Part shown: piece after piece, positions 1-64,000 of the stretch
Position numbering within the stretch: the first letter of the stretch is position 1
Layout of the letters: every line of letters begins with the position of its first letter
From: Candidatus Latescibacterota bacterium
GTDB taxonomy: Bacteria > Latescibacterota > UBA2968
Direction: 5' to 3'
Assembly: GCA_022824945.1 (NCBI GenBank)
Contig: JAJDYX010000056.1
Span: forward strand, 1-64,000
DNA: 64,000 nucleotides
Notes under the pieces: generated by a model
Told to the model about the DNA's origin: nothing
Database searches by the model: none
Seen by the model: the letters and a program-made list of their open reading frames with translations, nothing else
Program-made: the position numbers and the translations under genes

Positions 1-1
1 C

Positions 2-1165
2 GTAGGTCCCGAGGCGAATGCCTTCGTAAAGCGAGGGGGTAAGTACTTTCGCACGCTTGAAAACTGGGTGGATTACAACAAAGCTGGGGGAGTCGGACGC
101 AACATAATCAGCATGGATGGCCCCGAACATATTCGCCTGCGTAAAGAACTGGCGGATGTGTACACCCACCGCCTCATTGAAGGCCGCGTGGCAGACGTTG
201 TCCGCGTTCTTCAACAAGACATCGCCGGATGGCCCCAGGACAAGCCGCTACCGGGCTTATACACCTGGCAGCGCATCGTCTTAGATCAGATCGGTGTGCT
301 GGCCCTCAGCATGCCTGTGCGGGACTACTTAGACGACATTATGGTTTATTTTCACAGCAAGATGAAAACGTATATCATGCGGCAGCAACCCAGGCTGATG
401 CTATATCGACCACGCGTCCGGCGTGCCTTCAAGCGGATGGAAGAACTGACTCAGCGCATTCTGGCAGATCACGAACCAGAAAAACGCCACAACAAGCCGC
501 CGGATGCCATTGACCATTTGCTGGAACTGCACCGCAGGGATCCGCAATTTCTTCCCGAGACCGATTTAGACATGCTGGGTCCTCTCACGGCCGGTCTCGA
601 TACAGTGGCAAATACCTGTGCCTTCATGTTATATGAACTGTTGAAGCGACCCGACCTGCGCGAGCAGGTAATTGCTGAAGCAGACGCCCTCTTTGACCAG
701 GGTATGCCTACTGTGAGCCATCTCCGTCAACTCGACGTCCTGCACCGCACGGCAATGGAAACCCTGCGCCTCTATCCCCTTGCACCGGTAATGTCCTTGC
801 GCACGGTAGCCAACTCATTTGAATTTGAGGGCTATAAGGTCCCTGCTGGCGAGACCCTTCTTATTGGATTCACAGTACCTCACCGGATGTCAGAATATTT
901 CCCCAATCCGGAGTGCTTCGATATCGACCGCTACACCGCAGAACGCGCTGAGCACCGCCAGCACGGGGTCTATGCGCCCTTCGGCTTAGGAGCGCATCGA
1001 TGCTTGGGTAGCAATCTCGCCGAGGCACTCATTACGCTCAACATGGCGGCCATCCTCCGCGAGACCGAATTGGTCCTCGATCCGCCCAATTGCGAATTAA
1101 AGACCAAACAGACCTATTCCCTTCTCCCCTACTTCAAGTTCCGCCTGGTGCGTCGGCACCGATAG
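2..1165 (+). CDS. cytochrome P450 (5' end beyond window)
   Basis: Haem-thiolate monooxygenase, probably cytoplasmic and fed by a ferredoxin or flavodoxin system not seen here. The reading frame is open from base 2 and codes for P450-like sequence before the first GTG at 68, so the gene starts left of the window. Of 387 visible residues, the I-helix oxygen-activation motif AGLDTVA lies near residue 200, the K-helix ExxR (ETLR) near 250 and the haem-binding FGLGAHRCLG, with Cys as axial ligand, near 326. The reading frame of the next gene, a sulfotransferase, overlaps its 3' end, so oxidation followed by sulfonation of one substrate is possible (inference). The substrate cannot be told from sequence. 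Confidence 0.9.
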   Translation, partial: VGPEANAFVKRGGKYFRTLENWVDYNKAGGVGRNIISMDGPEHIRLRKELADVYTHRLIEGRVADVVRVLQQDIAGWPQDKPLPGLYTWQRIVLDQIGVLALSMPVRDYLDDIMVYFHSKMKTYIMRQQPRLMLYRPRVRRAFKRMEELTQRILADHEPEKRHNKPPDAIDHLLELHRRDPQFLPETDLDMLGPLTAGLDTVANTCAFMLYELLKRPDLREQVIAEADALFDQGMPTVSHLRQLDVLHRTAMETLRLYPLAPVMSLRTVANSFEFEGYKVPAGETLLIGFTVPHRMSEYFPNPECFDIDRYTAERAEHRQHGVYAPFGLGAHRCLGSNLAEALITLNMAAILRETELVLDPPNCELKTKQTYSLLPYFKFRLVRRHR

Positions 1166-2313
1166 CAAAATGGAGCGTCAAAATACCTACTAAGAAGCCA
1201 CAGTCCAGGAATGTAGATCACCCCAACACGCCCGCACCGTTGCGCGTTTGGGCGAGGCTCCTTTGGGGGCAGGACGGGGTGAGGTTTGCGCCCCAGCACC
1301 GGGGACGAGTGAGGCGAATTCTCCTTGGCTCGGCCCTGATGGTGCCGCTACGCTTGACCGAAAAGATGCGCTACGGGCGCGCCGTGGCTCGGACGGAGAT
1401 CACGCACCCACCGATCTTTATCATTGGACATGCCCGCACGGGCACTACGCACTTGCACTATCTCCTGACGCGCGATCCGCAGTTCGCAATCGTTTCGATG
1501 TTCCAATCCATCGTCCCGACATTCTTTCTGATAGGTCGCGGTTGGATCAAGCGTTTCATGGCCAAGCAGCTCGATCCGAAACGTCCGCAGGATAATGTCA
1601 AACTGGCGATGGACATGCCCAATGAGGAGGAATTCGCGATTGCCAACTCCTCTGAGCTATCCATGGTTCACTTCCTTACATTTCCATCCAGAGCGATAGA
1701 ATACTTTGAAAAATATGTCTTCATGAGGGGGCTGACCGATCGACAACTGACGCGCTGGGATGCCGTCATCATGAATATCATTAAAAAAGCCACACTTGCG
1801 GGCGATGGAAAACAATTGGTACTCAAAAGCCCCTCTAACACCGGCCGAATCCCCCACCTCATGCGCCTTTTCCCCAATGCCAAATTCGTTCATATCGCAA
1901 GAAATCCATGCGATGTCTATTACTCGACAAATCATACATTCAGAAAGCTATTCGAGGTGTTTCCGTTGGAGGAGCATCCGGGTGATTTTTCGGATTTTGT
2001 CATCACCGAGTACAAGGCTCTAATGGAACAATACCTGAAAGACAGAGCTTTGATCCCGGAAGGCAATCTGGCAGAAGTGAAGTATGAGGACCTCATATCC
2101 GATCCGTTGGGCGAACTGGAACGCATCTACACGATCCTCGGATTATCCGGTTGGGAAAACGGGGGAAGACAGGCAGTGATCGAGTACCTGAGCACACTTT
2201 CGGACTATCAAAAAAATACATTCGAGCCGGATCCTGCCGCTATGGAGCGTATCTCACAAGTCTGGCGGTTTGCCTTTGAAGAATGGAATTATGAACTACC
2301 GGTGAAGCTATAG
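1090..2313 (+). CDS. PAPS-dependent sulfotransferase family protein
   Basis: Transfers sulfonate from PAPS to an acceptor hydroxyl or amine. The 5'-phosphosulfate loop GHARTGTTHL is near residue 112 and the 3'-phosphate site (VHIARNPCDVYYS) near 265; the C-terminal half matches the Sulfotransfer_3 type. The start is uncertain. The open frame begins inside the P450 gene at a TTG (1090), which would give a 76-nt overlap. A TTG at 1240 or the GTG at 1279 would remove the overlap, but family members usually retain the WARLLWGQDG-like helix just after 1240. The gene lies beside a minus-strand phosphatase of the PAP-hydrolysing family, which would recycle the by-product. Sequence does not tell the acceptor. 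Confidence 0.85.
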   Translation: MRIKDQTDLFPSPLLQVPPGASAPIAKWSVKIPTKKPQSRNVDHPNTPAPLRVWARLLWGQDGVRFAPQHRGRVRRILLGSALMVPLRLTEKMRYGRAVARTEITHPPIFIIGHARTGTTHLHYLLTRDPQFAIVSMFQSIVPTFFLIGRGWIKRFMAKQLDPKRPQDNVKLAMDMPNEEEFAIANSSELSMVHFLTFPSRAIEYFEKYVFMRGLTDRQLTRWDAVIMNIIKKATLAGDGKQLVLKSPSNTGRIPHLMRLFPNAKFVHIARNPCDVYYSTNHTFRKLFEVFPLEEHPGDFSDFVITEYKALMEQYLKDRALIPEGNLAEVKYEDLISDPLGELERIYTILGLSGWENGGRQAVIEYLSTLSDYQKNTFEPDPAAMERISQVWRFAFEEWNYELPVKL

Positions 2314-2350
2314 ACTGGCTCCAATCAGAAAACTTACCCTAAAAAATCCC

Positions 2351-3085
2351 TCACCCCTGAACATTAGCCTCCACCATCACCTCAATCGCCGCCAGATGCG
2401 CTGCAACGCGCACATCCATCGGCTGCGCCGTCGGGCTTTCTGACGTCACCAGATGCCCCGTATGGCCCCTCTGATACAAAGCGATCGGTATGCCCTCTCC
2501 GTACTTCCGCCTCGCCACCTCCATATTGGGATGAATCACCCCATCAACTGCAATCTCGCCCTCAATCTCGGCCTCTTTGTTAATCGGACACACCTGTGCC
2601 ACCCGCGTCACCATCTCTCGCCCAAGAGGTCCCTGATCTCCAAACATCTCGTACAAATAAAATCCCGGACTCTCCCAATCCTCGTGCAAATCGATCACAC
2701 CCGCAAAAACCCGTCCCTCCACAAACCCCTTCAAAATCTCAATTTCGGGCACATCATCGCGCAAAAACGCCCAATTCACATCCACCTCCTGTGCATTAAG
2801 CCGCGCATTGTGAACATAGCTCCACGGGCACAAACACGGAATAACTTCAAAACGCACCCTATCACCCCAGCGATCCCATCCCCCCTCCAAAAAAGCCAGC
2901 GCGGCCTCCACGCCAGCCGGTTCATCGCCGTGCGTCCCCCCATTGATATACACAACAGGCGCATCGCCCCTGCCAGCAGACACACACAAAACCGGCAACC
3001 CTTCAACCTCCCCCAACTCATACACATCAACACCAGACACCGCCTCCACGCGCTTAACAACAGCATCGTAATCCCGTTGAACCAT
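2351..3085 (-). CDS. M14-family zinc amidohydrolase (succinylglutamate desuccinylase/aspartoacylase-like)
   Basis: Predicted cytoplasmic zinc hydrolase of 244 residues. The zinc site is visible as GGTHGDEPAG (His and Glu ligands, near residue 50) and the later IDLHED motif (third His, near 133). The length suits AstE/AspA-like deacylases better than long secreted carboxypeptidases, and there is no signal peptide. Translation probably starts at the ATG at 3085, which overlaps the upstream gene's TGA as TGATG and suggests coupling to the CysQ-like gene. A GTG one codon earlier (3088) is the alternative. The exact amide substrate is unknown. Confidence 0.75.
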   Translation of the reverse strand: MVQRDYDAVVKRVEAVSGVDVYELGEVEGLPVLCVSAGRGDAPVVYINGGTHGDEPAGVEAALAFLEGGWDRWGDRVRFEVIPCLCPWSYVHNARLNAQEVDVNWAFLRDDVPEIEILKGFVEGRVFAGVIDLHEDWESPGFYLYEMFGDQGPLGREMVTRVAQVCPINKEAEIEGEIAVDGVIHPNMEVARRKYGEGIPIALYQRGHTGHLVTSESPTAQPMDVRVAAHLAAIEVMVEANVQG

Positions 3086-4044
3086 CACATGCCCCTGAGC
3101 GCGTCAATCACCCGCGCGTGAACCTCACGGACACTCACCACCACCCCGCGATTGTCTTCCATCTGCGCCGCAGACACAAAATCCAGCGGCCTGCCAAACA
3201 TATCGCTCACCTCTCCACCGGCTTCCTCAACAATGAGAGCACCCGCAGCGTGATCCCAGATATTCTCGCGATAATCCGGATATTCTGGCGACGGCAACCT
3301 CAAATACAACGCCGCATCGCCGCGTGCCACCGCACCGTACTTAACCTGACTATCCATCCTGAGCGACGGCGAAACAATCCCAACTGCACGAGCCACCGCT
3401 TGCTGTGCATCGAAATCGCAGTGTGACGACTCCACACTCTCGGCAAACCGCCACGCAGGGTCATCAATCCGAACATCAACACCATCGCCACCCGCCAGAG
3501 GCATCGCCCGGGTACCCTCTCCCCGCACCGCCACAAATAACACCCCACAATCGCCGTCCGCCTCATCCATATCCACCGGCAGAGCCGGACACGCCAGCGC
3601 GGCAACCTTTACCTCACCGCAATCGACGAGCGCCAGCGCCACCGCGTATTGATCCCCCCGCAAAAAACCCTTTGTACCATCGATGGGATCGAGCGTCCAG
3701 AAACGCTTTGCGACACCCCCATTACCCGTATCAATCCAATCGCAAATTGTATCCTCATCCGCCTGTGCATACGCCCGAACAAACTCACACACCATCTCTC
3801 GCATCGCAGATTGCTCCGCATCCCGAAGCACCGACGCATCTTCCTCCGCCACAATCGGATCATTGGGAAAAACCGACTTTAATCGCCTGCACACAAGTGC
3901 CTGCGAGCCAAAATCCGCAACCGTCACCGGACTGCGATCCTCCTTCTCCATCGTCCCTACAAGTGATTTCCGCACATCCACACAAAGTCGAGCCGCCTCG
4001 CGCACAGCCTCCACAGCGACCTCGCACTCCCGATCATATCCCAT
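3085..4044 (-). CDS. inositol-monophosphatase-family 3'(2'),5'-bisphosphate nucleotidase
   Basis: Magnesium-dependent phosphatase of the CysQ/HAL2 type, predicted to hydrolyse 3'-phosphoadenosine 5'-phosphate to AMP. Metal-site motifs are present in the usual order: EEDAS near residue 78, DPIDGTKGF near 125 and WDHAAGALIVEEAGG near 270. The 319-residue length fits HAL2-like enzymes better than short IMPases. I place the start at the ATG at 4044, which begins the conserved N-terminal helix; an upstream in-frame ATG at 4101 would run into the preceding gene. It lies 8 nt after the P1-nuclease-like gene and overlaps the M14 gene by 1 nt, so the three are probably co-transcribed. PAP clearance fits the nearby sulfotransferase (inference). 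Confidence 0.83.
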   Translation of the reverse strand: MGYDRECEVAVEAVREAARLCVDVRKSLVGTMEKEDRSPVTVADFGSQALVCRRLKSVFPNDPIVAEEDASVLRDAEQSAMREMVCEFVRAYAQADEDTICDWIDTGNGGVAKRFWTLDPIDGTKGFLRGDQYAVALALVDCGEVKVAALACPALPVDMDEADGDCGVLFVAVRGEGTRAMPLAGGDGVDVRIDDPAWRFAESVESSHCDFDAQQAVARAVGIVSPSLRMDSQVKYGAVARGDAALYLRLPSPEYPDYRENIWDHAAGALIVEEAGGEVSDMFGRPLDFVSAAQMEDNRGVVVSVREVHARVIDALRGM

Positions 4045-4052
4045 AAACACCC

Positions 4053-4952
4053 CTATTTCTTTTCTGCGCCAAAATGATCCATCTCGCCGCGATCGATCCA
4101 ACCCGGCAATCTAATCTTCTCCGACATCTTCCACGCCGTCAAATAAAGCGAAACCGTAAAACCCGCAGCTCTCTTTGCATGCTTCTCCGCAAAAGCGCGC
4201 ACCGCAGGCTCATTCTTCCAATCCACATCTTTTGGAACGAGATACTGCTCCATCGACAGCGCGGACTCAACCTCTCCAAAACTCCTGTGCATCTGCGCCA
4301 CAATACCCGTCATCAAACTATCCACAGGCACAGCAGTCAAGCCCTCGGCAATATCTTCGGGTTTCAAATCCAAATTCTGAAGCAACCCATCAATCTTTTC
4401 GTGAATACGCGTCCTCGAAGACTTGCCATCTACTACGCGACCATTCCAGTGAATCGTCAGATTCAGAGGTTGACAAACTTCCTGAGCAAAATGCGCGACA
4501 TACCCGGCGTATATCAAACACTTATTTTGAACAAACGGACTCTCGGGCCACCTGCGAAACTCCGCAAATGCCAGAGCCAGTTGCTCCGTATATTCCGCTG
4601 TCGCGTACGGCAACAACCCCACCTGCTCTGGCTTCTTCCCCAACTCTGCACACAGCCTGCCAAACTCGTACCGCGACGCGGGCAAATCCTCCGCTTCAAA
4701 CAACTCCATATTAAAATAATGAACTGGATGACCTGCCTTCTCCAGATGAAGCGTACCGCGATTCTTCGCAACATCCGGATCAACCGCCGCATGAGCCACC
4801 ATACCTGCACCAGCCCTGAGAAAAGCAGGTGCATCTGGCGGAAGAGCCTGAACAGCCGCCCGTGTCAAAATGCCATGTCCTCGCGGCCACCAGCCCCATG
4901 CCGAAGACCCAAATACAAACAGTACCAATAAAACCATACCCAATCGACGCAT
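4053..4952 (-). CDS. secreted zinc phospholipase C / S1-P1 nuclease-like protein, copy 1
   Basis: Exported protein of 299 residues with an N-terminal signal peptide ending near WGWW. Mature-end Trp and a nearby His (WWPRGHGILT) are typical of the trinuclear-zinc phospholipase C/P1 nuclease fold, where the N-terminal Trp ligates zinc. The central GYVAHFAQEVCQPLN motif, near residue 150, carries the H-x3-E/D ligands, and a further H-W follows. Starts at an ATG with GGAG 8 nt upstream. A second gene of the same family lies just upstream at 5109-6002, so this is a tandem duplication separated by a repeat cluster. Whether it cleaves nucleic acid or phospholipid cannot be decided from sequence. Confidence 0.72.
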   Translation of the reverse strand: MRRLGMVLLVLFVFGSSAWGWWPRGHGILTRAAVQALPPDAPAFLRAGAGMVAHAAVDPDVAKNRGTLHLEKAGHPVHYFNMELFEAEDLPASRYEFGRLCAELGKKPEQVGLLPYATAEYTEQLALAFAEFRRWPESPFVQNKCLIYAGYVAHFAQEVCQPLNLTIHWNGRVVDGKSSRTRIHEKIDGLLQNLDLKPEDIAEGLTAVPVDSLMTGIVAQMHRSFGEVESALSMEQYLVPKDVDWKNEPAVRAFAEKHAKRAAGFTVSLYLTAWKMSEKIRLPGWIDRGEMDHFGAEKK

Positions 4953-4964
4953 CGATAATCTCCT

Positions 4965-5103
4965 TGAATGAATAGACGAATAGACGAACCCCGCCCCACC
5001 ACCCAAAACCTCTGGATTGCGGCTAAAACCCTGCCGCAATGACGGCTTTCATGTACATTACCTGCTTCATTGATTCATTGATTCGTTGATTCGTTGATTC
5101 GCG
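4965..5103. repeat. intergenic repeat cluster: tandem units flanking an interspersed palindrome
   Basis: Three parts are visible. At 4968-4987 the unit GAATAGAC is tandemly repeated. At 5004-5045 lies one copy of the interspersed palindrome, with arms GGATTGCGGC and GCCGCAATGAC. At 5066-5102 there is a TGATTCGT tandem repeat. The same ordered arrangement, with near-identical sequence, recurs at 27222-27388, so the composite block was copied as a unit. No coding sequence is seen. Confidence 0.85.
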
Positions 5104-5108
5104 CTTTT

Positions 5109-6002
5109 CTACTCCCCGTCCCAAACCTCTCGCTTCACATAATCTGCAATCTCCAAACGCTCGGACAAACGCCAGGCAGTCAAATAAAGCCGCGCAGTAA
5201 ACCGCGTTGCAGCGCGGGCACGATCTTTTGCAAAAGCGATCACCTCGGCATTCGGTACCCAATTCTCCTCATCATATCTGGGAATATACGGTCCCAATTC
5301 ATAAACCCGGTCAACCATTGCAAACCCCTTCTCAAACTCCCGCATAATCTCAGACATCACATCATCAAAAGGCGTCACATCCTGATCGCGCGATAAAACC
5401 CCTGGCTCCATCTTCAAAAACTGCACCAGACCATCCACCTTCTGGTGAATACCCCTCTGCAACTTCTCGCCTCCCTCTTGCACGCGCCCATCATAGTGAA
5501 TCGTCAAATGCAAAGGCTGACACATATCCTCGGCATAGTGCGCGAGAAAACCCGCATAAATCAGGCACTTGCTCTGAATATGCGGATTATCGGGCCACTT
5601 GCGAAACTCTGCAAAAGCCACCGCCAAACGCTCTGTCCACTCATTCACCGCATAAGGCACAAAACCCATCTTCTCGGGCGACACCCCGTGCTCATAACAC
5701 AACTTGACAAACGCATATCGACTATCGGGCAGCGTCTCCACATCGAGCATCTCGCGATCCAAAAAATGCTCGGGATACTCTGCCCCTCGCACCTGCGGTG
5801 TTCCCCGATTCTTGCCCATATCCGGATCAATACTCAAATGTGCCACCGTCTTTGCCCCCTGCCTGAAAAACGCCGGGACCTCATCGGGCAACGCCGCCAC
5901 AGCGGACAAAGTCAAAATATGATGCCCTTCCAGCAACCAGCCTCGAGCGGGGGAACACAACCCTGCCAAAAGCAAAACAGAAATAGCAAATCGTTTGATC
6001 AT
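5109..6002 (-). CDS. secreted zinc phospholipase C / S1-P1 nuclease-like protein, copy 2
   Basis: Paralogue of the gene at 4053-4952, 297 residues. It has a signal peptide ending near ARGW, so that Trp would become the mature N-terminus, followed by LLEGHHILT. The zinc-ligand segment GFLAHYAEDMCQPLH lies near residue 150; this copy keeps the AHYxxDxxQPLH form more faithfully than copy 1. A strong RBS (AGGAGG) lies 5 nt before the ATG at 6002. Upstream is a tandem CAGGATG repeat and an interspersed palindrome. It probably acts in the periplasm or outside the cell; the substrate is not known. Confidence 0.74.
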   Translation of the reverse strand: MIKRFAISVLLLAGLCSPARGWLLEGHHILTLSAVAALPDEVPAFFRQGAKTVAHLSIDPDMGKNRGTPQVRGAEYPEHFLDREMLDVETLPDSRYAFVKLCYEHGVSPEKMGFVPYAVNEWTERLAVAFAEFRKWPDNPHIQSKCLIYAGFLAHYAEDMCQPLHLTIHYDGRVQEGGEKLQRGIHQKVDGLVQFLKMEPGVLSRDQDVTPFDDVMSEIMREFEKGFAMVDRVYELGPYIPRYDEENWVPNAEVIAFAKDRARAATRFTARLYLTAWRLSERLEIADYVKREVWDGE

Positions 6003-6029
6003 TAATACCTCCTGTAAAACCACAGTCAG

Positions 6030-6141
6030 AATCAGGATGTGCAGGATGAAAGGATGGACAGGATGAAAATCAAAAACCAAAACCTCTGGATTGCGGCTTT
6101 AAGCCTGCCGCAATGACGGGCGAGACATGCCTCGCCCCTAC
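6030..6141. repeat. tandem CAGGATG units, interspersed palindrome and GC-rich half-palindrome
   Basis: At 6030-6067 short CAGGATG-type units repeat with about 10-nt spacing; a very similar block is at 44064-44107. At 6078-6119 lies a short-form copy of the interspersed palindrome (arms ATTGCGGC and GCCGCAAT). It runs directly into 6118-6141, a slightly mismatched version of the perfect palindrome found at 41897-41918. No gene is present. Confidence 0.8.
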
Positions 6142-6181
6142 AATGGATAACTAACCACTTACTGCTGTCACACATAAAGAC

Positions 6182-6210
6182 AGCGGAGAAACTCAAAAAG
6201 TTTCTCCGCT
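6182..6210 (-). terminator. stem-loop downstream of tRNA-Sec
   Basis: A perfect 12-bp inverted repeat (AGCGGAGAAACT / AGTTTCTCCGCT) with a 5-nt loop lies 9 nt beyond the CCA end of tRNA-Sec on the minus strand. The T-rich run after it is weak (GTCTTTAT), so it is either a factor-independent terminator or a 3'-processing or stabilising hairpin. Confidence 0.6.
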
Positions 6211-6218
6211 ATCAAAAA

Positions 6219-6316
6219 TGGCGGGAATGTGTGGGAATCGAACCCACCTAGCGTGGGGTTAGCACGCAACAACGGGTTTGAAGCCCGCGGGGGACACCAG
6301 TTCCCCATCCACTCCC
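6219..6316 (-). tRNA. selC: tRNA-Sec (anticodon UCA)
   Basis: A 98-nt gene that folds as a selenocysteine tRNA. The acceptor stem begins GGGAGUG and pairs with CAUUCCC, followed by a G discriminator and encoded CCA. The D arm has an extended GGGG/CCCC stem. The anticodon arm is CGGG-CUUCAAA-CCCG with UCA as anticodon. A long variable arm pairs GCGUG with CACGC, and the T arm is GUGGG-UUCGAUU-CCCAC. The product is charged with Ser, converted to Sec and delivered to in-frame UGA codons by SelB. It starts 2 nt after the selD stop codon and is therefore probably processed from the selD transcript. Confidence 0.95.
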
Positions 6317-6318
6317 AA

Positions 6319-7362
6319 TCACGCTCGTACCTCAATTTCACCGGAATGTTCTGCAACCACCTCGCCAATATCTCGCGCCATCACACCGCGATCGTCCAAC
6401 GACTCAAGAAAAGCATCAGCCACATCGGACGCAAGTGCAATTAACAGGCCACCAGAAGTCTGCGGATCAAAAAACAAACGCCTCAAAGCCTCGTCAACAT
6501 CATCGGCAAATCTCACCGCATGCCCTCGCGCTGCCCGATTGCGCCGCAAACCACCGCCCTCGCGCCCCTCTGCAATCTGCAAAGCCAGATCAAAACGCGG
6601 CACATCAGAAGCGCGAATGCGAAACCCAACGCCACTTGCCTGTGCCATCTCCAACCCATGCCCCAGCAACCCAAACCCGGTAATATCCGTACACCCATGC
6701 GCTTTATATGCAACCATCTCCTCGGCTGCGATGCGATTCAACTGCACCATTGAATCCACGGCAATCTGCAAATCATCTTCATCGATCTCACCATTTTGAT
6801 AGGCATCCGACATCAAACCCGTACCCAGCGGCTTCGTCAAAAGGAGACAATCGCCCACCCGCGCACCTGCATTGGTCTTCACATCGTCTGGGTGCACAAC
6901 CCCCGTCACAGACAAACCGAACTTGGGTTCCACATCCTCCACAGAATGCCCACCGACCAGAACCGCGCCGGCCTCCGCCACCTTCTCCTGTGCCCCTCTC
7001 AAAACCTCGGCAATCACCTCTGGCGCGACATCATCACTTGGAAACCCGCAAATATTCAGCGCAGTAATCGGACGCCCCCCCATCGCATACACATCGCTCA
7101 GCGAATTGGCTGCCGCAATCTGCCCATACGCATGCGGATCATCGACAATAGGCGTAAAAAAATCCACCGTCTGAATAAGCGCCGTATCCTCAGAAATCCG
7201 AAACACACCGGCATCATCAGCCGTATTCATCCCCACCATCAAATCGGGATGCGCCACCTGTGGCAACTTTTTCAAAATCACATCCAGCACCGCTGGATCG
7301 AGTTTCGATGCTCAACCACCGCAACTGACGAGTTGGGTCAATCTTTTAGCGCGATACTTCAT
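6319..7362 (-). CDS. selD: selenide, water dikinase, itself a selenoprotein (Sec17)
   Basis: Makes selenophosphate from selenide and ATP, the Se donor for Sec synthesis. The full gene begins at the ATG at 7362 and reads through an in-frame TGA at 7312-7314 (codon 17), giving 347 residues, the normal SelD length. The TGA sits in SCGG-U-ASKLDP, where SelD has its catalytic Cys or Sec and following Lys. Calling from the first ATG after the TGA (7290) would lose that centre. ATP-binding motifs follow (TVDFFTPIVDDP near residue 58, GCTDITGFGLLGHG near 213). A SECIS-like hairpin lies just after the TGA. The start overlaps the redoxin stop as ATGA, and tRNA-Sec follows by 2 nt. Confidence 0.95.
7282..7314 (-). 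promoter_or_regulatory. bacterial SECIS element in selD
   Basis: Immediately after the TGA (7314-7312, minus strand) lies a perfect 7-bp hairpin, AUCCAGC-GGU-GCUGGAU (7298-7282). The apical loop begins 20 nt beyond the TGA and carries GGU. Bacterial SECIS elements bind SelB within the coding region just downstream of UGA, and this position fits. Seen in sequence; function inferred. Confidence 0.8.
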
Positions 7363-8189
7363 TTTTTCAATTCCTCATCTTCTCTCGCCATCTGTTCCTT
7401 TTGCCAGCGATAATCAACCTTACCATCGTAAAACATCCCGGGATTCTCTATTGCCCACAACTGCTTTCGAATCAACCAATTCTTCGGATCCAGAGCATAA
7501 GCGCGTTTTAATTCTGCAATAGCGTCTTTGCGCTTGCCCTGTTTTAGCAACGCAATAGCGCGCTGAAATATTGCATCGGCCTCCCGCTCATCCGCAGTCA
7601 GCGCGCGGGGTTTCGCACCCTTATCCCCATCGCGCCAGGCTCCAGGAATAGCCCCCGATGTTATCCATTCAACCAGTTCTCCGCGCAGGGTCTCATTGTC
7701 AATATTAACGCTACCAACAGCGCGGACAAGTCGCCCTTCTTCATCCACAAAAATCCCAACCGGCACGAATTTGACATTATACGCTTTCCCAATCGCGTTA
7801 TGCTGATCCAGCAATGCACGATATGTGCCACCGGCTTTTTCAACCCAGGGTCTGGCAACCTCGGCACCCTGAGCATCCTGAGCAATAACCACCACCTCAA
7901 TCTGTTCACCGTACTCATGATAAAACGCTTGCCATCCAGGCAACTGAGCGCGGCACCCTCACCAGGACGCCCACATAAAAAACGCCGTCTTCTTCCCGAG
8001 AAAATCACTCGAAGAAATCATCTCCCCAGAGTACAAATCCGGCAGTGTAAACGCAGGCGGCGCCTGCCCAATACTCAGGCCAACATCATTCAATTCAGGC
8101 TCCAAAGTCTTCACAGATTCCTCCCCGGACAGAATATGAATAGGGATGAGTACACTCACCAGGATCAATACAAATACTATTTTCTTCAT
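7359..8189 (-). CDS. secreted redoxin selenoprotein (Sec77) with C-terminal TPR-like region
   Basis: Thioredoxin-fold protein of 276 residues, TlpA/AhpC-like. It has a signal peptide (residues 1-21), then GQAPPAFTLPD, then the active site WASW-U-GCRAQ with an in-frame TGA at 7959-7961 as codon 77. The resolving Cys follows after one residue (U-G-C), and a cis-Pro segment KFVPVGIFVD comes near residue 138. The last 80 residues look like a TPR-type helical repeat. Read separately, the two halves would be a truncated leader and a redoxin without its N-terminal strand, so Sec insertion explains both. Its stop overlaps the selD start (ATGA). Probably a periplasmic thiol/selenol oxidoreductase or peroxidase; the partner is unknown. 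Confidence 0.9.
7929..7961 (-). promoter_or_regulatory. candidate SECIS element in the redoxin gene
   Basis: Downstream of the TGA (7961-7959) a 5-bp stem UUGCC/GGCAA with a UGGAU loop spans 7943-7929. The loop starts 21 nt past the TGA, matching the spacing in selD and in the deiodinase-like gene. The stem is shorter than in selD, so this is moderately supported. Confidence 0.62.
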
Positions 8190-8262
8190 CTTATATCCAA
8201 TCTAACAGAATTTGAACAACACACAAGCCCGTCTTCATCTCATATCCGAACCCGTGAACACC

Positions 8263-8295
8263 AAGCCGCTCGGCAATCATCTCACCGAGCGGCTT
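8263..8295 (-). terminator. stem-loop between msrP and the selenium operon
   Basis: An 11-bp perfect inverted repeat (AAGCCGCTCGG / CCGAGCGGCTT) with an 11-nt loop lies 26 nt past the msrP stop on the minus strand. No T-run follows. It probably separates msrP transcription from the redoxin-selD-selC operon. Confidence 0.5.
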
Positions 8296-8320
8296 GACAT
8301 ACAACGAACATTTCTTTTCA

Positions 8321-9280
8321 CTAACCGTACAGATGCGCCACATAATCGCCATACCCATTGTACATCCGGGTAGGCACGCGATCCATCGTCCCAATCAACC
8401 GCTCTGTTGCCTGAGACCAGCGCGGGTGTGGCACATTGGGATTTACATTAGACCAAAAATCGTACTCTGAAGGTGCTATCTTATTCCAGAACGTCGGAGG
8501 TTGTCGTCTCGTGAACTCGATCTTCACAATAGACTTAATGCTCTTATATCCGTATTTCCACGGCGCGACCAACCGAATGGGCGCCCCGTGCTGCTTGGGC
8601 AATGCATGACCGTAAATACCCGTCGTGAGCATCGTCAATTCATTCGTCGCCTCTTCCATTGTCAGACCCTCAAAATAAGGCCACGGATACCAGGACTGCG
8701 ACTTGATGCCCGGCGCCTGATCCGGACGATTGAACGTCACCATCCGCACGTACTTCGCCGACGACTGGGGCTGCACATAATCAATCAACGCCTTCATCGG
8801 AAATCCCGTCCACGGCACCGTCATCGCCCATGCTTCCACGCACCGAAACCGATAAACGCGCTCTTCCAGCGCGAACCGCTTGAGCAAATCATCCAAATCA
8901 TACGTTCCGGGCTTCTCCACAAAACCCGAAATCTCCACCTCCCAGGGGCGCACCTCAAATTTATCCGTCAACTCGTGAACCTTGCCCTTATTCGTGGTAA
9001 ACTCGTAAAAATTATTGTACCGCGCGGCAACCTTCTCTCGCGTCAATTCCCGCTCCACCGTGTAAATTTCATTGCGCTTTGCCGGATACAAACCCGGCAG
9101 TGATGGGGGAACTTCCACCTCGAACTCATCTTCTGCCATCGCGCAACCCGCACCAATCACCGCACTCGCGCCCGCAACACCCATAGCCTGCATAAAGCGC
9201 CGCCGATTCATGTAAATGTCTTCGGGCGTAACCTCGCCTTCGGGCAACTGCCAGCCTTTGGGAATATGGATAAAAGCCAT
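8321..9280 (-). CDS. msrP: protein-methionine-sulfoxide reductase catalytic subunit (molybdopterin, YedY-like)
   Basis: Periplasmic molybdenum enzyme that reduces methionine sulfoxide in exported proteins. The 319-residue product matches MsrP along its length: twin-arginine signal NRRRFMQAMG near residue 25, YNNFYEF, the RCVEAWAM segment whose Cys ligates Mo, VPWKYG-like APWKYGYKSIKSIV and NVNPNVPHPRWSQATE near the C-terminus. I chose the ATG at 9280 because GGAGG lies 7 nt upstream and a long N-terminal extension is avoided. The membrane haem partner MsrQ is not adjacent, so the electron donor must be elsewhere. The neighbouring redoxin selenoprotein is also predicted to be exported, which suggests an envelope oxidative-repair theme (inference). 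Confidence 0.92.
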   Translation of the reverse strand: MAFIHIPKGWQLPEGEVTPEDIYMNRRRFMQAMGVAGASAVIGAGCAMAEDEFEVEVPPSLPGLYPAKRNEIYTVERELTREKVAARYNNFYEFTTNKGKVHELTDKFEVRPWEVEISGFVEKPGTYDLDDLLKRFALEERVYRFRCVEAWAMTVPWTGFPMKALIDYVQPQSSAKYVRMVTFNRPDQAPGIKSQSWYPWPYFEGLTMEEATNELTMLTTGIYGHALPKQHGAPIRLVAPWKYGYKSIKSIVKIEFTRRQPPTFWNKIAPSEYDFWSNVNPNVPHPRWSQATERLIGTMDRVPTRMYNGYGDYVAHLYG

Positions 9281-9299
9281 CGCATGCCTCCAATTTGAA

Positions 9300-10607
9300 T
9301 TACCGCTGATCCATCGCCACGTAATCGCGTATATCTGCTCCGGTATAAATCTGGCGCGGACGGGCGATCTTCTGTTCGCTATCCCCCAGCATCTCTTTCC
9401 ACTGCGCCAGCCAGCCACAAGACCGTCCCACCGCAAATAACACCGTCATCATCCGCGTGGGCAACCCAATAGCCTGATAGATAATACCCGAATAAAAATC
9501 CACATTGGGATACAATTGTCGCGAAATAAAATAGTCCTCCTGAAGCGCAATCCGCTCCAGTTCCAGCGCAATATCAATCAGGGGATTCTTACCCGTCACC
9601 TCAAACACGCTATACGCGGTCTCTTTGACAATCGCCGCCCTCGGATCGTAATTCTTGTAAACCCGATGCCCAAACCCCTGCAACACCACCTCTTTGTTCT
9701 CCACCCGCTCGATATAAGCCGGCACCTTATCCACCGAGCCGATCTCATTGAGCATATTCAGCACCGCCTCATTCGCGCCCCCGTGTGCCGGACCGTAAAG
9801 TGCTGCTGCTGCACCCGCCATAGATGAATACGGATCTGCACCCCCACTGGCAACGCCCCGCATAATACTGGTAGATAAATTCTGACCGTGATCGGCGTGC
9901 AAAATAAGCAACACTTCCAGCGCGCGCTCGAGCACCGGATCAGCCCGATATGCCTCGCCCTCTGTCCCAAACAGCATATTCAAAAAATTGCCGTAAAGCC
10001 CCAACCCGGGATCTGACGACACATAAGGCAGACCCGCACTGCGGCGATGTACCGCTGCACCTATGGTCACAACATTGCCAACCAGACGACAAATATGACG
10101 AAGTTGTGCCTCTTCGGTTCCAAAATCTCCCTCATCGTCGTAAAACACCGACAGTGCCCCCAGCGCACCCACCAGCATCCCCATCGTATGAGACCCTCTG
10201 GGAAAACCATCGATAAAAGACAAAATATCTTCTGAAATCATCGTTTGAGAATTTACCTGATCGGAAAACCCATCCAACTGATCGCGGCTGGGCAACTCGC
10301 CATAAACCAGCAAATAAGCCACTTCGAGATAAGAAGAAGACGCCACCAACTGCTCAATGGGATATCCGCGATAGCGCAAAATCCCCTTCGCCCCATCAAT
10401 ATACGTAACCGCACTGCTGCAAGACGCCGTATTGACATACGACGGGTCGTATCCCAACATGCCAAAGTCATTTTCCGAACTCTGGATTTGATTCAAATCT
10501 CCTGTGCGCACATGGGCACCGTCCTCAGAATACGTGCCATAAGCAATAGGTAAATCATACGTTTTATCTGTCCGATTATCAATAACTGTCAGTGAATCCT
10601 TGCTCAT
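9300..10607 (-). CDS. gltA: citrate synthase
   Basis: Condenses oxaloacetate with acetyl-CoA at the entry of the TCA cycle; cytoplasmic, 435 residues, the size of hexameric type II citrate synthases. Catalytic His residues are in LHADHGQN and YGPAHGGAN (near residues 262 and 302), and the oxaloacetate-binding segment GFGHRVYK follows near 335. An N-terminal beta domain (YDPSYVNTASC) is present as in Gram-negative GltA. The ATG at 10607 is preceded by AAAGGGG; a start six codons earlier (10625) is possible. It lies 19 nt upstream of msrP on the same strand, though the functions are unrelated. Confidence 0.95.
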   Translation of the reverse strand: MSKDSLTVIDNRTDKTYDLPIAYGTYSEDGAHVRTGDLNQIQSSENDFGMLGYDPSYVNTASCSSAVTYIDGAKGILRYRGYPIEQLVASSSYLEVAYLLVYGELPSRDQLDGFSDQVNSQTMISEDILSFIDGFPRGSHTMGMLVGALGALSVFYDDEGDFGTEEAQLRHICRLVGNVVTIGAAVHRRSAGLPYVSSDPGLGLYGNFLNMLFGTEGEAYRADPVLERALEVLLILHADHGQNLSTSIMRGVASGGADPYSSMAGAAAALYGPAHGGANEAVLNMLNEIGSVDKVPAYIERVENKEVVLQGFGHRVYKNYDPRAAIVKETAYSVFEVTGKNPLIDIALELERIALQEDYFISRQLYPNVDFYSGIIYQAIGLPTRMMTVLFAVGRSCGWLAQWKEMLGDSEQKIARPRQIYTGADIRDYVAMDQR

Positions 10608-10655
10608 CACAAGCCCCTTTCTCATAATCCACCCATTTGGAGGAGAATTGTTTTA

Positions 10656-11321
10656 CTATTGTGCTATAACCTGATAAATTCTACGCGAACTGCTCTGATC
10701 TGCAGGATCGGACTGCACAGAAACCGCATCAAAAACGCGCTGCAGCGCCCGGTCATAAGATGACCCACCCGCACAAATCGCAAGTGCCCCACCCGTTCGA
10801 AGTCGCATTTGCAATACGCGCAACATCGACAAACTGTAAGCCTGGCGATTCTCCGCTCGCGCCACCTGATCTGGCCCAACATCAATATGCATCGCAATAC
10901 CGTGATAATTGCGCGGAGAACCCTGCACATAAGAACAAAAATCGCCCACAATAAGCTCGACCCGTGCGTCATTCAGCAAATCGGCATTGGTCAAATACGT
11001 GCGATTCCATTCTACAATTTGCGGCTCAATTTCCACCACACACACGGACTGCACAGCCCTGTGCTCCAACACCTGCCTCAGCGTCACACCCAGTCCAAGC
11101 CCACCGATCAACACATCGGCATATCTCTGATCTGGAGAAATGCCAGATAGTGCGAGATCGGCAAGAGCGATCTCCAAATTGGAGTGGGTGCTTGCAATCG
11201 CACATCCATTTATAGAAAGCACATGATACCACTGCCCGTCAAACATTGCCTCATCAAGCCGAAAATTTCCATTTTGCGTCTCGGCCGATGCCACATGACC
11301 TGACGTGCTATCGCTCTGCAT
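10656..11321 (-). CDS. spermidine-synthase-like class I methyltransferase fold protein
   Basis: Product of 221 residues with a Rossmann SAM-binding domain: glycine loop GGLGLGVTLRQVLEH near residue 92 and acidic strand end VVEIEPQIVEW near 115. The DVGPDQ segment takes the place of the catalytic Asp region of polyamine synthases. The N-terminal strands (MFDGQWYHVLSINGCAIAST) resemble the beta-hairpin domain of spermidine-synthase-like proteins that are not aminopropyltransferases. No partner gene such as speD is nearby. Role unknown; either a methyltransferase or an atypical aminopropyltransferase. It lies head to head with the HAD gene at 11486. Confidence 0.68.
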   Translation of the reverse strand: MQSDSTSGHVASAETQNGNFRLDEAMFDGQWYHVLSINGCAIASTHSNLEIALADLALSGISPDQRYADVLIGGLGLGVTLRQVLEHRAVQSVCVVEIEPQIVEWNRTYLTNADLLNDARVELIVGDFCSYVQGSPRNYHGIAMHIDVGPDQVARAENRQAYSLSMLRVLQMRLRTGGALAICAGGSSYDRALQRVFDAVSVQSDPADQSSSRRIYQVIAQ

Positions 11322-11485
11322 TCATCGCGCCTTTTTTATTAGAAATTCAGTTTGGGCCAGTATTACAATATATAGGAGATTCCAAAATTTTCAAACATAT
11401 TTGGTCGGGAAACAGCTATCATTACGCACTTGATTTTTCAAACGTGAATCCCTTTATTGACGCACCGCCTAACAGGAATACATTT

Positions 11486-12307
11486 ATGAGTCAATACATC
11501 GGCAACATCGAAATCATAGCAACACATATCCCCCGCGGGCACTATCGCTCAGTACTCTTTGATTTTGACGGCACATTATCGCTCATTCGTCAGGGCTGGC
11601 GCGAAATCATGATCCCCATGATGGTCGAGGTACTCTCCAAACTCAACACCGGCGAAACCGAAGCAGAATATCGCGTCCTGGTCACCGAATTTATCGACCG
11701 CCTCACCGGCAGGCAAACCATCTACCAGATGATTCAGTTGTGTGACGAAATCCAGAAACGCGGTGGCACACCAGACGATCCCCTGACCTACAAACAGCGC
11801 TTTCACGACCTCCTCAACGCCCACATAGCCCATCGCATTCGCGGCCTCGAAACAGGCGATATCGCCCCCCACGACCTCATGCTGCCCCATACCCGCGCCC
11901 TGCTCGACAACCTGTCCAACCGCGGCCTGGTACTTTATTTAGCCAGCGGCACCGATCTCGTCTTTGTCCGCCGCGAAGTCGAATTACTCGGCCTTACAGC
12001 CTACTTTGGAGACCGCGTCTTTGGCGCCCTGGACCAGCACGAAAACTTTTCCAAAGCCATGGTCATACAGAACATGCTCGAAACCCACGCCATAGACGGT
12101 TCTGAACTCCTCGGATTTGGCGATGGGTACGTCGAAATCGAAAACGTAAAAGCCGTGGGCGGCACCGCAGTCGGCGTCGCATCAGACGAAGTCAAACGCG
12201 AAGGCATCAACACCTGGAAGCGAAACCGCCTCATCGAAGTCGGTGCAGACATCATCATCCCGGAATACCGCGAGCAAGAAACCCTCATCGCATATCTGTG
12301 TGATTAA
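11486..12307 (+). CDS. HAD-superfamily hydrolase
   Basis: Phosphatase-type haloacid dehalogenase of 273 residues. Motif I is LFDFDGTLS near residue 28 (Asp nucleophile and acid/base Asp), motif II is LYLASGTD near 152, and motif IV is LLGFGDGYVEI near 210. A helical cap lies between motifs I and II. I start at the ATG at 11486 (AGGA upstream); the open frame extends back to 11246 but that part is antisense to the upstream methyltransferase. It is followed 19 nt later by the galactonate-dehydratase-like gene, so a sugar-phosphate substrate is plausible but unproven. Confidence 0.82.
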   Translation: MSQYIGNIEIIATHIPRGHYRSVLFDFDGTLSLIRQGWREIMIPMMVEVLSKLNTGETEAEYRVLVTEFIDRLTGRQTIYQMIQLCDEIQKRGGTPDDPLTYKQRFHDLLNAHIAHRIRGLETGDIAPHDLMLPHTRALLDNLSNRGLVLYLASGTDLVFVRREVELLGLTAYFGDRVFGALDQHENFSKAMVIQNMLETHAIDGSELLGFGDGYVEIENVKAVGGTAVGVASDEVKREGINTWKRNRLIEVGADIIIPEYREQETLIAYLCD

Positions 12308-12326
12308 CCACCCTAAAGGAGTTGAC

Positions 12327-13451
12327 ATGAAAATCACCAAACTCGAAACCTTCCTCGTCAAACCGCGCTGGCTCTTTCTCAAAATGCACACAGACGAAGG
12401 CCTCGTCGGCCTTGGCGAACCCATCCTCGAAGGACGCGCCCGTACCTGCGCTCAAGCCGTAGCAGAACTCGAACCCTATCTCATCGGCAAAGACCCCCGT
12501 CGCGTGGTACACCACTGGCAGGCCATGTATCGCCATGCATTTTATCGCGGCGGACCCATTCTCACCAGTGCTCTATCCGGTGTCGAACAAGCACTTTGGG
12601 ATCTCGCCGGAAAAGCCGCAAACATGCCCGTCTATGAAATGCTCGGCGGACCGCTGCGCGACCGCATCAAAATGTACAAAGGCACGGGAGGGGGCGGCAC
12701 GCCCGAACAGGCTGCTGCCGCAGTAAAAGAACGCAAAAAGCAGGGATTTATCGCCATAAAGACCGGTCCAGCCAAAATTCGCCCGGCGCGCATCGTCGAA
12801 AACCCGGCCTTTATCGATCACGCAGTCGAAACATTTGCCGCCATGCGCGAAGCGGGCGGACCGGACTTTGACATCGCCATCGACTTTCACGGCGCCATAT
12901 CACCGCAAACCGCCGCCATACTCATCAAAGCACTGGAACCCTACCAGCCGATGTTTGTCGAAGAACCCATCCAGTGTCAAGACATAGAAGGCATGGCAGA
13001 ACTCGCGCGCAAAACCCACTTGCCCATCGCAACAGGCGAACGCATCTTCACCAAATGGGGCTTCCGAGAACTCCTCGAAAAACGCGCCTGTTCCATCATA
13101 CAACCCGACCTATCACACGCCGGCGGCATCTTCGAAACCCGTCTGATCGCGGGCATGGCCGAATCCTATTACGCAGCCGTTGCTCCGCACTGTCCGCTCG
13201 GCCCCATTTCATTAGCCGCCTGCATCCAGCTCGACGCCAGCATACCCAACTTCCTCGCGCAAGAACACACCATGTTTGGCGAAGACTATCTCAAAGAACC
13301 GTTCCAATTCAAAGACGGCTACGTCGAATTGCCCAAAGGACCCGGCCTTGGCATTGAACTGGACGACGACAAAATGGAAGACAAAATTGGCCACGACTGG
13401 ACCAATCAAAGATCCCTTCACCCCGACGACGGATCGGTCGTCGATTGGTAA
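12327..13451 (+). CDS. enolase-superfamily sugar-acid dehydratase (galactonate dehydratase-like)
   Basis: Magnesium-dependent dehydratase of 374 residues. Metal ligands appear as DFH (near residue 191), EEP (near 217) and GER (near 243). The acid/base His is in APHCPLGP near 288; the DxH motif and APHxPLGP are typical of D-galactonate dehydratase-type members rather than mandelate racemase. RBS AAGGAG lies 7 nt before the ATG. It is flanked by a HAD phosphatase and an SDR in one apparent operon with short gaps, as in a sugar-acid catabolic unit. The true substrate could be another aldonic acid. Confidence 0.85.
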   Translation: MKITKLETFLVKPRWLFLKMHTDEGLVGLGEPILEGRARTCAQAVAELEPYLIGKDPRRVVHHWQAMYRHAFYRGGPILTSALSGVEQALWDLAGKAANMPVYEMLGGPLRDRIKMYKGTGGGGTPEQAAAAVKERKKQGFIAIKTGPAKIRPARIVENPAFIDHAVETFAAMREAGGPDFDIAIDFHGAISPQTAAILIKALEPYQPMFVEEPIQCQDIEGMAELARKTHLPIATGERIFTKWGFRELLEKRACSIIQPDLSHAGGIFETRLIAGMAESYYAAVAPHCPLGPISLAACIQLDASIPNFLAQEHTMFGEDYLKEPFQFKDGYVELPKGPGLGIELDDDKMEDKIGHDWTNQRSLHPDDGSVVDW

Positions 13452-13473
13452 AATAGTTTCTCAAGGAGACCAC

Positions 13474-14211
13474 ATGTCACAACTCACTGGAAAAGTCGCA
13501 CTCGTCACAGGCAGTGGACGGGGTATTGGTCGCGCCATTGCCATCGCCTTTGCCAAAGAAGAAGCCGACCTCATACTCGCCGCACGCACGACCGAACAAC
13601 TCGATGCCGTTGCCGAAGAAATTCGCGCCCTCGGTCGCAAAGTCCTGTCCGTACCCACCGACGTCACCAACCGCCAGAGCGTAGATGCATTGGCAGAAAA
13701 AGTCCGCGGAGAATTTGACCGCCTGGACATCCTCGTCAACAACGCGGGCGGCGGCATAGAGCGCAACAGCATCCTCGACAGCGATCCCGATCTCTGGATC
13801 AAAGACGTCACGGTAAACTGCATCAGCGCCTACCTCGTCTCGCACGCCCTGCTACCCCTCATGATTGACTCCGGCGGTGGCAGAGTCATCAACGTGGGAT
13901 CGGGCATGGGCCATCGCCCCAGAGCGGGCGGTTCTGCGTATCAAGTTGGCAAAGCCGGCATGTGGATGTTCACCCAATGCCTATCAGAAGAAGTCTGGGA
14001 AAACAACATCACAGTCAACGAACTCATCCCCGGCCCGGTAGCCACACGTCTTACCGGCGATCGCATGAGAGTGGGCGGTCCACCGCCCTTCGCGCCCAGC
14101 GAAGTCGTCAAAGCACCCGAAGACGTCGCCCCCCTCGCGCTCTTTTTAGCCACTCAACCCGACGGGGGACCGACCGCTCAAACCTTCAGCCTGACCCGTC
14201 GCCCAATTTAG
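13474..14211 (+). CDS. short-chain dehydrogenase/reductase
   Basis: NAD(P)-dependent oxidoreductase of 245 residues. Cofactor loop TGSGRGIG near residue 12, NNAGGG near 88, and catalytic YxxxK as AYQVGK near 152 with the preceding Ser in INVGSG. Arg in the glycine loop and AARTTEQL after strand 2 suggest NADP preference. AAGGAG lies 7 nt upstream of the ATG. Last gene of the HAD-dehydratase-SDR group; likely oxidises a sugar or a dehydratase product. Confidence 0.88.
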   Translation: MSQLTGKVALVTGSGRGIGRAIAIAFAKEEADLILAARTTEQLDAVAEEIRALGRKVLSVPTDVTNRQSVDALAEKVRGEFDRLDILVNNAGGGIERNSILDSDPDLWIKDVTVNCISAYLVSHALLPLMIDSGGGRVINVGSGMGHRPRAGGSAYQVGKAGMWMFTQCLSEEVWENNITVNELIPGPVATRLTGDRMRVGGPPPFAPSEVVKAPEDVAPLALFLATQPDGGPTAQTFSLTRRPI

Positions 14212-14251
14212 AACGCGGATTAAACGGATTAAACAGATTAAACGGATTGAA
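14211..14251. repeat. 10-nt tandem repeat (GGATTAAACA type)
   Basis: Four imperfect units of about 10 nt (CGGATTAAA / CGGATTAAACA / GATTAAACGGATTGAA) begin right at the SDR stop codon. Similar short-unit arrays are found at 6030-6067 and 44064-44107 with a different unit. No function is evident. Confidence 0.75.
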
Positions 14252-14326
14252 GCTAAACCAAAAAATCAACTCAAATAGTCATCAGATCATAGTATTGATC
14301 TTAACTTTTCTACAAAAGGAACAACT

Positions 14327-16279
14327 ATGTCAAAAAAAATCATCGCCTACGGCATGGACGGCTTCATCACCCCCATGATGAAATACTTTGCCGACGAAGG
14401 CGTTATCCCAACTTTCAAACGCATGCTCGACGAAGGCGCAGTCAACGAAACCTTCCCCTCCTTCCCGGTCTGGACACCCACCAACTGGGCAACCCTCTCC
14501 ACTGGCGCGCACACCGGCACCCACAGCGTCACGCGCTGGCGCGTCGAAGTAGGTCCCGGCGAACGCATCAACTCTTTTCACGGTCGCGCCAACAATGCCC
14601 AGCGCCTGTGGAACGCCCTCGAGCGCGAAGGACTCAAAGGCGTTGCCCTGCACTATCCGGCAGCGCATCCCTCAGGCGTGGAAAAAGGGTATGTCATTGA
14701 CGGATTTGGCCATCCCGGACACGCCAGCACCGACTATGAAATCGCAGCAGCGCAGGCTTATACCACTGCCGAACACGTCGAAGAAATCGTGGAAATGGAC
14801 CACGACGGCACAGCCGTACGCCGAAGACAGCGAAGCATAGAACCCATCCCCGCCCTATCGCCCGCAGATGGCTGGGCCAATCTGCCACAAAGTGCTGTCC
14901 CACCCCTCGCTTCCACCATTGAAATCCACGCACGCCTCGGCGGCGACATCAACCGCTATCACCTGCTCGTCTTTGCCAGCGCCAACAGCGGATACGACAC
15001 CCTGCGCGTCTGCCGCTCCCAAAACGGCAACGACCACATCGCCGAAGCCAGCGCGGGATCGTGGAGCAACTGGGCCATCGAACCCTTCTGCATTGAAAGC
15101 CGCGAACAACGCGCCTCTGTGCGCTTCAAACTCCTCGAACTCGAACCCGACGGTTCCCATCTCAAGCTCTACCGCTCTCAGATCACATATAGCGATGGCT
15201 TCACGTATCCAGATGACCTCGCCGACGAACTCATTCAGCGATTTGGTCCCTATCAAGAACACGCCTCCATGACTCCCTACACCTCTGGCATGACCGACTT
15301 TGACACCGCCCTTGAAGAATGCGAATATCAGGGCCTCTGGTTTGCCGACGTAGCCAATTATATGCTCCACGAAAAAGGTGCCAATTTCTTTATCTGTCAC
15401 TGGCATCTCTACGACTACATCAACCACATCCACCTCGACGGCGTCGATCCGGTTTGCCCGGCTTACGATCCCGACAAAGCCGGCGATATTATGCACCTCT
15501 TCCGCAAAGCCTACATCGTCGGCGACAAAATTTTAAAACGCATGTGGGACGCCGCCGATGACACCACATACGTCGGCGTGCTTTCCGATCACGGCGCATC
15601 GCCAGATGTGCGCATCGCCAATATCCGAAAATTCCTGCACGACAGTGGATTCACCGTCCTGAAAGAAGACGCCAGCGACGGCGTCGAGCGCGACGAAGTC
15701 CTGGAAAGAGAAATCGACTTTGAAAAAACCCGCGCCTACCTCAAAGACGACAAGGGATTCGACATTTGGATCAACGCCGAACCCGGTTCCGTATTCGACG
15801 AAATCGAACGCGACCTCCTCCTCGCCCTTCGCACCTGGGTCGATGAAGACATCGGCCGCAATGTCGTTGCCATCGCTCTGCCCAGACGCGACGCGTACAT
15901 ACTCGGACAATGGGGCGACCAGTGCGGCGACGTCATCTTCGCCTGGGATCACGGGTTCGTCAGTGGGTACTACGGCCAGTGGAAAGGCATCGTGGGCGGT
16001 GGTTGCGTCGGCGCGCCCGAAGTCTTCGGCGCACACCACGGCGGCTTTATCCCCACGCGCAGCGACATCTCATCGAGCTTTGGTTCTTTCTTCCTATCAG
16101 GTCCCGGCATCAAAAAAGGCTACGAGCGCCCCACCGACAAACTTGGCTACATCCACGCCGCAGACGTCGTCCCCACGCTTTGCCACATCTTCGGCATCGC
16201 CCCTCCCGACCAGAGCCAGGGCGCGGTTGCCTACGACATTCTCGAAGGGCATGAAATGGTACGGGAACGGCCTGAGTAA
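14327..16279 (+). CDS. alkaline-phosphatase-superfamily phosphodiesterase/nucleotide pyrophosphatase-like protein
   Basis: Large hydrolase of 650 residues. The N-terminus IIAYGMDGF carries the first metal Asp of the type I phosphodiesterase/alkaline phosphatase fold. PVWTPTNWATLSTG, near residue 48, supplies the Thr nucleophile region; later SDHGA (near 422) and AHHGGF (near 567) supply metal ligands. About 200 residues between 150 and 350 form an insert with beta-rich sequence (TIEIHARLGGD). There is no signal peptide. The family includes phosphonoacetate hydrolases, nucleotide pyrophosphatases and cofactor-independent mutases; I cannot assign the substrate. The lipoprotein gene follows after 7 nt. 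Confidence 0.78.
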   Translation: MSKKIIAYGMDGFITPMMKYFADEGVIPTFKRMLDEGAVNETFPSFPVWTPTNWATLSTGAHTGTHSVTRWRVEVGPGERINSFHGRANNAQRLWNALEREGLKGVALHYPAAHPSGVEKGYVIDGFGHPGHASTDYEIAAAQAYTTAEHVEEIVEMDHDGTAVRRRQRSIEPIPALSPADGWANLPQSAVPPLASTIEIHARLGGDINRYHLLVFASANSGYDTLRVCRSQNGNDHIAEASAGSWSNWAIEPFCIESREQRASVRFKLLELEPDGSHLKLYRSQITYSDGFTYPDDLADELIQRFGPYQEHASMTPYTSGMTDFDTALEECEYQGLWFADVANYMLHEKGANFFICHWHLYDYINHIHLDGVDPVCPAYDPDKAGDIMHLFRKAYIVGDKILKRMWDAADDTTYVGVLSDHGASPDVRIANIRKFLHDSGFTVLKEDASDGVERDEVLEREIDFEKTRAYLKDDKGFDIWINAEPGSVFDEIERDLLLALRTWVDEDIGRNVVAIALPRRDAYILGQWGDQCGDVIFAWDHGFVSGYYGQWKGIVGGGCVGAPEVFGAHHGGFIPTRSDISSSFGSFFLSGPGIKKGYERPTDKLGYIHAADVVPTLCHIFGIAPPDQSQGAVAYDILEGHEMVRERPE

Positions 16280-16286
16280 AGAAAAT

Positions 16287-17030
16287 ATGACACAACAATT
16301 TGCCCTTGTTCTTATCGCCTGCCTGACGATTACGTCCTGTACCTCCACAAAGGGCGCAACCGAGGCTGAGTTCAGCTTCACTTTTCAAAGCGATGCCGAA
16401 GGGTGGACGGCCGGATTTGCCGATCTTCCCGCCAACTTCGACCCATCAATCTACGAACTCGACTCCGATTATCGCCCTCTGCCGCCAGGTCTTGAAGGCA
16501 ATGGTCTCTACATACAGGGACATAATCGCAGCGACGACCTTTTCATGTTTTTCAAGAGGCGGATTGATGGGCTTAAGGCAGATGCGACCTACGAGATATT
16601 AGCGTCCCTCGACCTGGCGACCAACGTTCCGACCAACACCTTTGGTATCGGTGGCTCTCCCGGCGAGAGCGTGTACGTAAAAGCGGGCGCATCTACCGTC
16701 GAACCCGTAGTAGAGGGGGAAAATCTCAGACTGAACATCGACAAGGGAAACCAGTCCAAAGGCGGTGCGTCAATGGTCGTTATAGGAAACGTCGCTCATC
16801 CCGAGGTTGTCGGCAGAGAGTTCCGGCTCAAGTCTCTTGACAATGCCGACAATCCCGTGACTGTCACTACTGACAGTGAGGGAGGACTCTGGCTAATCGT
16901 CGGTACTGACTCCGGCTTTGAGGGACTGAGCACTTTCTACTACGCCCGCATTGCCTACACACTCAAAGTCGTGGAATCCCTCAACTCGGGAGCTGCGCTT
17001 CTCGGGCCGAGTAACCGGGGTTTGGATTAG
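16287..17030 (+). CDS. hypothetical lipoprotein
   Basis: Predicted lipoprotein of 247 residues: hydrophobic leader LVLIACLTITSC with a lipobox-like end and Cys near residue 18. The rest is beta-rich (SFTFQSDAEGWTAGFADLP, then strands rich in Val and Gly) and resembles a jelly-roll or carbohydrate-binding-like domain. I do not recognise a catalytic motif. The frame is open far upstream, but that part overlaps the phosphodiesterase gene in another frame, so the ATG at 16287 with the leader is the credible start. Confidence 0.62.
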   Translation: MTQQFALVLIACLTITSCTSTKGATEAEFSFTFQSDAEGWTAGFADLPANFDPSIYELDSDYRPLPPGLEGNGLYIQGHNRSDDLFMFFKRRIDGLKADATYEILASLDLATNVPTNTFGIGGSPGESVYVKAGASTVEPVVEGENLRLNIDKGNQSKGGASMVVIGNVAHPEVVGREFRLKSLDNADNPVTVTTDSEGGLWLIVGTDSGFEGLSTFYYARIAYTLKVVESLNSGAALLGPSNRGLD

Positions 17031-17062
17031 GTTTACGCGGGCACTCAATTTCTTGGTTGATT

Positions 17063-17302
17063 ATGAAAAAAAATAATTTTACACAACTATTCGCCCTCTG
17101 CATCAATAATGAAGGATACGAGGCGTCTCTTGAAGTGGGTAAGGTTTATCGCATCATCCCCGATGAAGAAGCAGCCGCCCATGGCTATATTCGCATCATT
17201 GATGAAAGTGGTGAAGATTATGCTTTGGGCGATGACCGCTTTCATCGTGTTGAACTACCCGATGCTATTAGTGAGATGTTGGAATCAGCACAGCAGGTAT
17301 AG
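17063..17302 (+). CDS. small hypothetical protein
   Basis: Product of 79 residues with FTQLFALCINNEGYEASLEVGKVYR and a hydrophilic DESGEDYALGDDRFHRVEL tail. It looks like a compact beta-barrel (SH3-like) small protein; many such genes travel with toxin-antitoxin loci. No strong RBS. A decayed relative of the 5' end is seen at 30594-30650. Function unknown. Confidence 0.55.
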   Translation: MKKNNFTQLFALCINNEGYEASLEVGKVYRIIPDEEAAAHGYIRIIDESGEDYALGDDRFHRVELPDAISEMLESAQQV

Positions 17303-17326
17303 CTCATAAACACAGGGTACAAAAAA

Positions 17327-17357
17327 GGGCGTGCGAAATCGAATCGCACGCCCTTTT
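17327..17357. terminator. bidirectional terminator
   Basis: A 10-bp stem GGGCGTGCGA / TCGCACGCCC with a 7-nt loop, followed by TTTT on the plus strand and preceded by six A on the other side. It sits between the convergent small gene (ending 17302) and brnA (ending 17384), so it can end transcription both ways. Confidence 0.85.
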
Positions 17358-17383
17358 GTATTAAAATGAGACTGTTTTTCAGA

Positions 17384-17590
17384 TCATGAGGCCCACTTGA
17401 GCTTTTTCTTCGTCTGGACGCAGTCCCTGAGATATAGATTGATCAAACTCTGGTATGGAATACCCGTTTCGTCCGCCAAATCCTTAAAATACGCAATCAC
17501 ATCCGTCCCCAAACGAAGCGTAACCTGCTTCTTAAAATGCTTTGCATAGGGATTCCTGACGGATTTCGAGAAGTCGTATTCTTTTCTCAT
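17384..17590 (-). CDS. BrnA-like antitoxin
   Basis: Product of 68 residues: N-terminal KEYDFSKSVRNPYAK typical of BrnA/CopG-like partners of BrnT, then a ribbon-helix-helix (QVTLRLGTDVIAYFKDLADE). It neutralises the toxin encoded just upstream and probably represses the operon. Its start overlaps the toxin stop by 4 nt, so translation is coupled. It differs clearly from the BrnA at 54161-54361, so the two loci are not recent duplicates. Confidence 0.85.
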   Translation of the reverse strand: MRKEYDFSKSVRNPYAKHFKKQVTLRLGTDVIAYFKDLADETGIPYQSLINLYLRDCVQTKKKLKWAS

Positions 17591-17880
17591 AACATATACC
17601 TTTCGTATTGTCGTTGTTCGCTCTTATTGGCCTTTCGAGCTGAAATAATTCTGATCACCGTATCTTCTTCTCGATAACAGTGAATGACAACCAGGATCCG
17701 AAAAGATGAACTGAACCCGATCATAATAAACCGATCTTCTTCTTCATAGTGATCTGGATCAAAAATCATTCTTGCATTGGGATCGTAAAATACTGTTTGA
17801 GCTTCTTCAAAAGAAACTCTGTGTTTTCTTAAATTCACTTCAGCTTTATTATGATCCCATATAAATTTGATCGGCTCCAT
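17587..17880 (-). CDS. BrnT-family toxin
   Basis: Type II toxin of 97 residues with a RelE-like ribonuclease fold. It shows the family signature FIWDHNKAEVNLRKHRVSFEEA and a C-terminal RIISARKANKSEQRQYE. In BrnT, conserved Lys, Glu and Arg residues of these segments serve catalysis. Toxin precedes antitoxin, the usual brnTA order. The AT-rich region upstream contains TTGACA on the minus strand (17911-17916), a plausible promoter element. Confidence 0.87.
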   Translation of the reverse strand: MEPIKFIWDHNKAEVNLRKHRVSFEEAQTVFYDPNARMIFDPDHYEEEDRFIMIGFSSSFRILVVIHCYREEDTVIRIISARKANKSEQRQYERYML

Positions 17881-17946
17881 AATTAAAATATAATTATATT
17901 AGCAACATATTGTCAATATAAATCTTTACCTCTTCCAAGTCTCACA

Positions 17947-18708
17947 TCACCGACAACAGCGGAACCCGATCCCCTTCCCCTGCCATATAGGACTCAGTCG
18001 TCCGCGCTCTTGCACCCGCACGGCTGGCGCGCCATTTACCCAACCGCCACCGCGCATCACGCGCAAGCTCCCACTCTCTGGACCCGGAGGATTTTCCCGC
18101 GGACTATTGCGATAATAATCCACGCGATACCAATCCGCCACCCACTCCCACACATTACCCGACAAATCCGACACCTCAAAAGGACTCACACCATTGGGAA
18201 AACTACCCACAGTCGAGGGCTTGCCCACATGCCCATTAAAATTCAACCGCGTCGGATCGGGCTCCTCATTGCCCCAGGGATAGATCCGCCCATCGCCTCC
18301 TGCGGCCTTTTCCCACTCCGCCTCGGAACACAACCGCTTGCCTGCCCACCCGCAAAAATCCTGTGCATCAAACCATGTCACACCAACAACCGGTTGCCGC
18401 GCGGCATTAAACCCCACGGAATCGGCACAAGCCGAAGGATCGCGTCCCGTAGTCGCAACAAATAATCTGTAATCCGCGTTCACCACCTCAAAGCGATCAA
18501 TCCAGAAAGCATCCAAAAACACCACATGCTCGGGACCTTCATCCCTCCCGTATTCATTGGTACCCATCACAAATTCGCCCGCTGGAATCTCAACCATCTC
18601 TTCAATCAACTCGTCCTCTGATTCTGGCTGAACGGGATAATCATCCCCGCAACCAGCGAGCAAACCCATCCCAATGAGCACGCACAAAAATTTTAGAATA
18701 TCGCCCAT
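17947..18708 (-). CDS. SUMF1/FGE-fold lipoprotein without the catalytic Cys pair
   Basis: Lipoprotein of 253 residues (leader ending LLAGC). The FGE-sulfatase fold is clear: EIPAGEFVMGTNE near residue 42, PVVGVTWFDAQDFCGWAG near 112, RLCSEAEWEKAA, GNVWEWVADWY near 190 and MRGGGW near 220. Aerobic formylglycine-generating enzymes have two active-site Cys shortly after RGGSW; here that stretch reads VNGAPAVRVQERGR, with none. It is therefore unlikely to activate the window's sulfatases and more likely has a binding or structural role. Cys residues remain at the extreme C-terminus (RCCR). Confidence 0.8.
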   Translation of the reverse strand: MGDILKFLCVLIGMGLLAGCGDDYPVQPESEDELIEEMVEIPAGEFVMGTNEYGRDEGPEHVVFLDAFWIDRFEVVNADYRLFVATTGRDPSACADSVGFNAARQPVVGVTWFDAQDFCGWAGKRLCSEAEWEKAAGGDGRIYPWGNEEPDPTRLNFNGHVGKPSTVGSFPNGVSPFEVSDLSGNVWEWVADWYRVDYYRNSPRENPPGPESGSLRVMRGGGWVNGAPAVRVQERGRLSPIWQGKGIGFRCCR

Positions 18709-18814
18709 TGCAGCCTCCTGATGACACCGCTAAAACAGCGGCATCCGAAAGAGGTTGTTTGTTCTCAATATCGCGTGTATTTTTGCAATCTAAAATCAAG
18801 CTATCAGCAGTCAG

Positions 18815-18941
18815 CAAAAACCTTCTGGATTGCGGCTTTAAGCATGCCGCAATGACAGACGGAAGCCTGACCCCTTGATTACCCTCTCAAGGGCAAGCTC
18901 TGCATGGTTTAAGCAGGAGCCGCGATAACATGGGTGGATTG
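18815..18941. repeat. interspersed palindrome plus degenerate second copy
   Basis: 18815-18858 is a short-form copy (arms GGATTGCGGC and GCCGCAATGAC). It is followed by 18880-18941, with GCATGGTTTAAGCAGG and GCCGCGATAACATGGGTGGATTGC, which looks like an inverted or rearranged second element. The gap 18709-18972 contains no gene. Confidence 0.75.
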
Positions 18942-18972
18942 CAGTCCTGCGGATTACTACGCCGGAGAAATC

Positions 18973-19476
18973 ATGAACAAAGTCACCACATACTACCTCG
19001 AAATGAAATCGCCTTCATCGCTCAACGAAAAAACCGAATCAAACGGACTGGATATACACGAATGCGAAATCAAACAATATCAATTTAACAAATTCTTATA
19101 TCAATTCATAGGCGGACCCTATGAATGGACAAACAAACTCTCATTGTCAGATGAACAATGGAAAGCACATGTAGAAAACGACAACCTGAGAACCTGGCTT
19201 GCGCAGTACAAAGGCGCGCCTGCTGGATACTATGAACTCCAGAAACAAGACAATGGCAACGTCGAAATCCTCTATTTTGGTCTGGCTACCAAATTCATTG
19301 GACAGGGCTTTGGAGGGTATCTCTTATCCCATGCAATAAAATCGGCATGGGCGTGGGGAAAAACAAAAAGAGTATGGGTGCATACCTGCACCCTTGACCA
19401 TCCGCATGCACTACAAAATTACAAAGCACGGGGCATGGAAGTCTATCGCGTGGAGACTGATGAACATGAGCCTTAA
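18973..19476 (+). CDS. GNAT-family N-acetyltransferase
   Basis: Acyl-CoA-dependent acetyltransferase of 167 residues. The CoA-binding loop is IGQGFGGYL near residue 111 (Q/RxxGxG/A), preceded by strand 4 VEILYFGLA and followed by HTCTLDHPHALQNYKARGME, where GNATs carry a catalytic Tyr. The start at 18973 has GGAG 6 nt upstream. The first 35 residues are unlike common GNATs. Substrate unknown; it stands alone between repeat elements. Confidence 0.8.
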   Translation: MNKVTTYYLEMKSPSSLNEKTESNGLDIHECEIKQYQFNKFLYQFIGGPYEWTNKLSLSDEQWKAHVENDNLRTWLAQYKGAPAGYYELQKQDNGNVEILYFGLATKFIGQGFGGYLLSHAIKSAWAWGKTKRVWVHTCTLDHPHALQNYKARGMEVYRVETDEHEP

Positions 19477-19486
19477 GTAATGACAC

Positions 19487-19529
19487 CAAAACCTTCTGGA
19501 TCGCGGCTCAAAATCCTGCCGCGATGACA
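19487..19529. repeat. interspersed palindrome, C-G variant
   Basis: Short form with arms GGATCGCGGC and GCCGCGATGAC. Relative to copies at 5004 or 6078, both sides of one stem pair have changed (T-A to C-G), so pairing is kept. Confidence 0.85.
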
Positions 19530-19585
19530 AACGGGACAGCACAGGGACGGTCCACTACAACACGCGAACAAAAAAAGGAGAACCC

Positions 19586-20320
19586 ATGAGACTGGAAAAC
19601 AAAAACATCGTCGTAACGGGCGGTGCATCGGGCATAGGACAGGCGGCAGCGCGATGCTGTGCCCGGGAAGGCGCGCGCGTAGCCGTCGTAGATCTGGATG
19701 GAGCGGGCGTGGAACGCACAGTTCGAGAAATCGAAAACGCGGGTGGGAATGCAGCGGGATTTCAGACAGACATAAAAGAGGAAAACCAGGTACGCGCACT
19801 CTTTGAAAACATCGGCAATGCCTTTGGGCACATCGATGGCTTAATCAACGCCGCCGGCATCCTCGAAGGCGCGTTCGTTCCCGTCGATGAATTTGATGAA
19901 TTCACCTGGGACAGAGTCATGGACATCAATCTAAAAGGAAGTTTTCTCGCCGCAAAATACACTGTGCCACTAATGGAAAAAGCCGGTAAAGGCGTCATCG
20001 TACTCATCGCCTCTGGCGCGGGCGTCAAAGGTGGTAGCTCATCCATCGCTTATGGCTCCAGCAAAGGCGGCGCCCACGGCCTCTCCCTCGTATTGGCAGC
20101 CCAACTGAGCAACCGCAACATCCGCGTCCACGGCGTATGCCCGGGCGGCATTGAAACACCGCTCAAAATGCGCGTTGTACAAAAACAAGCCGACGCCTCA
20201 GGGCGCGATGTCTCACGCATGGCAGCCGGACTCGGCGACCCCGAAGGCGTGGGCAAAATACTATCCTTCCTCGTATCTGACGAAGCCGATTATCTTCGCG
20301 GCAGCATCTTCACGCGATAG
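19586..20320 (+). CDS. short-chain dehydrogenase/reductase
   Basis: NAD(P)-dependent oxidoreductase of 244 residues. Cofactor loop TGGASGIG near residue 12, VVDLD at the end of strand 2 (Asp favours NAD), NAAG near 88, and catalytic Ser and YGSSK near 153. AAAAAGGAG lies 7 nt upstream of the ATG. It begins the sugar/sulfate-ester catabolic cluster, followed 11 nt later by an isomerase/epimerase gene. The C-terminus ends at YLRGSIFTR, slightly short of the usual GGxxL end. Confidence 0.88.
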   Translation: MRLENKNIVVTGGASGIGQAAARCCAREGARVAVVDLDGAGVERTVREIENAGGNAAGFQTDIKEENQVRALFENIGNAFGHIDGLINAAGILEGAFVPVDEFDEFTWDRVMDINLKGSFLAAKYTVPLMEKAGKGVIVLIASGAGVKGGSSSIAYGSSKGGAHGLSLVLAAQLSNRNIRVHGVCPGGIETPLKMRVVQKQADASGRDVSRMAAGLGDPEGVGKILSFLVSDEADYLRGSIFTR

Positions 20321-20331
20321 GAGACCAGACC

Positions 20332-21195
20332 ATGCGCTTAGGTGTCGTTGGCCTTTTGCCCAGAGATTTTCGCACCCTTGAATCCTCACATCTTCAAACC
20401 ATCCAGGACCTCGGATTCACCGGCGGAGCCTTTCACTTCCCCGCAGAACTCTGCGAAGAAATCACAACCGCCGACACGGACCGGTGTCGCGCACGCTTTG
20501 CCGAACACAACCTCGACCTCGCACAATTCTCCATCACATACCCCGAATGCCTCTTTGATCCCGACTCAGAAATCCGAAACACAATCATCCGCAAAATGAA
20601 AAAAGGAGCAGAAATCGCCGCGGGTCTATCTGCACAAGCCTATCTCCTGCGCCCCGGCAGTCGCAACCCCGCCGGAAGCTGGACGCCCCATCGCGACAAC
20701 CACACGCCAGAAGCATGGGACCGCCTCATCGAAACCCTGCGAGAAATCGCCCCCACCCTCGAACAAAACGGCGTCACAGTCGTCATGGAAACCCACCTCG
20801 TCTCCATCCTCAAAAACCCGGAAACATGCCGCAAAATGGTCGAAAATGTCGGATCGCCCAACCTGCGTCTGGTCATGGACTACGTCAACCACTTTGAAAC
20901 CTTAAGCCAGGTCTATGATAGCACCGACCGCCTGGACCACATCTTTTCCGAAATGGGCGCTTATTCTCCGGTCATGCACATCAAAGACATCTCCATTGGC
21001 AAAGGACTCGTCATCCACCTCGACGAAACCGTACCCGGCAATGGCGAACTCAATCTCGCCCACTGCTTCCAACATTTCCAGAACCACCACCCCAACAACT
21101 ACGGCCTCATCGAACACCTCAAACCCGACCTCATACCCGAAGCTGCATCCAACACCCGCGCCATCGCCACCCGTGCTGGTGTTCCGATAATATAA
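20332..21195 (+). CDS. sugar phosphate isomerase/epimerase (AP-endonuclease family 2 TIM barrel)
   Basis: Metal-dependent TIM-barrel protein of 287 residues. It shows N-terminal MRLGVVGLL, conserved ETH (near residue 150), LRLVMDYVNHFE (metal Asp and His near 182), MHIKDIS (near 218) and the late LIEHLKPD. These fit xylose-isomerase-like sugar epimerases. GGAG lies 9 nt before the ATG. Next to an SDR, the pair probably converts a keto-sugar or inositol-type intermediate. A second family member is at 32489-33274. Confidence 0.83.
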   Translation: MRLGVVGLLPRDFRTLESSHLQTIQDLGFTGGAFHFPAELCEEITTADTDRCRARFAEHNLDLAQFSITYPECLFDPDSEIRNTIIRKMKKGAEIAAGLSAQAYLLRPGSRNPAGSWTPHRDNHTPEAWDRLIETLREIAPTLEQNGVTVVMETHLVSILKNPETCRKMVENVGSPNLRLVMDYVNHFETLSQVYDSTDRLDHIFSEMGAYSPVMHIKDISIGKGLVIHLDETVPGNGELNLAHCFQHFQNHHPNNYGLIEHLKPDLIPEAASNTRAIATRAGVPII

Positions 21196-21205
21196 AAAAC
21201 ACAAG

Positions 21206-21328
21206 TCAATTCGGAAAAATCCAGCGTTTTTTCCACTCCCGCATCATGTGAAAATGCTGCTGCACCTTGTGATAACGGCGCAAAATCTCGAGCACCTTCA
21301 ACCGCAAAACATACTTTTTTTGATCCAT
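21206..21328 (-). CDS. small basic hypothetical protein (40 aa)
   Basis: An ATG at 21328 preceded by GGGAGAGGCGTT opens a 40-codon frame ending with TGA at 21206. The product begins MDQKKYVLRLKVLEILRRYH and is very basic, rich in Lys, Arg and His, with amphipathic helix character. The strong RBS and compact frame suggest a real small gene, but I do not recognise the family. It is convergent with the isomerase gene, 10 nt away. Confidence 0.45.
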   Translation of the reverse strand: MDQKKYVLRLKVLEILRRYHKVQQHFHMMREWKKRWIFPN

Positions 21329-21364
21329 AACGCCTCTCCCGATTGTAATAGTTATTCCAATCCC

Positions 21365-21429
21365 CCTCTGGATCGCGGCTCAAGCCTGTCCCTGCATGAT
21401 TTAAGCAGGGAACCATGCCGCGATGACGG
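21365..21429. repeat. interspersed palindrome, long form with nested hairpin
   Basis: Outer arms GGATCGCGGC and GCCGCGATGAC enclose a second stem CCCTGC/GCAGGG with loop ATGATTTAA. It ends 4 nt before the sulfatase stop codon. Confidence 0.85.
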
Positions 21430-21432
21430 GTT

Positions 21433-22839
21433 TCACACTTCTCTCTTCACACTTCTATCTCCTTCCCGATACCGATCCAAAATCCCCAGCAATTCCTCTG
21501 CCACCGCTGATTTTTCACAGAACAAATTATTCTGCTCCTCCGGATCGGATGCCATATCGTAAAGCTGCATCGGCGGCGCATCTTCTGGCACATCTGCCTC
21601 TCTCAAACTCCAGCCACCCGACCCACGACATGTCACCAGCTTCCACTCATCCTTGCGAATCGCAAACTCTCCGCTAATCGAATGATGCACCGTCGCCTCC
21701 CGAATCGTATCCTCCTGATCGCCCCTCATATACGGCAAAATATCATAACTATCCTCCCCCGCATCCCTCGGCAAATCCACATCGCAAATCCCGGCAACCG
21801 TCCCCAGCAAATCCGTCAAGCACACCGTCTGATCACAACGCGAACCCGGCTCAATCACCCCCGGCCACGAAGCGATAAACGGAATGCGATGCCCGCCATC
21901 CCACGCATCGGACTTCTGCCCCCGATAAATATAATTCCCCAGATGATCGTACTTCTCCTTCAATCCTATCGGCTCCTCGTGACAGCCATTATCGCTCGTC
22001 ACAATAATCAGCGTATCATCCGCCAACCCATTGCGCTTAACCGCCTCCAAAACGCGGCCAACGCTCCAATCGTGCTCCGTCACATAATCCCCGTATTCCC
22101 CTGCCTGACTTCGCCCTGCAAATCGCCCGCGCGCAAAATGCGGCGTATGCGGCGAAGGCGCTGGGAAATACAAAAAGAACGGCTTATCCCCATTCTCCTT
22201 CGCGTGCTGATTGATAAACCCCTCGGCGCGAATCGTCAACTCCAGTAAACACGTATCATGCATAAACCCGGGCGCACACGCACCCCCGCGCCAAAATTCT
22301 GGCCTCGGCGAATCCGCAGTCTCCTCGAGCGGTTGCTCCACCACCACCCCATCTTCAATATAACAATACGGAGCCATATCCAGCGACGCCGGAATAATAA
22401 ACGAATAATCAAAACCCACCGTATGGGGACCATCTGACAACGGCGCGGAAAAATCCACCGACTCCCCATTCACCCTCTCCGCCCCATCTCGTACCTGCCA
22501 GCCCAACCCCAAATGCCACTTACCCACACACGACGTCGTATAACCCTCATCGCGCAACAGCGATGGCACAGTCATCCGCCCATCTTCAATCAACGGCTCA
22601 GAATACCCATTCAAAACCCCGCGCTTCAACCGCGACCGCCAGCAATAGCGCCCCGTCATCACCCCGTACCGCGTAGGTGTACACACCGCAGAATTGCTAT
22701 GTGCATCCGTAAAAATCATCCCCTCAGACGCGAGTTGATCCGTATGCGGCGTTGGAATCTTCGAATCGGGATTCAAACAACTCACATCTCCGTATCCCCA
22801 GTCATCGGCTAACAGGTAAATAATATTTGGCTTGCGCAT
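21433..22839 (-). CDS. arylsulfatase-type sulfatase
   Basis: Type I sulfatase of 468 residues cleaving a sulfate ester. N-terminal IIYLLADDWGYGD supplies the Ca2+-binding Asp pair; the formylglycine motif CTPTRYGVMTGR has Cys53; GKWHLG and SDNGCHEEP supply further metal and sulfate ligands. No signal peptide is visible, so it may act in the cytoplasm or use another route. I start at the ATG at 22839, 10 nt after GGGAG. It is divergent from the GH43-like gene with 82 nt between, a likely shared promoter region. Activation needs an FGE or anSME not seen here. Confidence 0.92.
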   Translation of the reverse strand: MRKPNIIYLLADDWGYGDVSCLNPDSKIPTPHTDQLASEGMIFTDAHSNSAVCTPTRYGVMTGRYCWRSRLKRGVLNGYSEPLIEDGRMTVPSLLRDEGYTTSCVGKWHLGLGWQVRDGAERVNGESVDFSAPLSDGPHTVGFDYSFIIPASLDMAPYCYIEDGVVVEQPLEETADSPRPEFWRGGACAPGFMHDTCLLELTIRAEGFINQHAKENGDKPFFLYFPAPSPHTPHFARGRFAGRSQAGEYGDYVTEHDWSVGRVLEAVKRNGLADDTLIIVTSDNGCHEEPIGLKEKYDHLGNYIYRGQKSDAWDGGHRIPFIASWPGVIEPGSRCDQTVCLTDLLGTVAGICDVDLPRDAGEDSYDILPYMRGDQEDTIREATVHHSISGEFAIRKDEWKLVTCRGSGGWSLREADVPEDAPPMQLYDMASDPEEQNNLFCEKSAVAEELLGILDRYREGDRSVKREV

Positions 22840-22921
22840 AAGACAAACTCCCTTCATTATGTCTATTCAAAAGCTACAAAAATCATGATCATCGACCACT
22901 ATAATACACTCATCCAATACT

Positions 22922-23959
22922 ATGACACAACCTCATTTTCTCCAAACACTCCAGCGCTCTAAATCCAACCCCCTCTTAACCATCGACGACATCACCTGGG
23001 ATTTCAAAAAAAGGCGATCCATCATGTTTCCCAGCGTCATCGACATGAGCGACAAACTGGACAACCCCATTGATCGCTACTACATGTATCTCGCCTCACA
23101 CGGCGGCAGAGAAATCGGCTTTGCAACCGCGCCAACGCTCGAAGGCCCCTGGACAATGCAAAAAAAAGCCGTCCTCCACCTCGACAATTGCCCCGCTGTC
23201 ACGGGCCACCTCAGCTCGCCCGAAATCATTTATTACAACAACCGCTTCATCCTCTACTACCACGGCAACTGTCCGCCAGAAGTGCTCAAAGAACAAAACC
23301 GCCGAATGCCCACCCACTATTATCGCCGCATTCAAAACTCAGGCGCAGCCACCTCAACCGATGGCATCCACTTTGATGTACATCCCAACAACCTCCTCTT
23401 GCCCATCACCACACCCGATCATTGGCGTGTGGCCACCAACATGTATCTGCGCGTCGTGCCCACAGAAAACGGATGCCACGGCTTCTTCATGACCATGAGC
23501 CGAGAAGAAGCGGATTACAATGGTGAAACCAAAAAACTTCCCAAAGAACAACGGGCAGGTCGCCCCCATCCCACAAGCATTGGACACGCCTATTCGCCCG
23601 ACGGATTAGATTGGACCCTCGATGAAACCGGTGCCATCCTCACCGCCGAAGAAATATATGGAGAACACCAGCGCATTCGCCATATTGGATGTACACGCAT
23701 CGACGACACACACATCCTGGCAACCTATTCTTGCTTTGCCAACACCGATGCAACCTTTGAAAACATCTTCGCTGCCACATTGCAAATCAACGGCCAGGCG
23801 GTACGCCTTGTTCAAAAACACGGTACAATTCTAACACCTCAGGGAGAATGGGAAAAGCGAAATGTGCGCGACCCCTTTCCCACATTTCACGATAAAAAAC
23901 TCTATCTCTATTACGCTGGTGGTGGAGAAAAAGGCATTGGACTGGCTATCAGCGCGTAA
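22922..23959 (+). CDS. GH43-like five-bladed beta-propeller protein
   Basis: Product of 345 residues with repeated beta-propeller blades: PSVIDMSD near residue 38, STDGIHF near 143, YSPDGLDWTL near 222, RHIGCTRIDDTHILATYS, and RDPFPTFHDKKLYLYYAGGG near 315. The blade pattern with acidic residues matches GH43/GH32-type glycosidases or GH130-like phosphorylases. No signal peptide. It sits between two sulfatases, so a role on sulfated oligosaccharides is likely (inference). The three catalytic acids are not assigned. Confidence 0.7.
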   Translation: MTQPHFLQTLQRSKSNPLLTIDDITWDFKKRRSIMFPSVIDMSDKLDNPIDRYYMYLASHGGREIGFATAPTLEGPWTMQKKAVLHLDNCPAVTGHLSSPEIIYYNNRFILYYHGNCPPEVLKEQNRRMPTHYYRRIQNSGAATSTDGIHFDVHPNNLLLPITTPDHWRVATNMYLRVVPTENGCHGFFMTMSREEADYNGETKKLPKEQRAGRPHPTSIGHAYSPDGLDWTLDETGAILTAEEIYGEHQRIRHIGCTRIDDTHILATYSCFANTDATFENIFAATLQINGQAVRLVQKHGTILTPQGEWEKRNVRDPFPTFHDKKLYLYYAGGGEKGIGLAISA

Positions 23960-23995
23960 TTGTTTGTGGTATTCATTGTATAACACGAGGTCTTC

Positions 23996-25441
23996 ATGCC
24001 CAACAAACCAAACATCCTCTGGATCTGCACTGACCAGCAGCGCTTTGACACCCTCGGCTGTTATGGCAACCCCTATGTACACACCCCTAATCTGGACCGC
24101 CTCGCCGAACAAAGTATCCTCTTTGAATACGCCTTCTCGCAAAGTCCCGTCTGCACGCCCAGCCGATCCAGCTTTCTCACCGGACGCTATCCGCGCACCA
24201 CGCGCTGCCGGCAAAACGGCCAATCCATCCCCAGCGACGAAATCCCCGTCACCAAACTACTTCACGACGCCGGATATGTCTGCGGCCTATCCGGCAAACT
24301 CCACATCTCGGTCTGCAACCCCAGCGCGTGTCACGGCACAGAACGCCGCATAGACGACGGCTATGACCAGTTCTTCTGGTCACACGACCCGGCCCCCAGA
24401 TGGCCCACCAACGACTATCACCAGTGGTTGCGCGACAAGGGCCTGACGCGCGACGTCCAGCCCTTTCCCGACTCCCGATACGTACAGACACTCCCCTCTG
24501 AAGAACACAGCCAGACCACCTACTGCATCCAGCGCGCCATCACCTTCATCCGCCGATGCGCTGAAGAAAACATGCCCTGGACCTTCTCCCTCAACCCCTT
24601 TGACCCGCATCACGCCTTTGATCCCCCGCGCGAAGACCTCGAACGCTACCGCGATATAATTGACGACATACCCCTGCCCAACTACATCGAAGGCGAACTC
24701 CACGACAAACCCCTCTGGCAACGCATCGATCACGGCGGCTCCTACGGCGGCAAAGGCATGTATGCCTATGACCAAATGACCGATACCGATCACCGCTGGG
24801 TCACCGCGGCGTACTGGGCCATGGTCGATGTCATCGACCGCCAGATCGGCCACCTGCTCGACTGCCTTGAAGAAACCGGACAGCGCGACAACACCTATAT
24901 CATCTTCACCTCTGACCACGGCGAAATGCTCGGCGACCACGGCATCTACCTCAAAGGCCCCTTCTTCTACGAACCCGCTGTGCGCGTCCCCCTCCTCATC
25001 TCAGGACCCAACCTTCGCAACGACGGCTCGCGGTCATCTGCACTCGTTGAACTCGTTGACCTCGCGCCCACCATCCTCGAATGGGTCGGCCTCGACCGCC
25101 AGCCCGCCATGCAGGGCCGCACCCTCCAACCCCTCCTGAAAGGCGACACGCCCCTCGATCAGCACCGCGACGACATCTACTGCGAATACTACAACGCCAT
25201 GCCAGGTCATAAAAATCCGCCAGCTCATGCCACCATGGTACGCACCCATCGCCACAAACTCGTCGCTGCCCACGGCACGGGCAGTGGCGAACTCTACGAC
25301 CTCGAAACCGACCCCGCTGAAACGCACAACCAGTGGAACAACCCCAACTACACCGCCGTAAGACTCGACCTCATGACCCGCCTTGCCGACCGCATGGCCT
25401 GGACCGTTGATCCCATGCCCCCGAGAGAAGCGGGATTTTAA
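23996..25441 (+). CDS. type I sulfatase
   Basis: Sulfatase of 481 residues. N-terminal NILWICTDQQR carries the metal Asp, VCTPSRSSFLTGR the formylglycine Cys53, and GKLH and TSDHGEMLGDHG further ligands. The sequence is unlike the neighbouring sulfatase at 21433, so the two probably act on different sulfate positions. The TDQQRFDT start is typical of choline-sulfatase-like and glycan sulfatases. No signal peptide. GAGG lies 8 nt upstream. The GH2 gene starts 13 nt after its stop. Confidence 0.92.
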   Translation: MPNKPNILWICTDQQRFDTLGCYGNPYVHTPNLDRLAEQSILFEYAFSQSPVCTPSRSSFLTGRYPRTTRCRQNGQSIPSDEIPVTKLLHDAGYVCGLSGKLHISVCNPSACHGTERRIDDGYDQFFWSHDPAPRWPTNDYHQWLRDKGLTRDVQPFPDSRYVQTLPSEEHSQTTYCIQRAITFIRRCAEENMPWTFSLNPFDPHHAFDPPREDLERYRDIIDDIPLPNYIEGELHDKPLWQRIDHGGSYGGKGMYAYDQMTDTDHRWVTAAYWAMVDVIDRQIGHLLDCLEETGQRDNTYIIFTSDHGEMLGDHGIYLKGPFFYEPAVRVPLLISGPNLRNDGSRSSALVELVDLAPTILEWVGLDRQPAMQGRTLQPLLKGDTPLDQHRDDIYCEYYNAMPGHKNPPAHATMVRTHRHKLVAAHGTGSGELYDLETDPAETHNQWNNPNYTAVRLDLMTRLADRMAWTVDPMPPREAGF

Positions 25442-25454
25442 GAAGGAGAATTTC

Positions 25455-27239
25455 ATGCCCGAAACACAACCGCGACCCGAACACCCCCGTCCACAATTTC
25501 AGCGCACCACATGGCTAAACCTCAACGGCACCTATAACTTCGCCATAGACTCTGGACAATCCGGCGAAGCCAAAGGCTGGCACCAAAATTCCACTGAATT
25601 AGACCGCGCCATCACCATCCCCTTCTGTCCTGAATCCAGCCTCTCGGGCATACAACACACGGACTTCATGCCCTCGGTCTGGTATCACAGAACCCTCGAC
25701 ATCCCCGACGAATGGACGGACAAACGCGTACTCCTGCACTTCGGCGCGGTTGATTACCACTGCAAAGCCTGGGTCAATGGTCGGCTCATCGGGCAACATT
25801 ACGGCGGCAGTTCATCCTTCACATTCGACATCACAGACGCACTCACATCTGACGCAAACCACCTCGTCGTCTGCGCCAATGACGACACGCGCTCTGGCGA
25901 CCAGCCCTCGGGCAAACAATGTCCCGACCTCTATTCCCGCGGCTGCCACTACACCCGCGTCACGGGAATATGGCAAACCGTCTGGCTCGAAGCCGTACCC
26001 GAAACGCGCATCGAAACTGTGCGCATCGTACCCGACCTCGACAGCAGCCGCTTTGTACTCACCCCCACATTCAAAAACGCACACCGCGGACACATCTTCC
26101 GCGCCGTCCTCCTCAACGGCAAAGAAGAAGTCGCAGTCTCCACAATGCCCGCTACGAGTGGTACAGCCATGTCCTTGCGCATCAAAAACCCACAACCCTG
26201 GTCGCCAGACAACCCTCACCTCTACGACCTCCGCTTTGAACTCCGCGATGGCGACACCACCATCGACACAGTCAACAGCTATGCCGGACTGCGAAAATTT
26301 CACATCGAAGGCCACAAATTCTACCTCAACAACACCCCCATCTTCCTGCGCCTTGTACTGGACCAGGGATTCTATCCCGACGGAATATGGACCTCCCCAT
26401 CCGACGACATGCTCAAAGCCGACATCGAAAAATCACTCGCCGTCGGCTTCAACGGCGCGCGCCTCCACCAGAAAGTATTCGAAGAACGCTTTCACTACTG
26501 GGCTGACAAACTCGGCTATCTCACCTGGGGCGAATACTGCGACTGGGGCATGAACTTCGGATCCCCCCAATCCATACACAACCAGCAGCGCGAATGGCGA
26601 GAAATCGTCCAGCGAGATCTCAACCACCCCTCTATCCTCGCGTGGACCCCCTACAACGAAACCCGGGGCGGCGCGACCAACCACTTTGAAGCGCACCACC
26701 AGGCCGTACAGGAAACATACGACCTCACCAGAGCACTCGACCCTTCTCGCCCCTGCCACGACACCAGCGGCTACGTACACGTCTGCACGGACATCTACAC
26801 CGTACACGACTACGAACAGGACCCCGTCAAATTCAAAGCAACTTACGCCCCCGTATCCCCCGACGATTGGGAAAACACACCCATCCGCTTCCCCGAACTG
26901 AGCGCGCCCTATCAGGGCCAACCCTATGTCGTCGATGAATACGGCGGCACCTGGTGGGATCCCAATGCCGTCGAAACAGAACAAGCCGCAGACCGCAAAA
27001 GCAGCTGGGGCTATGGCAAACGCCCCACCGACATCGAAGAAGTGTATCACCGCATCGAAAAACTCACAGCTATACTCCTCAACCACCCCAACATCGCGGG
27101 GTATTGCTATACCCAACTCACCGACATCGAACAAGAACAAAACGGCATCTACACTTATGACCGCCGGGAAAAATTCGACGCAAAACGCCTGAAAAAATAC
27201 TTCGGCGCCCCCGCGGCGATTGAACGAATAGACGAATAG
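25455..27239 (+). CDS. glycoside hydrolase family 2 protein
   Basis: Retaining glycosidase of 594 residues in the beta-galactosidase/glucuronidase/mannosidase family. In order: sugar-binding jelly-roll domain (LNGTYNFAID to about residue 180), Ig-like domain, and TIM barrel. The acid/base Glu is in WTPYNETRGG (near residue 400) and the nucleophile Glu in YVVDEYGGTWW (near 496). AGAAGGAG lies upstream of the ATG. No signal peptide, so it probably acts on imported oligosaccharides after desulfation by the upstream sulfatase. The exact glycosidic bond is not determined. Confidence 0.9.
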   Translation: MPETQPRPEHPRPQFQRTTWLNLNGTYNFAIDSGQSGEAKGWHQNSTELDRAITIPFCPESSLSGIQHTDFMPSVWYHRTLDIPDEWTDKRVLLHFGAVDYHCKAWVNGRLIGQHYGGSSSFTFDITDALTSDANHLVVCANDDTRSGDQPSGKQCPDLYSRGCHYTRVTGIWQTVWLEAVPETRIETVRIVPDLDSSRFVLTPTFKNAHRGHIFRAVLLNGKEEVAVSTMPATSGTAMSLRIKNPQPWSPDNPHLYDLRFELRDGDTTIDTVNSYAGLRKFHIEGHKFYLNNTPIFLRLVLDQGFYPDGIWTSPSDDMLKADIEKSLAVGFNGARLHQKVFEERFHYWADKLGYLTWGEYCDWGMNFGSPQSIHNQQREWREIVQRDLNHPSILAWTPYNETRGGATNHFEAHHQAVQETYDLTRALDPSRPCHDTSGYVHVCTDIYTVHDYEQDPVKFKATYAPVSPDDWENTPIRFPELSAPYQGQPYVVDEYGGTWWDPNAVETEQAADRKSSWGYGKRPTDIEEVYHRIEKLTAILLNHPNIAGYCYTQLTDIEQEQNGIYTYDRREKFDAKRLKKYFGAPAAIERIDE

Positions 27240-27388
27240 ACGAACCCCGCCCAACCACCCAAAACCTCTGGATTGCGGCTTAAAGCATGCCTGCCCCTGT
27301 ATGATTTAAGCAGGGGCCGCAATGACGATGGATGGGATTAATCGCTGATTTTTGACCACTGACCGTTGATTCGTTGATTCGCGCTTTT
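27222..27388. repeat. composite repeat block, long-form palindrome inside
   Basis: Starts inside the GH2 3' end with GAATAGACGAATAGACGA, followed by the long-form interspersed palindrome (27260-27327; outer arms GGATTGCGGC/GCCGCAATGAC, nested CCCCTG/CAGGGG). It ends with GTTGATTCGTTGATTCGCGC. This is the same order as 4965-5103. The GH2 stop codon lies within the first tandem unit, so the repeat supplies the protein's last codons. Confidence 0.85.
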
Positions 27389-27400
27389 ACAGGAGACCCC

Positions 27401-29329
27401 ATGGACCCCCGATGGCAAAACCTCCCGCACACCCACACCGAATTTACGCCCGCAACATATCCCGACCGCGAAACCTGGGAACGAGAAAAGACGAGACTCA
27501 AAAAGCAAATCCTCTTTGCCGCTGGCCTCTGGCCAATGCCCGAAAAGCCCCCGCTCGACATCCACATCTACGACCGCATTGAACGAGACGGGTACACCAT
27601 CGAAAAAGCCTACTTCCAGAGCTTGCCCAACTTCTACGTGGGCGGTAGCCTTTTTCGACCCCTCAACCCACAACCCAAAAGCCACCCCGGCATCTTAAGC
27701 CCACACGGGCATGCACAACTGGGCCGCCTCCAACACGGGGACACATCCTACCCGGGGCGGGGCCTCACCTTTGCCCGAATGGGCTGCACAGCCTTCATGT
27801 GGGACATGGTCGATTACAACGACAGCGCCCGACACCTCTCCGGCGCATACCAGGAAGAAACCTACGGTATTGTACACCGCGCACCCTGGCCCCACAGACA
27901 GGACAACCGCATGCTCTGGAACATCGGCATCCTCGGTTTTCAACTCTGGAACAGCATCCGCGCACTCGACTTCCTCTGCGAACTCCCCGAAGTCGATACC
28001 AACCGCCTGGGCTGCACGGGCGAATCGGGCGGAGGTACCCAAACCTATAATCTCTACGCCGTTGACGACCGCCTGCGCGTCGCCGCACCCGTCTGCATGG
28101 TCTCCGCCTACATGCAAGGCGGCTGTGTCTGTGAAAACGCGCCCCTGCTGCGCATCGACACCAACAACGTCGATATCGGCGCCACCTTCGCGCCCAAACC
28201 CCTCATCCTCGTCAGTTCCTCACAGGACTGGACACAACACACCCCCGACGTCGAATACCCCGCCATCAAACGCATATACGACCTCTACGACGCCGACGAC
28301 CGCATCTCTCAAATCCAGATTGACGCGCCCCACGGCTACAACCTCGAAATGCGCGAAGCCGTGTACCGCTGGTTCGCCCGCTGGCTCGACCTGCCCTATG
28401 GCGACGACTTCCGCGAACCGCCCTTTGAAGTCGAAGAACACAAAAACATGCTCGCCTTTTTCGATGGCCTGCCCGACGGCGCAATCACCCAACACAAAGA
28501 CCTCATCCGCCAGTGCATCGCCGCATCCAGAACAACACTGGAAACCTATCGCCCAAACACGTCCGACATATTCGCCAAAAATCGACGCATCCTGGGCGAA
28601 GCACTGCGCATAACCGTCGGCTACGACAACAGCACCGTCACATATCAACACAACACCAGAGAAAACGGAACACTCATCGGCAACCGCCGCAATGTGCGCG
28701 TCCCCATCCGCACCTTCACACCCGAAACCTCCTCCGACGCATCCACCCTGTTAATTCATCCGCATGGCATGGACGCCCTGTACTCACCTCTCATCCAGGC
28801 CCTCCTCGACAAAGGGCAAACCGTCTATGCCATAGACCCCTTTGGCACGGGTCAGAACATCGGCGAAGAAAACCCCGAAGAACCGCGCGGAGGCGGGAAC
28901 TTCTTCAACACCTTTAACCGCACCGACGACGCCGAACGCATATACGACATCGCACTCGCATTGCGCCACATCCCCGGTGGTCGGGTAAACATCGTCGGCT
29001 TTGGCAATGCCGGACTCTGGACCATTATCGCAGGTGCAATCTCGGAACGCACCGACCTGCAAATCGCATCCGACATCGGCGCATTCAGCACCAAAACCGA
29101 GAACGACTACCTCAAACGCCTGCCCATCCCAGGCATACTCAAAGCGGGAGGCTTGCCCAATGCCGCAGCGCTCATCGCCCCAAATAACTTGCTCTTACAC
29201 AACACGGGCGATACCTTTGACACATCCTGGGCAGAAGCGGCCTACGCGCTTCATTCCGAAGCGACCCTGACAATAAAAAATGACCTTGCAAAAAACGAAG
29301 ACCTGATCAATTTTTTGTGCAAAAAATAA
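27401..29329 (+). CDS. tandem alpha/beta hydrolase (acetyl-xylan-esterase-like)
   Basis: Product of 642 residues with two alpha/beta-hydrolase-like halves. The first has HGHAQLG (oxyanion region near residue 105), nucleophile elbow GESGGG with Ser near 210, an acid region and PHGYN (His near 310), like acetyl xylan esterases/abhydrolase_7. The second half has HPHGMDALYSP near 450 and an elbow GFGNAGLW, where the Ser is replaced by Asn, so it is probably not catalytic. No signal peptide. AGGAG lies 8 nt upstream of the ATG. It likely deacylates the sugar processed by the adjacent GH2. Confidence 0.78.
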   Translation: MDPRWQNLPHTHTEFTPATYPDRETWEREKTRLKKQILFAAGLWPMPEKPPLDIHIYDRIERDGYTIEKAYFQSLPNFYVGGSLFRPLNPQPKSHPGILSPHGHAQLGRLQHGDTSYPGRGLTFARMGCTAFMWDMVDYNDSARHLSGAYQEETYGIVHRAPWPHRQDNRMLWNIGILGFQLWNSIRALDFLCELPEVDTNRLGCTGESGGGTQTYNLYAVDDRLRVAAPVCMVSAYMQGGCVCENAPLLRIDTNNVDIGATFAPKPLILVSSSQDWTQHTPDVEYPAIKRIYDLYDADDRISQIQIDAPHGYNLEMREAVYRWFARWLDLPYGDDFREPPFEVEEHKNMLAFFDGLPDGAITQHKDLIRQCIAASRTTLETYRPNTSDIFAKNRRILGEALRITVGYDNSTVTYQHNTRENGTLIGNRRNVRVPIRTFTPETSSDASTLLIHPHGMDALYSPLIQALLDKGQTVYAIDPFGTGQNIGEENPEEPRGGGNFFNTFNRTDDAERIYDIALALRHIPGGRVNIVGFGNAGLWTIIAGAISERTDLQIASDIGAFSTKTENDYLKRLPIPGILKAGGLPNAAALIAPNNLLLHNTGDTFDTSWAEAAYALHSEATLTIKNDLAKNEDLINFLCKK

Positions 29330-29345
29330 AAACAGGAAAACAACA

Positions 29346-30593
29346 ATGAACGACCAAATGCAACACGCCCGCGACGTCGCACTCGGCATCCTCAAACCGT
29401 CACAGCGCGACATAGAACACGGCCTGGAGCTTCACGAACACGCCCTCGTCATCGAATCCTACGGCCTTGGTCTGCGCTCACCCGTCGATCCCGACCCCGT
29501 CAACGCAGCCATCGAAGCAGGCGCGTCTGACCGCGAACTGCAAGACCTCACCGAAGACATGGGCATGACCCGCTGGGCGCTCACACCCGAACTCCGTCGA
29601 GAATACCGGGAAATCTGGCATGCCTCTGGCGTCACCTGCACCTTTCAAAACGCAGGCGAAGAATGCAACGACCCCCTGCGCATCATCAAACGCCTTGCCA
29701 GACACACGTACAACACCGACGCCATGCCCGACTTTCTCCAGCGCGTCACCACACCCGACGACATCGTTGCAGCCCACAAAGCAGGCAAACGCTGCACCTA
29801 TCTCACCTGCAACGGCATTCCACTCGCCGGCGACCAGACCAACCCGGCAGAAGAACTGCGCTACATCCGCGTCTTTGCACAACTCGGCGCACGCATGATG
29901 CACCTCACGTACAACCGCCGCAACCCTATCGGAGACGGCTGCGGCGAACCCAACGACGCGGGCTTGAGCGACTTTGGACATGCCACAGTCGCCGAAATGA
30001 ACCGCCTCGGCATCATCATTGACCTCTCCCACACCGGCTGGCAAACCTGCCTCGACGCAGCAAAAGCATCCGCACAACCCGTCGTCGTCAGCCACTCCGT
30101 CGCCTGCACACTCAACGAACACATCCGAAGCAAACCCGACAACATCATCCGCGCGGTACTCGACACCGGGGGCACCATGGGCATCACCAATGTACCCGCA
30201 TTTCTCGGCGGCAACGGCGACATCAGTGCCTTCCTCGACCACATCGACTACGTCGCCAAAACCTTTGGCACTGACGCCGTCACCATCGGCACGGATCGAG
30301 GCTACCCCTCTCAATACATTGCCGAAGCCAACCGCAAACTCAACCCCCGTCCCAAACAGCGCAACCGCTGGGAGGCACTCTGGCCGCCCAGAGACCCTCT
30401 CCATTCCTCCGAATGGAGACAACCCCACCAGGAACAAAGCCTCACCTGGACCAACTGGCCCCTCTTCACCGTCGGCCTTGTGCAACGGGGTTACAGCGAT
30501 GACGACATCGCAAAAATCATCGGCGGCAACATCCTCCGCATAGCCAAGGACGTTTGGAAAGATTCGGCTTATGCAACCTCACGAGAGGAATAA
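29346..30593 (+). CDS. membrane-dipeptidase-family (M19) zinc hydrolase
   Basis: Binuclear-zinc dipeptidase-type protein of 415 residues. It has the HEHALVIESYG region (in place of the usual HxD near the N-terminus), AQLGARMMHLTYNRRNP near residue 178, DLSHTGW near 222, VVSHSVA near 245 and a TIGTDRG segment near 315. There is no signal peptide, unlike some exported members. It follows the esterase by 16 nt in the same apparent operon. M19 members act on dipeptides or beta-lactams; the physiological substrate is unclear in this carbohydrate context. Confidence 0.8.
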   Translation: MNDQMQHARDVALGILKPSQRDIEHGLELHEHALVIESYGLGLRSPVDPDPVNAAIEAGASDRELQDLTEDMGMTRWALTPELRREYREIWHASGVTCTFQNAGEECNDPLRIIKRLARHTYNTDAMPDFLQRVTTPDDIVAAHKAGKRCTYLTCNGIPLAGDQTNPAEELRYIRVFAQLGARMMHLTYNRRNPIGDGCGEPNDAGLSDFGHATVAEMNRLGIIIDLSHTGWQTCLDAAKASAQPVVVSHSVACTLNEHIRSKPDNIIRAVLDTGGTMGITNVPAFLGGNGDISAFLDHIDYVAKTFGTDAVTIGTDRGYPSQYIAEANRKLNPRPKQRNRWEALWPPRDPLHSSEWRQPHQEQSLTWTNWPLFTVGLVQRGYSDDDIAKIIGGNILRIAKDVWKDSAYATSREE

Positions 30594-30650
30594 ATGTCTA
30601 ATTTTACACAATTATTGAATGCGGACCTCTCTTGCCTCTTTCTATTTTGA
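30594..30650 (+). pseudogene. 5' remnant of a small gene like that at 17063
   Basis: ATGTCTAATTTTACACAATT begins a frame coding MSNFTQLLNADLSCLFLF before a stop. It resembles the start of the gene at 17063 (NNFTQLFAL) at both DNA and protein level, but nothing follows. Probably a truncated relic. Confidence 0.35.
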
Positions 30651-30675
30651 ATGTATATTTTTGGAAAGGACCATT

Positions 30676-30924
30676 TTGCCTGTCATTTTAAGAATACGAG
30701 GCTATCGGTTCTGGTTTTATCAAGCAGACCTCAATGAACCGCCCCATGTTCATGTGGGAAAACAGGGAAAGGAAGCGAAATATTGGGTTGATCCAATTGC
30801 GTTGGCACGAGCCGGAAGATTTCGTCCCCATGAATTAAACGAAATCGAAAGGATTCTAATAGCCTATCGTGAAAATATTATGGACGCCTGGCAAAAGGAG
30901 CAGAAAAAAAATGACAACCGTTAA
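30676..30924 (+). CDS. DUF4160-family protein
   Basis: Short protein of about 82 residues with the DUF4160 signature: ILRIRGYRFWFYQADLNEPP, HVHVGKQGKEAKYWVDP and FRPHELNEIERIL. A TTG start at 30676 is chosen because GGAAAGGA lies 5 nt upstream and the conserved sequence begins there. DUF4160 genes usually pair with a small DUF2442-type partner in toxin-antitoxin-like modules. The next gene overlaps it by 14 nt. Function not known. Confidence 0.75.
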   Translation: MPVILRIRGYRFWFYQADLNEPPHVHVGKQGKEAKYWVDPIALARAGRFRPHELNEIERILIAYRENIMDAWQKEQKKNDNR

Positions 30925-31258
30925 AATTAGAATACAAGCGCGAAATGGAGAACACGCATCCATTGTACCCATCGTCATTCCGGATATTGACGATATTATG
31001 GCGTTTGCTAAAAAGCTTCATGCCAAAGGACAGACATGGAGCGGCGAGGCATTTGGCTGGATAGCTGAATACAATCCCGAAAAATCTGATCCGCCACTGG
31101 ACTCAAAAATGACCTTTACTCCTGCAGATTTCTGCATCGGTGAGAGTGGTATCTGGTTTTATTCTCTGATGTGGGAAAATGGCAAAGAAGCTGAACCGGT
31201 TGCGTTTCTGGATGACGGAAACATCATTGAAACAGAGCCGTTATCCAGCAGGCATTAA
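30911..31258 (+). CDS. small hypothetical partner of the DUF4160 gene
   Basis: Product of 115 residues beginning MTTVKIRIQARNGEHASIVP. It overlaps the DUF4160 gene, in the position where DUF2442-like partners usually occur, but I see no DUF2442 signature. It contains FAKKLHAKGQTWSGEAFGWI and a Trp/Phe-rich middle (GIWFYSLMWENGKEAEP). No RBS of note; translation is probably coupled. Function unknown. Confidence 0.55.
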   Translation: MTTVKIRIQARNGEHASIVPIVIPDIDDIMAFAKKLHAKGQTWSGEAFGWIAEYNPEKSDPPLDSKMTFTPADFCIGESGIWFYSLMWENGKEAEPVAFLDDGNIIETEPLSSRH

Positions 31259-31279
31259 AAAACATTTTCGGAGGAAATC

Positions 31280-32407
31280 ATGAGCAAAGCGCGTCAAATT
31301 TACGAAGACCTGGGCGTTTTCCCTGTAATCAACGCATCGGGATATCAGACCGTCATTGGCGGATCGCGTGTAGGCACAGAAGTGCAAGCCGCAATGGACA
31401 TAGCGAATCGCTACTTTGCGGACATGGAAGAACTACTAAGAAAAACCGGCGCAATCATCGCCGACACCCTCAGCGCAGAAGCGGCAATGGTCACACCTGG
31501 ATGCGCGGCAGCATTAGCCCTCAGCTCAGCCGCCTGCATGTCGGGCAGCGACCCCGAGAAAATGGAACAATTGCCCGACACAACGGGCATGAAACATCAC
31601 ATTTTAATACAAAAAAAACAGCGCTATCACTACGACCCGGTACTCACTGTTTTCGGTGCCAAACTCATCGAAGTTGGCGATGAAAACGGAACGACCGAAG
31701 CCCAACTCGAAGCCGCCATCTCAGACCAGACCGCAGCCATCCACTATTTCGCACCCGGAGGCCAGGCAGGCGTCCTATCCCCTGAAGACGTCGTCCGCAT
31801 CGCCCACGCCAATGGGATACCCGTCATCGTCGATGCAGCGAGCCAGGTCTATCCCCTCGAAACCATGCTAAAATATCCCGACATGGGCGCAGATCTAATC
31901 GGCTACGGCGCAAAATACATAGGCTCGTGTCACTCCACAGGCATCCTGTGCGGGCGCAAAGACCTGATCGACGCCGCCTTTCTCCACTCCTTCATCGGCT
32001 ATGAAACCAGCCCCTACGATACCATAGGCCGTCCCCTGAAAGTAGATCGGCAAGAAGTCATCGCCGTCGTCGTTGCCCTGCGCGAATGGTTCAGCATGGA
32101 CCACGAAGCGCGCCTATCCGAATACAAACGCAAATCCGAAGCGCTACTCTCAAACCTGAAAGACATCCCCCACATCACAGCCAAATTCTCGGCCGACTCA
32201 CGAGGCCTGAGCGATGGCGTACACATCACAGTCGATGAAACCGCACTGGGCAAAACTGCGGTGCAAATAATCGAAGAACTTCGACAGGGCAATCCATCCG
32301 TATGGACACGCGGCAGCGCAAACACCTTCCGCGTCGCCGTAACCAACTTCATCGAAGACGACCAGGAAATCGTCACCGCACGCCTGCGCGAAATACTGAC
32401 CGGATAA
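31280..32407 (+). CDS. SelA-like PLP-dependent enzyme (not canonical SelA)
   Basis: Fold type I PLP enzyme of 375 residues. It resembles SelA/D-glucosaminate-6-phosphate ammonia-lyase family proteins: NASGYQTVIGGSRVG near residue 19, VTPGCAAALAL near 73 (phosphate cup), VIVDAASQ near 185 and YGAKYIGSCHSTGIL near 214, whose Lys is the probable Schiff-base residue. It is about 90 residues shorter than bacterial SelA and lacks the extended N-terminal tRNA-binding domain. A sugar-acid or amino-sugar lyase role is more likely than Sec-tRNA synthesis. RBS GGAGG. Confidence 0.78.
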   Translation: MSKARQIYEDLGVFPVINASGYQTVIGGSRVGTEVQAAMDIANRYFADMEELLRKTGAIIADTLSAEAAMVTPGCAAALALSSAACMSGSDPEKMEQLPDTTGMKHHILIQKKQRYHYDPVLTVFGAKLIEVGDENGTTEAQLEAAISDQTAAIHYFAPGGQAGVLSPEDVVRIAHANGIPVIVDAASQVYPLETMLKYPDMGADLIGYGAKYIGSCHSTGILCGRKDLIDAAFLHSFIGYETSPYDTIGRPLKVDRQEVIAVVVALREWFSMDHEARLSEYKRKSEALLSNLKDIPHITAKFSADSRGLSDGVHITVDETALGKTAVQIIEELRQGNPSVWTRGSANTFRVAVTNFIEDDQEIVTARLREILTG

Positions 32408-32433
32408 CTTGCCACACAAAATCCCAACATAAA

Positions 32434-32465
32434 AAACGCCATCAGCTATTTTGCCGATGGCGTTT
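32434..32465. terminator. terminator hairpin (shared sequence with 39621)
   Basis: A 10-bp stem AAACGCCATC/GATGGCGTTT with a 12-nt loop, flanked by A- and T-rich ends, between convergent genes ending at 32407 and 32489. Nearly the same sequence is used at 39621-39651. Confidence 0.8.
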
Positions 32466-32488
32466 ATGATTACCTCCGCTATAACCTC

Positions 32489-33274
32489 TCAACCCCGTGC
32501 GAGATCGCGATACGCCCTGAACAGATCGGAATAATAAGCCACAAACATCCACAGATCGCCCACCCCCTTATCGGGACGCCGCTCTGTCTCTGCCGACATG
32601 TAGCCCTCATAGCCCTTCTCGTGCAGCAGCCGGAACAACTCGCGATACGGATAGCCCTGTCCCGCCAGATCGTGCATATGCACATGATCCAGCCAGGGCC
32701 ACACCGTATCCAGTGCCTGTTTCACAGATCCATCCACCACATCTTGCGGCACTGAATTCCAGACCAACCCAAAATTCTCGTGATCCACCTGCTCTGCCAC
32801 TGCCCTGCACGCTTGCCAATCGAACTCCCCGTGCAACTCCAGGCACGGCTTCACCCCCTTCTCCACACCGTAATCACACAGCGGCTTCAGCGCCTCTGCC
32901 ACCTGAGCAATCGTCTGTTCCCTGGGCACTTCTGTTGGGAAATTATTCCCAAACACGCGCACGCGAGGCGCGCCCAGATCCGATGCCAGATCCATCCGAA
33001 CCATCGTCTGCTCAATATGATCCCGAAGCTCGTCCGGATCCGTATCGTGATACCGATTGCCCGTCGCAATACTCATAATATCGATCCCCATCGCCGCGCA
33101 ATCTGCCACCACCTGCTCTCGCTCTGCTTCGTCAATCGACGCCTCCACCCCGTGACCATGCCCTGCATCCGTCCGAAACTCCACCCCTTCAAACCCGTGA
33201 TCCTTCAACATCTGCAACAAATCCCGTCGGGAAAGGGCCTTCAAAATACCATACGTCATCCACGAAGGTTTCAT
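32489..33274 (-). CDS. sugar phosphate isomerase/epimerase (TIM barrel)
   Basis: Product of 261 residues of the xylose-isomerase-like TIM-barrel family. It shows MLKDHGFEGVEFRTDAGHG near residue 22, APRVRVFGNNFP near 97, LELHGEFDW near 142 (metal Glu and His), ENFGLVWNSVPQ near 165, HVHMHDL near 198 (metal His) and YEGYMSAETER near 223. GGAG lies 8 nt before the ATG. It stands alone on the minus strand and is only distantly like the one at 20332. Confidence 0.85.
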   Translation of the reverse strand: MKPSWMTYGILKALSRRDLLQMLKDHGFEGVEFRTDAGHGHGVEASIDEAEREQVVADCAAMGIDIMSIATGNRYHDTDPDELRDHIEQTMVRMDLASDLGAPRVRVFGNNFPTEVPREQTIAQVAEALKPLCDYGVEKGVKPCLELHGEFDWQACRAVAEQVDHENFGLVWNSVPQDVVDGSVKQALDTVWPWLDHVHMHDLAGQGYPYRELFRLLHEKGYEGYMSAETERRPDKGVGDLWMFVAYYSDLFRAYRDLARG

Positions 33275-33321
33275 GCTTATTCTCCTATTGAGTTAAAATT
33301 GCAAAAGTGCCACCAGATATA

Positions 33322-33349
33322 TTGACAAGCGACCTGTTTGATCTATAAT
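33322..33349 (+). promoter_or_regulatory. consensus sigma-70 promoter
   Basis: TTGACA (33322-33327), 16-nt spacer, TATAAT (33344-33349). Both hexamers match the consensus exactly. It points at the methyltransferase gene, leaving a leader of about 250 nt that includes the interspersed palindrome. Confidence 0.7.
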
Positions 33350-33483
33350 ATACTGAAAGGGTAGAAACCTGGTGGATTTTCCATATCCAAAACTATCTAA
33401 AATCTCACCGCGTAACATGATAGACGCGATGTGTGACTTCAAAATCGCCACAGAATAATGCCGACAAACAGATATAAGAAAGT

Positions 33484-33525
33484 CAAAACCACTGGATTGC
33501 GGCTAACACCCTGCCGCAATGACGG
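33484..33525. repeat. interspersed palindrome, short form
   Basis: Arms GGATTGCGGC and GCCGCAATGAC with a 9-nt centre TAACACCCT; nearly identical to the copy at 5004-5045. Confidence 0.85.
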
Positions 33526-33605
33526 CTATAGAATCCTTGTTTTGCTGACTGCTGACCACTGATTGCTTGTTTTTTTCACCATTATCCTAAAGTCACACAT
33601 GACGT

Positions 33606-35150
33606 ATGATAGATATCAATGAACAACACAATATACTGGACCAGGTTGATCTTCTTAGATATAACCTCGTTGTAAATGGCAAAAAGAAAAACCACCTTGG
33701 CCAGTTCTTTACACCTGCTCCGATAGCTGAGTTCATGTCACAGATGTTTCGCATATCAGAAACCTCTGTTCATTTGCTCGATGCTGGTGCCGGAATAGGT
33801 TCTCTTTCTGCTGCTTTTGTCGATTATGTATGCACACAGAAGCATCTCCCGAAGGAATTTACAATCACAGCCTATGAAATTGATGCTTCATTGACGCCAC
33901 TTTTAGAAAATACATTGAAAGCTTGCCGCTCAAAATGTGAGCAACTGGGCATTCATTTTAGCTACAAAGTGATCAATGAAGATTTTATCAAAGCTGCTGT
34001 ACCCGCACTCAGACAAGATCTATTCTCTCCCCATGTCAAAAAGTTCAATTATGCCATTCTCAATCCCCCCTACAAAAAAATCCAGAGTTCTTCTGAACAC
34101 AGAAGATTATTGCGTCGCCTTGAGATTGAAACGAGCAACCTTTATACAGCCTTTCTTGCAATCATAAAAAAATTACTAACTGACGAGGGACAACTCGTTG
34201 CAATTACACCGAGAAGCTTCTGCAATGGACCTTATTTCAAAGCATTTAGAAATAACTTTCTCGAAGAAATGGCATTGAAGAGAATTCACATCTTTGAATC
34301 CAGAAAAAGGGCCTTCAGCGATGATGGTGTGCTACAAGAAAACATCATTTTCCATACGACCAAATCTAAGTCAAAACCATTAAAGATAGCGATTTCATCT
34401 CATTCATCTCCAGGAGACCCTCTATTCTGGAGAGATGTGGAATATGACCAAGTGATACACCCAGAGGATCCCGACAAGTTCATTCACATCATTACAGATG
34501 AGATGGACCATCAAATAGCTGAAAAGATGAAGCATTTTCAATCAACACTGGAGGAACTCGGCATCTCGGTATCAACGGGCAGAGTTGTTGATTTCCGGGC
34601 GAACAAATTCTTGAAACATGTGCCAAATAAAAAAACAGTGCCTTTAATTTATCCCATGCATTTCCAGCAAGGTTTTGTTGAATGGCCCCCCAAAAATAGC
34701 AAGAAACCCCATGCCATTACTTTTTCAGAAGAATCCCAAAATTTATTGGTCCCTTCTGGCACGTATGTTTTAGTAAGGCGTTTCTCTTCAAAGGAAGAAA
34801 AGCGCAGGATCGTAGCTGCTATCTATGATCCAGAGCGAATAAAATCAGAAACAGTGGGCTTTGAGAACCATCTGAATTATTTCCATTGCAATGGGAAAGG
34901 ACTGCCTACACATCTTGCAAAAGGGCTGGCAGTTTTTCTCAATTCAATGATGGTTGACGCTTACTTCAGATTGTTCAACGGCCATACTCAGGTAAATGCC
35001 ACGGACTTGAGAAGTCTCAAATATCCTTCAAGAGCAAAACTCGAATCTCTGGGGACAAAAATTAAGGACAGATTACCGGATGGTGATGCGTTAGATAATT
35101 TAATTGAGCAAGAGGTCTTTGATAGGGGAGACAGAAGTCTGGATCGCTGA
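33606..35150 (+). CDS. Eco57I-like N6-adenine DNA methyltransferase
   Basis: SAM-dependent DNA methylase of 514 residues. Order of motifs: [15 protein letters not shown] near residue 30 (family signature), [11 protein letters not shown] near 58 (SAM motif I), AYEID near 88, ILNPPYKK near 150 (catalytic NPPY), then a C-terminal region from about 250 that probably recognises DNA. The gene has no adjacent specificity or endonuclease subunit, but McrBC and TIR genes follow within 6 kb. It may be a solitary methylase, or the C-terminal part may carry recognition only. AT content is higher than in the catabolic genes to the left, consistent with transfer. RBS weak. Confidence 0.87.
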
Positions 35151-35252
35151 ATCTCCAACGCATATGATACATTTTGACGGGGAGAGGTTTTTAGGGCCTT
35201 ATAAATGATGTTTGATTTTTTCCAAAATATAAAAAGGCAGGATGCTACCGAT

Positions 35253-36068
35253 TTATTCCAGATCGGGGAGTTCCTCGCGGGACAGGAGCAACTTGATTGA
35301 GCGTGGTTGGCGGGGAACTCTCGATATAAGACCTCGTTTTTCCAGGGTTTTGAGCATGCTGTTGACGGAAGGACCTGAGATGCCAAAATACCTCTGTATA
35401 TCTGCCTGGGCTGGGGGATAACCGTTCAACTTCGTATAATAATAGATGAATGTCAGATATTGTCCCTGTCTATCGGTATATGCTGGTGCCTTCTCGCGCT
35501 TGAAGACCTTGTAGAAGTCGAGAAAAGATAGCATCCGATTGCTTTCTTCAAGATCAAAATTCTCAGGATCGAATGTCCCCTCAATCCATTGTAAATACAT
35601 TTCATGCTCTGGATGATTTTTGTTCTGAAGCGCGCTTAAACATTCCTCGTACCCCCAAACGCCACCCACGTCCTCTGGTGGACATGCGCGTTTTCCCATC
35701 AGACATACAGGATAAAACACCCCGACTTCTGGCTCCTTGATCTGTTCAACCCGAATCCTGTGTTCCCAGCTATCGCCGAAATCATACTCATATATAAATT
35801 GCGTCCCTACCTCAACAGCGACCTGCTGAAGAGTGGTTACGTTTGCATCTCGGATATCCTCCATCATTCCCCAGTCTTCCATGCCTGGATAAGGAATGCT
35901 ATAATAGGTATCGTTGACGATGAATTGGTGAAGATGAGAATCTGTCCATCCCATCACAATCTGAATCACCTGATGCAATTCTCCAAGTGAGATATTGCCG
36001 TCAACCTCAACTCGCCGCCATATCGGCGGTCTGGAACCCGTTAGCGTAATTTTGAGTCGATAGATCAT
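35253..36068 (-). CDS. pRiA4b ORF-3-like domain fused to a LexA-type winged helix
   Basis: Product of 271 residues. Residues 1-170 carry the plasmid pRiA4b ORF-3-like fold (RLKITLTGSRPPIWRRVEVD, then GWTDSHLHQFIV, YEYDFGDSWEHRI, CPPEDVGGVWGYEECL), common in mobile-element cargo. Residues 195-271 resemble the LexA N-terminal DNA-binding domain (TDRQGQYLTFIYYYTKLNGYPPAQAD, then GISGPSVNSMLKTLEKRGLISR). It may be a transcription factor of the defence island. The end converges with the methylase gene. No phage integrase is near. Confidence 0.83.
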   Translation of the reverse strand: MIYRLKITLTGSRPPIWRRVEVDGNISLGELHQVIQIVMGWTDSHLHQFIVNDTYYSIPYPGMEDWGMMEDIRDANVTTLQQVAVEVGTQFIYEYDFGDSWEHRIRVEQIKEPEVGVFYPVCLMGKRACPPEDVGGVWGYEECLSALQNKNHPEHEMYLQWIEGTFDPENFDLEESNRMLSFLDFYKVFKREKAPAYTDRQGQYLTFIYYYTKLNGYPPAQADIQRYFGISGPSVNSMLKTLEKRGLISRVPRQPRSIKLLLSREELPDLE

Positions 36069-36101
36069 AATGTATTCTTTTCTAAATTGGTGTAATATCC
36101 G

Positions 36102-36419
36102 TTATTTTATACCCGCAGGCCTTATTTCTTCAAGTTCGTCTTTCAAAGATTGCTCTACACGCCACAAATCACAAGCTTGTTGCAAGCGCAACCAGAGTCC
36201 GGGACCGTTGCCTACAAGCTTACCGATTCTGAGTGCCATTTCTATCGTAACCGGATGCGTACAGGCCAGAACGCGATGCAATTGCTGACGCGAAACACCG
36301 AGTCGCCGAGCAGCTTCACTAACCGATAACTCAAGCGACGGCAATACATCTTCGCGCAGAATCTCACCCGGATGAACAGGCGCGCGCTTCAACGGACGTT
36401 TGACGAAATATTCAGCCAT
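36102..36419 (-). CDS. HigA-family antitoxin
   Basis: HTH protein of 105 residues: PVHPGEILREDVLPSL (HigA signature), then SVSEAARRLGVSRQQLHRVL as recognition helices and MALRIGKL. I place the start at the ATG at 36419; the frame is open to 36512, but that part overlaps the upstream gene and lacks family similarity. No HigB toxin is adjacent; the DUF2283-like gene takes its place. It probably represses its own operon. Confidence 0.8.
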   Translation of the reverse strand: MAEYFVKRPLKRAPVHPGEILREDVLPSLELSVSEAARRLGVSRQQLHRVLACTHPVTIEMALRIGKLVGNGPGLWLRLQQACDLWRVEQSLKDELEEIRPAGIK

Positions 36420-36421
36420 TG

Positions 36422-36676
36422 TCACCTCAATGATATTGCTATGAAAATTTTTCCTTCTCGCACTCTTTCGCTGAGGAATTTTAGCGATCCGAACCAAAGC
36501 CCATTCGCGCATTGGGGTTTTTCAAAGCTGAGATACAGGACATCTGCATCTTCATCATAATCACTCCAAACTTGCGAATATGGCAAACGCAATAGTTCGG
36601 TAGCAAATGTCAGGTCAATTGTGGACGTGTCCATATCGTAGTTCTTCGTTGACAAAACAATATCTTCAAGTGACAT
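36422..36676 (-). CDS. DUF2283-like small protein, C-terminal part atypical
   Basis: Product of 84 residues. The segment SDYDEDADVLYLSFEKPQ is the DUF2283 signature. After it the sequence (NGLWFGSLKFLSERVREG) does not follow the expected pattern, so a frameshift or truncation after KPQ is possible. It ends 2 nt before the HigA start, as an operon partner. Whether it is functional is unclear. Confidence 0.55.
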   Translation of the reverse strand: MSLEDIVLSTKNYDMDTSTIDLTFATELLRLPYSQVWSDYDEDADVLYLSFEKPQCANGLWFGSLKFLSERVREGKIFIAISLR

Positions 36677-36762
36677 AAAATCAATATATAGTATATTGTG
36701 CGGTTAATCAAATACTCAAAATCTTCGACAAAAGGACTTGAAATTCAACAAAGGATATATCT

Positions 36763-38511
36763 ATGAGCAGATCGAAAAGTGCCGCAGACATTAACATTCT
36801 CGACGCTACCGAAAAATGGAAACAGCAGTGCCTTTTGGATGGTGGATCGCTATTCTCGGAAGAATCACTCTGGACCCAAGAAAACTTCAATCAACTCCGC
36901 ATCCACTTCGTCGAGAATCTGGATAAGGGATCGGGTAATTTCTACGAAAAACTGGAGCAACAACTGGAACCTGCTCCCCCAGAGGCGAAATGTCTATGGG
37001 CTGAGATGACCTGGGTACTTTTTTTAATCGTCTATCGCGGCGTGCTTAAACCAGAGACAAAACACGACCAGATCAGGCGAGTCTGGGAATGGTCGGGGTC
37101 GAAACTTCCGGATAATCATTGGGCACTGGGCGACGTCTTAGCAAAAGGGGTTACAAATCCAGGCCATGCTTATCATACTTCCCGTTGGCGTGAATGCCGC
37201 TTCTTCATCACCACGATGATGAGCTGGTTTTCCCTTTCCTCAGAGGATCGGGTTTCGCTAATGACCGATCCCTGGGACTTTGCCGAATGGCTCGACGCTC
37301 AGGAGTACAGTCAAGGCCGTCAATTTCGACATGCTTTTCTGTACCTTCTGTTTCCGGATGCGTTTGAAGCAATTATGAGTCAAGGCCATAAAGAAAAAAT
37401 AGTCAACGCTTTCTCAAAAAAATGGGGCGAAAATTTCTCCATCAACGACAAGGACAACGTCACCCTTGATAAGGCATTATTGGAGATACGAAAACGACTT
37501 GAAGATGAACATTCCGACACGCAAGTCGACTTCTACAGTTCGCAACTCAAGGATATTTGGCAACCCAGGCAGCCTCGTCCACAACCGCTTCTATCGCAAG
37601 TGAGGGAAACAGCACCTCTCTTTACCTCCTATTCTATAGACAGCATCCTGACAGAAGGCTGTTTTCTTGAACGGGAAAAATTGGAGACAATTCTTCAACG
37701 CCTCCGAGATAAGAAAAATCTAATTTTACAGGGACCGCCGGGTACGGGCAAGACCTGGCTGGCAAAAAAACTGGCCTTCGCCTTGATAGGTGAGCGCGAC
37801 GAAGACAAAATACGCCCCGTGCAGTTTCACCCCAACCTTTCTTACGAAGATTTTGTCAGGGGATGGCGACCATCAGGCGATGGCAAGCTGGATTTGATTA
37901 ACGGTCCCTTTCTCCAGATGATAAACACAGCAAAAGATGATCCAAAGTCAAAATATGCGATCATCATTGAGGAAATCAATCGCGGCAATCCCGCACAAAT
38001 TTTTGGCGAGATGCTCACGCTACTGGAGTCGGACAAGCGAAATAAGGCCGAGGCATTGGAACTCTCTTACCGAAAACGCGAAGGCGAACGGGTTTACATT
38101 CCCGAAAATCTATATGTCATTGGCACAATGAACGTCGCAGACCGCTCAATCGCTATGGTCGATTTCGCCCTTCGCAGACGATTCGCCTTCGTTGATTTAG
38201 AACCCGTATTTGGCAGTGTCTGGCGAGACTGGGTACATGATCAGTGCGAAATAGGCGAGGAGATTCTATCGCAAGTAGAAGAAAGAATGAATGCGCTGAA
38301 CAAACAGATAGCTGAGGACTCTAACCTCGGTGCTCAATTCAAGATAGGACATAGTTATGTAACCCCTCCGCCCGGGCACACGATTTCTGATCCTAACGAG
38401 TGGTTTATACAAGTGGTCGAAACCGAAATCAGTCCCTTGCTGGATGAATACTGGTTTGACGCGCCGGATACAGCCCAAGAGGCTAAGAAACAATTATTGG
38501 AAGGGTTTTAA
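36763..38511 (+). CDS. mcrB: McrB-like AAA+ GTPase of a modification-dependent restriction system
   Basis: Product of 582 residues. The N-terminal 290 residues are a specificity-type region without a recognised fold. The AAA+ motor follows: LILQGPPGTGKTW (Walker A near residue 323), QFHPNLSYEDFVRGWRP, YAIIIEEINRGNPAQIFGE (Walker B near 399) and MNVADRSIAMVDFALRRRF near 460 (McrB signature, sensor and Arg finger region). With McrC it would translocate on and cut DNA carrying modified bases. The mcrC start overlaps its stop (TAATG). The divergent DUF2283/HigA genes lie 86 nt upstream, so regulation could be shared. Confidence 0.9.
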   Translation: MSRSKSAADINILDATEKWKQQCLLDGGSLFSEESLWTQENFNQLRIHFVENLDKGSGNFYEKLEQQLEPAPPEAKCLWAEMTWVLFLIVYRGVLKPETKHDQIRRVWEWSGSKLPDNHWALGDVLAKGVTNPGHAYHTSRWRECRFFITTMMSWFSLSSEDRVSLMTDPWDFAEWLDAQEYSQGRQFRHAFLYLLFPDAFEAIMSQGHKEKIVNAFSKKWGENFSINDKDNVTLDKALLEIRKRLEDEHSDTQVDFYSSQLKDIWQPRQPRPQPLLSQVRETAPLFTSYSIDSILTEGCFLEREKLETILQRLRDKKNLILQGPPGTGKTWLAKKLAFALIGERDEDKIRPVQFHPNLSYEDFVRGWRPSGDGKLDLINGPFLQMINTAKDDPKSKYAIIIEEINRGNPAQIFGEMLTLLESDKRNKAEALELSYRKREGERVYIPENLYVIGTMNVADRSIAMVDFALRRRFAFVDLEPVFGSVWRDWVHDQCEIGEEILSQVEERMNALNKQIAEDSNLGAQFKIGHSYVTPPPGHTISDPNEWFIQVVETEISPLLDEYWFDAPDTAQEAKKQLLEGF

Positions 38512-39614
38512 TGACCACCGTTCAAGAAAGCGACAAACCGGGATATATCGGAGAAATTCCAGTTAGAAATCTCTATCTGCTGATGCTGTATGCGTCCCAA
38601 CTATTCCGACAGATAAACGATTTGCAAAAGAGAAAGGTCGAAGACAATCCGGACGACATCCCCGATCTGGTGGCAGAAATCCTGGCGTGGGCGGTAGAAC
38701 GCCGCCTGAGGCGAAACCTGAGCTTTGGCTACCAGCCCCGGCAAGCTATCCTCAGCAGAGTGCGCGGCAGAATTGACCATATCCATACAGAACGCCGTCA
38801 ACTGCTGCAGAGAGGATTAATCGCATGCCGGTTCGAAGAACTGACAGTAGATACACCACGCAACCGCTATGTTCGAGCGGCATTGGAGAAGTCGGCCAAG
38901 ATGGTGCGGCGCGTTGACTTAGCGCGTCGATGTCGCGCCCTTGCCACCAGTTTGGTGCGAATGGGAGTGAGTGGAGAACATTTTATTCGACATGACCCAT
39001 CGGTAAATCTCATTGGTCGGATGGACATCGCCGACCGGCAGATGCTGGCTGCGGCGCAACTGGCCTTTGATTTGGCACTGCCTACTGAAACCGCTGGCCC
39101 TAAGAATTTATCTTCACCATATCGTGAAAAGGTATGGGAACTTTACGAAAAGGCCATCGCCGGATTCTACGACGTTACGCTTACACAGTGGGGATGGAAA
39201 GTTCAGTCCCAAAAGACACTCCAATGGAACACTGGTAATATGACTGAAAGAATTAATGCCATCCTCCCCTCAATGCGTGCTGATACTATTTTAGACCATA
39301 CCGCTTCCGGCCGTCGTATCATCATAGACACTAAATTTACATCCATCCTTAAACCCGGAAATTATCGTACCCAAACATTGGCTTCAGGCCATATATACCA
39401 GATATACGCCTACTTGAGATCTCAGGAGGGATTGGGTGATCCTTTAGCAGAAAAGGCATCGGGAATACTTCTACATCCTGCTGTCAATTGCTCAGTTGAC
39501 GAATCGGTTGAGATACAGGGCCACAACATACGATTCACCACCGTAAATCTCGACGCAACTCCCAGAGAGATCCGGCGCAGGCTCCTTGAATTGATTGATC
39601 CCGCCATAGTATAA
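38511..39614 (+). CDS. mcrC: McrC-like endonuclease subunit
   Basis: Product of 367 residues. N-terminal IGEIPVRNLYLLMLYASQL is typical of McrC, where it docks onto McrB. The C-terminal half has the PD-(D/E)xK-type nuclease core: MRADTILDHTASGRRIIIDTKF near residue 245 carries D and D-x-K, followed by QIYAYLRSQEG. It overlaps mcrB by one nucleotide, so the two subunits are translationally coupled. A terminator follows at 39621. Confidence 0.88.
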   Translation: MTTVQESDKPGYIGEIPVRNLYLLMLYASQLFRQINDLQKRKVEDNPDDIPDLVAEILAWAVERRLRRNLSFGYQPRQAILSRVRGRIDHIHTERRQLLQRGLIACRFEELTVDTPRNRYVRAALEKSAKMVRRVDLARRCRALATSLVRMGVSGEHFIRHDPSVNLIGRMDIADRQMLAAAQLAFDLALPTETAGPKNLSSPYREKVWELYEKAIAGFYDVTLTQWGWKVQSQKTLQWNTGNMTERINAILPSMRADTILDHTASGRRIIIDTKFTSILKPGNYRTQTLASGHIYQIYAYLRSQEGLGDPLAEKASGILLHPAVNCSVDESVEIQGHNIRFTTVNLDATPREIRRRLLELIDPAIV

Positions 39615-39620
39615 ATAAAA

Positions 39621-39651
39621 AAACGCCATCAGTTATTTGCCAATGGCGTTT
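39621..39651. terminator. terminator hairpin (shared sequence with 32434)
   Basis: Stem AAACGCCAT/ATGGCGTTT with a 13-nt loop, A-rich before and T-rich after, between the convergent mcrC and TIR genes. Loop and stem are nearly identical to 32434-32465. Confidence 0.8.
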
Positions 39652-39726
39652 ATGTTTACCTTCTGAGCATTCAAACATCGTATAGTATTCCTAATTGCTC
39701 AGGGAGTTTCACAGATAAGTAATACC

Positions 39727-40098
39727 CTATTTTTCATCCTGTCCGTTGCCTATCTCGATGAACTGGGCGTCCGCAAGCGAAGTCACAAAATCAACATCTT
39801 TTGCGTCCTTGCTTCTGATCAGGATAATTGGCTTGTCAAGGGCAGATGCCATTCCAGCCTCATAGTTCACCCATTGTGATTTGGCACTATTCGGCGTGAC
39901 AATAATTACCACGTTACTCGCGCTACACATCTGCTGCTTTATTGCCTCCCGAATATCGTCACCAATCCTGGTATCTACGCGAGGATCAATAAACGACATG
40001 TCGCCGGTATCGTGACCATTCTCCTCCAAGAATCTGGACACCTGTTCTGCAATACCACGGTCCTCATATGCGTATGAAAGGAAAACTTTTTTACCCAT
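39727..40098 (-). CDS. TIR-domain protein 2
   Basis: Single-domain TIR protein of 123 residues. BB-type start KKVFLSYAYEDRGIAEQVSRFL, central VVIIVTPNSAKSQWVNYEAGMA with a candidate NADase Glu in WVNYEAG, and a last strand KPIILIR. It overlaps the upstream TIR gene by 8 nt and is translated after it. Small TIR proteins often cleave NAD+ or signal in anti-phage defence; next to McrBC this is a reasonable inference. No separate sensor or effector domain is attached. Confidence 0.82.
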   Translation of the reverse strand: MGKKVFLSYAYEDRGIAEQVSRFLEENGHDTGDMSFIDPRVDTRIGDDIREAIKQQMCSASNVVIIVTPNSAKSQWVNYEAGMASALDKPIILIRSKDAKDVDFVTSLADAQFIEIGNGQDEK

Positions 40099-40540
40099 TC
40101 TCGCGCTCCTTTGATTTTATGAGGTCACGCACTTCCTCTACTACTTCTTTCCAAGATGAGGCTGGGTTGCATTGACTCGTTAATAGAAGAGGCGGAACAC
40201 CGTGTTCGCGCCGCCTGAGATCCTGGTAGTCAATGCGGTGTAAGAGAATAAATGTAGGAACTTCAAAGGCATCTGCATAAGCCAATTCCATCCATTGTGT
40301 GGCACCAGCATCCAGTGTCTCAGGCGACACCAATAGAAGCATGGCTACCGACTCTCTGACACGTTCTTTGAGACTCTCCGCAATCTCCTTTTCAGAGCGA
40401 CTCTGGTCTCTCTGAAAGGTCCATGCCGTCACATCTTCTTTTGAAAGCAGAGTTTCAATGGCGTACTGAAGCAAGCTAACTTCGAAATCATTTTGACTTG
40501 AATACGAAATAAAAATCTGCCATTCTCTACTCATTGGCAA
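40091..40540 (-). CDS. TIR-domain protein 1
   Basis: Product of 149 residues with a TIR fold: WQIFISYSSQNDFEVSLLQ, SVAMLLLVSPETLDAGATQW followed by MELAYAD (candidate catalytic Glu), VPTFILLHRIDYQDL and a C-terminal helix. It differs strongly from TIR protein 2 and overlaps its start, so this is a two-TIR operon. Neither has a transmembrane or SMODS domain. A hetero-TIR complex is one possibility. Confidence 0.8.
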   Translation of the reverse strand: MPMSREWQIFISYSSQNDFEVSLLQYAIETLLSKEDVTAWTFQRDQSRSEKEIAESLKERVRESVAMLLLVSPETLDAGATQWMELAYADAFEVPTFILLHRIDYQDLRRREHGVPPLLLTSQCNPASSWKEVVEEVRDLIKSKERENG

Positions 40541-40630
40541 GTGCCTACCTCCGAGACTTTCAGAGATCGCATAGTAATTACTCAGGGAGCTTTCGCTGAT
40601 ATGTTGGCATGTAGCATATTTTGAAAAAAA

Positions 40631-40678
40631 CCCGGATCCACTTAGAATCCGGGAGCCGCAGAATATATTTTTCTGCGG
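40631..40678. terminator. two adjacent hairpins
   Basis: CCCGGAT/ATCCGGG (40631-40653) and CCGCAGAA/TTCTGCGG (40656-40678) lie side by side between the TIR operon start (40540) and the oxidoreductase end (40768). They may terminate the oxidoreductase transcript or be part of a leader; which is unclear. Confidence 0.5.
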
Positions 40679-40767
40679 GGAGAATAAAAAAGTGTATCGA
40701 ATATATTATACTAAGTCAAGCAGATTCTGTACAAGCATTGCTCAACGCTTCGCAAGACTTATAGATC

Positions 40768-41877
40768 CTACAACCTATCCACCTGAGTCTGTCCGTGCTT
40801 CAGCTCTTCCATAAGCTCATCGTATTGATCCCGATCAACCGGAAACGCGACCTCCTCTTTTCGTATAGCCGAAAGCACAATCGCGTTAATCAGCTCCAGT
40901 GTTCGCCGCGCTGTCACCCCATCTGTAATCGCCTCTCCGCCATCCAGAATCGCGGAAACAAAACTCTCCACCAGTGTTAGCCCGCCCTCATCGGACGGCA
41001 CATCCTCCCAGCTAATACCTGGCTGATGCCCCTTTGCCCCCTTTATAAACGCCCGCATGGGCGCCTCGTACCGCCCCAGCCGAAACACATCTGGCACCTT
41101 TGAATTCGCATTCTTCTCATCCCGAAACTCAATCGTACCCAGATCGCCTGAAATCTGTCTGTAATTCAATCGTCGATCACACGTACTCAACTGCACATTC
41201 GCATGGGCACCACAGGCAAAACGGATATTGGCAACAACCGTATCCTCAATCTCCACCCGATGACCCCAATTGCACATCATCGCAGAAACCGCAACCGGAT
41301 CGCCCACCATCCAGCACAGCAAATCCAGATCGTGGCTGGTCTGATTCATCAGCACTCCGCCCCCTGCGTGCTCCCAGGTACACCGCCAGATATCCCGGTC
41401 GTAATACACCTCTGGCCGCGTCTCAATCCACATCCACAGCACCCGGTAAATCTCTCCCAGCGCCCCCTCATCAATCAGCCGCTTCAGCGCGCGATTGCCG
41501 GGAAACGTGCGATAATTGTGCCCCACAGCCAGCTTCAGATCCCGCGCCTGCGCCGCCTCGATCATCTTATCCGCTTCGGAAACCGTATTCGCAATCGGCT
41601 TCTCCACAAAAGTATGCAACCCCGCCTCCAGACAATCCAAACCCATCGGCGCGTGCAGATGATGTGGCGTTGCAATCACCACCGCATCCAGATCCTCGGA
41701 CGCGATCATCTCCCGGTAATCGCCCCAGGCGCGCGCACCCCGCTCTTCCCCAACCTGCCGCGCATAATCCAGATCCAGATCCGCCACCGCCACCAACTCC
41801 GCCCGATCCAGTCCTGAAATCTCCCGTACATGCTGCCCACCCATACCCTTCAAACCGACCACACCGAACCTGACCAT
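40768..41877 (-). CDS. Gfo/Idh/MocA-family oxidoreductase
   Basis: NAD(P)-dependent sugar or inositol dehydrogenase-like protein of 369 residues. Rossmann loop GVVGLKGMGGQH near residue 4, acidic strand end AVADLD near 33, ATPHHLHAPM near 75, EKPIANTVSEADKM near 98 (Lys-Pro catalytic segment) and GGGVLMNQTSHDLDLL near 175 (catalytic Asp/His). I start at the ATG at 41877 with AAGGAG upstream; a longer frame back to 41964 crosses the palindrome at 41897 and is unlikely. The exact polyol is unknown. Confidence 0.9.
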   Translation of the reverse strand: MVRFGVVGLKGMGGQHVREISGLDRAELVAVADLDLDYARQVGEERGARAWGDYREMIASEDLDAVVIATPHHLHAPMGLDCLEAGLHTFVEKPIANTVSEADKMIEAAQARDLKLAVGHNYRTFPGNRALKRLIDEGALGEIYRVLWMWIETRPEVYYDRDIWRCTWEHAGGGVLMNQTSHDLDLLCWMVGDPVAVSAMMCNWGHRVEIEDTVVANIRFACGAHANVQLSTCDRRLNYRQISGDLGTIEFRDEKNANSKVPDVFRLGRYEAPMRAFIKGAKGHQPGISWEDVPSDEGGLTLVESFVSAILDGGEAITDGVTARRTLELINAIVLSAIRKEEVAFPVDRDQYDELMEELKHGQTQVDRL

Positions 41878-41896
41878 AACGCTCTCCTTGATATGA

Positions 41897-41918
41897 GGGG
41901 CGAGGCATGCCTCGCCCC
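41897..41918. repeat. perfect 22-bp palindrome
   Basis: GGGGCGAGGCA followed by its exact complement TGCCTCGCCCC, 20 nt upstream of the oxidoreductase start. A mismatched relative is at 6118-6141. Could be an operator or a second mobile palindrome family. Confidence 0.8.
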
Positions 41919-41975
41919 TACGGTTGCTTTTCGCGCCTGATAGCTTATTTGCAGCACAGTACACCCATCAGACAT

Positions 41976-42003
41976 ATTGACAAACAACGTGTCAATCCAT
42001 AAT
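41976..42003 (+). promoter_or_regulatory. promoter overlapped by an inverted repeat, upstream of the deiodinase-like gene
   Basis: TTGACA at 41977-41982 and CATAAT at 41998-42003 (15-nt spacer) form a sigma-70-like promoter 30 nt before the ATG. The -35 box is the left arm of ATTGACA-7 nt-TGTCAAT (41976-41996), so a dimeric regulator could bind there. Confidence 0.5.
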
Positions 42004-42032
42004 ATTCAAAAAACAAACTCGGAGGACTCCCC

Positions 42033-42596
42033 ATGCCCAACACCTTCCAAAACCGCGCCGAAGCCTTTGCCTGGCTTCACCAAAATGACCCCCGTGCGCC
42101 CAAAGCAGGAGATCCCGCACCAGACTTTGAACTATCGGACATCAACGGCGAAAACCCCGTGCGCCTCTCGCAACTATGCAAAGACAAACCCGTTGCACTC
42201 ATCTTTGGCAGCTTCACATGACCGCCCTTTGTCCGCGAGGCAGTTAGCCTCCGCGACCTCTATGCAACATATCACAAACGGGTACACTTTCTCGTAATCT
42301 ACATCCGCGAAGCCCACCCAGAAGACGGCTGGAAACTCAAAGACACGGGCATCTACGACCCAAAAACCCTTGCAGAACGCCGAAAAGTTGCAAAAACATG
42401 CGAAGACGCCATGCAATACGGCATACGCACTTATGTTGACGACATGGACGACGCCGTCATGAACGACTATGTCGCCTGGCCCGAACGCCTCTACCTCATC
42501 GGCACGGACAACCGCATCGCCTATGCGGGCAAACACGGTCCCTATGGATTCAGCCCCGAAGAACTCAAAGCGGCAATAGATCACATCATCCGTTGA
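42033..42596 (+). CDS. iodothyronine-deiodinase-like selenoprotein (Sec63)
   Basis: Thioredoxin-fold selenoprotein of 187 residues. Translation starts at an ATG with GGAGG 7 nt upstream, passes an in-frame TGA at 42219-42221 (codon 63) and ends at 42594-42596. The TGA lies in FGSFT-U-PPFVREA, the deiodinase active site (GSxTUPPF). Before it is GDPAPDFELSDINGE, after it HFLVIYIREAHPEDGW and WPERLYLIGTDNRIAYAGKHGPYGF, both typical of the family. Ending at the TGA would leave only the first beta-alpha part. The bacterial substrate is unknown; a reductase or dehalogenase role is inferred. The 3' end overlaps rhaB tail to tail by 16 nt. Confidence 0.93.
42219..42255 (+). promoter_or_regulatory. 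bacterial SECIS element in the deiodinase-like gene
   Basis: After the TGA, CGCG-AGGC (42234-42241) pairs with GCCU-C-CGCG (42247-42255), leaving an AGUUA loop that starts 21 nt past the TGA and one bulged C. Position agrees with the hairpins in selD and the redoxin gene. Confidence 0.75.
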
Positions 42597-44050
42597 AATT
42601 TTTCAAACGCCTCGTCCCAGGCATCCGTATCCGTCGGGCTATACGTCTTAATCTCAGTAGAAGCGCGCACAATATCGCGCAATTCATCCAAAGAGCCAAT
42701 CTGCCCTTTGCCCATCGCCTGCATCAAAAGATTGCCCATTGCAGTCGCCTCAGCCGGACCTGACAGCACCGCGCGCCCTGTCGCAGAAGCGATAAACTGG
42801 CACAAAAGCGTATTGTGAATGCCCCCACCCACAATGTGAATATCCCCGAGCGTCTTGCTCAATACATCTTCGAGCTGCCCCAGAACATAGCGACATTTGA
42901 GTGCCAGGCTCTCCAGCGTCGTGCGAATAATATCCCCCTCACTATCGGGCAGTGGTTGACCCGTGCGCTTGCAAAAATCCCGAATGCGAGACGGCATATC
43001 CCCGGGCGTACCAAAATCGGCGTGATCCGGATCGATAAACGACGCGAGCCGATCCGATTCCATCGCCAGCCCCATCAACGCCTCCCACGAATAATCCTTC
43101 CCCGCCAAAGCCCACACCCGGCGGCACTCCTGCACGATCCACAGTCCCGAAATATTCTTCAAAAACCGAATCGTATGATCAACACCGCCCTCATTGGTAA
43201 AATTGTGCGCGAGCGCGCGCTTATTAATCGCGGGTTCAGGCAACTCCGCCCCCATCAACGCCCATGTGCCACAACTGATATAAACCGCATCGGGCGAAGA
43301 AAGGGGCACAGCCGCAACCGCCGACCCCGTATCGTGACAGGCCGGTGCGATCACGTCAACAGGTGCAATACCCATCTCATCAGCAATGCTCTTGCGGATA
43401 GGCCCAAGAACTGTACCCGGCGACACCACATCCGGAAGCATATCCGTGGGAATATCGAGCGCATTGAGCATTGATTTTGCCCAGGCATTTTCGCGCGGAT
43501 TGTAGAACTGCGTGGTCGTAGCATTGGAATACTCACACACCTTCATACCCGTGAACCAGAAATTGAACAAATCGGGCATCGTGAGAAACGTACGCGCAAT
43601 ATCGAGCTGGGGCGACTGCGCGAGACGCTGCGCGAACAACTGATAAAGCGTGTTAAGCTCCATAAACTGAATACCCGTCTGCTCAAAAATCTCCTCGCGA
43701 GAAACGCGCTCAAACGCGACATCCATCATCCCCTGCGTGCGCGCATCGCGGTAACAAAAGGGATTGCCGAGCAAATTGTCCTGCGCGTCGAGCAAGCCAT
43801 AATCAACCCCCCACGTATCACAGCCCATGCCATTGAGCGGTTCCCCGGACCGAACAGCGAGACGCAACCCCGTACACATCTCGTCAAACAGCCGTAGCGC
43901 ATCCCAATAATAATGATTGCCAACAGGTACTCCCTGATTGGGAAAACGGTGAACCTCTTCAATATCGAGACGCGCGCCATCAAAACGACCCAAAACAGCC
44001 CGACCGCTGGACGCACCCAAATCATAAGCGAGATAATTTGTCGATGACAT
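42581..44050 (-). CDS. rhaB: rhamnulokinase-like FGGY carbohydrate kinase
   Basis: ATP-dependent sugar kinase of 489 residues. First phosphate loop YLAYDLGASSGRAVLG near residue 5, GCDTWGVDYGLLD near 76 (catalytic Asp), then PACHDTGSAVAAVPL near 228, SCGTWALMG near 253 and GGGIHNTLLCQF near 405 (adenosine motif). The pattern matches rhamnulokinase RhaB. The ATG at 44050 is 6 nt after GGAG; a start 4 codons upstream would overlap the RBS. No rhamnose isomerase or aldolase is nearby. Confidence 0.88.
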   Translation of the reverse strand: MSSTNYLAYDLGASSGRAVLGRFDGARLDIEEVHRFPNQGVPVGNHYYWDALRLFDEMCTGLRLAVRSGEPLNGMGCDTWGVDYGLLDAQDNLLGNPFCYRDARTQGMMDVAFERVSREEIFEQTGIQFMELNTLYQLFAQRLAQSPQLDIARTFLTMPDLFNFWFTGMKVCEYSNATTTQFYNPRENAWAKSMLNALDIPTDMLPDVVSPGTVLGPIRKSIADEMGIAPVDVIAPACHDTGSAVAAVPLSSPDAVYISCGTWALMGAELPEPAINKRALAHNFTNEGGVDHTIRFLKNISGLWIVQECRRVWALAGKDYSWEALMGLAMESDRLASFIDPDHADFGTPGDMPSRIRDFCKRTGQPLPDSEGDIIRTTLESLALKCRYVLGQLEDVLSKTLGDIHIVGGGIHNTLLCQFIASATGRAVLSGPAEATAMGNLLMQAMGKGQIGSLDELRDIVRASTEIKTYSPTDTDAWDEAFEKFQRMM

Positions 44051-44063
44051 AAAAAACTCCATC

Positions 44064-44107
44064 TGAATCAGGATTATCAGGATGAAAGGATGAACAGGAT
44101 GAAAATC
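44064..44107. repeat. tandem CAGGAT-type units
   Basis: ATCAGGATTATCAGGATGAAAG and the following GGATGAACAGGATG repeat with about 10-nt period, just upstream of rhaB. Close to the array at 6030-6067, including the following GAAAATCAAA. Confidence 0.8.
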
Positions 44108-44215
44108 AAATGCAGAAAAGCAACCACACTTGCCTGCGTGCGTAGCACGCGCAAGCAGAGATGAAAGGCAGCACTGCTGTGAAAAACAAATACAAGAGCA
44201 ACTACAGCACTGCTG

Positions 44216-44498
44216 CGATTCGCATTGTGATTACATCACTCATTTGCTATTATAAGGCACAGTGATAAAGTGTCAAGTATTTCATTTTTTCTGAGTGAAT
44301 TATAGGTGGAATTGATAGGACAATAAAATGAAATCAGAATACGATTTTTCCAAAGCCGAAAGAGGAAAATTTTATCGCGAAGGAGCCGAAATCCGGCTGC
44401 CATGCGAAACTCCAGCACCAACAGAAAAAGATCGCGGAGAAGATAGGCAAAGAATTGGGCGAGGTAATGCATCAACTATTGAAAAAGGAAGGAGGTAA
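44216..44498 (+). pseudogene. brnTA remnant with toxin deleted
   Basis: 44216-44326 nearly equals 53738-53852, the region just before brnT at 53852. The toxin is missing: sequence jumps to an ATG at 44328 coding KSEYDFSKAERGKFYREGAEIRLP, as in BrnA of the 54161 locus, then an 11-nt deletion shifts the frame and the remainder (stop at 44498) no longer resembles BrnA. The relic's last bases supply the RBS for the next gene. Confidence 0.85.
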
Positions 44499-44502
44499 GG
44501 GA

Positions 44503-45435
44503 ATGCCGAAACCGAAGAAACTCACACGCACAGCGAGGCTTGCCAACAAGGACCTCATTCATCCCCCACCCTGGCTGCCAGACAACATGATGCTCGAAGG
44601 ACTAACCGGATCTTTTGCCTACGGATGCGAAGACCCCAAAAAAGCTGATCGGGATATTGTCGGAATTGTCATTCCCCCAAAGACAGTTATTTTCCCCCAC
44701 CTTGCAGGATATATCCAGGGCTTCGGTACACAACCCCCAAAGTTCGATCAATTCCAGGCGCACGGCATAGAGGCAAAGGATGAAAGGAAGACTTATGACA
44801 TTACGATCTACAATATCGTGAAGTTCTTCCAGCTTGCAATGGAGAACAATCCAAATATGGTGGAGATTCTATTCCTGCCTCCCAGATGCCTGTTATCTAC
44901 CTCCCAGATTTATAATCGCATGCGGCAAAGCCGAAAAACTTTTTTGCACAAGGGAGCATACCACAAGTTTTTGGGTTATGCCCATTCCCAGCTCAAGAAG
45001 CTCGATGCAGAAAGCCGCACAAACCCGCGTCGGCAATCAGATATCGAACAGTTTGGATATGATACCAAATTCGGGTATCATCTGGTTCGCCTGGCTTATG
45101 AGTGCGAAATGATCATGCGAGAAGGCGATATTGTGCTTGATCGGTATAAAGAGATCTACAAATCAATCCGTCGGGGAGAATGGACAAAGGAGCAACTCAG
45201 AGAGTTCTTTGACCGCAAAAAAGCGGAACTCGACAAGCTCTATGATGATAAGGAAAGTCCGATACCGCACAAGCCAGACGAAGACAAGATCAAGGCATTA
45301 CTCCTGGAATGTCTCGAGATCCATTATGGTTCTCTAAATACCACCATCGCCAAAGACGTATCCGTTGAGGCCCTTCTCGATGAGATAGAGCTGGTGACTT
45401 CGAAATATCGCAAACAAACCGAAGGCAAAAAGTAG
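44503..45435 (+). CDS. RlaP/YcgL-like nucleotidyltransferase
   Basis: DNA-polymerase-beta-type nucleotidyltransferase of 310 residues. The active site is GLTGSFAYGCEDPKKADRD (GS followed by paired Asp, near residue 33). Helical C-terminal sequence with KFGYHLVRLAYECEMIMREG near 190 matches the family often called RNA-repair polymerase-beta superfamily. GGAGG lies 7 nt upstream of the ATG at 44503; the GGAGG itself comes from the brnA relic. Probably cytoplasmic, modifying nucleic acid or a small molecule; exact target unknown. Confidence 0.78.
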   Translation: MPKPKKLTRTARLANKDLIHPPPWLPDNMMLEGLTGSFAYGCEDPKKADRDIVGIVIPPKTVIFPHLAGYIQGFGTQPPKFDQFQAHGIEAKDERKTYDITIYNIVKFFQLAMENNPNMVEILFLPPRCLLSTSQIYNRMRQSRKTFLHKGAYHKFLGYAHSQLKKLDAESRTNPRRQSDIEQFGYDTKFGYHLVRLAYECEMIMREGDIVLDRYKEIYKSIRRGEWTKEQLREFFDRKKAELDKLYDDKESPIPHKPDEDKIKALLLECLEIHYGSLNTTIAKDVSVEALLDEIELVTSKYRKQTEGKK

Positions 45436-45471
45436 AGTTATATGGATTTGGAGGGAAGAGGACAGAGGATG

Positions 45472-46908
45472 CTAATGATCGTTGGGTATCATCAATTGCT
45501 CAAAGAAAGTGTCTATCCAGCCAGGCGTCTTTCCGGTTCTTTCTGCACAGCGAACGGCTTTCGCGACCTCCCTATTCGAAAGTTCATCAAACACCTGTTG
45601 GCCTGGTACAAGCGCCTGATTCAGATCATTAGGCTCGAACTTATCCAGCGCGTCACCGTATCTTCGAACACATAATGAAACTACATCTCGCCCCGGCGCA
45701 GAGGCCAGATAGAGAAACAGGCGGTCGAGATATGCCATACCAATAATATTGGGCTGAAAGCCGTGAAAACACGTCAAGTTCAACACCTCACTTCTGTTGC
45801 GAATAATCTTGTAACCTCCGCGAGAAAAGACGCCAAGCAGAAGAGGGGCGGGTGCTCTCCTTTCCGTCTTGTACCAGGGATTTCGGTTTTTCGTTAAAAA
45901 CCGCGTGTTATAACCCCTTTGCTCCCCACTCCGAATATAATCCGCCGCGTGTTTAGAGTGTGTCTTACTAACACAGAATAGCAAAACAGGCGCGTCGTTT
46001 CTGACCAAATCATCGTAGTCTGCGCGACCAAACACCGGTTGCCGAATTTGAGAGCTTTTCGTAATGCAGGGAACAACCTCCGGGCCATTGATTCCCAGCG
46101 TTTCGGCGCGAGACGGTTTCAAAACAAAAAATTCGTTGGCGCCGGTGGCAATGCCTCTGCTGAAATGACCATAATAGTTCAGCGGCACAGCCATTCGATG
46201 ATTGATATCGAATGTATTTTTTTGGAAGTATGACAACCACTTCGACTCGGGATTGAGCCGGTCCAATGCGACTCTGGTGGTTGGTTGGCATTCAAGGATA
46301 TTCTTCAGTGAGGAAATAGAATCAGCGATATGGAAATCAACGTGGGAATATTGCCGACAGGCGTCATATAGAATTATTCCCACCGAGGTTATCGCATCGG
46401 GAAAGATATCTTTCTCGCATTTAAGATTGATAATAGAGACAAGATGACCACTCTCTATAAGGCGTTTCTTAACAATGATACCATATCCAGTATTGAGAAA
46501 CTCAAGAGGCATGATATACGCAAGCCGTCCCGATCCATTCAGTTCGGACAGCGACTTCAGCAAGAATGCGGATGCAGTGTTCGTATATCCCGACAATCTC
46601 AAGCCCAGATTATCGACAAACGCTTTGAATACAGAGTCCCTGCCAATAAACTTCTGAAAGCGCATGTAAGACGGATTACAGACAATATTGGCGTGCGATT
46701 TCCCCCATGAGAGCAGATAGTCTTCATGCTCAATCTCCACTTTCCGCCCGCCTGCCTCGCCTGTCCAGAAATCGAGGATTTTGGAATCTTTCTCACTTCC
46801 GGCAAACACCATGCCCGGATCGTCGGCAACGGGATCAAAAAGAGCCCCCATACCAAAGCCAGGATCAAAAAGCGTCCTCTGTCCTGATTCCAAGACCCAC
46901 CGCACCAT
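45472..46908 (-). CDS. N6-adenine DNA methyltransferase-like protein, N-terminus uncertain
   Basis: Called from the ATG at 46908 it has 478 residues, with FDPGFGMGALF near 15 (SAM motif I), CNPSYMRFQKF near 82 (catalytic NPPY with the second Pro changed to Ser) and a long C-terminal recognition-type region. The family signature RYGQFFTRPEVAEFM lies upstream of that ATG, in the same frame, so the real protein starts earlier. The frame stays open to about 47055, crossing the VapC remnant (ILVYAQQQKSP), with only CTG (46980, 47028) or ATT (47031) codons as starts. It may be a chimera or inactive. Confidence 0.72.
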   Translation of the reverse strand: MVRWVLESGQRTLFDPGFGMGALFDPVADDPGMVFAGSEKDSKILDFWTGEAGGRKVEIEHEDYLLSWGKSHANIVCNPSYMRFQKFIGRDSVFKAFVDNLGLRLSGYTNTASAFLLKSLSELNGSGRLAYIMPLEFLNTGYGIIVKKRLIESGHLVSIINLKCEKDIFPDAITSVGIILYDACRQYSHVDFHIADSISSLKNILECQPTTRVALDRLNPESKWLSYFQKNTFDINHRMAVPLNYYGHFSRGIATGANEFFVLKPSRAETLGINGPEVVPCITKSSQIRQPVFGRADYDDLVRNDAPVLLFCVSKTHSKHAADYIRSGEQRGYNTRFLTKNRNPWYKTERRAPAPLLLGVFSRGGYKIIRNRSEVLNLTCFHGFQPNIIGMAYLDRLFLYLASAPGRDVVSLCVRRYGDALDKFEPNDLNQALVPGQQVFDELSNREVAKAVRCAERTGKTPGWIDTFFEQLMIPNDH

Positions 46909-46994
46909 AAACTCGGCTACTTCAGGACGAGTGAAGAACTGCCCGTATCTCTTGCGATGCTCCTCGCCAACGCTCCGCAGGTATTCGGCTTCGT

Positions 46995-47080
46995 GCTGGG
47001 GTGATTTCTGTTGTTGAGCATAGACCAGAATATATTGTCCTCTCCACTGGTATTTATTGCAAACAGTCTATAGATTGAAA
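46995..47080 (-). pseudogene. VapBC remnant
   Basis: On the minus strand the antitoxin leader (CCAGTGGAGAGGACA, as at 63221-63235) is joined directly to VapC codons ILVYAQQQKSP (as at 62957-62990). About 230 nt between them are gone compared with the intact locus at 62503-63220. The remaining VapC codons lead in frame into the methyltransferase. Confidence 0.78.
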
Positions 47081-47103
47081 TTTTAAGAGTACGGTGTTAT
47101 ACT
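47075..47103 (+). promoter_or_regulatory. promoter-leader module, copy 1
   Basis: TTGAAA, 17-nt spacer, TATACT with TG at the extended -10, followed by a leader with GTCAATGGAATGTCTCAAGA. The same -35/17/-10 arrangement and leader recur at 54566 and 63259. Confidence 0.7.
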
Positions 47104-47118
47104 ACAAAAGTCAATGGA

Positions 47119-47301
47119 ATGTCTCAAGAGGATAACAATATGAAACACAAACTGGTCGCTGTAATTGGCAACACACCACAAGTTATGACAGAAACCTTCT
47201 GGGCATTGTTCCATGGGAACAGTATCGTGAGGATTAGCGGCATTTCCTCATGTTTTGGTGGGTCGCAAATTTCTAACCTTTTGCAAGAGTGTGTATTATG
47301 A
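47119..47301 (+). pseudogene. truncated Cas_NE0113/ring-nuclease-like N-terminus
   Basis: MSQEDNN then MKHKLVAVIGNTPQVMTETF, which resembles the first strand and helix of the CRISPR-associated NE0113/Csx family (VxGxTPQVxTETL pattern). Real proteins are several hundred residues; here a stop comes after 60 codons and the second half (ISSCFGGSQISN) looks unrelated. Its stop codon overlaps the start of the dimethylformamidase-like gene. Family assignment is by short motif only. Confidence 0.45.
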
Positions 47302-48923
47302 TCAAAGATTTGAAAGCAGTTTTTCATTTCTGGAAGCGTTTTACGTGTCAAAATGGCCTGAATCGCCGTGATTTAATCAAAGGCGTCGCAGCCGCAAGTC
47401 TCGGTCTGGCAGCCGGAACCTTCGGCGCGCCACAGCTCTACGGAAATTCAAACGTATCGAAATCAAAACGACGCAATCGTATCCAACTCGAAAACGCCAG
47501 GCGTGGAACGCGCGACTGGATGCTCACTAAGACCGACATTAACGACATCGAACCGGTAGAGTTGTGGCGTTCCCCGCGAATCGAGGGCTACTGCTCCGCG
47601 ATGAGTGTGCGTGCCGGCGAAACGCTCAAGGTCATGGTGAGCACGAATCCAGTGTCGGAGTTTGATCTGGAGATCTTCCGCACAGGCTATTACGGCGGAA
47701 CCGGCGGTCGTTTCATGAAGCGCTTTGATTCTATACAGGGCAAAACCCAGGCCGATCCGTCGATAGGCGAAAACCGTTTGCGCGAATGCAAGTGGGAACC
47801 TTCCGTAGAATTTGAGATTCCGGACGATTGGCTGAGCGGCGTCTATCTGGGCAAACTCACTGCCAAGAAGGAAGGTCTGCAAAGCTACGTCATCTTCATC
47901 GTGCGCGATGATCGCCCCTGCGATTTGCTCTTCCAGTGCAGCGACATGACCTGGCAAGCCTACAACAGTTGGCCTACCAACGAGTGGTCTCTTTATCACA
48001 ACGACAAGAATGGCTACACGGGATACAAGAAAAGAAAAAAGTGGAGTACCGGTCCGGATACCGGGTGGGTGAGTTTTGACCGTCCCTACGCCCAGTTCTG
48101 CATGGATCATCTGGTCAAGAATCCCAAGTCCCAGGGTTCGGGCGAATTTCTTCTTTGGGAGTTTCCGCTGTCCTACTGGATAGAACAGCAGGGGTACGAT
48201 GTATCGTATATTTCGAATGTGGATACGCACGCGGATGGACCTGGACTGCAGCGCGCGAAAGGCTTTATCTCTGTGGGGCACGACGAGTATTGGACCCGGG
48301 AAATGTATGACAACGTCATCCAGGCTCGGGACGCCGGTGTCAACCTTGCCTTCCTGAGCGGGAACGCCATCTGGGGTGTTGTATCTTTGTTGCCCTCCGC
48401 CAAGGGGCGGTCCCACCGGATCATGCGGAGGGAAGGCGTGTTCCTTGGCCAGGAACTTGGCGGGATGTATCACAAGCGAACAGGCTTCAAGTCTCCGCCA
48501 GGGCCGGACGGGGCGCTGCTTATGGGTGGACGTACGGCCGGTATCGGCGGCGGCGGAGACTGGGTCTGCGTCAAGCCCGATCACTGGCTATATCAAGGCA
48601 CAGACCTGAAAGAAGGCGACGCAATCAAAGGCCTGGTGGGCTGGGAATGGCATGGTTCTCCCCCTTACGATCAGCCCGGGATGGAAATCCTGGCGAAAGG
48701 CGCCACAAAAAATAACCAGGGAAAAGTCAAACCGCCCCATGCCGCTACGATCTACGACGGGCCCAGGAACAACTTTGTGTTCAACGCCGGGACGATCTGG
48801 TGGGCGCAAGGCTTGTCATCGCCTCCAAGCCACGTACTACCCGCACGGGTTGCCGAGCCGCAAGGCCCGGACCCGCGCGTGCAACGCATGATGGAGAATG
48901 TGTTTAATCGGTTTGTAGAGTAA
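47298..48923 (+). CDS. N,N-dimethylformamidase large-subunit-like protein, copy 1 (Tat-exported)
   Basis: Product of 541 residues. A twin-arginine signal (NRRDLIKGVAAASLGL near residue 25) is followed by the conserved RGTRDWMLTKT. The middle has IEGYCS, WLSGVYLGKLT and DDRPCDLLFQCSDMTWQAYN; then DVSYISNVDTH and VGHDEYWTREMYDN (near 325), LAFLSGN, GLVGWEWHG and FNAGTIWWAQGL. This is the C-terminal half of dimethylformamidase beta-type subunits, whose characterised member binds Fe(III) through Tyr and Glu. Likely a periplasmic amidohydrolase; substrate unknown. ATG at 47298, GTG at 47289 possible. Confidence 0.8.
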   Translation: MIKDLKAVFHFWKRFTCQNGLNRRDLIKGVAAASLGLAAGTFGAPQLYGNSNVSKSKRRNRIQLENARRGTRDWMLTKTDINDIEPVELWRSPRIEGYCSAMSVRAGETLKVMVSTNPVSEFDLEIFRTGYYGGTGGRFMKRFDSIQGKTQADPSIGENRLRECKWEPSVEFEIPDDWLSGVYLGKLTAKKEGLQSYVIFIVRDDRPCDLLFQCSDMTWQAYNSWPTNEWSLYHNDKNGYTGYKKRKKWSTGPDTGWVSFDRPYAQFCMDHLVKNPKSQGSGEFLLWEFPLSYWIEQQGYDVSYISNVDTHADGPGLQRAKGFISVGHDEYWTREMYDNVIQARDAGVNLAFLSGNAIWGVVSLLPSAKGRSHRIMRREGVFLGQELGGMYHKRTGFKSPPGPDGALLMGGRTAGIGGGGDWVCVKPDHWLYQGTDLKEGDAIKGLVGWEWHGSPPYDQPGMEILAKGATKNNQGKVKPPHAATIYDGPRNNFVFNAGTIWWAQGLSSPPSHVLPARVAEPQGPDPRVQRMMENVFNRFVE

Positions 48924-48950
48924 GGTCCAACAATGGGAAAAGGAGACAAT

Positions 48951-50537
48951 ATGACCGAATCACACACACCCGGGGGCGGTCTGCATCGCCGCGATTTTAT
49001 CAAAGGCGTCGCCGCCACAAGTCTCGGTCTGGCAGCCGGAACCTTCGGTGTGCCACCGCTCTACGGAAATTCAAACGTATCGAAATCAAAACGACGCAAT
49101 CGCATCCAACTCGAAAACGCCGAGCGTGGAACGCGGGACTGGATGCTCACCAAGACACGCCAGCTCCCGGGGAAGATCAATCCCATCTTGACCAACGGGC
49201 GCTGCCCGTGGATTGAAGGGTATTGCTCGGCGAACAGCATTCGAGCTGGCGAGAAGTTGCAGATTATGGTGAGCACGGCTCCAGCATCCGCGTTCAAGTT
49301 GGAGATCTTTCGGACCGGTTACTACAACGGGGATGGGGGGCGGCTTGTTCGTACTTATGATGCGCTCGAAGGCACCCAGCAGCCGGACCCGCCCATCGAT
49401 GAAAACTATCTGCGCGAATGCAGTTGGAAGCCCTCTGTGGAATTCGAGGTTCCCGAAGATTGGCTGAGCGGCGTCTACCTGGGGAAACTGACGGAAGAGA
49501 CCAGCGGAATTCAGAGCTACGTCATCTTCATCGTCCGCGATGATCGCCCCTGCGATCTGCTGTTTCAATGCAGTGACCTGACCTGGTCTGCCTACAACCG
49601 CTGGCCAGCCGATTTCTCTATTTACACAAAACATGAAGGGTATTCCAGCACCGGTGTGCCCAGCGGGACAGTGAGCTTCGATCGGCCCTACGGCTTGTTT
49701 ACCCACCCCGTCAACAAGCACAAGACCTCCGGTGGCTCCGGCGAATTCCTGCCCTGGGAATTCCCATTGTCCTTTTGGCTGGAGCAACACGGGTACGATG
49801 TTTCCTATATCTCCAATATCGACACGCACGCCGACCCCGCGGGTTTGCTGCGCACCAAAGGGTTCATTTCGGTGGGGCACGACGAGTACTGGACTTTGGA
49901 CATGTACGACAATGTGCTCAAAGCCCGTGACGAAGGCGTGAACCTGGCGTTTCTAAGCGCCAATTCAGTTCTCTGTGTAGTACCGCTGCTGCCTTCCGCA
50001 AACGGTACGCCCAACCGCGCCACGCGCAGAGAAGGCTGGTTCTTTCCATCCGAATACCACAGCAGGGTCGAACAAAGAACGCACAATCAGAAAGGTTTTC
50101 AACCCAACATGGGTCCCGATGGCGCACAATTAATGGGGGCACGGTGGACTCCCCCCGGTAGAGGAAGCGGCGATTGGACATGCGCCATGCCAGAACACTG
50201 GCTTTTTGAAGGGACCGGGATGGAAAAGGGAGATTCGGTCAAAGGTCTCGTTGGCTGGGAGTGGCACGGTGCTCCCGCGATGGACCTGCCCGGAATGCAA
50301 GTCGTTGCTGAAGGCGAAACACTGATCAACGGCAAAAATCCGGGCCATTATACCGCAACCGTTTACGACGGGCCAAAAGGCAACATCGTGTTCAACTGCG
50401 CCACCATCTGGTGGGCCAATGGTTTGTCCAGCCCACCGGGGCACGTCAACCCATCAAGGCATGGGGTAACGCAACAAGGCCCAGACGAGCGCGTCCAGCA
50501 AATTACTCACAATCTGTTTCAACGCTTTATTGGGTGA
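48951..50537 (+). CDS. N,N-dimethylformamidase large-subunit-like protein, copy 2 (Tat-exported)
   Basis: Product of 528 residues with Tat signal HRRDFIKGVAATSLGLAAG. Its first 55 residues are almost identical to copy 1, also in DNA, while the rest is clearly diverged: TKTRQLPGKINPILTNGRCP, a different middle loop (DFSIYTKHEGYSSTG) and HDEYWTLDMYDNVLK. This pattern suggests gene conversion of the leader or duplication followed by selection on the catalytic part. AAAAGGAG lies upstream of the ATG at 48951. The gene is 27 nt after copy 1. Confidence 0.8.
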   Translation: MTESHTPGGGLHRRDFIKGVAATSLGLAAGTFGVPPLYGNSNVSKSKRRNRIQLENAERGTRDWMLTKTRQLPGKINPILTNGRCPWIEGYCSANSIRAGEKLQIMVSTAPASAFKLEIFRTGYYNGDGGRLVRTYDALEGTQQPDPPIDENYLRECSWKPSVEFEVPEDWLSGVYLGKLTEETSGIQSYVIFIVRDDRPCDLLFQCSDLTWSAYNRWPADFSIYTKHEGYSSTGVPSGTVSFDRPYGLFTHPVNKHKTSGGSGEFLPWEFPLSFWLEQHGYDVSYISNIDTHADPAGLLRTKGFISVGHDEYWTLDMYDNVLKARDEGVNLAFLSANSVLCVVPLLPSANGTPNRATRREGWFFPSEYHSRVEQRTHNQKGFQPNMGPDGAQLMGARWTPPGRGSGDWTCAMPEHWLFEGTGMEKGDSVKGLVGWEWHGAPAMDLPGMQVVAEGETLINGKNPGHYTATVYDGPKGNIVFNCATIWWANGLSSPPGHVNPSRHGVTQQGPDERVQQITHNLFQRFIG

Positions 50538-50557
50538 AAATAAAGGGGAAATCTAGA

Positions 50558-52003
50558 ATGAAAATAATGATACTGTCTCTGGCGGTTTGCCTCTTGTGCA
50601 TGGTAGGAAAGATTGAAGGGAAGGACTTAAACCAGCAGGACGAGAAGCCCAATATATTGTTTATCGCTATTGATGATTTAAATGACTGGACTGGCATGTT
50701 GAAAGGCAATCCTCAGGCCCGAACGCCTCATATAGACAAGCTGGCTTCTCGTGGGGTGGTGTTCACAAATGCGCATTGTACAGCTCCCGCCTGCGGTCCT
50801 TCAAGAGCTGCCATTATGACCGGGATCCGTCCTTCGACATCGGGTAATTATGTCAACCGAAGCTCGCTTACACGCAATCCGATACTGAACAACTCGGTTC
50901 TATTGCCCGAGTTTTTTCAACAAAATGGATACTATGTCTGCGGCTCCGGAAAGTTGTTTCACGGCGCTCATTTCAAACAGGAAGTACAAGGGCGGGGCTT
51001 TGATGACTATTACCCGAGCAAAACGCAGGACCTGTTCCCTTGGATAGACAGATTCTCCAGCCCGAGGCCCATGAACGGGATGAAGAATATAGCAAGATAT
51101 GCCGACTGGGGCCCTTACGCCCCAGACGTTAAACTGGAGGATATCAATGATGGGAAAACCGCGAAATGGGCGGCAGAGACACTGCTCGGGGGAGAGCTGA
51201 AAGAACCCTTCTTTTTAGGCACCGGCATCTTCCAACCGCATCTGCCCAATTATGCGCTCCAAAAGTATTTTGATTGGTTCCCTCTGGATGAAATAGAGCT
51301 TCCGGAGGGTTACAAAGAGGATGATTTGGAAGATGTGCCCGAGGCGAGTGCAAAGCAGCAGCATATTGCGTGGCTTAAGAAGATTAGGGCAGCCGGTCAG
51401 TGGAAGCCTGCGATTCAGGCTTATCTGGCGTCCACTGCCATGACGGATGACCTGATCGGCCAGATTGTAGGGGCGCTCGAGAAATCAAAGTACGCCGACA
51501 ATACGATTATCGTGTTGTGGAGCGACCATGGTTTTCAGCTGGGCGAAAAAGAGCGTTGGGCAAAATACTCTCTCTGGGAAAGGGCCACGAGGGTGAATTT
51601 GGTATGGGTGGCGCCTGGTGTGACAAAGCCTGGTTCGACCTGCGCCAAGCCCGTGAATTTGCTGGATATTTATCCTACACTTGCCTCCCTGACCGGCTGC
51701 AAACCACCTGAAAAACAACTGGAAGGAAACGATCTCTCAGTCTTGATGAAAAACCCTGAGGCTCCATGGGATAAGACTTCCTTAACCACTTTTGGGTACA
51801 AGAATTATGGCGTTCGATCCGAACGATACAGGTATATCGTATATGCTGACGGAAGTGAAGAGTTGTATGATCACGAGAAAGATAAGTGGGAATGGCATAA
51901 CCTCGCGGATAGTCCTGAATATGCAGATGTGAAAAAAGAGATGCAAAAAGGGATTCCTGTTCATCATGAGCCACCTGGCGAACTATCTGGACGCAACCGA
52001 TAG
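50558..52003 (+). CDS. secreted sulfatase (iduronate-2-sulfatase-like)
   Basis: Type I sulfatase of 481 residues with a signal peptide (residues 1-20). NILFIAIDDLNDW has the metal Asp pair; the activating motif ACGPSRAAIMTG has Cys79; GKLFHG, SDHGFQLGEKERWAKYSLWE and DLYPTLASL-type NLLDIYPTLASL follow. DDLNDW and LGEK.WAK are typical of iduronate-2-sulfatase-like members of marine bacteria. GGGGAA lies before the ATG at 50558. Location between dimethylformamidase copies 2 and 3 suggests one extracellular substrate carrying sulfate esters (inference). Confidence 0.9.
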   Translation: MKIMILSLAVCLLCMVGKIEGKDLNQQDEKPNILFIAIDDLNDWTGMLKGNPQARTPHIDKLASRGVVFTNAHCTAPACGPSRAAIMTGIRPSTSGNYVNRSSLTRNPILNNSVLLPEFFQQNGYYVCGSGKLFHGAHFKQEVQGRGFDDYYPSKTQDLFPWIDRFSSPRPMNGMKNIARYADWGPYAPDVKLEDINDGKTAKWAAETLLGGELKEPFFLGTGIFQPHLPNYALQKYFDWFPLDEIELPEGYKEDDLEDVPEASAKQQHIAWLKKIRAAGQWKPAIQAYLASTAMTDDLIGQIVGALEKSKYADNTIIVLWSDHGFQLGEKERWAKYSLWERATRVNLVWVAPGVTKPGSTCAKPVNLLDIYPTLASLTGCKPPEKQLEGNDLSVLMKNPEAPWDKTSLTTFGYKNYGVRSERYRYIVYADGSEELYDHEKDKWEWHNLADSPEYADVKKEMQKGIPVHHEPPGELSGRNR

Positions 52004-52028
52004 GTCCAATATCCAGAGGAGCGCCAGA

Positions 52029-53621
52029 ATGAACAAAGAAAACAGCATGAACGAATCCAGCATGAATCGCCGTGATGCACTCAAAGGCGCCGCTGCAGTA
52101 AGCCTTGGGCTGGCATCAGGCGCGCTTGGCATTCCTGAGGCCTTTGGCCAAACGCCAGTAGGGGAAAATATGATAGAACTCGAAAACGCCGAGCGTGGAA
52201 CGCGGGACTGGTTGCTCACTAAGACCGACATCACTGCCAACGAGCCGGTGGCGTTGTGGCGTAGCCCGCGAATCGAGGGCTACTGTTCCGAGACGAGCGT
52301 GAGCGCTGGCGATACGATCAAGATCATGGTGAGCACGAATCCGGTTTCGGAGTTCAGTCTGGAAATCTTCCGCACGGGTTACTACGGCGGCACCGGCGGG
52401 CGGTCCATGAAGCGTTTCGATTCGCTGCCGGGTAAAACCCAACCGGATCCACCAATCGGCGAGAACCGTCTGCGCGAATGCAAGTGGGAACCTTCCGTAG
52501 AATTTGAGATTCCAGACGATTGGCTGAGCGGTGTCTATCTGGGCAAACTCACGGCCAAGGAAGGAGGCGTGCAAAGCTACGTCATCTTTATTGTGCGCGA
52601 TGATCGCCCCTGCGATTTGCTCTTCCAGTGCAGCGACATGACCTGGCAAGCCTACAACAGTTGGCCTACCAACGAGTGGTCTCTTTACCACAACGACGAG
52701 AATGGCTACACGGGATATAAGAAAAGAAAAAAGTGGAGCACCAACGCGAACGATACCGGGTGGGTGAGTTTTGACCGTCCCTACGCGCAGTTCTGCCAGG
52801 ATCATCTGGTCAAGAATCCCAAGTCTGTGGGCACGGGCGAATTTCTTCTTTGGGAGTTTCCCTTGTCTTATTGGATAGAGCAGCAGGGCTACGATGTGTC
52901 GTATATCTCAAATGTGGATACGCACAGGCACGGTCCGAGATTACAACGCGCGAAAGGCTTTATTTCCGTGGGCCATGACGAGTATTGGACCCGAGAGATG
53001 TACGACAACGTCATCGAGGCTCGGGACGCCGGTGTCAACCTTGCGTTTCTGAGTGGTAATTCGGTTTGGGGTGTGGTGCCTTTGCTGCCCTCTGCCGAGG
53101 GGCAGCTCCACCGGATCATGCGACGCGAAGATAAGTTCCTTGGCAAGGAACTCAGCAAGATGTTGAACAAGCGACGCGGCACCCCCGCCAAGTATCCAGC
53201 GGGACCGGACGCGGCGTTGCTCATGGGGGGACGCACCGCCGGCGTTGGCGGAGGCGATTGGACCTGCGCCAATGCCGATCACTGGCTGTATGAAGGGACG
53301 GGCATGAAAGAAGGCGACACGATCACAGGCCTGGTGGGCTGGGAATGGCATGGATCGCCTCTTCCCGAACTGCCTAACTTTGAAGTTCTGGCCGAGGGAC
53401 CGATGCTACCGAAGAATCGTAGGTACAGTCCTCATGCCGCTACGATCTACGATGGGCCAAAGAATAATGTCGTATTCAACGCCGGGACGATCTGGTGGGC
53501 GCAAGGTTTGTCGGCGCCTCCCGGCCACGTATTGCCCGCACATAGGCATGCCAAACCGCAAGGCCCGGACCCGCGCGTGCAACGCATGATGGAGAATGTA
53601 TTTAATCGGTTTGTAAAGTAA
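52029..53621 (+). CDS. N,N-dimethylformamidase large-subunit-like protein, copy 3 (Tat-exported)
   Basis: Product of 530 residues. Tat signal NRRDALKGAAAVSLGLASG, then AERGTRDWLLTKTDI and a body closely related to copy 1 (WLSGVYLGKLTAKEGG, MTWQAYNSWPTNEWSLYHND, VGHDEYWTREMYDNVIEARD). It is nearer to copy 1 than to copy 2. GAGGAG lies 7 nt before the ATG at 52029; an in-frame ATG 63 nt earlier is inside the sulfatase gene. After the stop is a short stretch (TAAGGTCCAACAA) also found after copy 1. Confidence 0.82.
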   Translation: MNKENSMNESSMNRRDALKGAAAVSLGLASGALGIPEAFGQTPVGENMIELENAERGTRDWLLTKTDITANEPVALWRSPRIEGYCSETSVSAGDTIKIMVSTNPVSEFSLEIFRTGYYGGTGGRSMKRFDSLPGKTQPDPPIGENRLRECKWEPSVEFEIPDDWLSGVYLGKLTAKEGGVQSYVIFIVRDDRPCDLLFQCSDMTWQAYNSWPTNEWSLYHNDENGYTGYKKRKKWSTNANDTGWVSFDRPYAQFCQDHLVKNPKSVGTGEFLLWEFPLSYWIEQQGYDVSYISNVDTHRHGPRLQRAKGFISVGHDEYWTREMYDNVIEARDAGVNLAFLSGNSVWGVVPLLPSAEGQLHRIMRREDKFLGKELSKMLNKRRGTPAKYPAGPDAALLMGGRTAGVGGGDWTCANADHWLYEGTGMKEGDTITGLVGWEWHGSPLPELPNFEVLAEGPMLPKNRRYSPHAATIYDGPKNNVVFNAGTIWWAQGLSAPPGHVLPAHRHAKPQGPDPRVQRMMENVFNRFVK

Positions 53622-53636
53622 GGTCCAACAAAAGGA

Positions 53637-53737
53637 AATGGATTCAGTCCCAAAGAACTCAAAGCAGCAATAGATCACATCACCCGTTGAAATTTTTCAA
53701 ACGCCTCGATTCAGGCATCCGCATCCGTCGGGCAATC
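53637..53737. repeat. duplicated fragment of the dio/rhaB 3' junction
   Basis: Nearly identical to 42543-42642: last codons of the deiodinase-like gene (ATGGATTCAG..CCCGAAGAACTC region) and the tail of rhaB on the other strand. It then jumps at about 53738 to sequence that matches 44216 onward, so about 1.6 kb of rhaB is missing. Confidence 0.88.
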
Positions 53738-53851
53738 TGATTTTTCGCATTGTGTTTACATCACTCATTTGCTATTATAAGGCACAGTAGTAAAGTGTCA
53801 GGTATTTCATTTTTTTTAGTGAATTATAGGTGAAAATTGATAGGACAATAA

Positions 53852-54157
53852 GTGACTAACCCGTTTCAATATCAATTTGAATGGGACCCTGTTAAAGCAC
53901 AGCAAAATCTTCAGGACCACGGCATTGCTTTCGAGCGTGCTGCTACTGTTTTTTGGGATCCACACGCCCTCTCTGAGTTTGACGAGGAGCACAGCCAAGA
54001 CGAGGATAGATGGATCATTCTTGGCATAGATCGAACAGGTAGTTTACTGGTTGTTTGTCACACATACCGAGAAGAGACAGCGGTAACTGCCCGAATAAGA
54101 TTGATCTCAGCACGTAAGGCAACCCGGAAAGAAACAAGACAATACACAAGGAGATAG
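53852..54157 (+). CDS. BrnT-family toxin
   Basis: Product of 101 residues with BrnT signature FEWDPVKAQQNLQDHGIAFE and C-terminal IRLISARKATRKETRQYTR. GTG start at 53852 after GATAGGACAATAA. Partner antitoxin follows after 3 nt. The upstream 115 nt are duplicated at 44216, where the toxin is deleted. RelE-like ribonuclease fold expected. Confidence 0.87.
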   Translation: MTNPFQYQFEWDPVKAQQNLQDHGIAFERAATVFWDPHALSEFDEEHSQDEDRWIILGIDRTGSLLVVCHTYREETAVTARIRLISARKATRKETRQYTRR

Positions 54158-54160
54158 CCA

Positions 54161-54361
54161 ATGAAGCCAGAATACGATTTCTCCAGGGCTGAAAGAGGAA
54201 AATTTTACCGCAAGGGCGCTGAAATCCGACTGCCGATTTACCTCGATGCGAAACTCCAGCACCGGCTTGAACAGATCGCAGAGAAGAGAGGCAAAGATTT
54301 GGGCGAAGTGGTGAATCAAATCTTAATTACAGAAGTGGAACGAGTTGACGCATTGCCCTGA
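54161..54361 (+). CDS. BrnA-like antitoxin
   Basis: Product of 66 residues: KPEYDFSRAERGKFYRKGAE and a ribbon-helix-helix-type IYLDAKLQHRLEQIAEKRGKD. GGAGATAGCC lies upstream of the ATG. It would neutralise BrnT and repress the promoter. A frameshifted homologue is at 44328-44498. Confidence 0.85.
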   Translation: MKPEYDFSRAERGKFYRKGAEIRLPIYLDAKLQHRLEQIAEKRGKDLGEVVNQILITEVERVDALP

Positions 54362-54425
54362 TGGGAACAGGAATATCTAACTGAGTTTAGAGACTGATGT
54401 ACTTCACATATTGCAAAATTTTAAA

Positions 54426-54454
54426 ACCCCTGGAGAGATATACTCTTCAGGGGT
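54426..54454. terminator. hairpin repeated downstream at 62400
   Basis: ACCCCTG/CAGGGGT with inner AGAG/CTCT pairing, followed by AATTTGTTT. The same hairpin and about 40 nt of flanking sequence are found at 62400-62428. Confidence 0.65.
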
Positions 54455-54565
54455 AATTTGTTTGGATAGATTTGGATTGCAAGCAGTGGGGAGAATTTGG
54501 AGAAATTTCGTCACGCCACTATCATATCATCTATCTTTATTATATGCCAGACAAACACTCATAAA

Positions 54566-54594
54566 TTGATATTTCAAAAGTACGGTGTTATACT
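54566..54594 (+). promoter_or_regulatory. promoter-leader module, copy 2
   Basis: TTGATA, 17-nt spacer, TATACT, then the leader GTCAATGAGATGTCTCAAGA. Equivalent to copies at 47075 and 63259. Confidence 0.7.
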
Positions 54595-54609
54595 ACACAA
54601 GTCAATGAG

Positions 54610-54987
54610 ATGTCTCAAGAGGATAACGAAACGGAGCAATACAAAATCATGAACCGTCTTTCACGACAAGAGCAAATCCGTATTTTTCGATATTTATTTC
54701 CTGCCGCTTTTGTCCTGGCATTATTGTTGTACGGCATTTTTGGTTCAAAGGTGATATGGAATGCGGTCTTATATCTGGCGATTGCCACATTTATCTTGCG
54801 GATGATACGCATGTGGCTGGAGTTTAAGGTCGAAAAAAAAGATCAAAAAAAAAGGAATGTAATCTTGTATAGAGTGGTAATTCGGTTTGGGGTGTGGTGC
54901 CCTTACTGCCCTCCTCCGAGGGATAGCTCCACCGGATCATGCGACGCGAAGATAAGTTCCTTGGCGAGGAACTCAGCAAGATGTTGA
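54610..54987 (+). CDS. small membrane protein, C-terminal part from a broken gene
   Basis: Starts MSQEDNETEQYKIMNRLSRQ using the leader ATG. Residues 25-70 contain two hydrophobic segments (YLFPAAFVLALLLYGIF, VIWNAVLYLAIATFIL) and then basic KVEKKDQKKRN. After about residue 85 the frame runs out of frame through the dimethylformamidase fragment, so those 40 residues are not natural. Probably a two-helix inner-membrane protein that lost its end. Function unknown. Confidence 0.5.
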   Translation: MSQEDNETEQYKIMNRLSRQEQIRIFRYLFPAAFVLALLLYGIFGSKVIWNAVLYLAIATFILRMIRMWLEFKVEKKDQKKRNVILYRVVIRFGVWCPYCPPPRDSSTGSCDAKISSLARNSARC

Positions 54988-55020
54988 ACAAGCGACGCGG
55001 CACCCCCGCCAAGTATCCAG
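54873..55020 (+). pseudogene. dimethylformamidase-like gene fragment
   Basis: Nearly identical to 53049-53200 inside copy 3 (coding GNSVWGVVPLLPS and on to RRGTPAKYP). A TAG interrupts the frame after SSEG. It ends 22 nt before the beta-lactamase-fold gene, the position a dimethylformamidase domain would occupy in the fusion at 59771, so it is probably the leftover of such a fusion. Confidence 0.85.
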
Positions 55021-55042
55021 AAAGACAAAGCAGAGGATCGTT

Positions 55043-56314
55043 ATGAGTTCAAAGACGTTCGGGAGGATTCAGATGAACGTGACAACCAGACGAATCAGTC
55101 GACGACGATGGCGCAGTTGGATCCCCCTTCTCGTGTGTTTGGCTGTGAGCTTGCCCGTTTTCGGGCAAGAGGTGAAGATGCCTGTTGCAACGGATCTCCA
55201 ATCGCATGGTGTGACGCAAGATCAGATCGATTCGCTTTCTGACATTATACGTCAGGCCGTAGAGCAAGGGCGGGTTGCGGGGTGCTCTTTTCTTGTTGCA
55301 CACAAAGGAGAAATCGTCTATCGCGAGGCGTTTGGATATGCCGATCTCGAATCGAAGCGGCCATTCACAACGAACGAATTGTGTATGATCGCATCGGTCT
55401 CCAAACCCTTTCTGGCAAGCGTGTTCATGGTCTTGATTGAACAGGGCAAGTTGAAGTTGGATGATCCAGTGGAGAAATACCTGCCGGAGTTCAAAGGGAA
55501 GAGGGTTGAAGGCAGTCAGTCGCCAGCACGGCCGATGACCATTCGCCAGTTGCTCTCGCACACAGGAGGTTTTTGGGGGAACAACCGGAATACCACGCCC
55601 GAGAAGATGGAACTGATCCGCAATTTTGAACGCCCTCTGTCCGAAGCGGTCAAGCTCATTTCAGAGTACGATCTCGAGTACGAGCCGGGAACAAGATTCC
55701 TTTACTCCGGCACCGGATATTGCGTGGCGGGTCGTGTTGCTGAAGTCGCTCTTGGCCAGTCGCTTGAGGAGATTGCACAGGATGCCTTGTTTGGCCCTCT
55801 GGGCCTGAATCGCACGACCTTTTTGCCCTCGAAGGAAGTAAGAGCGACTATGCCCACGACGTATCAGTGGCGGAGACAAAGCGGGAAGCTGCAGAAAGCC
55901 AGGGAACAACCTTCCTCGGGGGAGATCGAACTCCGCTTCATCCTGCCGGGTGGATCGCTGTTCACAACGATGGACGAGATGGCGGTGTTCGGTCAGATGC
56001 ATCTCAACGATGGCGTCTATAACGGAAAACGAATCCTTTCCGAGGCTTCTGTAGCAGAGATGTGGCGACTTCAGGTACCTGAAGAACGTCCGAGAGCTTA
56101 CGGATTGGGATGGTTTCGAGATGACGTTTCAGAGTCTGGTCTGGCCGATCTCGTTTTTCACAACGGTGCGTTAGGAGCGCATTTGCGAATTGACCGGAGG
56201 CGGAAGATAGTGAGCGTATTTCTCGTTCATCAGACTGCGGGTCCGTTCCTGTTCCTGAAGAATAAGCGCTATGAACAAGTGAACGAGATGTTTCCACTAC
56301 CTAATGATCATTGA
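55043..56314 (+). CDS. secreted serine hydrolase of the beta-lactamase (class C/esterase) family
   Basis: Product of 423 residues. Signal peptide (RRRWRSWIPLLVCLAVSLPV), then the beta-lactamase fold: ASVSKPF with nucleophile Ser and Lys (near residue 117), YSGTGYC as the Tyr motif near 214, and HNGALGAH in place of KTG near 373. Members include esterases, D-aminopeptidases and amidases. About 70 percent of it is alike to residues 480-852 of the fusion at 59771. GAGG lies 7 nt before the ATG. Dimethylformamidase debris just upstream suggests it arose from a fusion. Confidence 0.83.
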   Translation: MSSKTFGRIQMNVTTRRISRRRWRSWIPLLVCLAVSLPVFGQEVKMPVATDLQSHGVTQDQIDSLSDIIRQAVEQGRVAGCSFLVAHKGEIVYREAFGYADLESKRPFTTNELCMIASVSKPFLASVFMVLIEQGKLKLDDPVEKYLPEFKGKRVEGSQSPARPMTIRQLLSHTGGFWGNNRNTTPEKMELIRNFERPLSEAVKLISEYDLEYEPGTRFLYSGTGYCVAGRVAEVALGQSLEEIAQDALFGPLGLNRTTFLPSKEVRATMPTTYQWRRQSGKLQKAREQPSSGEIELRFILPGGSLFTTMDEMAVFGQMHLNDGVYNGKRILSEASVAEMWRLQVPEERPRAYGLGWFRDDVSESGLADLVFHNGALGAHLRIDRRRKIVSVFLVHQTAGPFLFLKNKRYEQVNEMFPLPNDH

Positions 56315-56340
56315 TCGTGTAAAAACACAGGAGATATTTC

Positions 56341-58248
56341 ATGAATGAGATCCTCATTATCGCAATCGTTGCTTTGACCATGATTTCGAGTGTCAGAGCC
56401 CAAGAACCCATCCAGCATGAACTTCCCATTGTCACCCACTGGAGCAATGAGAAGAACGCCTTTGAATACATGGCCAACGACAAACCGGACTACACGGTGC
56501 CGCCGCCCGAAGAAAAATATCGGCCTGGTGATTCTTACTATTATTATCGGAAGGGAAACAGCAATTTTCTGCCAGACCTGAATCATTACGTGGGCATGAA
56601 TTTCAGCCTGAGAACCTTCGGTGCCAAACGCGTCAGCGATGTGGCAGAGCAAGTAGCCAAAGCAACCGGTGTTGAGCTAAAGTTTTATCGTCCGGACGCC
56701 TTCACAAGTCGAAATGCGCCCACAAGGCTCAAAGAGGCTCCGGGTTATGTCCAGGTGCTGCATGCAAAGATTATCAAAAGCAGCGACGATGATCCTGGAT
56801 GTTTGGCAACGTTCTTCCTGCCGCCAAATTGGAAGCGCGACGCACCTGAAGGCACCTATCCGATCATTACAGTAGGTCACTACGATCTTAATGAACATGT
56901 GTTCTTGCCATCAGGCAGAGGGGCTGCCATTGGCTCCCTCGTTGCCAAGAGTGGCATTGAGGGACGTACCGGCGCGATCGGTGTGATCTGGAATGGGGGA
57001 GGCGCCTGGGCCACCTACACACGAAATCCAAGGGCATTTCAGCAATTTGGAAAAATCATCGATTACGCGGCCAAGGAACTTGGCGGAGACCGTCACTGTG
57101 TCATGGCAACCGGAAATTCCAGAAGTGGGATAACCTCAGTGATCATGGCAAGCAATCCTCTGAACCTTGATTACACCATGAAATTTGTCTCCGCAGGTTC
57201 CTTTGCTTCGAACCCCGACAACAGAAAGACAATTTTTACAGCAACCTACCCCAAGCAACTCATGAATCTCTGTAAGGTAACGGGATTTCACGATGCCTGG
57301 AAACCGGGGTGGAGATATCCGGCTACAGATGGTATTCATGTCCGCGCAGAAGACATCAATCAAGAGGCACTTGTCAACACGCACTTCACAGGTAAAGATG
57401 TTTTTGAAGTAGCCAACTATGTCTCTGCTGGAAGCGAGGCCAACAATCCTGACTGGAGCCAATTCTCAGACAAAATGATGGATGGGATATTGGAAGCGGG
57501 AACGTCGCTGTTTCTCGAAGTAAGAACGAATGATGTCCTGCCTCACTTCAACATGCTCGAATATGCGAATAAGCTGGAAGAAAAAATGAAAAAAAAGGGA
57601 GATGTCCGGCTCCATGTGGATCATATCGTGCGCGCTGGCCACGCTTTCCGAAGAACGCCTCAAGGAGGTATCGTCTTACATGAGAAACTGTGGGAGGCCC
57701 TCTCGCAATTTGTGGACCCAAAGGTGCCAAAGGGCCCATTGGTTGACCCCGGCAAAGAATACTTCAAGGTCAACAGAAAGACGCGACGCTTTGAGAAACT
57801 TGAGCTGAAAGACGGCATGCATCCATTCAGCATGGATATGCCAGTTGGCATCATGAGAGGCGATACCATTACACTGGTTTGCACGGGAGAACCAGGAACT
57901 ACCTATCGCGTACAACTCAACCCGGTAGAAGGCCTTGATGCACCCGGTTTCGAAACAAAGGGAGAGATTGCGGCAGACACAAGTATGAGAGGCGTGAGTC
58001 TTATAGAAATTCCACTGGATCAGCCCCTTGGAAGATATCGATATCGCCTGTGGATCAAGAAACCAGGCCAGGAAGAAGTGGAATTGGACAAGAGCCATAC
58101 CGTATCAGGCGGAGAAGCCTTTATGGAAATATGGGATGAGAAATCGGCAGACAACATCGTGAGCGGCGACCACGTCTGGCGTAAACTCTATCTACCGCTC
58201 TTGCCAAAAAAGCTCGGACCTGTAGGCTGGGGGTTCTCTGAATATTAG
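56341..58248 (+). CDS. secreted alpha/beta hydrolase-like protein
   Basis: Product of 635 residues with a signal peptide (cleavage after VRAQ). Central segments are YPIITVGHYDLNEHVFLP near 175, GAIGVIWNGGGAW near 213, and ATGNSRSGITSVIMA near 258, which looks like a nucleophile elbow (GNSRSG). VDHIVRAGHAFRRTP near 428 may supply the catalytic His. The C-terminal 130 residues are beta-rich and may bind a ligand. GGAG lies 8 nt upstream. I do not recognise a named family; an extracellular esterase or amidase is plausible. Confidence 0.6.
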   Translation: MNEILIIAIVALTMISSVRAQEPIQHELPIVTHWSNEKNAFEYMANDKPDYTVPPPEEKYRPGDSYYYYRKGNSNFLPDLNHYVGMNFSLRTFGAKRVSDVAEQVAKATGVELKFYRPDAFTSRNAPTRLKEAPGYVQVLHAKIIKSSDDDPGCLATFFLPPNWKRDAPEGTYPIITVGHYDLNEHVFLPSGRGAAIGSLVAKSGIEGRTGAIGVIWNGGGAWATYTRNPRAFQQFGKIIDYAAKELGGDRHCVMATGNSRSGITSVIMASNPLNLDYTMKFVSAGSFASNPDNRKTIFTATYPKQLMNLCKVTGFHDAWKPGWRYPATDGIHVRAEDINQEALVNTHFTGKDVFEVANYVSAGSEANNPDWSQFSDKMMDGILEAGTSLFLEVRTNDVLPHFNMLEYANKLEEKMKKKGDVRLHVDHIVRAGHAFRRTPQGGIVLHEKLWEALSQFVDPKVPKGPLVDPGKEYFKVNRKTRRFEKLELKDGMHPFSMDMPVGIMRGDTITLVCTGEPGTTYRVQLNPVEGLDAPGFETKGEIAADTSMRGVSLIEIPLDQPLGRYRYRLWIKKPGQEEVELDKSHTVSGGEAFMEIWDEKSADNIVSGDHVWRKLYLPLLPKKLGPVGWGFSEY

Positions 58249-58466
58249 CCTAGATCTTTCGTTTCGAAAAAAAAAGGAGATGTGGTGCTCAAGGCCCAGT
58301 GGGATACCCAGGAGGCCATACCGAACGCCAAGATGGTGATTCTCCGGGACATGGAAAGGCACCTTGATGGTTCGCACGCAGGGAAACGTCGATAATATAA
58401 TTGAAACCTGTTCGCGATAGGCGCGAGCGGTTGTATGTGGGAAATATCAGTTCATAAGGAGGAACC

Positions 58467-59705
58467 ATGAACAAACAACGCCCAATCCTACTCTTAGTGA
58501 TCCTCGCCCTGGTGGCGGCCGCACCCTTCTCGAATGCGCAAGCGCAACAGTTCTCCGAAGAAGAACTGTCTCGATTCCTCAGGCAACATCCCGGCGCGGA
58601 TGCGGATGGCGATGGCAAGCTGACCGCAGAGGAGATCAAGGCCGCACGCGCGCACAAGGAGCAAGCTGAGGCCGCAGCAGCGCAATGGAAGGGGAGATTT
58701 CATCCCGGCTGGGAGAAGGATGAATTCCCGCCGCACGCGGTAAGCTTTAAGACGCCTGATGAGATTATGGCAATTTATAAGCGCGGCCCTGCGGGTCGAA
58801 GTTATGTGGATGCGAGCGACGCCCTTTCCTTTCCCAAGCCTGCCGACGGCATCATGCGCATCGTGGGCACGGGCCACAGCTTCACTGCGCCCGGCTACAG
58901 AACCTTACCCGCCATCACCCGTGCCGCCGGGTTCGAGCAGCCCTTTTGCCTGCATAACGGCGGCGGGGAAACGGGCAGCGTTCGCTACAAATGGGAGCAG
59001 GAAAATGGCATCTTCCAATTCGACGGCAAGCCCCTGCCCAAACTGCTGTCTGCTATTTCCAACGCGGAATGGGAGGCGATGATCTGGGGACCCTACGTCG
59101 GTGATCGTCCGGAATTTTACACGTGCTGGATCGATTTCTGCGAACAATACAATCCCGGCATGAAGTTTTTTCTCATCGACGGCTGGCCCACGCTATCTCA
59201 GGTCCAGAGAGTCTTCAATCGGAAAGGAAACCCGGAGTCTGAAGCGTTCTTCACCGATGCGGTCTTCGATCAGCTCAACGCCCCTGTGAACACTGGCTTT
59301 GCGGACTTCGTGAAAACGCTGCGCGAATCAACCGATGAAGTCTACATCTTGCCGACGCGCGCCGCCATGACGGAGGCGGCCAAACGCTTCATCCGAGGAG
59401 AGCTTCCCGGCGTAGAAGGCCTGTATAAGGTCATTGGCGGAAAAGAAAGTTCTATCTGGGCAGACCAACGCGGCCACTTGGGGCCCGGCTTCGACCGCCT
59501 GGAGGGCTATGTCTTCTACGCCACGCTCTACGGCAAATCCCCCGAACTCATTTCAGCGCCTATCAAGTTCAATAGGAATCCGAGTTTCCTAAGCGCCGAC
59601 CTTGACGAAATTTTCCGCGAAATCGCCTGGAAAGCGGTGGTGGAGCATCCCCTCTCCGGCGTTACAGATAAAAACAAGAACGGCATTGGCGATCATCTTG
59701 AGTAG
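58467..59705 (+). CDS. secreted EF-hand protein with SGNH-like domain
   Basis: Product of 412 residues. Signal peptide to about residue 25, a calcium loop DADGDGKLTAEEI near 45, then IVGTGHSFTAPGYRTLPAIT near 132, which resembles the Ser block of SGNH/DUF4886-type hydrolases. C-terminal DKNKNGIGDHLE is a second calcium-loop-like end as in extracellular anchoring motifs. Strong RBS (GGAGG). It fits with the group of secreted hydrolases around it; catalytic activity is not certain. Confidence 0.6.
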   Translation: MNKQRPILLLVILALVAAAPFSNAQAQQFSEEELSRFLRQHPGADADGDGKLTAEEIKAARAHKEQAEAAAAQWKGRFHPGWEKDEFPPHAVSFKTPDEIMAIYKRGPAGRSYVDASDALSFPKPADGIMRIVGTGHSFTAPGYRTLPAITRAAGFEQPFCLHNGGGETGSVRYKWEQENGIFQFDGKPLPKLLSAISNAEWEAMIWGPYVGDRPEFYTCWIDFCEQYNPGMKFFLIDGWPTLSQVQRVFNRKGNPESEAFFTDAVFDQLNAPVNTGFADFVKTLRESTDEVYILPTRAAMTEAAKRFIRGELPGVEGLYKVIGGKESSIWADQRGHLGPGFDRLEGYVFYATLYGKSPELISAPIKFNRNPSFLSADLDEIFREIAWKAVVEHPLSGVTDKNKNGIGDHLE

Positions 59706-59770
59706 CGGTCGAGCAATCGTATAAAAGTAGAACGGCGCAGACAAATAAAGTGATGCACGGAGAAAACAGC

Positions 59771-62329
59771 ATGAACGAATCGAATAGCCTGATCCGGCAA
59801 GAAAACGAAAAACCCGGAACGCGCGACTGGTTACTTGCTAAGACTTACATCGACCCAGATACATGGTGGCGTTCTCCCGGGATCGAGGGTTACTGCTCTG
59901 AGACGAGTGTGAGTGCTGGCGATACGCTCAAGATCATGGTGAGCACGAATCCAGTGTCGGAGTTCGAGTTGGAAATTTTCCGCGTGGGTTATTATGGTGG
60001 TGACGGCGGGCGCTCCATGATGAAATTTGAATCCATTCAGGGCAAGATCCAACCCGATCCGCCTATCGGTGAAAACCGCTTGCATGAATGCAAATGGGAA
60101 CCGTCGGTTGAATTTGAGATTCCCAGCGATTGGTTGAGCGGTGTCTATCTCGGCAAACTCACCGCCAAGAAGGAGGGCCTGCAAAGCTACATCATCTTCA
60201 TCGTGCGTGACGACCGGCCCTGTGACCTGCTTTTCCAGTGTAGCGACATGACCTGGCAAGCCTACAACAGTTGGCCCGATGACAGGTGGTCTCTCTACCA
60301 TAACGACAAGGAAGTCTACAATCCCAATGGAAGAAAGAAGTGGAGCACCGATCCGAACGAAACCGGGTGGGTGAGTTTTGATCGTCCGTACGCCAATTTC
60401 TGCCAGAATCATCTTGTCGATAGACCTAATTCTGTGGGTTCGGGCGAATTTCTTCTTTGGGAATATCCCCTGTCCTATTGGATGGAACAGCAGGGTTACG
60501 ATGTGTCGTACATATCGAACGTAGATACGCATACGGACGGGCCGGGATTGCAACGCGCGAAAGGTTTCATTTCCGTGGGCCATGACGAGTATTGGACGCG
60601 GGAGATGTTCGACAGTGCCGGTGTGGCCCGCGACGCCGGTGTGAACCTTGCATTCCTGAGTGGTAACACGGTGTTGGGTGTGGTGCCTTTGCTGCCCTCC
60701 GCTGAAGGACAGCCTCACCGTATTATGCGACGCGAAGGCTACTTCGTCGGCGATGCCTACGCCAAGCGGTATCCGGAACGAAAACTCAAGTATCCAATGG
60801 GGCCGGACGGGGCGCTGCTCATGGGTGGACGCCACGCGGGCATCGGCGGCGGTGACTTTATCTGCACCAGGCCCGATCACTGGCTGTATGAAGGCACCGA
60901 TATGAAAGAAGGCGACGCCATCAATGGCCTGGTGGGCTGGGAATGGAACGGTTATCCTGCCCGCGATTTGCCCGGTCATGAAATCCTGGCGACAAGCAAT
61001 GCGGTTGACGGGAAAAATAGGCCTGATTCATCCCATGCAGCGACGATCTACAATGGACCCAAGGACAACGTTGTATTCAATGCGGCATCCATCTGGTATG
61101 TGCAAGGTGTGTCATCGCCTCCAGGCCACATTTTGCCCGCAAATAGATTCGCCCGGCCACAAGGCCCTGACGCGCGCGTGCAGCGTATGACGGCGAATCT
61201 ATTCGATCGGTTTATTCAGACGGATCTACAGTCGCAGGGCGTGACGCAAAATCAGATCGAATCGCTGGCCGGAATTATGCGTCAGGCTGTGCAGCAGGAC
61301 CAGATTGCGGGGGGCTCCTTTCTTGTCGCCCACAAAGGAGAAATCGTCTTTCGAGAGGCGTTCGGATATGCCGATATCGAATCGAAGCGACCATTCACTA
61401 CGGACGAATTGCTTCCGATCGCATCTGTCTCCAAGCCCTTTATGGCAAGCGTGGTAATGGTCCTGGTTGAACAGGGGAAGGTGAACTTGGACGATCCGGT
61501 GGAGAAATACCTGCCGGAGTTCAAAGGGGTAAGGGTTGAAGGCAGCCCGTCGCCTGCGCGGCCGATGACGATTCGCCACCTGCTATCGCACACCGCAGGC
61601 TTTTGGGGGAACCAGGGAATCACGCCCGAGAAGATGGATCTCATCCGCAACTTCGAACGCCCGCTGGCCGAAGCGGTCAATGGCATTGCAGAGTACGATC
61701 TCGTCTATGAGCCGGGAACGAAATGGATCTATTCCGGCACTGGATATTGCGTGTTGGGTCGTGTCGCTGAAGTCGCTCTTGGCCAGTCGCTCGAGGAGAT
61801 TGCGCAGGATGCTTTGTTTCGCCCCTTGGGTCTGAATAACACGACCTTTTTGCCCTCTATCAAAGCGCGAAAGACGGTGCCCACGGGGTATCTAAGACAA
61901 AAAGGGAAACTACAGAGACAACGTTCCATGGCGGAGATCGAGGATTTCCGCTTCATCCTGTCGGGGGGATCGCTGTTTACCACGTTGGACGAGCTGGCGG
62001 TGTTCGGTCAGATGCACCTGAACGACGGCGTGTTTGACGGAAAGCGAATCCTTTCCAGGGCATCCATAAGCGAGATGCGGCGACTACAGTCACCTGACAG
62101 ACCTCGGAGGACCTACGGATTGGGATGGTTCCGGGGCGACGTTTCAGAGTCCGGCCTGGCCGATCTCGTTTTTCACGGCGGCGCGTGGGGGGCGCATTTT
62201 CGAATTGATCGGAGGCGGGAGTTGGTGTGCGCATTTCTTGTTTATCAGAATGCGGTTCAGGTCCAAGTCCTGAAAGATAGGCTTATACAACAAGTCTATG
62301 AGATGTTTCCGGTGCCGAAGGGGCGTTGA
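59771..62329 (+). CDS. fusion of dimethylformamidase large-subunit-like domain and beta-lactamase-family hydrolase
   Basis: Product of 852 residues. Residues 1-475 are a fourth dimethylformamidase-like domain (PGTRDWLLAKTYI, WLSGVYLGKLTAKKEG, VGHDEYWTREMFDS, GLVGWEWNG). Residues 480-852 are a beta-lactamase-family hydrolase (ASVSKPF, YSGTGYC, HGGAWGAH). Unlike copies 1-3 it has no Tat signal: MNESNSLIRQENE takes the place of the RR region, so it may stay in the cytoplasm unless another start is used. GGAG lies 8 nt before the ATG at 59771; ATG at 59753 is the alternative. The two catalytic domains probably act in sequence on one substrate. Confidence 0.83.
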   Translation: MNESNSLIRQENEKPGTRDWLLAKTYIDPDTWWRSPGIEGYCSETSVSAGDTLKIMVSTNPVSEFELEIFRVGYYGGDGGRSMMKFESIQGKIQPDPPIGENRLHECKWEPSVEFEIPSDWLSGVYLGKLTAKKEGLQSYIIFIVRDDRPCDLLFQCSDMTWQAYNSWPDDRWSLYHNDKEVYNPNGRKKWSTDPNETGWVSFDRPYANFCQNHLVDRPNSVGSGEFLLWEYPLSYWMEQQGYDVSYISNVDTHTDGPGLQRAKGFISVGHDEYWTREMFDSAGVARDAGVNLAFLSGNTVLGVVPLLPSAEGQPHRIMRREGYFVGDAYAKRYPERKLKYPMGPDGALLMGGRHAGIGGGDFICTRPDHWLYEGTDMKEGDAINGLVGWEWNGYPARDLPGHEILATSNAVDGKNRPDSSHAATIYNGPKDNVVFNAASIWYVQGVSSPPGHILPANRFARPQGPDARVQRMTANLFDRFIQTDLQSQGVTQNQIESLAGIMRQAVQQDQIAGGSFLVAHKGEIVFREAFGYADIESKRPFTTDELLPIASVSKPFMASVVMVLVEQGKVNLDDPVEKYLPEFKGVRVEGSPSPARPMTIRHLLSHTAGFWGNQGITPEKMDLIRNFERPLAEAVNGIAEYDLVYEPGTKWIYSGTGYCVLGRVAEVALGQSLEEIAQDALFRPLGLNNTTFLPSIKARKTVPTGYLRQKGKLQRQRSMAEIEDFRFILSGGSLFTTLDELAVFGQMHLNDGVFDGKRILSRASISEMRRLQSPDRPRRTYGLGWFRGDVSESGLADLVFHGGAWGAHFRIDRRRELVCAFLVYQNAVQVQVLKDRLIQQVYEMFPVPKGR

Positions 62330-62332
62330 TCG

Positions 62333-62365
62333 TTGGAGTTATCCCGCTTACTGGGGTATTGAAAC
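62333..62365 (+). CRISPR. isolated CRISPR-like repeat unit
   Basis: TTATCCCGCTTACTGGGGTA then TTGAAAC, matching the 3' 17 nt of the unit at 63656-63688 with one change. It starts 3 nt past the fusion gene stop. No second unit is at the expected distance, so it is a relic at best. Confidence 0.35.
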
Positions 62366-62399
62366 AAGTTATGGAGATCATAACTATTGAAAATTTTAA

Positions 62400-62428
62400 A
62401 CCCCTGGAGAGATACGCTCTTCAGGGGT
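62400..62428. terminator. hairpin after the fusion gene
   Basis: ACCCCTG/CAGGGGT with inner AGAG/CTCT, about 70 nt after the fusion stop; shared with 54426-54454. Confidence 0.65.
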
Positions 62429-62502
62429 GTCATTTGGATGGATTTGAATTGCAAATGGTGAGAAAACTCACATTGCCCTATATCTGCTATTTCGGCAACT
62501 TA

Positions 62503-63024
62503 CTATATATCACTTTGTTCTGTCTCCGCGTCTTCTTCATGCTCCTGGCTTTCTGCTACGTCAATCGCTTCGGGATTCAGAGTCTCAATCTCAGAAAAAG
62601 TGGCAAAATGTCTGATATTGAAGGTATATACTCTGGTCACATTGTTTTCCAGCATAGTCGCCACATGCCTTAAATCGTGGAGGCGAAGACCCTGTACCGG
62701 ATACCGCTGGAGAAGTCCGAGCATCCGTTCCATAATGCGCGGACCGGGATGGACAACAACCAGTTGCTCAGACTCACAGTATCGTTTCACCTCATTCGTA
62801 GCTTCTGCTGGAGACAGCGGTTCATCTACAGCTCGACCATCGGTTCGAGTAACTGTAACAAAAAATTCGCTGAGAACTTGAGGACTGATACAGGCAGCAA
62901 CCTCGCCGTTAAGGCACTTATCTCTCAGCGATTTGGCAACTACGTGCCGAGGTGATTTCTGTTGTTGAGCATAGACCAGAATATTGGAATCAAGATATAC
63001 GCGATCACCAAAATTATTCATCAT
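62503..63024 (-). CDS. PIN-domain (VapC-like) toxin
   Basis: Ribonuclease-type PIN protein of 173 residues. First acidic motif VYLDSNILVYA near residue 9, Glu in VLSEFFV near 54, and LHDLRHVATM near 122 supply the metal site; NIRHF follows near 142. The last 25 residues are acidic (ESQEHEEDAETEQ). It overlaps the antitoxin stop by 11 nt. A broken copy of its N-terminus is at 46995-47031. Confidence 0.85.
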   Translation of the reverse strand: MMNNFGDRVYLDSNILVYAQQQKSPRHVVAKSLRDKCLNGEVAACISPQVLSEFFVTVTRTDGRAVDEPLSPAEATNEVKRYCESEQLVVVHPGPRIMERMLGLLQRYPVQGLRLHDLRHVATMLENNVTRVYTFNIRHFATFSEIETLNPEAIDVAESQEHEEDAETEQSDI

Positions 63025-63220
63025 ATGCCATTGCTCGGGTCACTTCACCGCTAACAACATCAGAATCCTTCAAAATAAATTCCGACGGGGCTACCTTCCG
63101 CTTGATAATGGGCTGTAGTCCATCGCTATGCTCACCTCGCGCTTTCCAAACCGCAACGAGATTTTTGAGATATTGTATTCGCTCTTCAGGCAATCCTGCC
63201 ACATCAAGCGTCGTCTCCAT
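63014..63220 (-). CDS. antitoxin partner of the PIN toxin
   Basis: Product of 68 residues starting METTLDVAGLPEERIQYLK. GGAGAGG lies 4 nt before the ATG at 63220, better than an ATG at 63271. The sequence resembles small antitoxins that name length and residues for PIN toxins (LVAVWKARGE), but I see no clear DNA-binding motif. Co-translated with vapC. Confidence 0.7.
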   Translation of the reverse strand: METTLDVAGLPEERIQYLKNLVAVWKARGEHSDGLQPIIKRKVAPSEFILKDSDVVSGEVTRAMAYDE

Positions 63221-63258
63221 TGTCCTCTCCACTGGTACGTATTTCAAACAGTCATAGA

Positions 63259-63287
63259 TTGATATTTCCAAATTACTGTATTATACT
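63259..63287 (+). promoter_or_regulatory. promoter-leader module, copy 3
   Basis: TTGATA, 17-nt spacer, TATACT, then the leader GTCAATGGAATGTCTCAAGA; the leader frame MSQEDES ends in TGA overlapping the ATG of the DUF4926 gene. Copies at 47075 and 54566. Confidence 0.7.
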
Positions 63288-63322
63288 ACACAAGTCAATG
63301 GAATGTCTCAAGAGGATGAATC

Positions 63323-63577
63323 ATGACAAAGCCAAAACTATATGAAGAAGTGGCAATAGCGCGCAACATACCGGAAGAAAACTTAAAACAGGGTGATGTT
63401 GCTGTCGTGGTCGAGTATGTACCGCATTCTACGGGCGAAGAAGAAGGGGCAATTTTAGAGATTTTTAATGCCATTGGCGAATCTGTAGCTGTGGTCACAG
63501 TGCCTATCTCCACGATTAAATCGCTACGTGCTAATCAAGTGCTGATGGTGCGTGAGAGAACGCCTGCAAAATTTTAA
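63323..63577 (+). CDS. DUF4926-family small protein
   Basis: Product of 84 residues with the DUF4926 pattern: KLYEEVAIARNIPEENLKQG, DVAVVVEYVP, GAILEIFNAIGESVAVVTVP. Such genes often sit beside toxin-antitoxin loci. AAGAGGAT of the leader serves as RBS. It is the intact downstream gene of the promoter-leader module; the other two copies drive different or broken genes. Function unknown. Confidence 0.78.
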   Translation: MTKPKLYEEVAIARNIPEENLKQGDVAVVVEYVPHSTGEEEGAILEIFNAIGESVAVVTVPISTIKSLRANQVLMVRERTPAKF

Positions 63578-63581
63578 ATCA

Positions 63582-63688
63582 GGAAAGACGACCCGACTAC
63601 TGAGGTATTGAAATCTTTGATCTTCAATGTAAAAGTAGCCGTGTATGACGCATCAAGAAGGATTACCCAACTACTGGGGTACTGAAAC
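63582..63688 (+). CRISPR. decayed two-repeat CRISPR-like array
   Basis: Units at about 63582-63614 (ACCCGACTACTGAGGTATTG then AAAT) and 63656-63688 (ACCCAACTACTGGGGTACTG then AAAC) are 74 nt apart, leaving a unique stretch of about 40 nt as a would-be spacer. The 3' end TTGAAAC is common in type I and III repeats. Repeats carry several mismatches and no cas genes are present apart from the fragment at 47119. Probably a relic. Confidence 0.45.
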
Positions 63689-63720
63689 TCTGCTCGTCTA
63701 TGGTATGCCGCAGTGACGAG

Positions 63721-63790
63721 CAAAACCTTCTGGATCGCGGCTAAAGCATGTCCCTGCATGATTTTGAGCAGGGATGCATGCCGCGATGAC
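63721..63790. repeat. interspersed palindrome, long form
   Basis: Outer arms GGATCGCGGC and GCCGCGATGAC, nested CCCTGC/GCAGGG with loop ATGATTTTGA; C-G variant. Confidence 0.85.
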
Positions 63791-64000
63791 AACGCCCAAC
63801 CAGCCCCCAGCCCTCAATCCCCAATAACGGTTCGGGAAAAGGATTTCCCTCCTACTTCACACTTCATTTTTTATACCATATTGAAGCTGAACAGTAACAA
63901 AATCGTTACCTGAATGAATTAAATTACAGTGCGATATGAAGCCTCTTTGGAATTGAAGCCATTTGAGCCTCGGGGAGATGCAATACAATGACAACCGCAC
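63791..64000. other. intergenic tail with possible start of a next gene
   Basis: Mostly non-coding. An imperfect inverted repeat, GTAAC-6 nt-GTTAC (63894-63909), could be an operator. GGGGAG followed by ATGACAACCGCAC at 63988 may be the start of the next gene, cut by the window edge; four codons are too few to say. Confidence 0.35.

Follow-up and report, generated by a model that had tools for sequence, protein, structure and literature searches.

The window (the whole 64,000-nucleotide stretch analysed here) comes from a metagenome-assembled genome (MAG) of a Latescibacterota bacterium, G000, whose 57 contigs total 5.49 Mb, with completeness put at 98.01 and contamination at 5.98%. Three elements lie head to tail on its minus strand: a redoxin selenoprotein gene, selD and selC, the last beginning 2 nt (TT) beyond the selD stop. 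The initial annotation had placed them in this way, ATGA overlap and 2-nt gap included, and proved correct to the base. The features of the locus, all on the minus strand, are listed below from 5′ to 3′.

8263-8295, minus strand: hairpin ahead of the redoxin gene, in the interval that parts it from the molybdopterin oxidoreductase gene further upstream (-24.9 kcal/mol; 9/10 genus loci)
8197-8214, minus strand: conserved block directly 5′ of the redoxin ATG, a possible promoter (by-eye alignment)
7359-8189, minus strand: redoxin selenoprotein gene, 276 codons plus stop (stop TGA at 7361-7359)
7961-7959, minus strand: in-frame TGA, redoxin codon 77, presumed Sec (WASW-U-GCR) of the U-G-C active site
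7928-7944, minus strand: SECIS-like hairpin 3′ of the redoxin TGA, with covariation at the Leu83/Gln87 codons and a weak folding-energy signal
7362-7359, minus strand: ATGA, the redoxin stop overlapping the selD start (10/10 genus loci having redoxin)
6319-7362, minus strand: selD, Sec-containing selenophosphate synthetase (TIGR00476), 347 codons plus stop (stop TGA at 6321-6319)
7314-7312, minus strand: in-frame TGA, selD codon 17, presumed Sec (SCGG-U-ASK); TGA in 40 and Cys in 6 of 46 SelD rows
7282-7298, minus strand: SECIS-like hairpin 3′ of the selD TGA, 7 pairs, loop GGT
6219-6316, minus strand: selC, tRNA-Sec with anticodon TCA, 98 nt including the encoded CCA (ARAGORN, RF01852)
6179-6213, minus strand: terminator-like hairpin 3′ of selC (-25.6 kcal/mol; in 12/12 loci printed)

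SelD scored 377.5 bits against TIGR00476 (cut-off 125), and selC scored 73.3 bits against Rfam RF01852 (gathering score 47, E 4.1e-13), ARAGORN also reading TCA as the anticodon. Profile search of the genome found selA and selB adjacent to each other on another contig, C52, both above their cut-offs; together with selC and selD they complete the Sec machinery. The window's unit is not a selABC operon, in which selA and selB share a unit with selC.

The TGA at redoxin codon 77 was followed across the phylum and beyond. A redoxin orthologue was present in 21 of the 64 genomes of the phylum search set (the window's genome counted). These orthologues are 51-100% identical over the match, and each has exactly one in-frame stop, which in all 21 is the TGA at codon 77. 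A 22nd copy, in G060, carries TAG and then TGA, and looks broken from its sequence; it lies at L064:4006-4275 on the minus strand, 3′ of a same-strand selD of TCG-U-AAK type, with a long run of N ahead of it. In a scan of the GTDB species collection, 157 loci were confirmed and 80 of them kept; at the Sec site these have Cys (40) or TGA (39) or are uncovered (1), counts biased toward the UGC-type motif because WASWCGCR and RKQ(L/M)WA(I/V)(E/D) served as seed peptides. The SelD counts listed above refer to 46 aligned phylum rows out of 47 genomes with SelD above the cut-off, the SelD of G044 having been dropped as its match spans profile positions 126-310 only. In redoxin and SelD alike, the in-frame TGA thus occupies a conserved redox position held by Cys in homologues, as in selenoproteins.

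Codons 3′ of the redoxin TGA showed more synonymous than non-synonymous differences in all nine congener comparisons (36 versus 19 in the most divergent congener, L050). No such synonymous excess was seen in the 40 codons ahead of the TGA (4 to 7 in L049, 5 to 4 in L044). It is scarcely credible that codon 77 is a true stop and redoxin a pseudogene or two separate genes. TGA does double as the stop codon of both redoxin and selD, and the distant G060 copy, with TAG beside TGA, appears broken; yet TGA stands in every intact orthologue, Cys replaces it in 40 homologue loci, change 3′ of it is mainly synonymous and the Sec machinery is complete. Assembly error at codon 77 was rejected on the same 21 of 21 count. 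The initial annotation had read both TGAs as Sec and had named a residue other than Cys or Sec, or a true stop, in orthologues as evidence to the contrary; the orthologues have TGA and, elsewhere, Cys, and the aligned Sec/Cys homologues, the downstream hairpins and the presence of selA, selB, selC and selD in the genome all support its reading. The locus is a compact case of dual decoding: within 2 kb, UGA stands for Sec twice and for stop twice. All four would sit on the presumed single transcript. Where the stop TGA of selD and the start of the tRNA-Sec gene meet (window positions 6316-6321), the TGA is followed, at about the SECIS distance, by a hairpin formed by the D-arm of the tRNA.

In both window hairpins, the apical loop begins 21 nt past the UGA. 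Folding energy was tested by comparing each region with recodings that use the gene's own codon usage, and with control windows. The selD hairpin gave a mean z of -1.61, against -0.33 in control windows, with negative values in 39 of 40 sequences and p <= 0.05 in 16 of 40, and a SECIS-like hairpin is accordingly recognized in selD. The redoxin hairpin set matched 45 of 49 sources; L064 (TAG beside TGA) and the Cys forms L093, L106 and L107 were left out. Here the energy signal was weak (mean z -0.62, control -0.25; negative in 30/45, p <= 0.05 in 6/45), and the stem covaries. Base 1 of codon 83 and base 3 of codon 87 were C-G in 28 rows, U-A in 12, U-G in 4, A-G in 1 and C-A in none (n = 45), and the next pair was G-C in 23, A-U in 12, G-U in 1, G-G in 8 and A-A in 1, counts which are not independent since the rows are related. 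The U-A form is shared by the ten rows of the genus with L091 and L104, two rows that sit apart from them in the other Sec group of the redoxin tree. Stem variants are mostly synonymous Leu/Gln choices; L063, with Lys for Gln, and L087, with Met for Leu, disrupt pairs of the stem.

Redoxin scored above the Pfam cut-offs for AhpC-TSA and Redoxin, with TPR models slightly below theirs, and its layout is that of a ResA/TlpA-like domain followed by a TPR-like tail. Its structure was predicted from an alignment (A2) that set the window's redoxin beside 30 of the 80 loci (mean pLDDT 87.3; residues 1-35 below 50), and residue 77 immediately precedes helix 78-93. The nearest solved structures found by Foldseek were ResA and relatives, the best being 2h1b (E 2.4e-11, TM 0.83 on the target), so that the fold is that of the ResA/TlpA thiol-disulfide oxidoreductases. 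Redoxin shares this fold with Bacillus ResA but differs from it in having U-G-C (U-x-C, one residue fewer) in place of the C-x-x-C active site, and in its added C-terminal helical domain. The N-terminus looks, by eye, like a signal peptide; most orthologues outside the genus have an open frame extending ~100 residues further upstream than in the window, and in G019 this extension scored 23.8 bits against Cu_amine_oxidN1, just below the cut-off of 24.2. Redoxin is probably a thiol-disulfide oxidoreductase of the ResA/TlpA-like type that is exported from the cytoplasm; Sec would attack and the Cys two residues on would resolve. The papers and models consulted gave no function for the family, and ORF lists, inspected by eye, around eight redoxin loci that lie away from sel genes suggested no common partner.

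The closest redoxins among database records (87-93% identity) are six MAG records, five from Latescibacterota/Latescibacteria and one from Gemmatimonadota. Membership of NCBIfam NF041054 (WAxxUGC_long) was rejected: the window's redoxin scored 144.4 bits, below the curated cut-off of 300, which none of the eight relatives given reached either. The Cys homologue L106 came nearest with 261.1 bits, the others ranging from 136.0 to 162.9; for L082, L106 and L112 the matched part alone was scored. A redoxin tree was built from 78 of the 80 loci plus the window (79 rows), L108 and L113 being excluded because their match begins past residue 60. Sec forms made up two groups, one of 16 Latescibacterota rows and one of 23 rows that are mainly from Chloroflexota, both lying to the same side of a well-supported branch; two Sec/Cys changes are required, since the long-branched Cys row L093 adjoins the second group. 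L092, on a MAG contig labelled Nitrospinota, groups with Chloroflexota, its nearest row being L095, and is perhaps a mis-binned contig. In L063:6654-7316 (G028), Arg replaces the Trp before Sec (WASR-U-GCR) and the TPR-like part has a gap. In three of ten genus loci, ARAGORN placed a tRNA-Pro within the reading frame of redoxin (L045:6898-6989, L047:6500-6591 and L052:5272-5363), most likely false positives.

We then considered whether the three elements form one unit. Of 11 genomes searched in the genus, 10 have redoxin (the window's counted) and one, G038, lacks it. The synteny in relatives that the initial annotation had proposed to look for was found in all 10 redoxin-bearing genomes, with identical order, ATGA overlap, distance from selD start to selC (1046 nt) and 2-nt gap. 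The gene upstream of redoxin encodes a molybdopterin oxidoreductase (PF00174), and in L049 ~1.1 kb of other sequence occupies the place of the hairpin between the two genes. A stretch resembling the conserved block upstream of redoxin precedes selD in G038, as judged by eye. Since a generic scan found no more promoter and terminator sites than in shuffles (2 versus a mean of 2.2, and 3 versus a mean of 3.3), the one-unit claim rests on conservation. The scan returned no minus-strand promoter site near the redoxin ATG, and its three terminator-like sites were the hairpin 3′ of selC and both SECIS-like hairpins. On this sequence evidence, redoxin, selD and selC form a conserved head-to-tail unit with a conserved hairpin on either side, and they would share one transcript.

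The unit takes different forms in relatives. The order is selA-selB-redoxin-selC in G026, G027 and G028, and selB-redoxin-selC in G019, where the end of selA is on the same contig. G025 has selA-selB-redoxin-selD-selC, its redoxin ending with TAG ~50 nt before selD and without overlap. In the window's genus the order is redoxin-selD-selC, with selAB elsewhere in G000. G038, a congener assembled as one contig, has selD-selC but no redoxin; the 12 kb surrounding this pair yielded no remnant of redoxin and no molybdopterin gene. In G024, selD-selC is preceded by 256 nt to the contig end, with no redoxin in them. Overall, redoxin is linked to selC in 15 of 21 genomes; the two are on different contigs in G018, G044, G045, G051, G058 and G059, the redoxin contigs being short in G044 (3.4 kb) and G018 (8.7 kb). 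At the thresholds used, a sel gene or selC was found in the available flanks of 10 of 15 Sec-type loci inside Latescibacterota and of 0 of 24 outside.

The 13 SelDs adjoining selC formed one clade (SH-aLRT 99, quick search). The SelDs of G026, G027, G028 and G019 fell outside it, and lie elsewhere in their genomes. Distinct SelD lineages occur in the phylum (CGG-U-ASK, TCG-U-AAK and Cys forms), and close genomes differ in the type held. We conclude that the arrangement in the window is a lineage-specific remodelling of the classical Sec operon. As to the direction of the rearrangements, the ancestor would have been a larger selA-selB-redoxin-(selD)-selC operon, from which selAB would have split off in this genus.

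The most satisfactory explanation of the whole locus, and in our judgement very likely the right one, is a single redoxin-selD-selC transcription unit, derived from a larger sel operon, in a Latescibacterota bacterium that reads UGA as Sec. Transcription would probably start just 5′ of redoxin and end at the hairpin 3′ of selC, and the tRNA-Sec would be cut out of the 3′ end of the transcript. SelA and SelB would insert Sec at codon 77 of redoxin and at codon 17 of SelD, the hairpin 3′ of each UGA directing them. SelD and tRNA-Sec would supply the cell at large, two or more further selenoprotein candidates included.

These candidates came from a search covering PF00384, PF10262 and redoxin relatives. 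Outside the window, G000 has a PF00384 molybdopterin oxidoreductase gene at C23:275996-277264 and a SelW-like PF10262 gene at C36:46189-46407, each with one in-frame TGA, and TGA-containing candidates of both families are likewise present in G037 and G038; the view that the operon contains the entire selenoproteome was rejected on these genes. Other redoxin-like matches with one in-frame TGA, possibly further selenoproteins, were found at G034:C120:631-972, G037:C1:3180161-3180619, G027:C27:231502-231933 and G061:C49:48986-49414.

The initial annotation had also proposed that the operon couples the supply of Sec parts to a product that needs them. A shared transcript is probable, but a private supply line for redoxin is not upheld, because selAB are on another contig and G038 keeps selD-selC without redoxin; nor do selD and selC serve redoxin alone, since the genome has at least two further TGA-containing selenoprotein candidates. 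As for the positive dependency it saw in a SelD that itself needs Sec, SelD is indeed of the Sec type, but any SelD of that type needs Sec for its own synthesis.

A stronger form of coupling would act in translation. Through the ATGA overlap, translation of selD might depend in part on ribosomes that have passed UGA77 of redoxin. With little Sec-tRNA, ribosomes would halt at codon 77, ~600 nt before selD, and less SelD would be made; with Sec present, SelD would rise. If so, selenophosphate synthesis would be self-amplifying with selenium and fall without it, and the operon would be a selenium-sensing switch with positive feedback. This agrees with the overlap in all 10 genus loci that have redoxin, and with the requirement for Sec of both the upstream and the downstream protein. 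We nevertheless consider it unlikely: selD has its own Shine-Dalgarno-like sequence, GAGGA, and so could be expressed independently; the overlap is missing in G025; and in neither G038 nor G024 does a redoxin gene immediately precede selD-selC, so that in G038 selD must be expressed without redoxin. Simple clustering, in which the shared transcript is inherited from an older sel operon and the position of redoxin has no regulatory meaning, appears probable to us. Gene order varies freely in relatives, with or without selD, selAB and redoxin; 6 of the 21 genomes have redoxin and selC in separate places; and redoxin is missing from G038, where selD-selC are retained. Against clustering speaks the strict preservation, in 10 of 10 genus loci, of the 2-nt gap and the ATGA overlap, though close kin would keep both by descent anyway.

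Comparison with known systems indicated that the parts (UGC redoxin, Sec-type SelD and tRNA-Sec) are known and that the redoxin-selD-selC arrangement is a variation on known sel operons. The U-G-C site, which the initial annotation had called unusual, is a published family trait and was rejected as a novelty: the available excerpts describe ‘Prx-like (UGC-containing)’ selenoproteins in 2008, with 46 sequences and 855 Cys homologues (PMC2398784), and a ‘UGC-containing TlpA disulfide reductase family protein’ in 2026 (PMC13188914). By description, these resemble the window's redoxin in their AhpC/TSA or TlpA-type domain, in the UGC site and in having Cys homologues; those excerpts do not describe a location within a sel operon, as is found here. 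Nor did searches of the open-licence PMC literature yield a description of a UGC redoxin inside a sel operon.

The nearest parallel in the excerpts is the fdhA selenoprotein gene beside the selA-selB-selC operon of Alpha-, Beta- and Gammaproteobacteria (PMC1794560). There, too, a selenoprotein gene lies next to or in a Sec-decoding operon, and selC ends the cluster, as in the Latescibacterota relatives; it differs in that the selenoprotein is a formate dehydrogenase, whereas here it is a UGC redoxin, with a Sec-type selD before selC and selAB elsewhere. As far as the excerpts go, a Sec-type selD is likewise linked to other sel genes in Photobacterium profundum, beside selAB (PMC1273633). The tRNA-Sec gene is similarly packed against or into a coding gene in Alphaproteobacteria, where selC is nested in selB, and selAB are apart from selCD, as here, in Sinorhizobium meliloti, split by a transposon (PMC8124441). 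selABC operons with unusual tRNA-Sec are also on record (PMC5330540). Compared with what is described in PMC1273633 and PMC8124441, selC here lies 2 nt after selD and does not overlap it, and the first gene of the unit encodes a redoxin selenoprotein. One bacterial class documents the remodelling of a sel operon: redoxin has a place between selB and selC, the SelD next to selC is of another lineage, selAB are split off and one congener is without redoxin. Such cases lend themselves to asking if regulation is altered when the supply operon itself holds a product that needs Sec.

Finally, two look-alike adjacent genes lie 3′ of selC on the minus strand, at window positions 4053-5039 and 5109-6080. 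Neither gave a Pfam match at 1e-5; both have a W..GH motif close to the start, and both are kept in G038 and G025.
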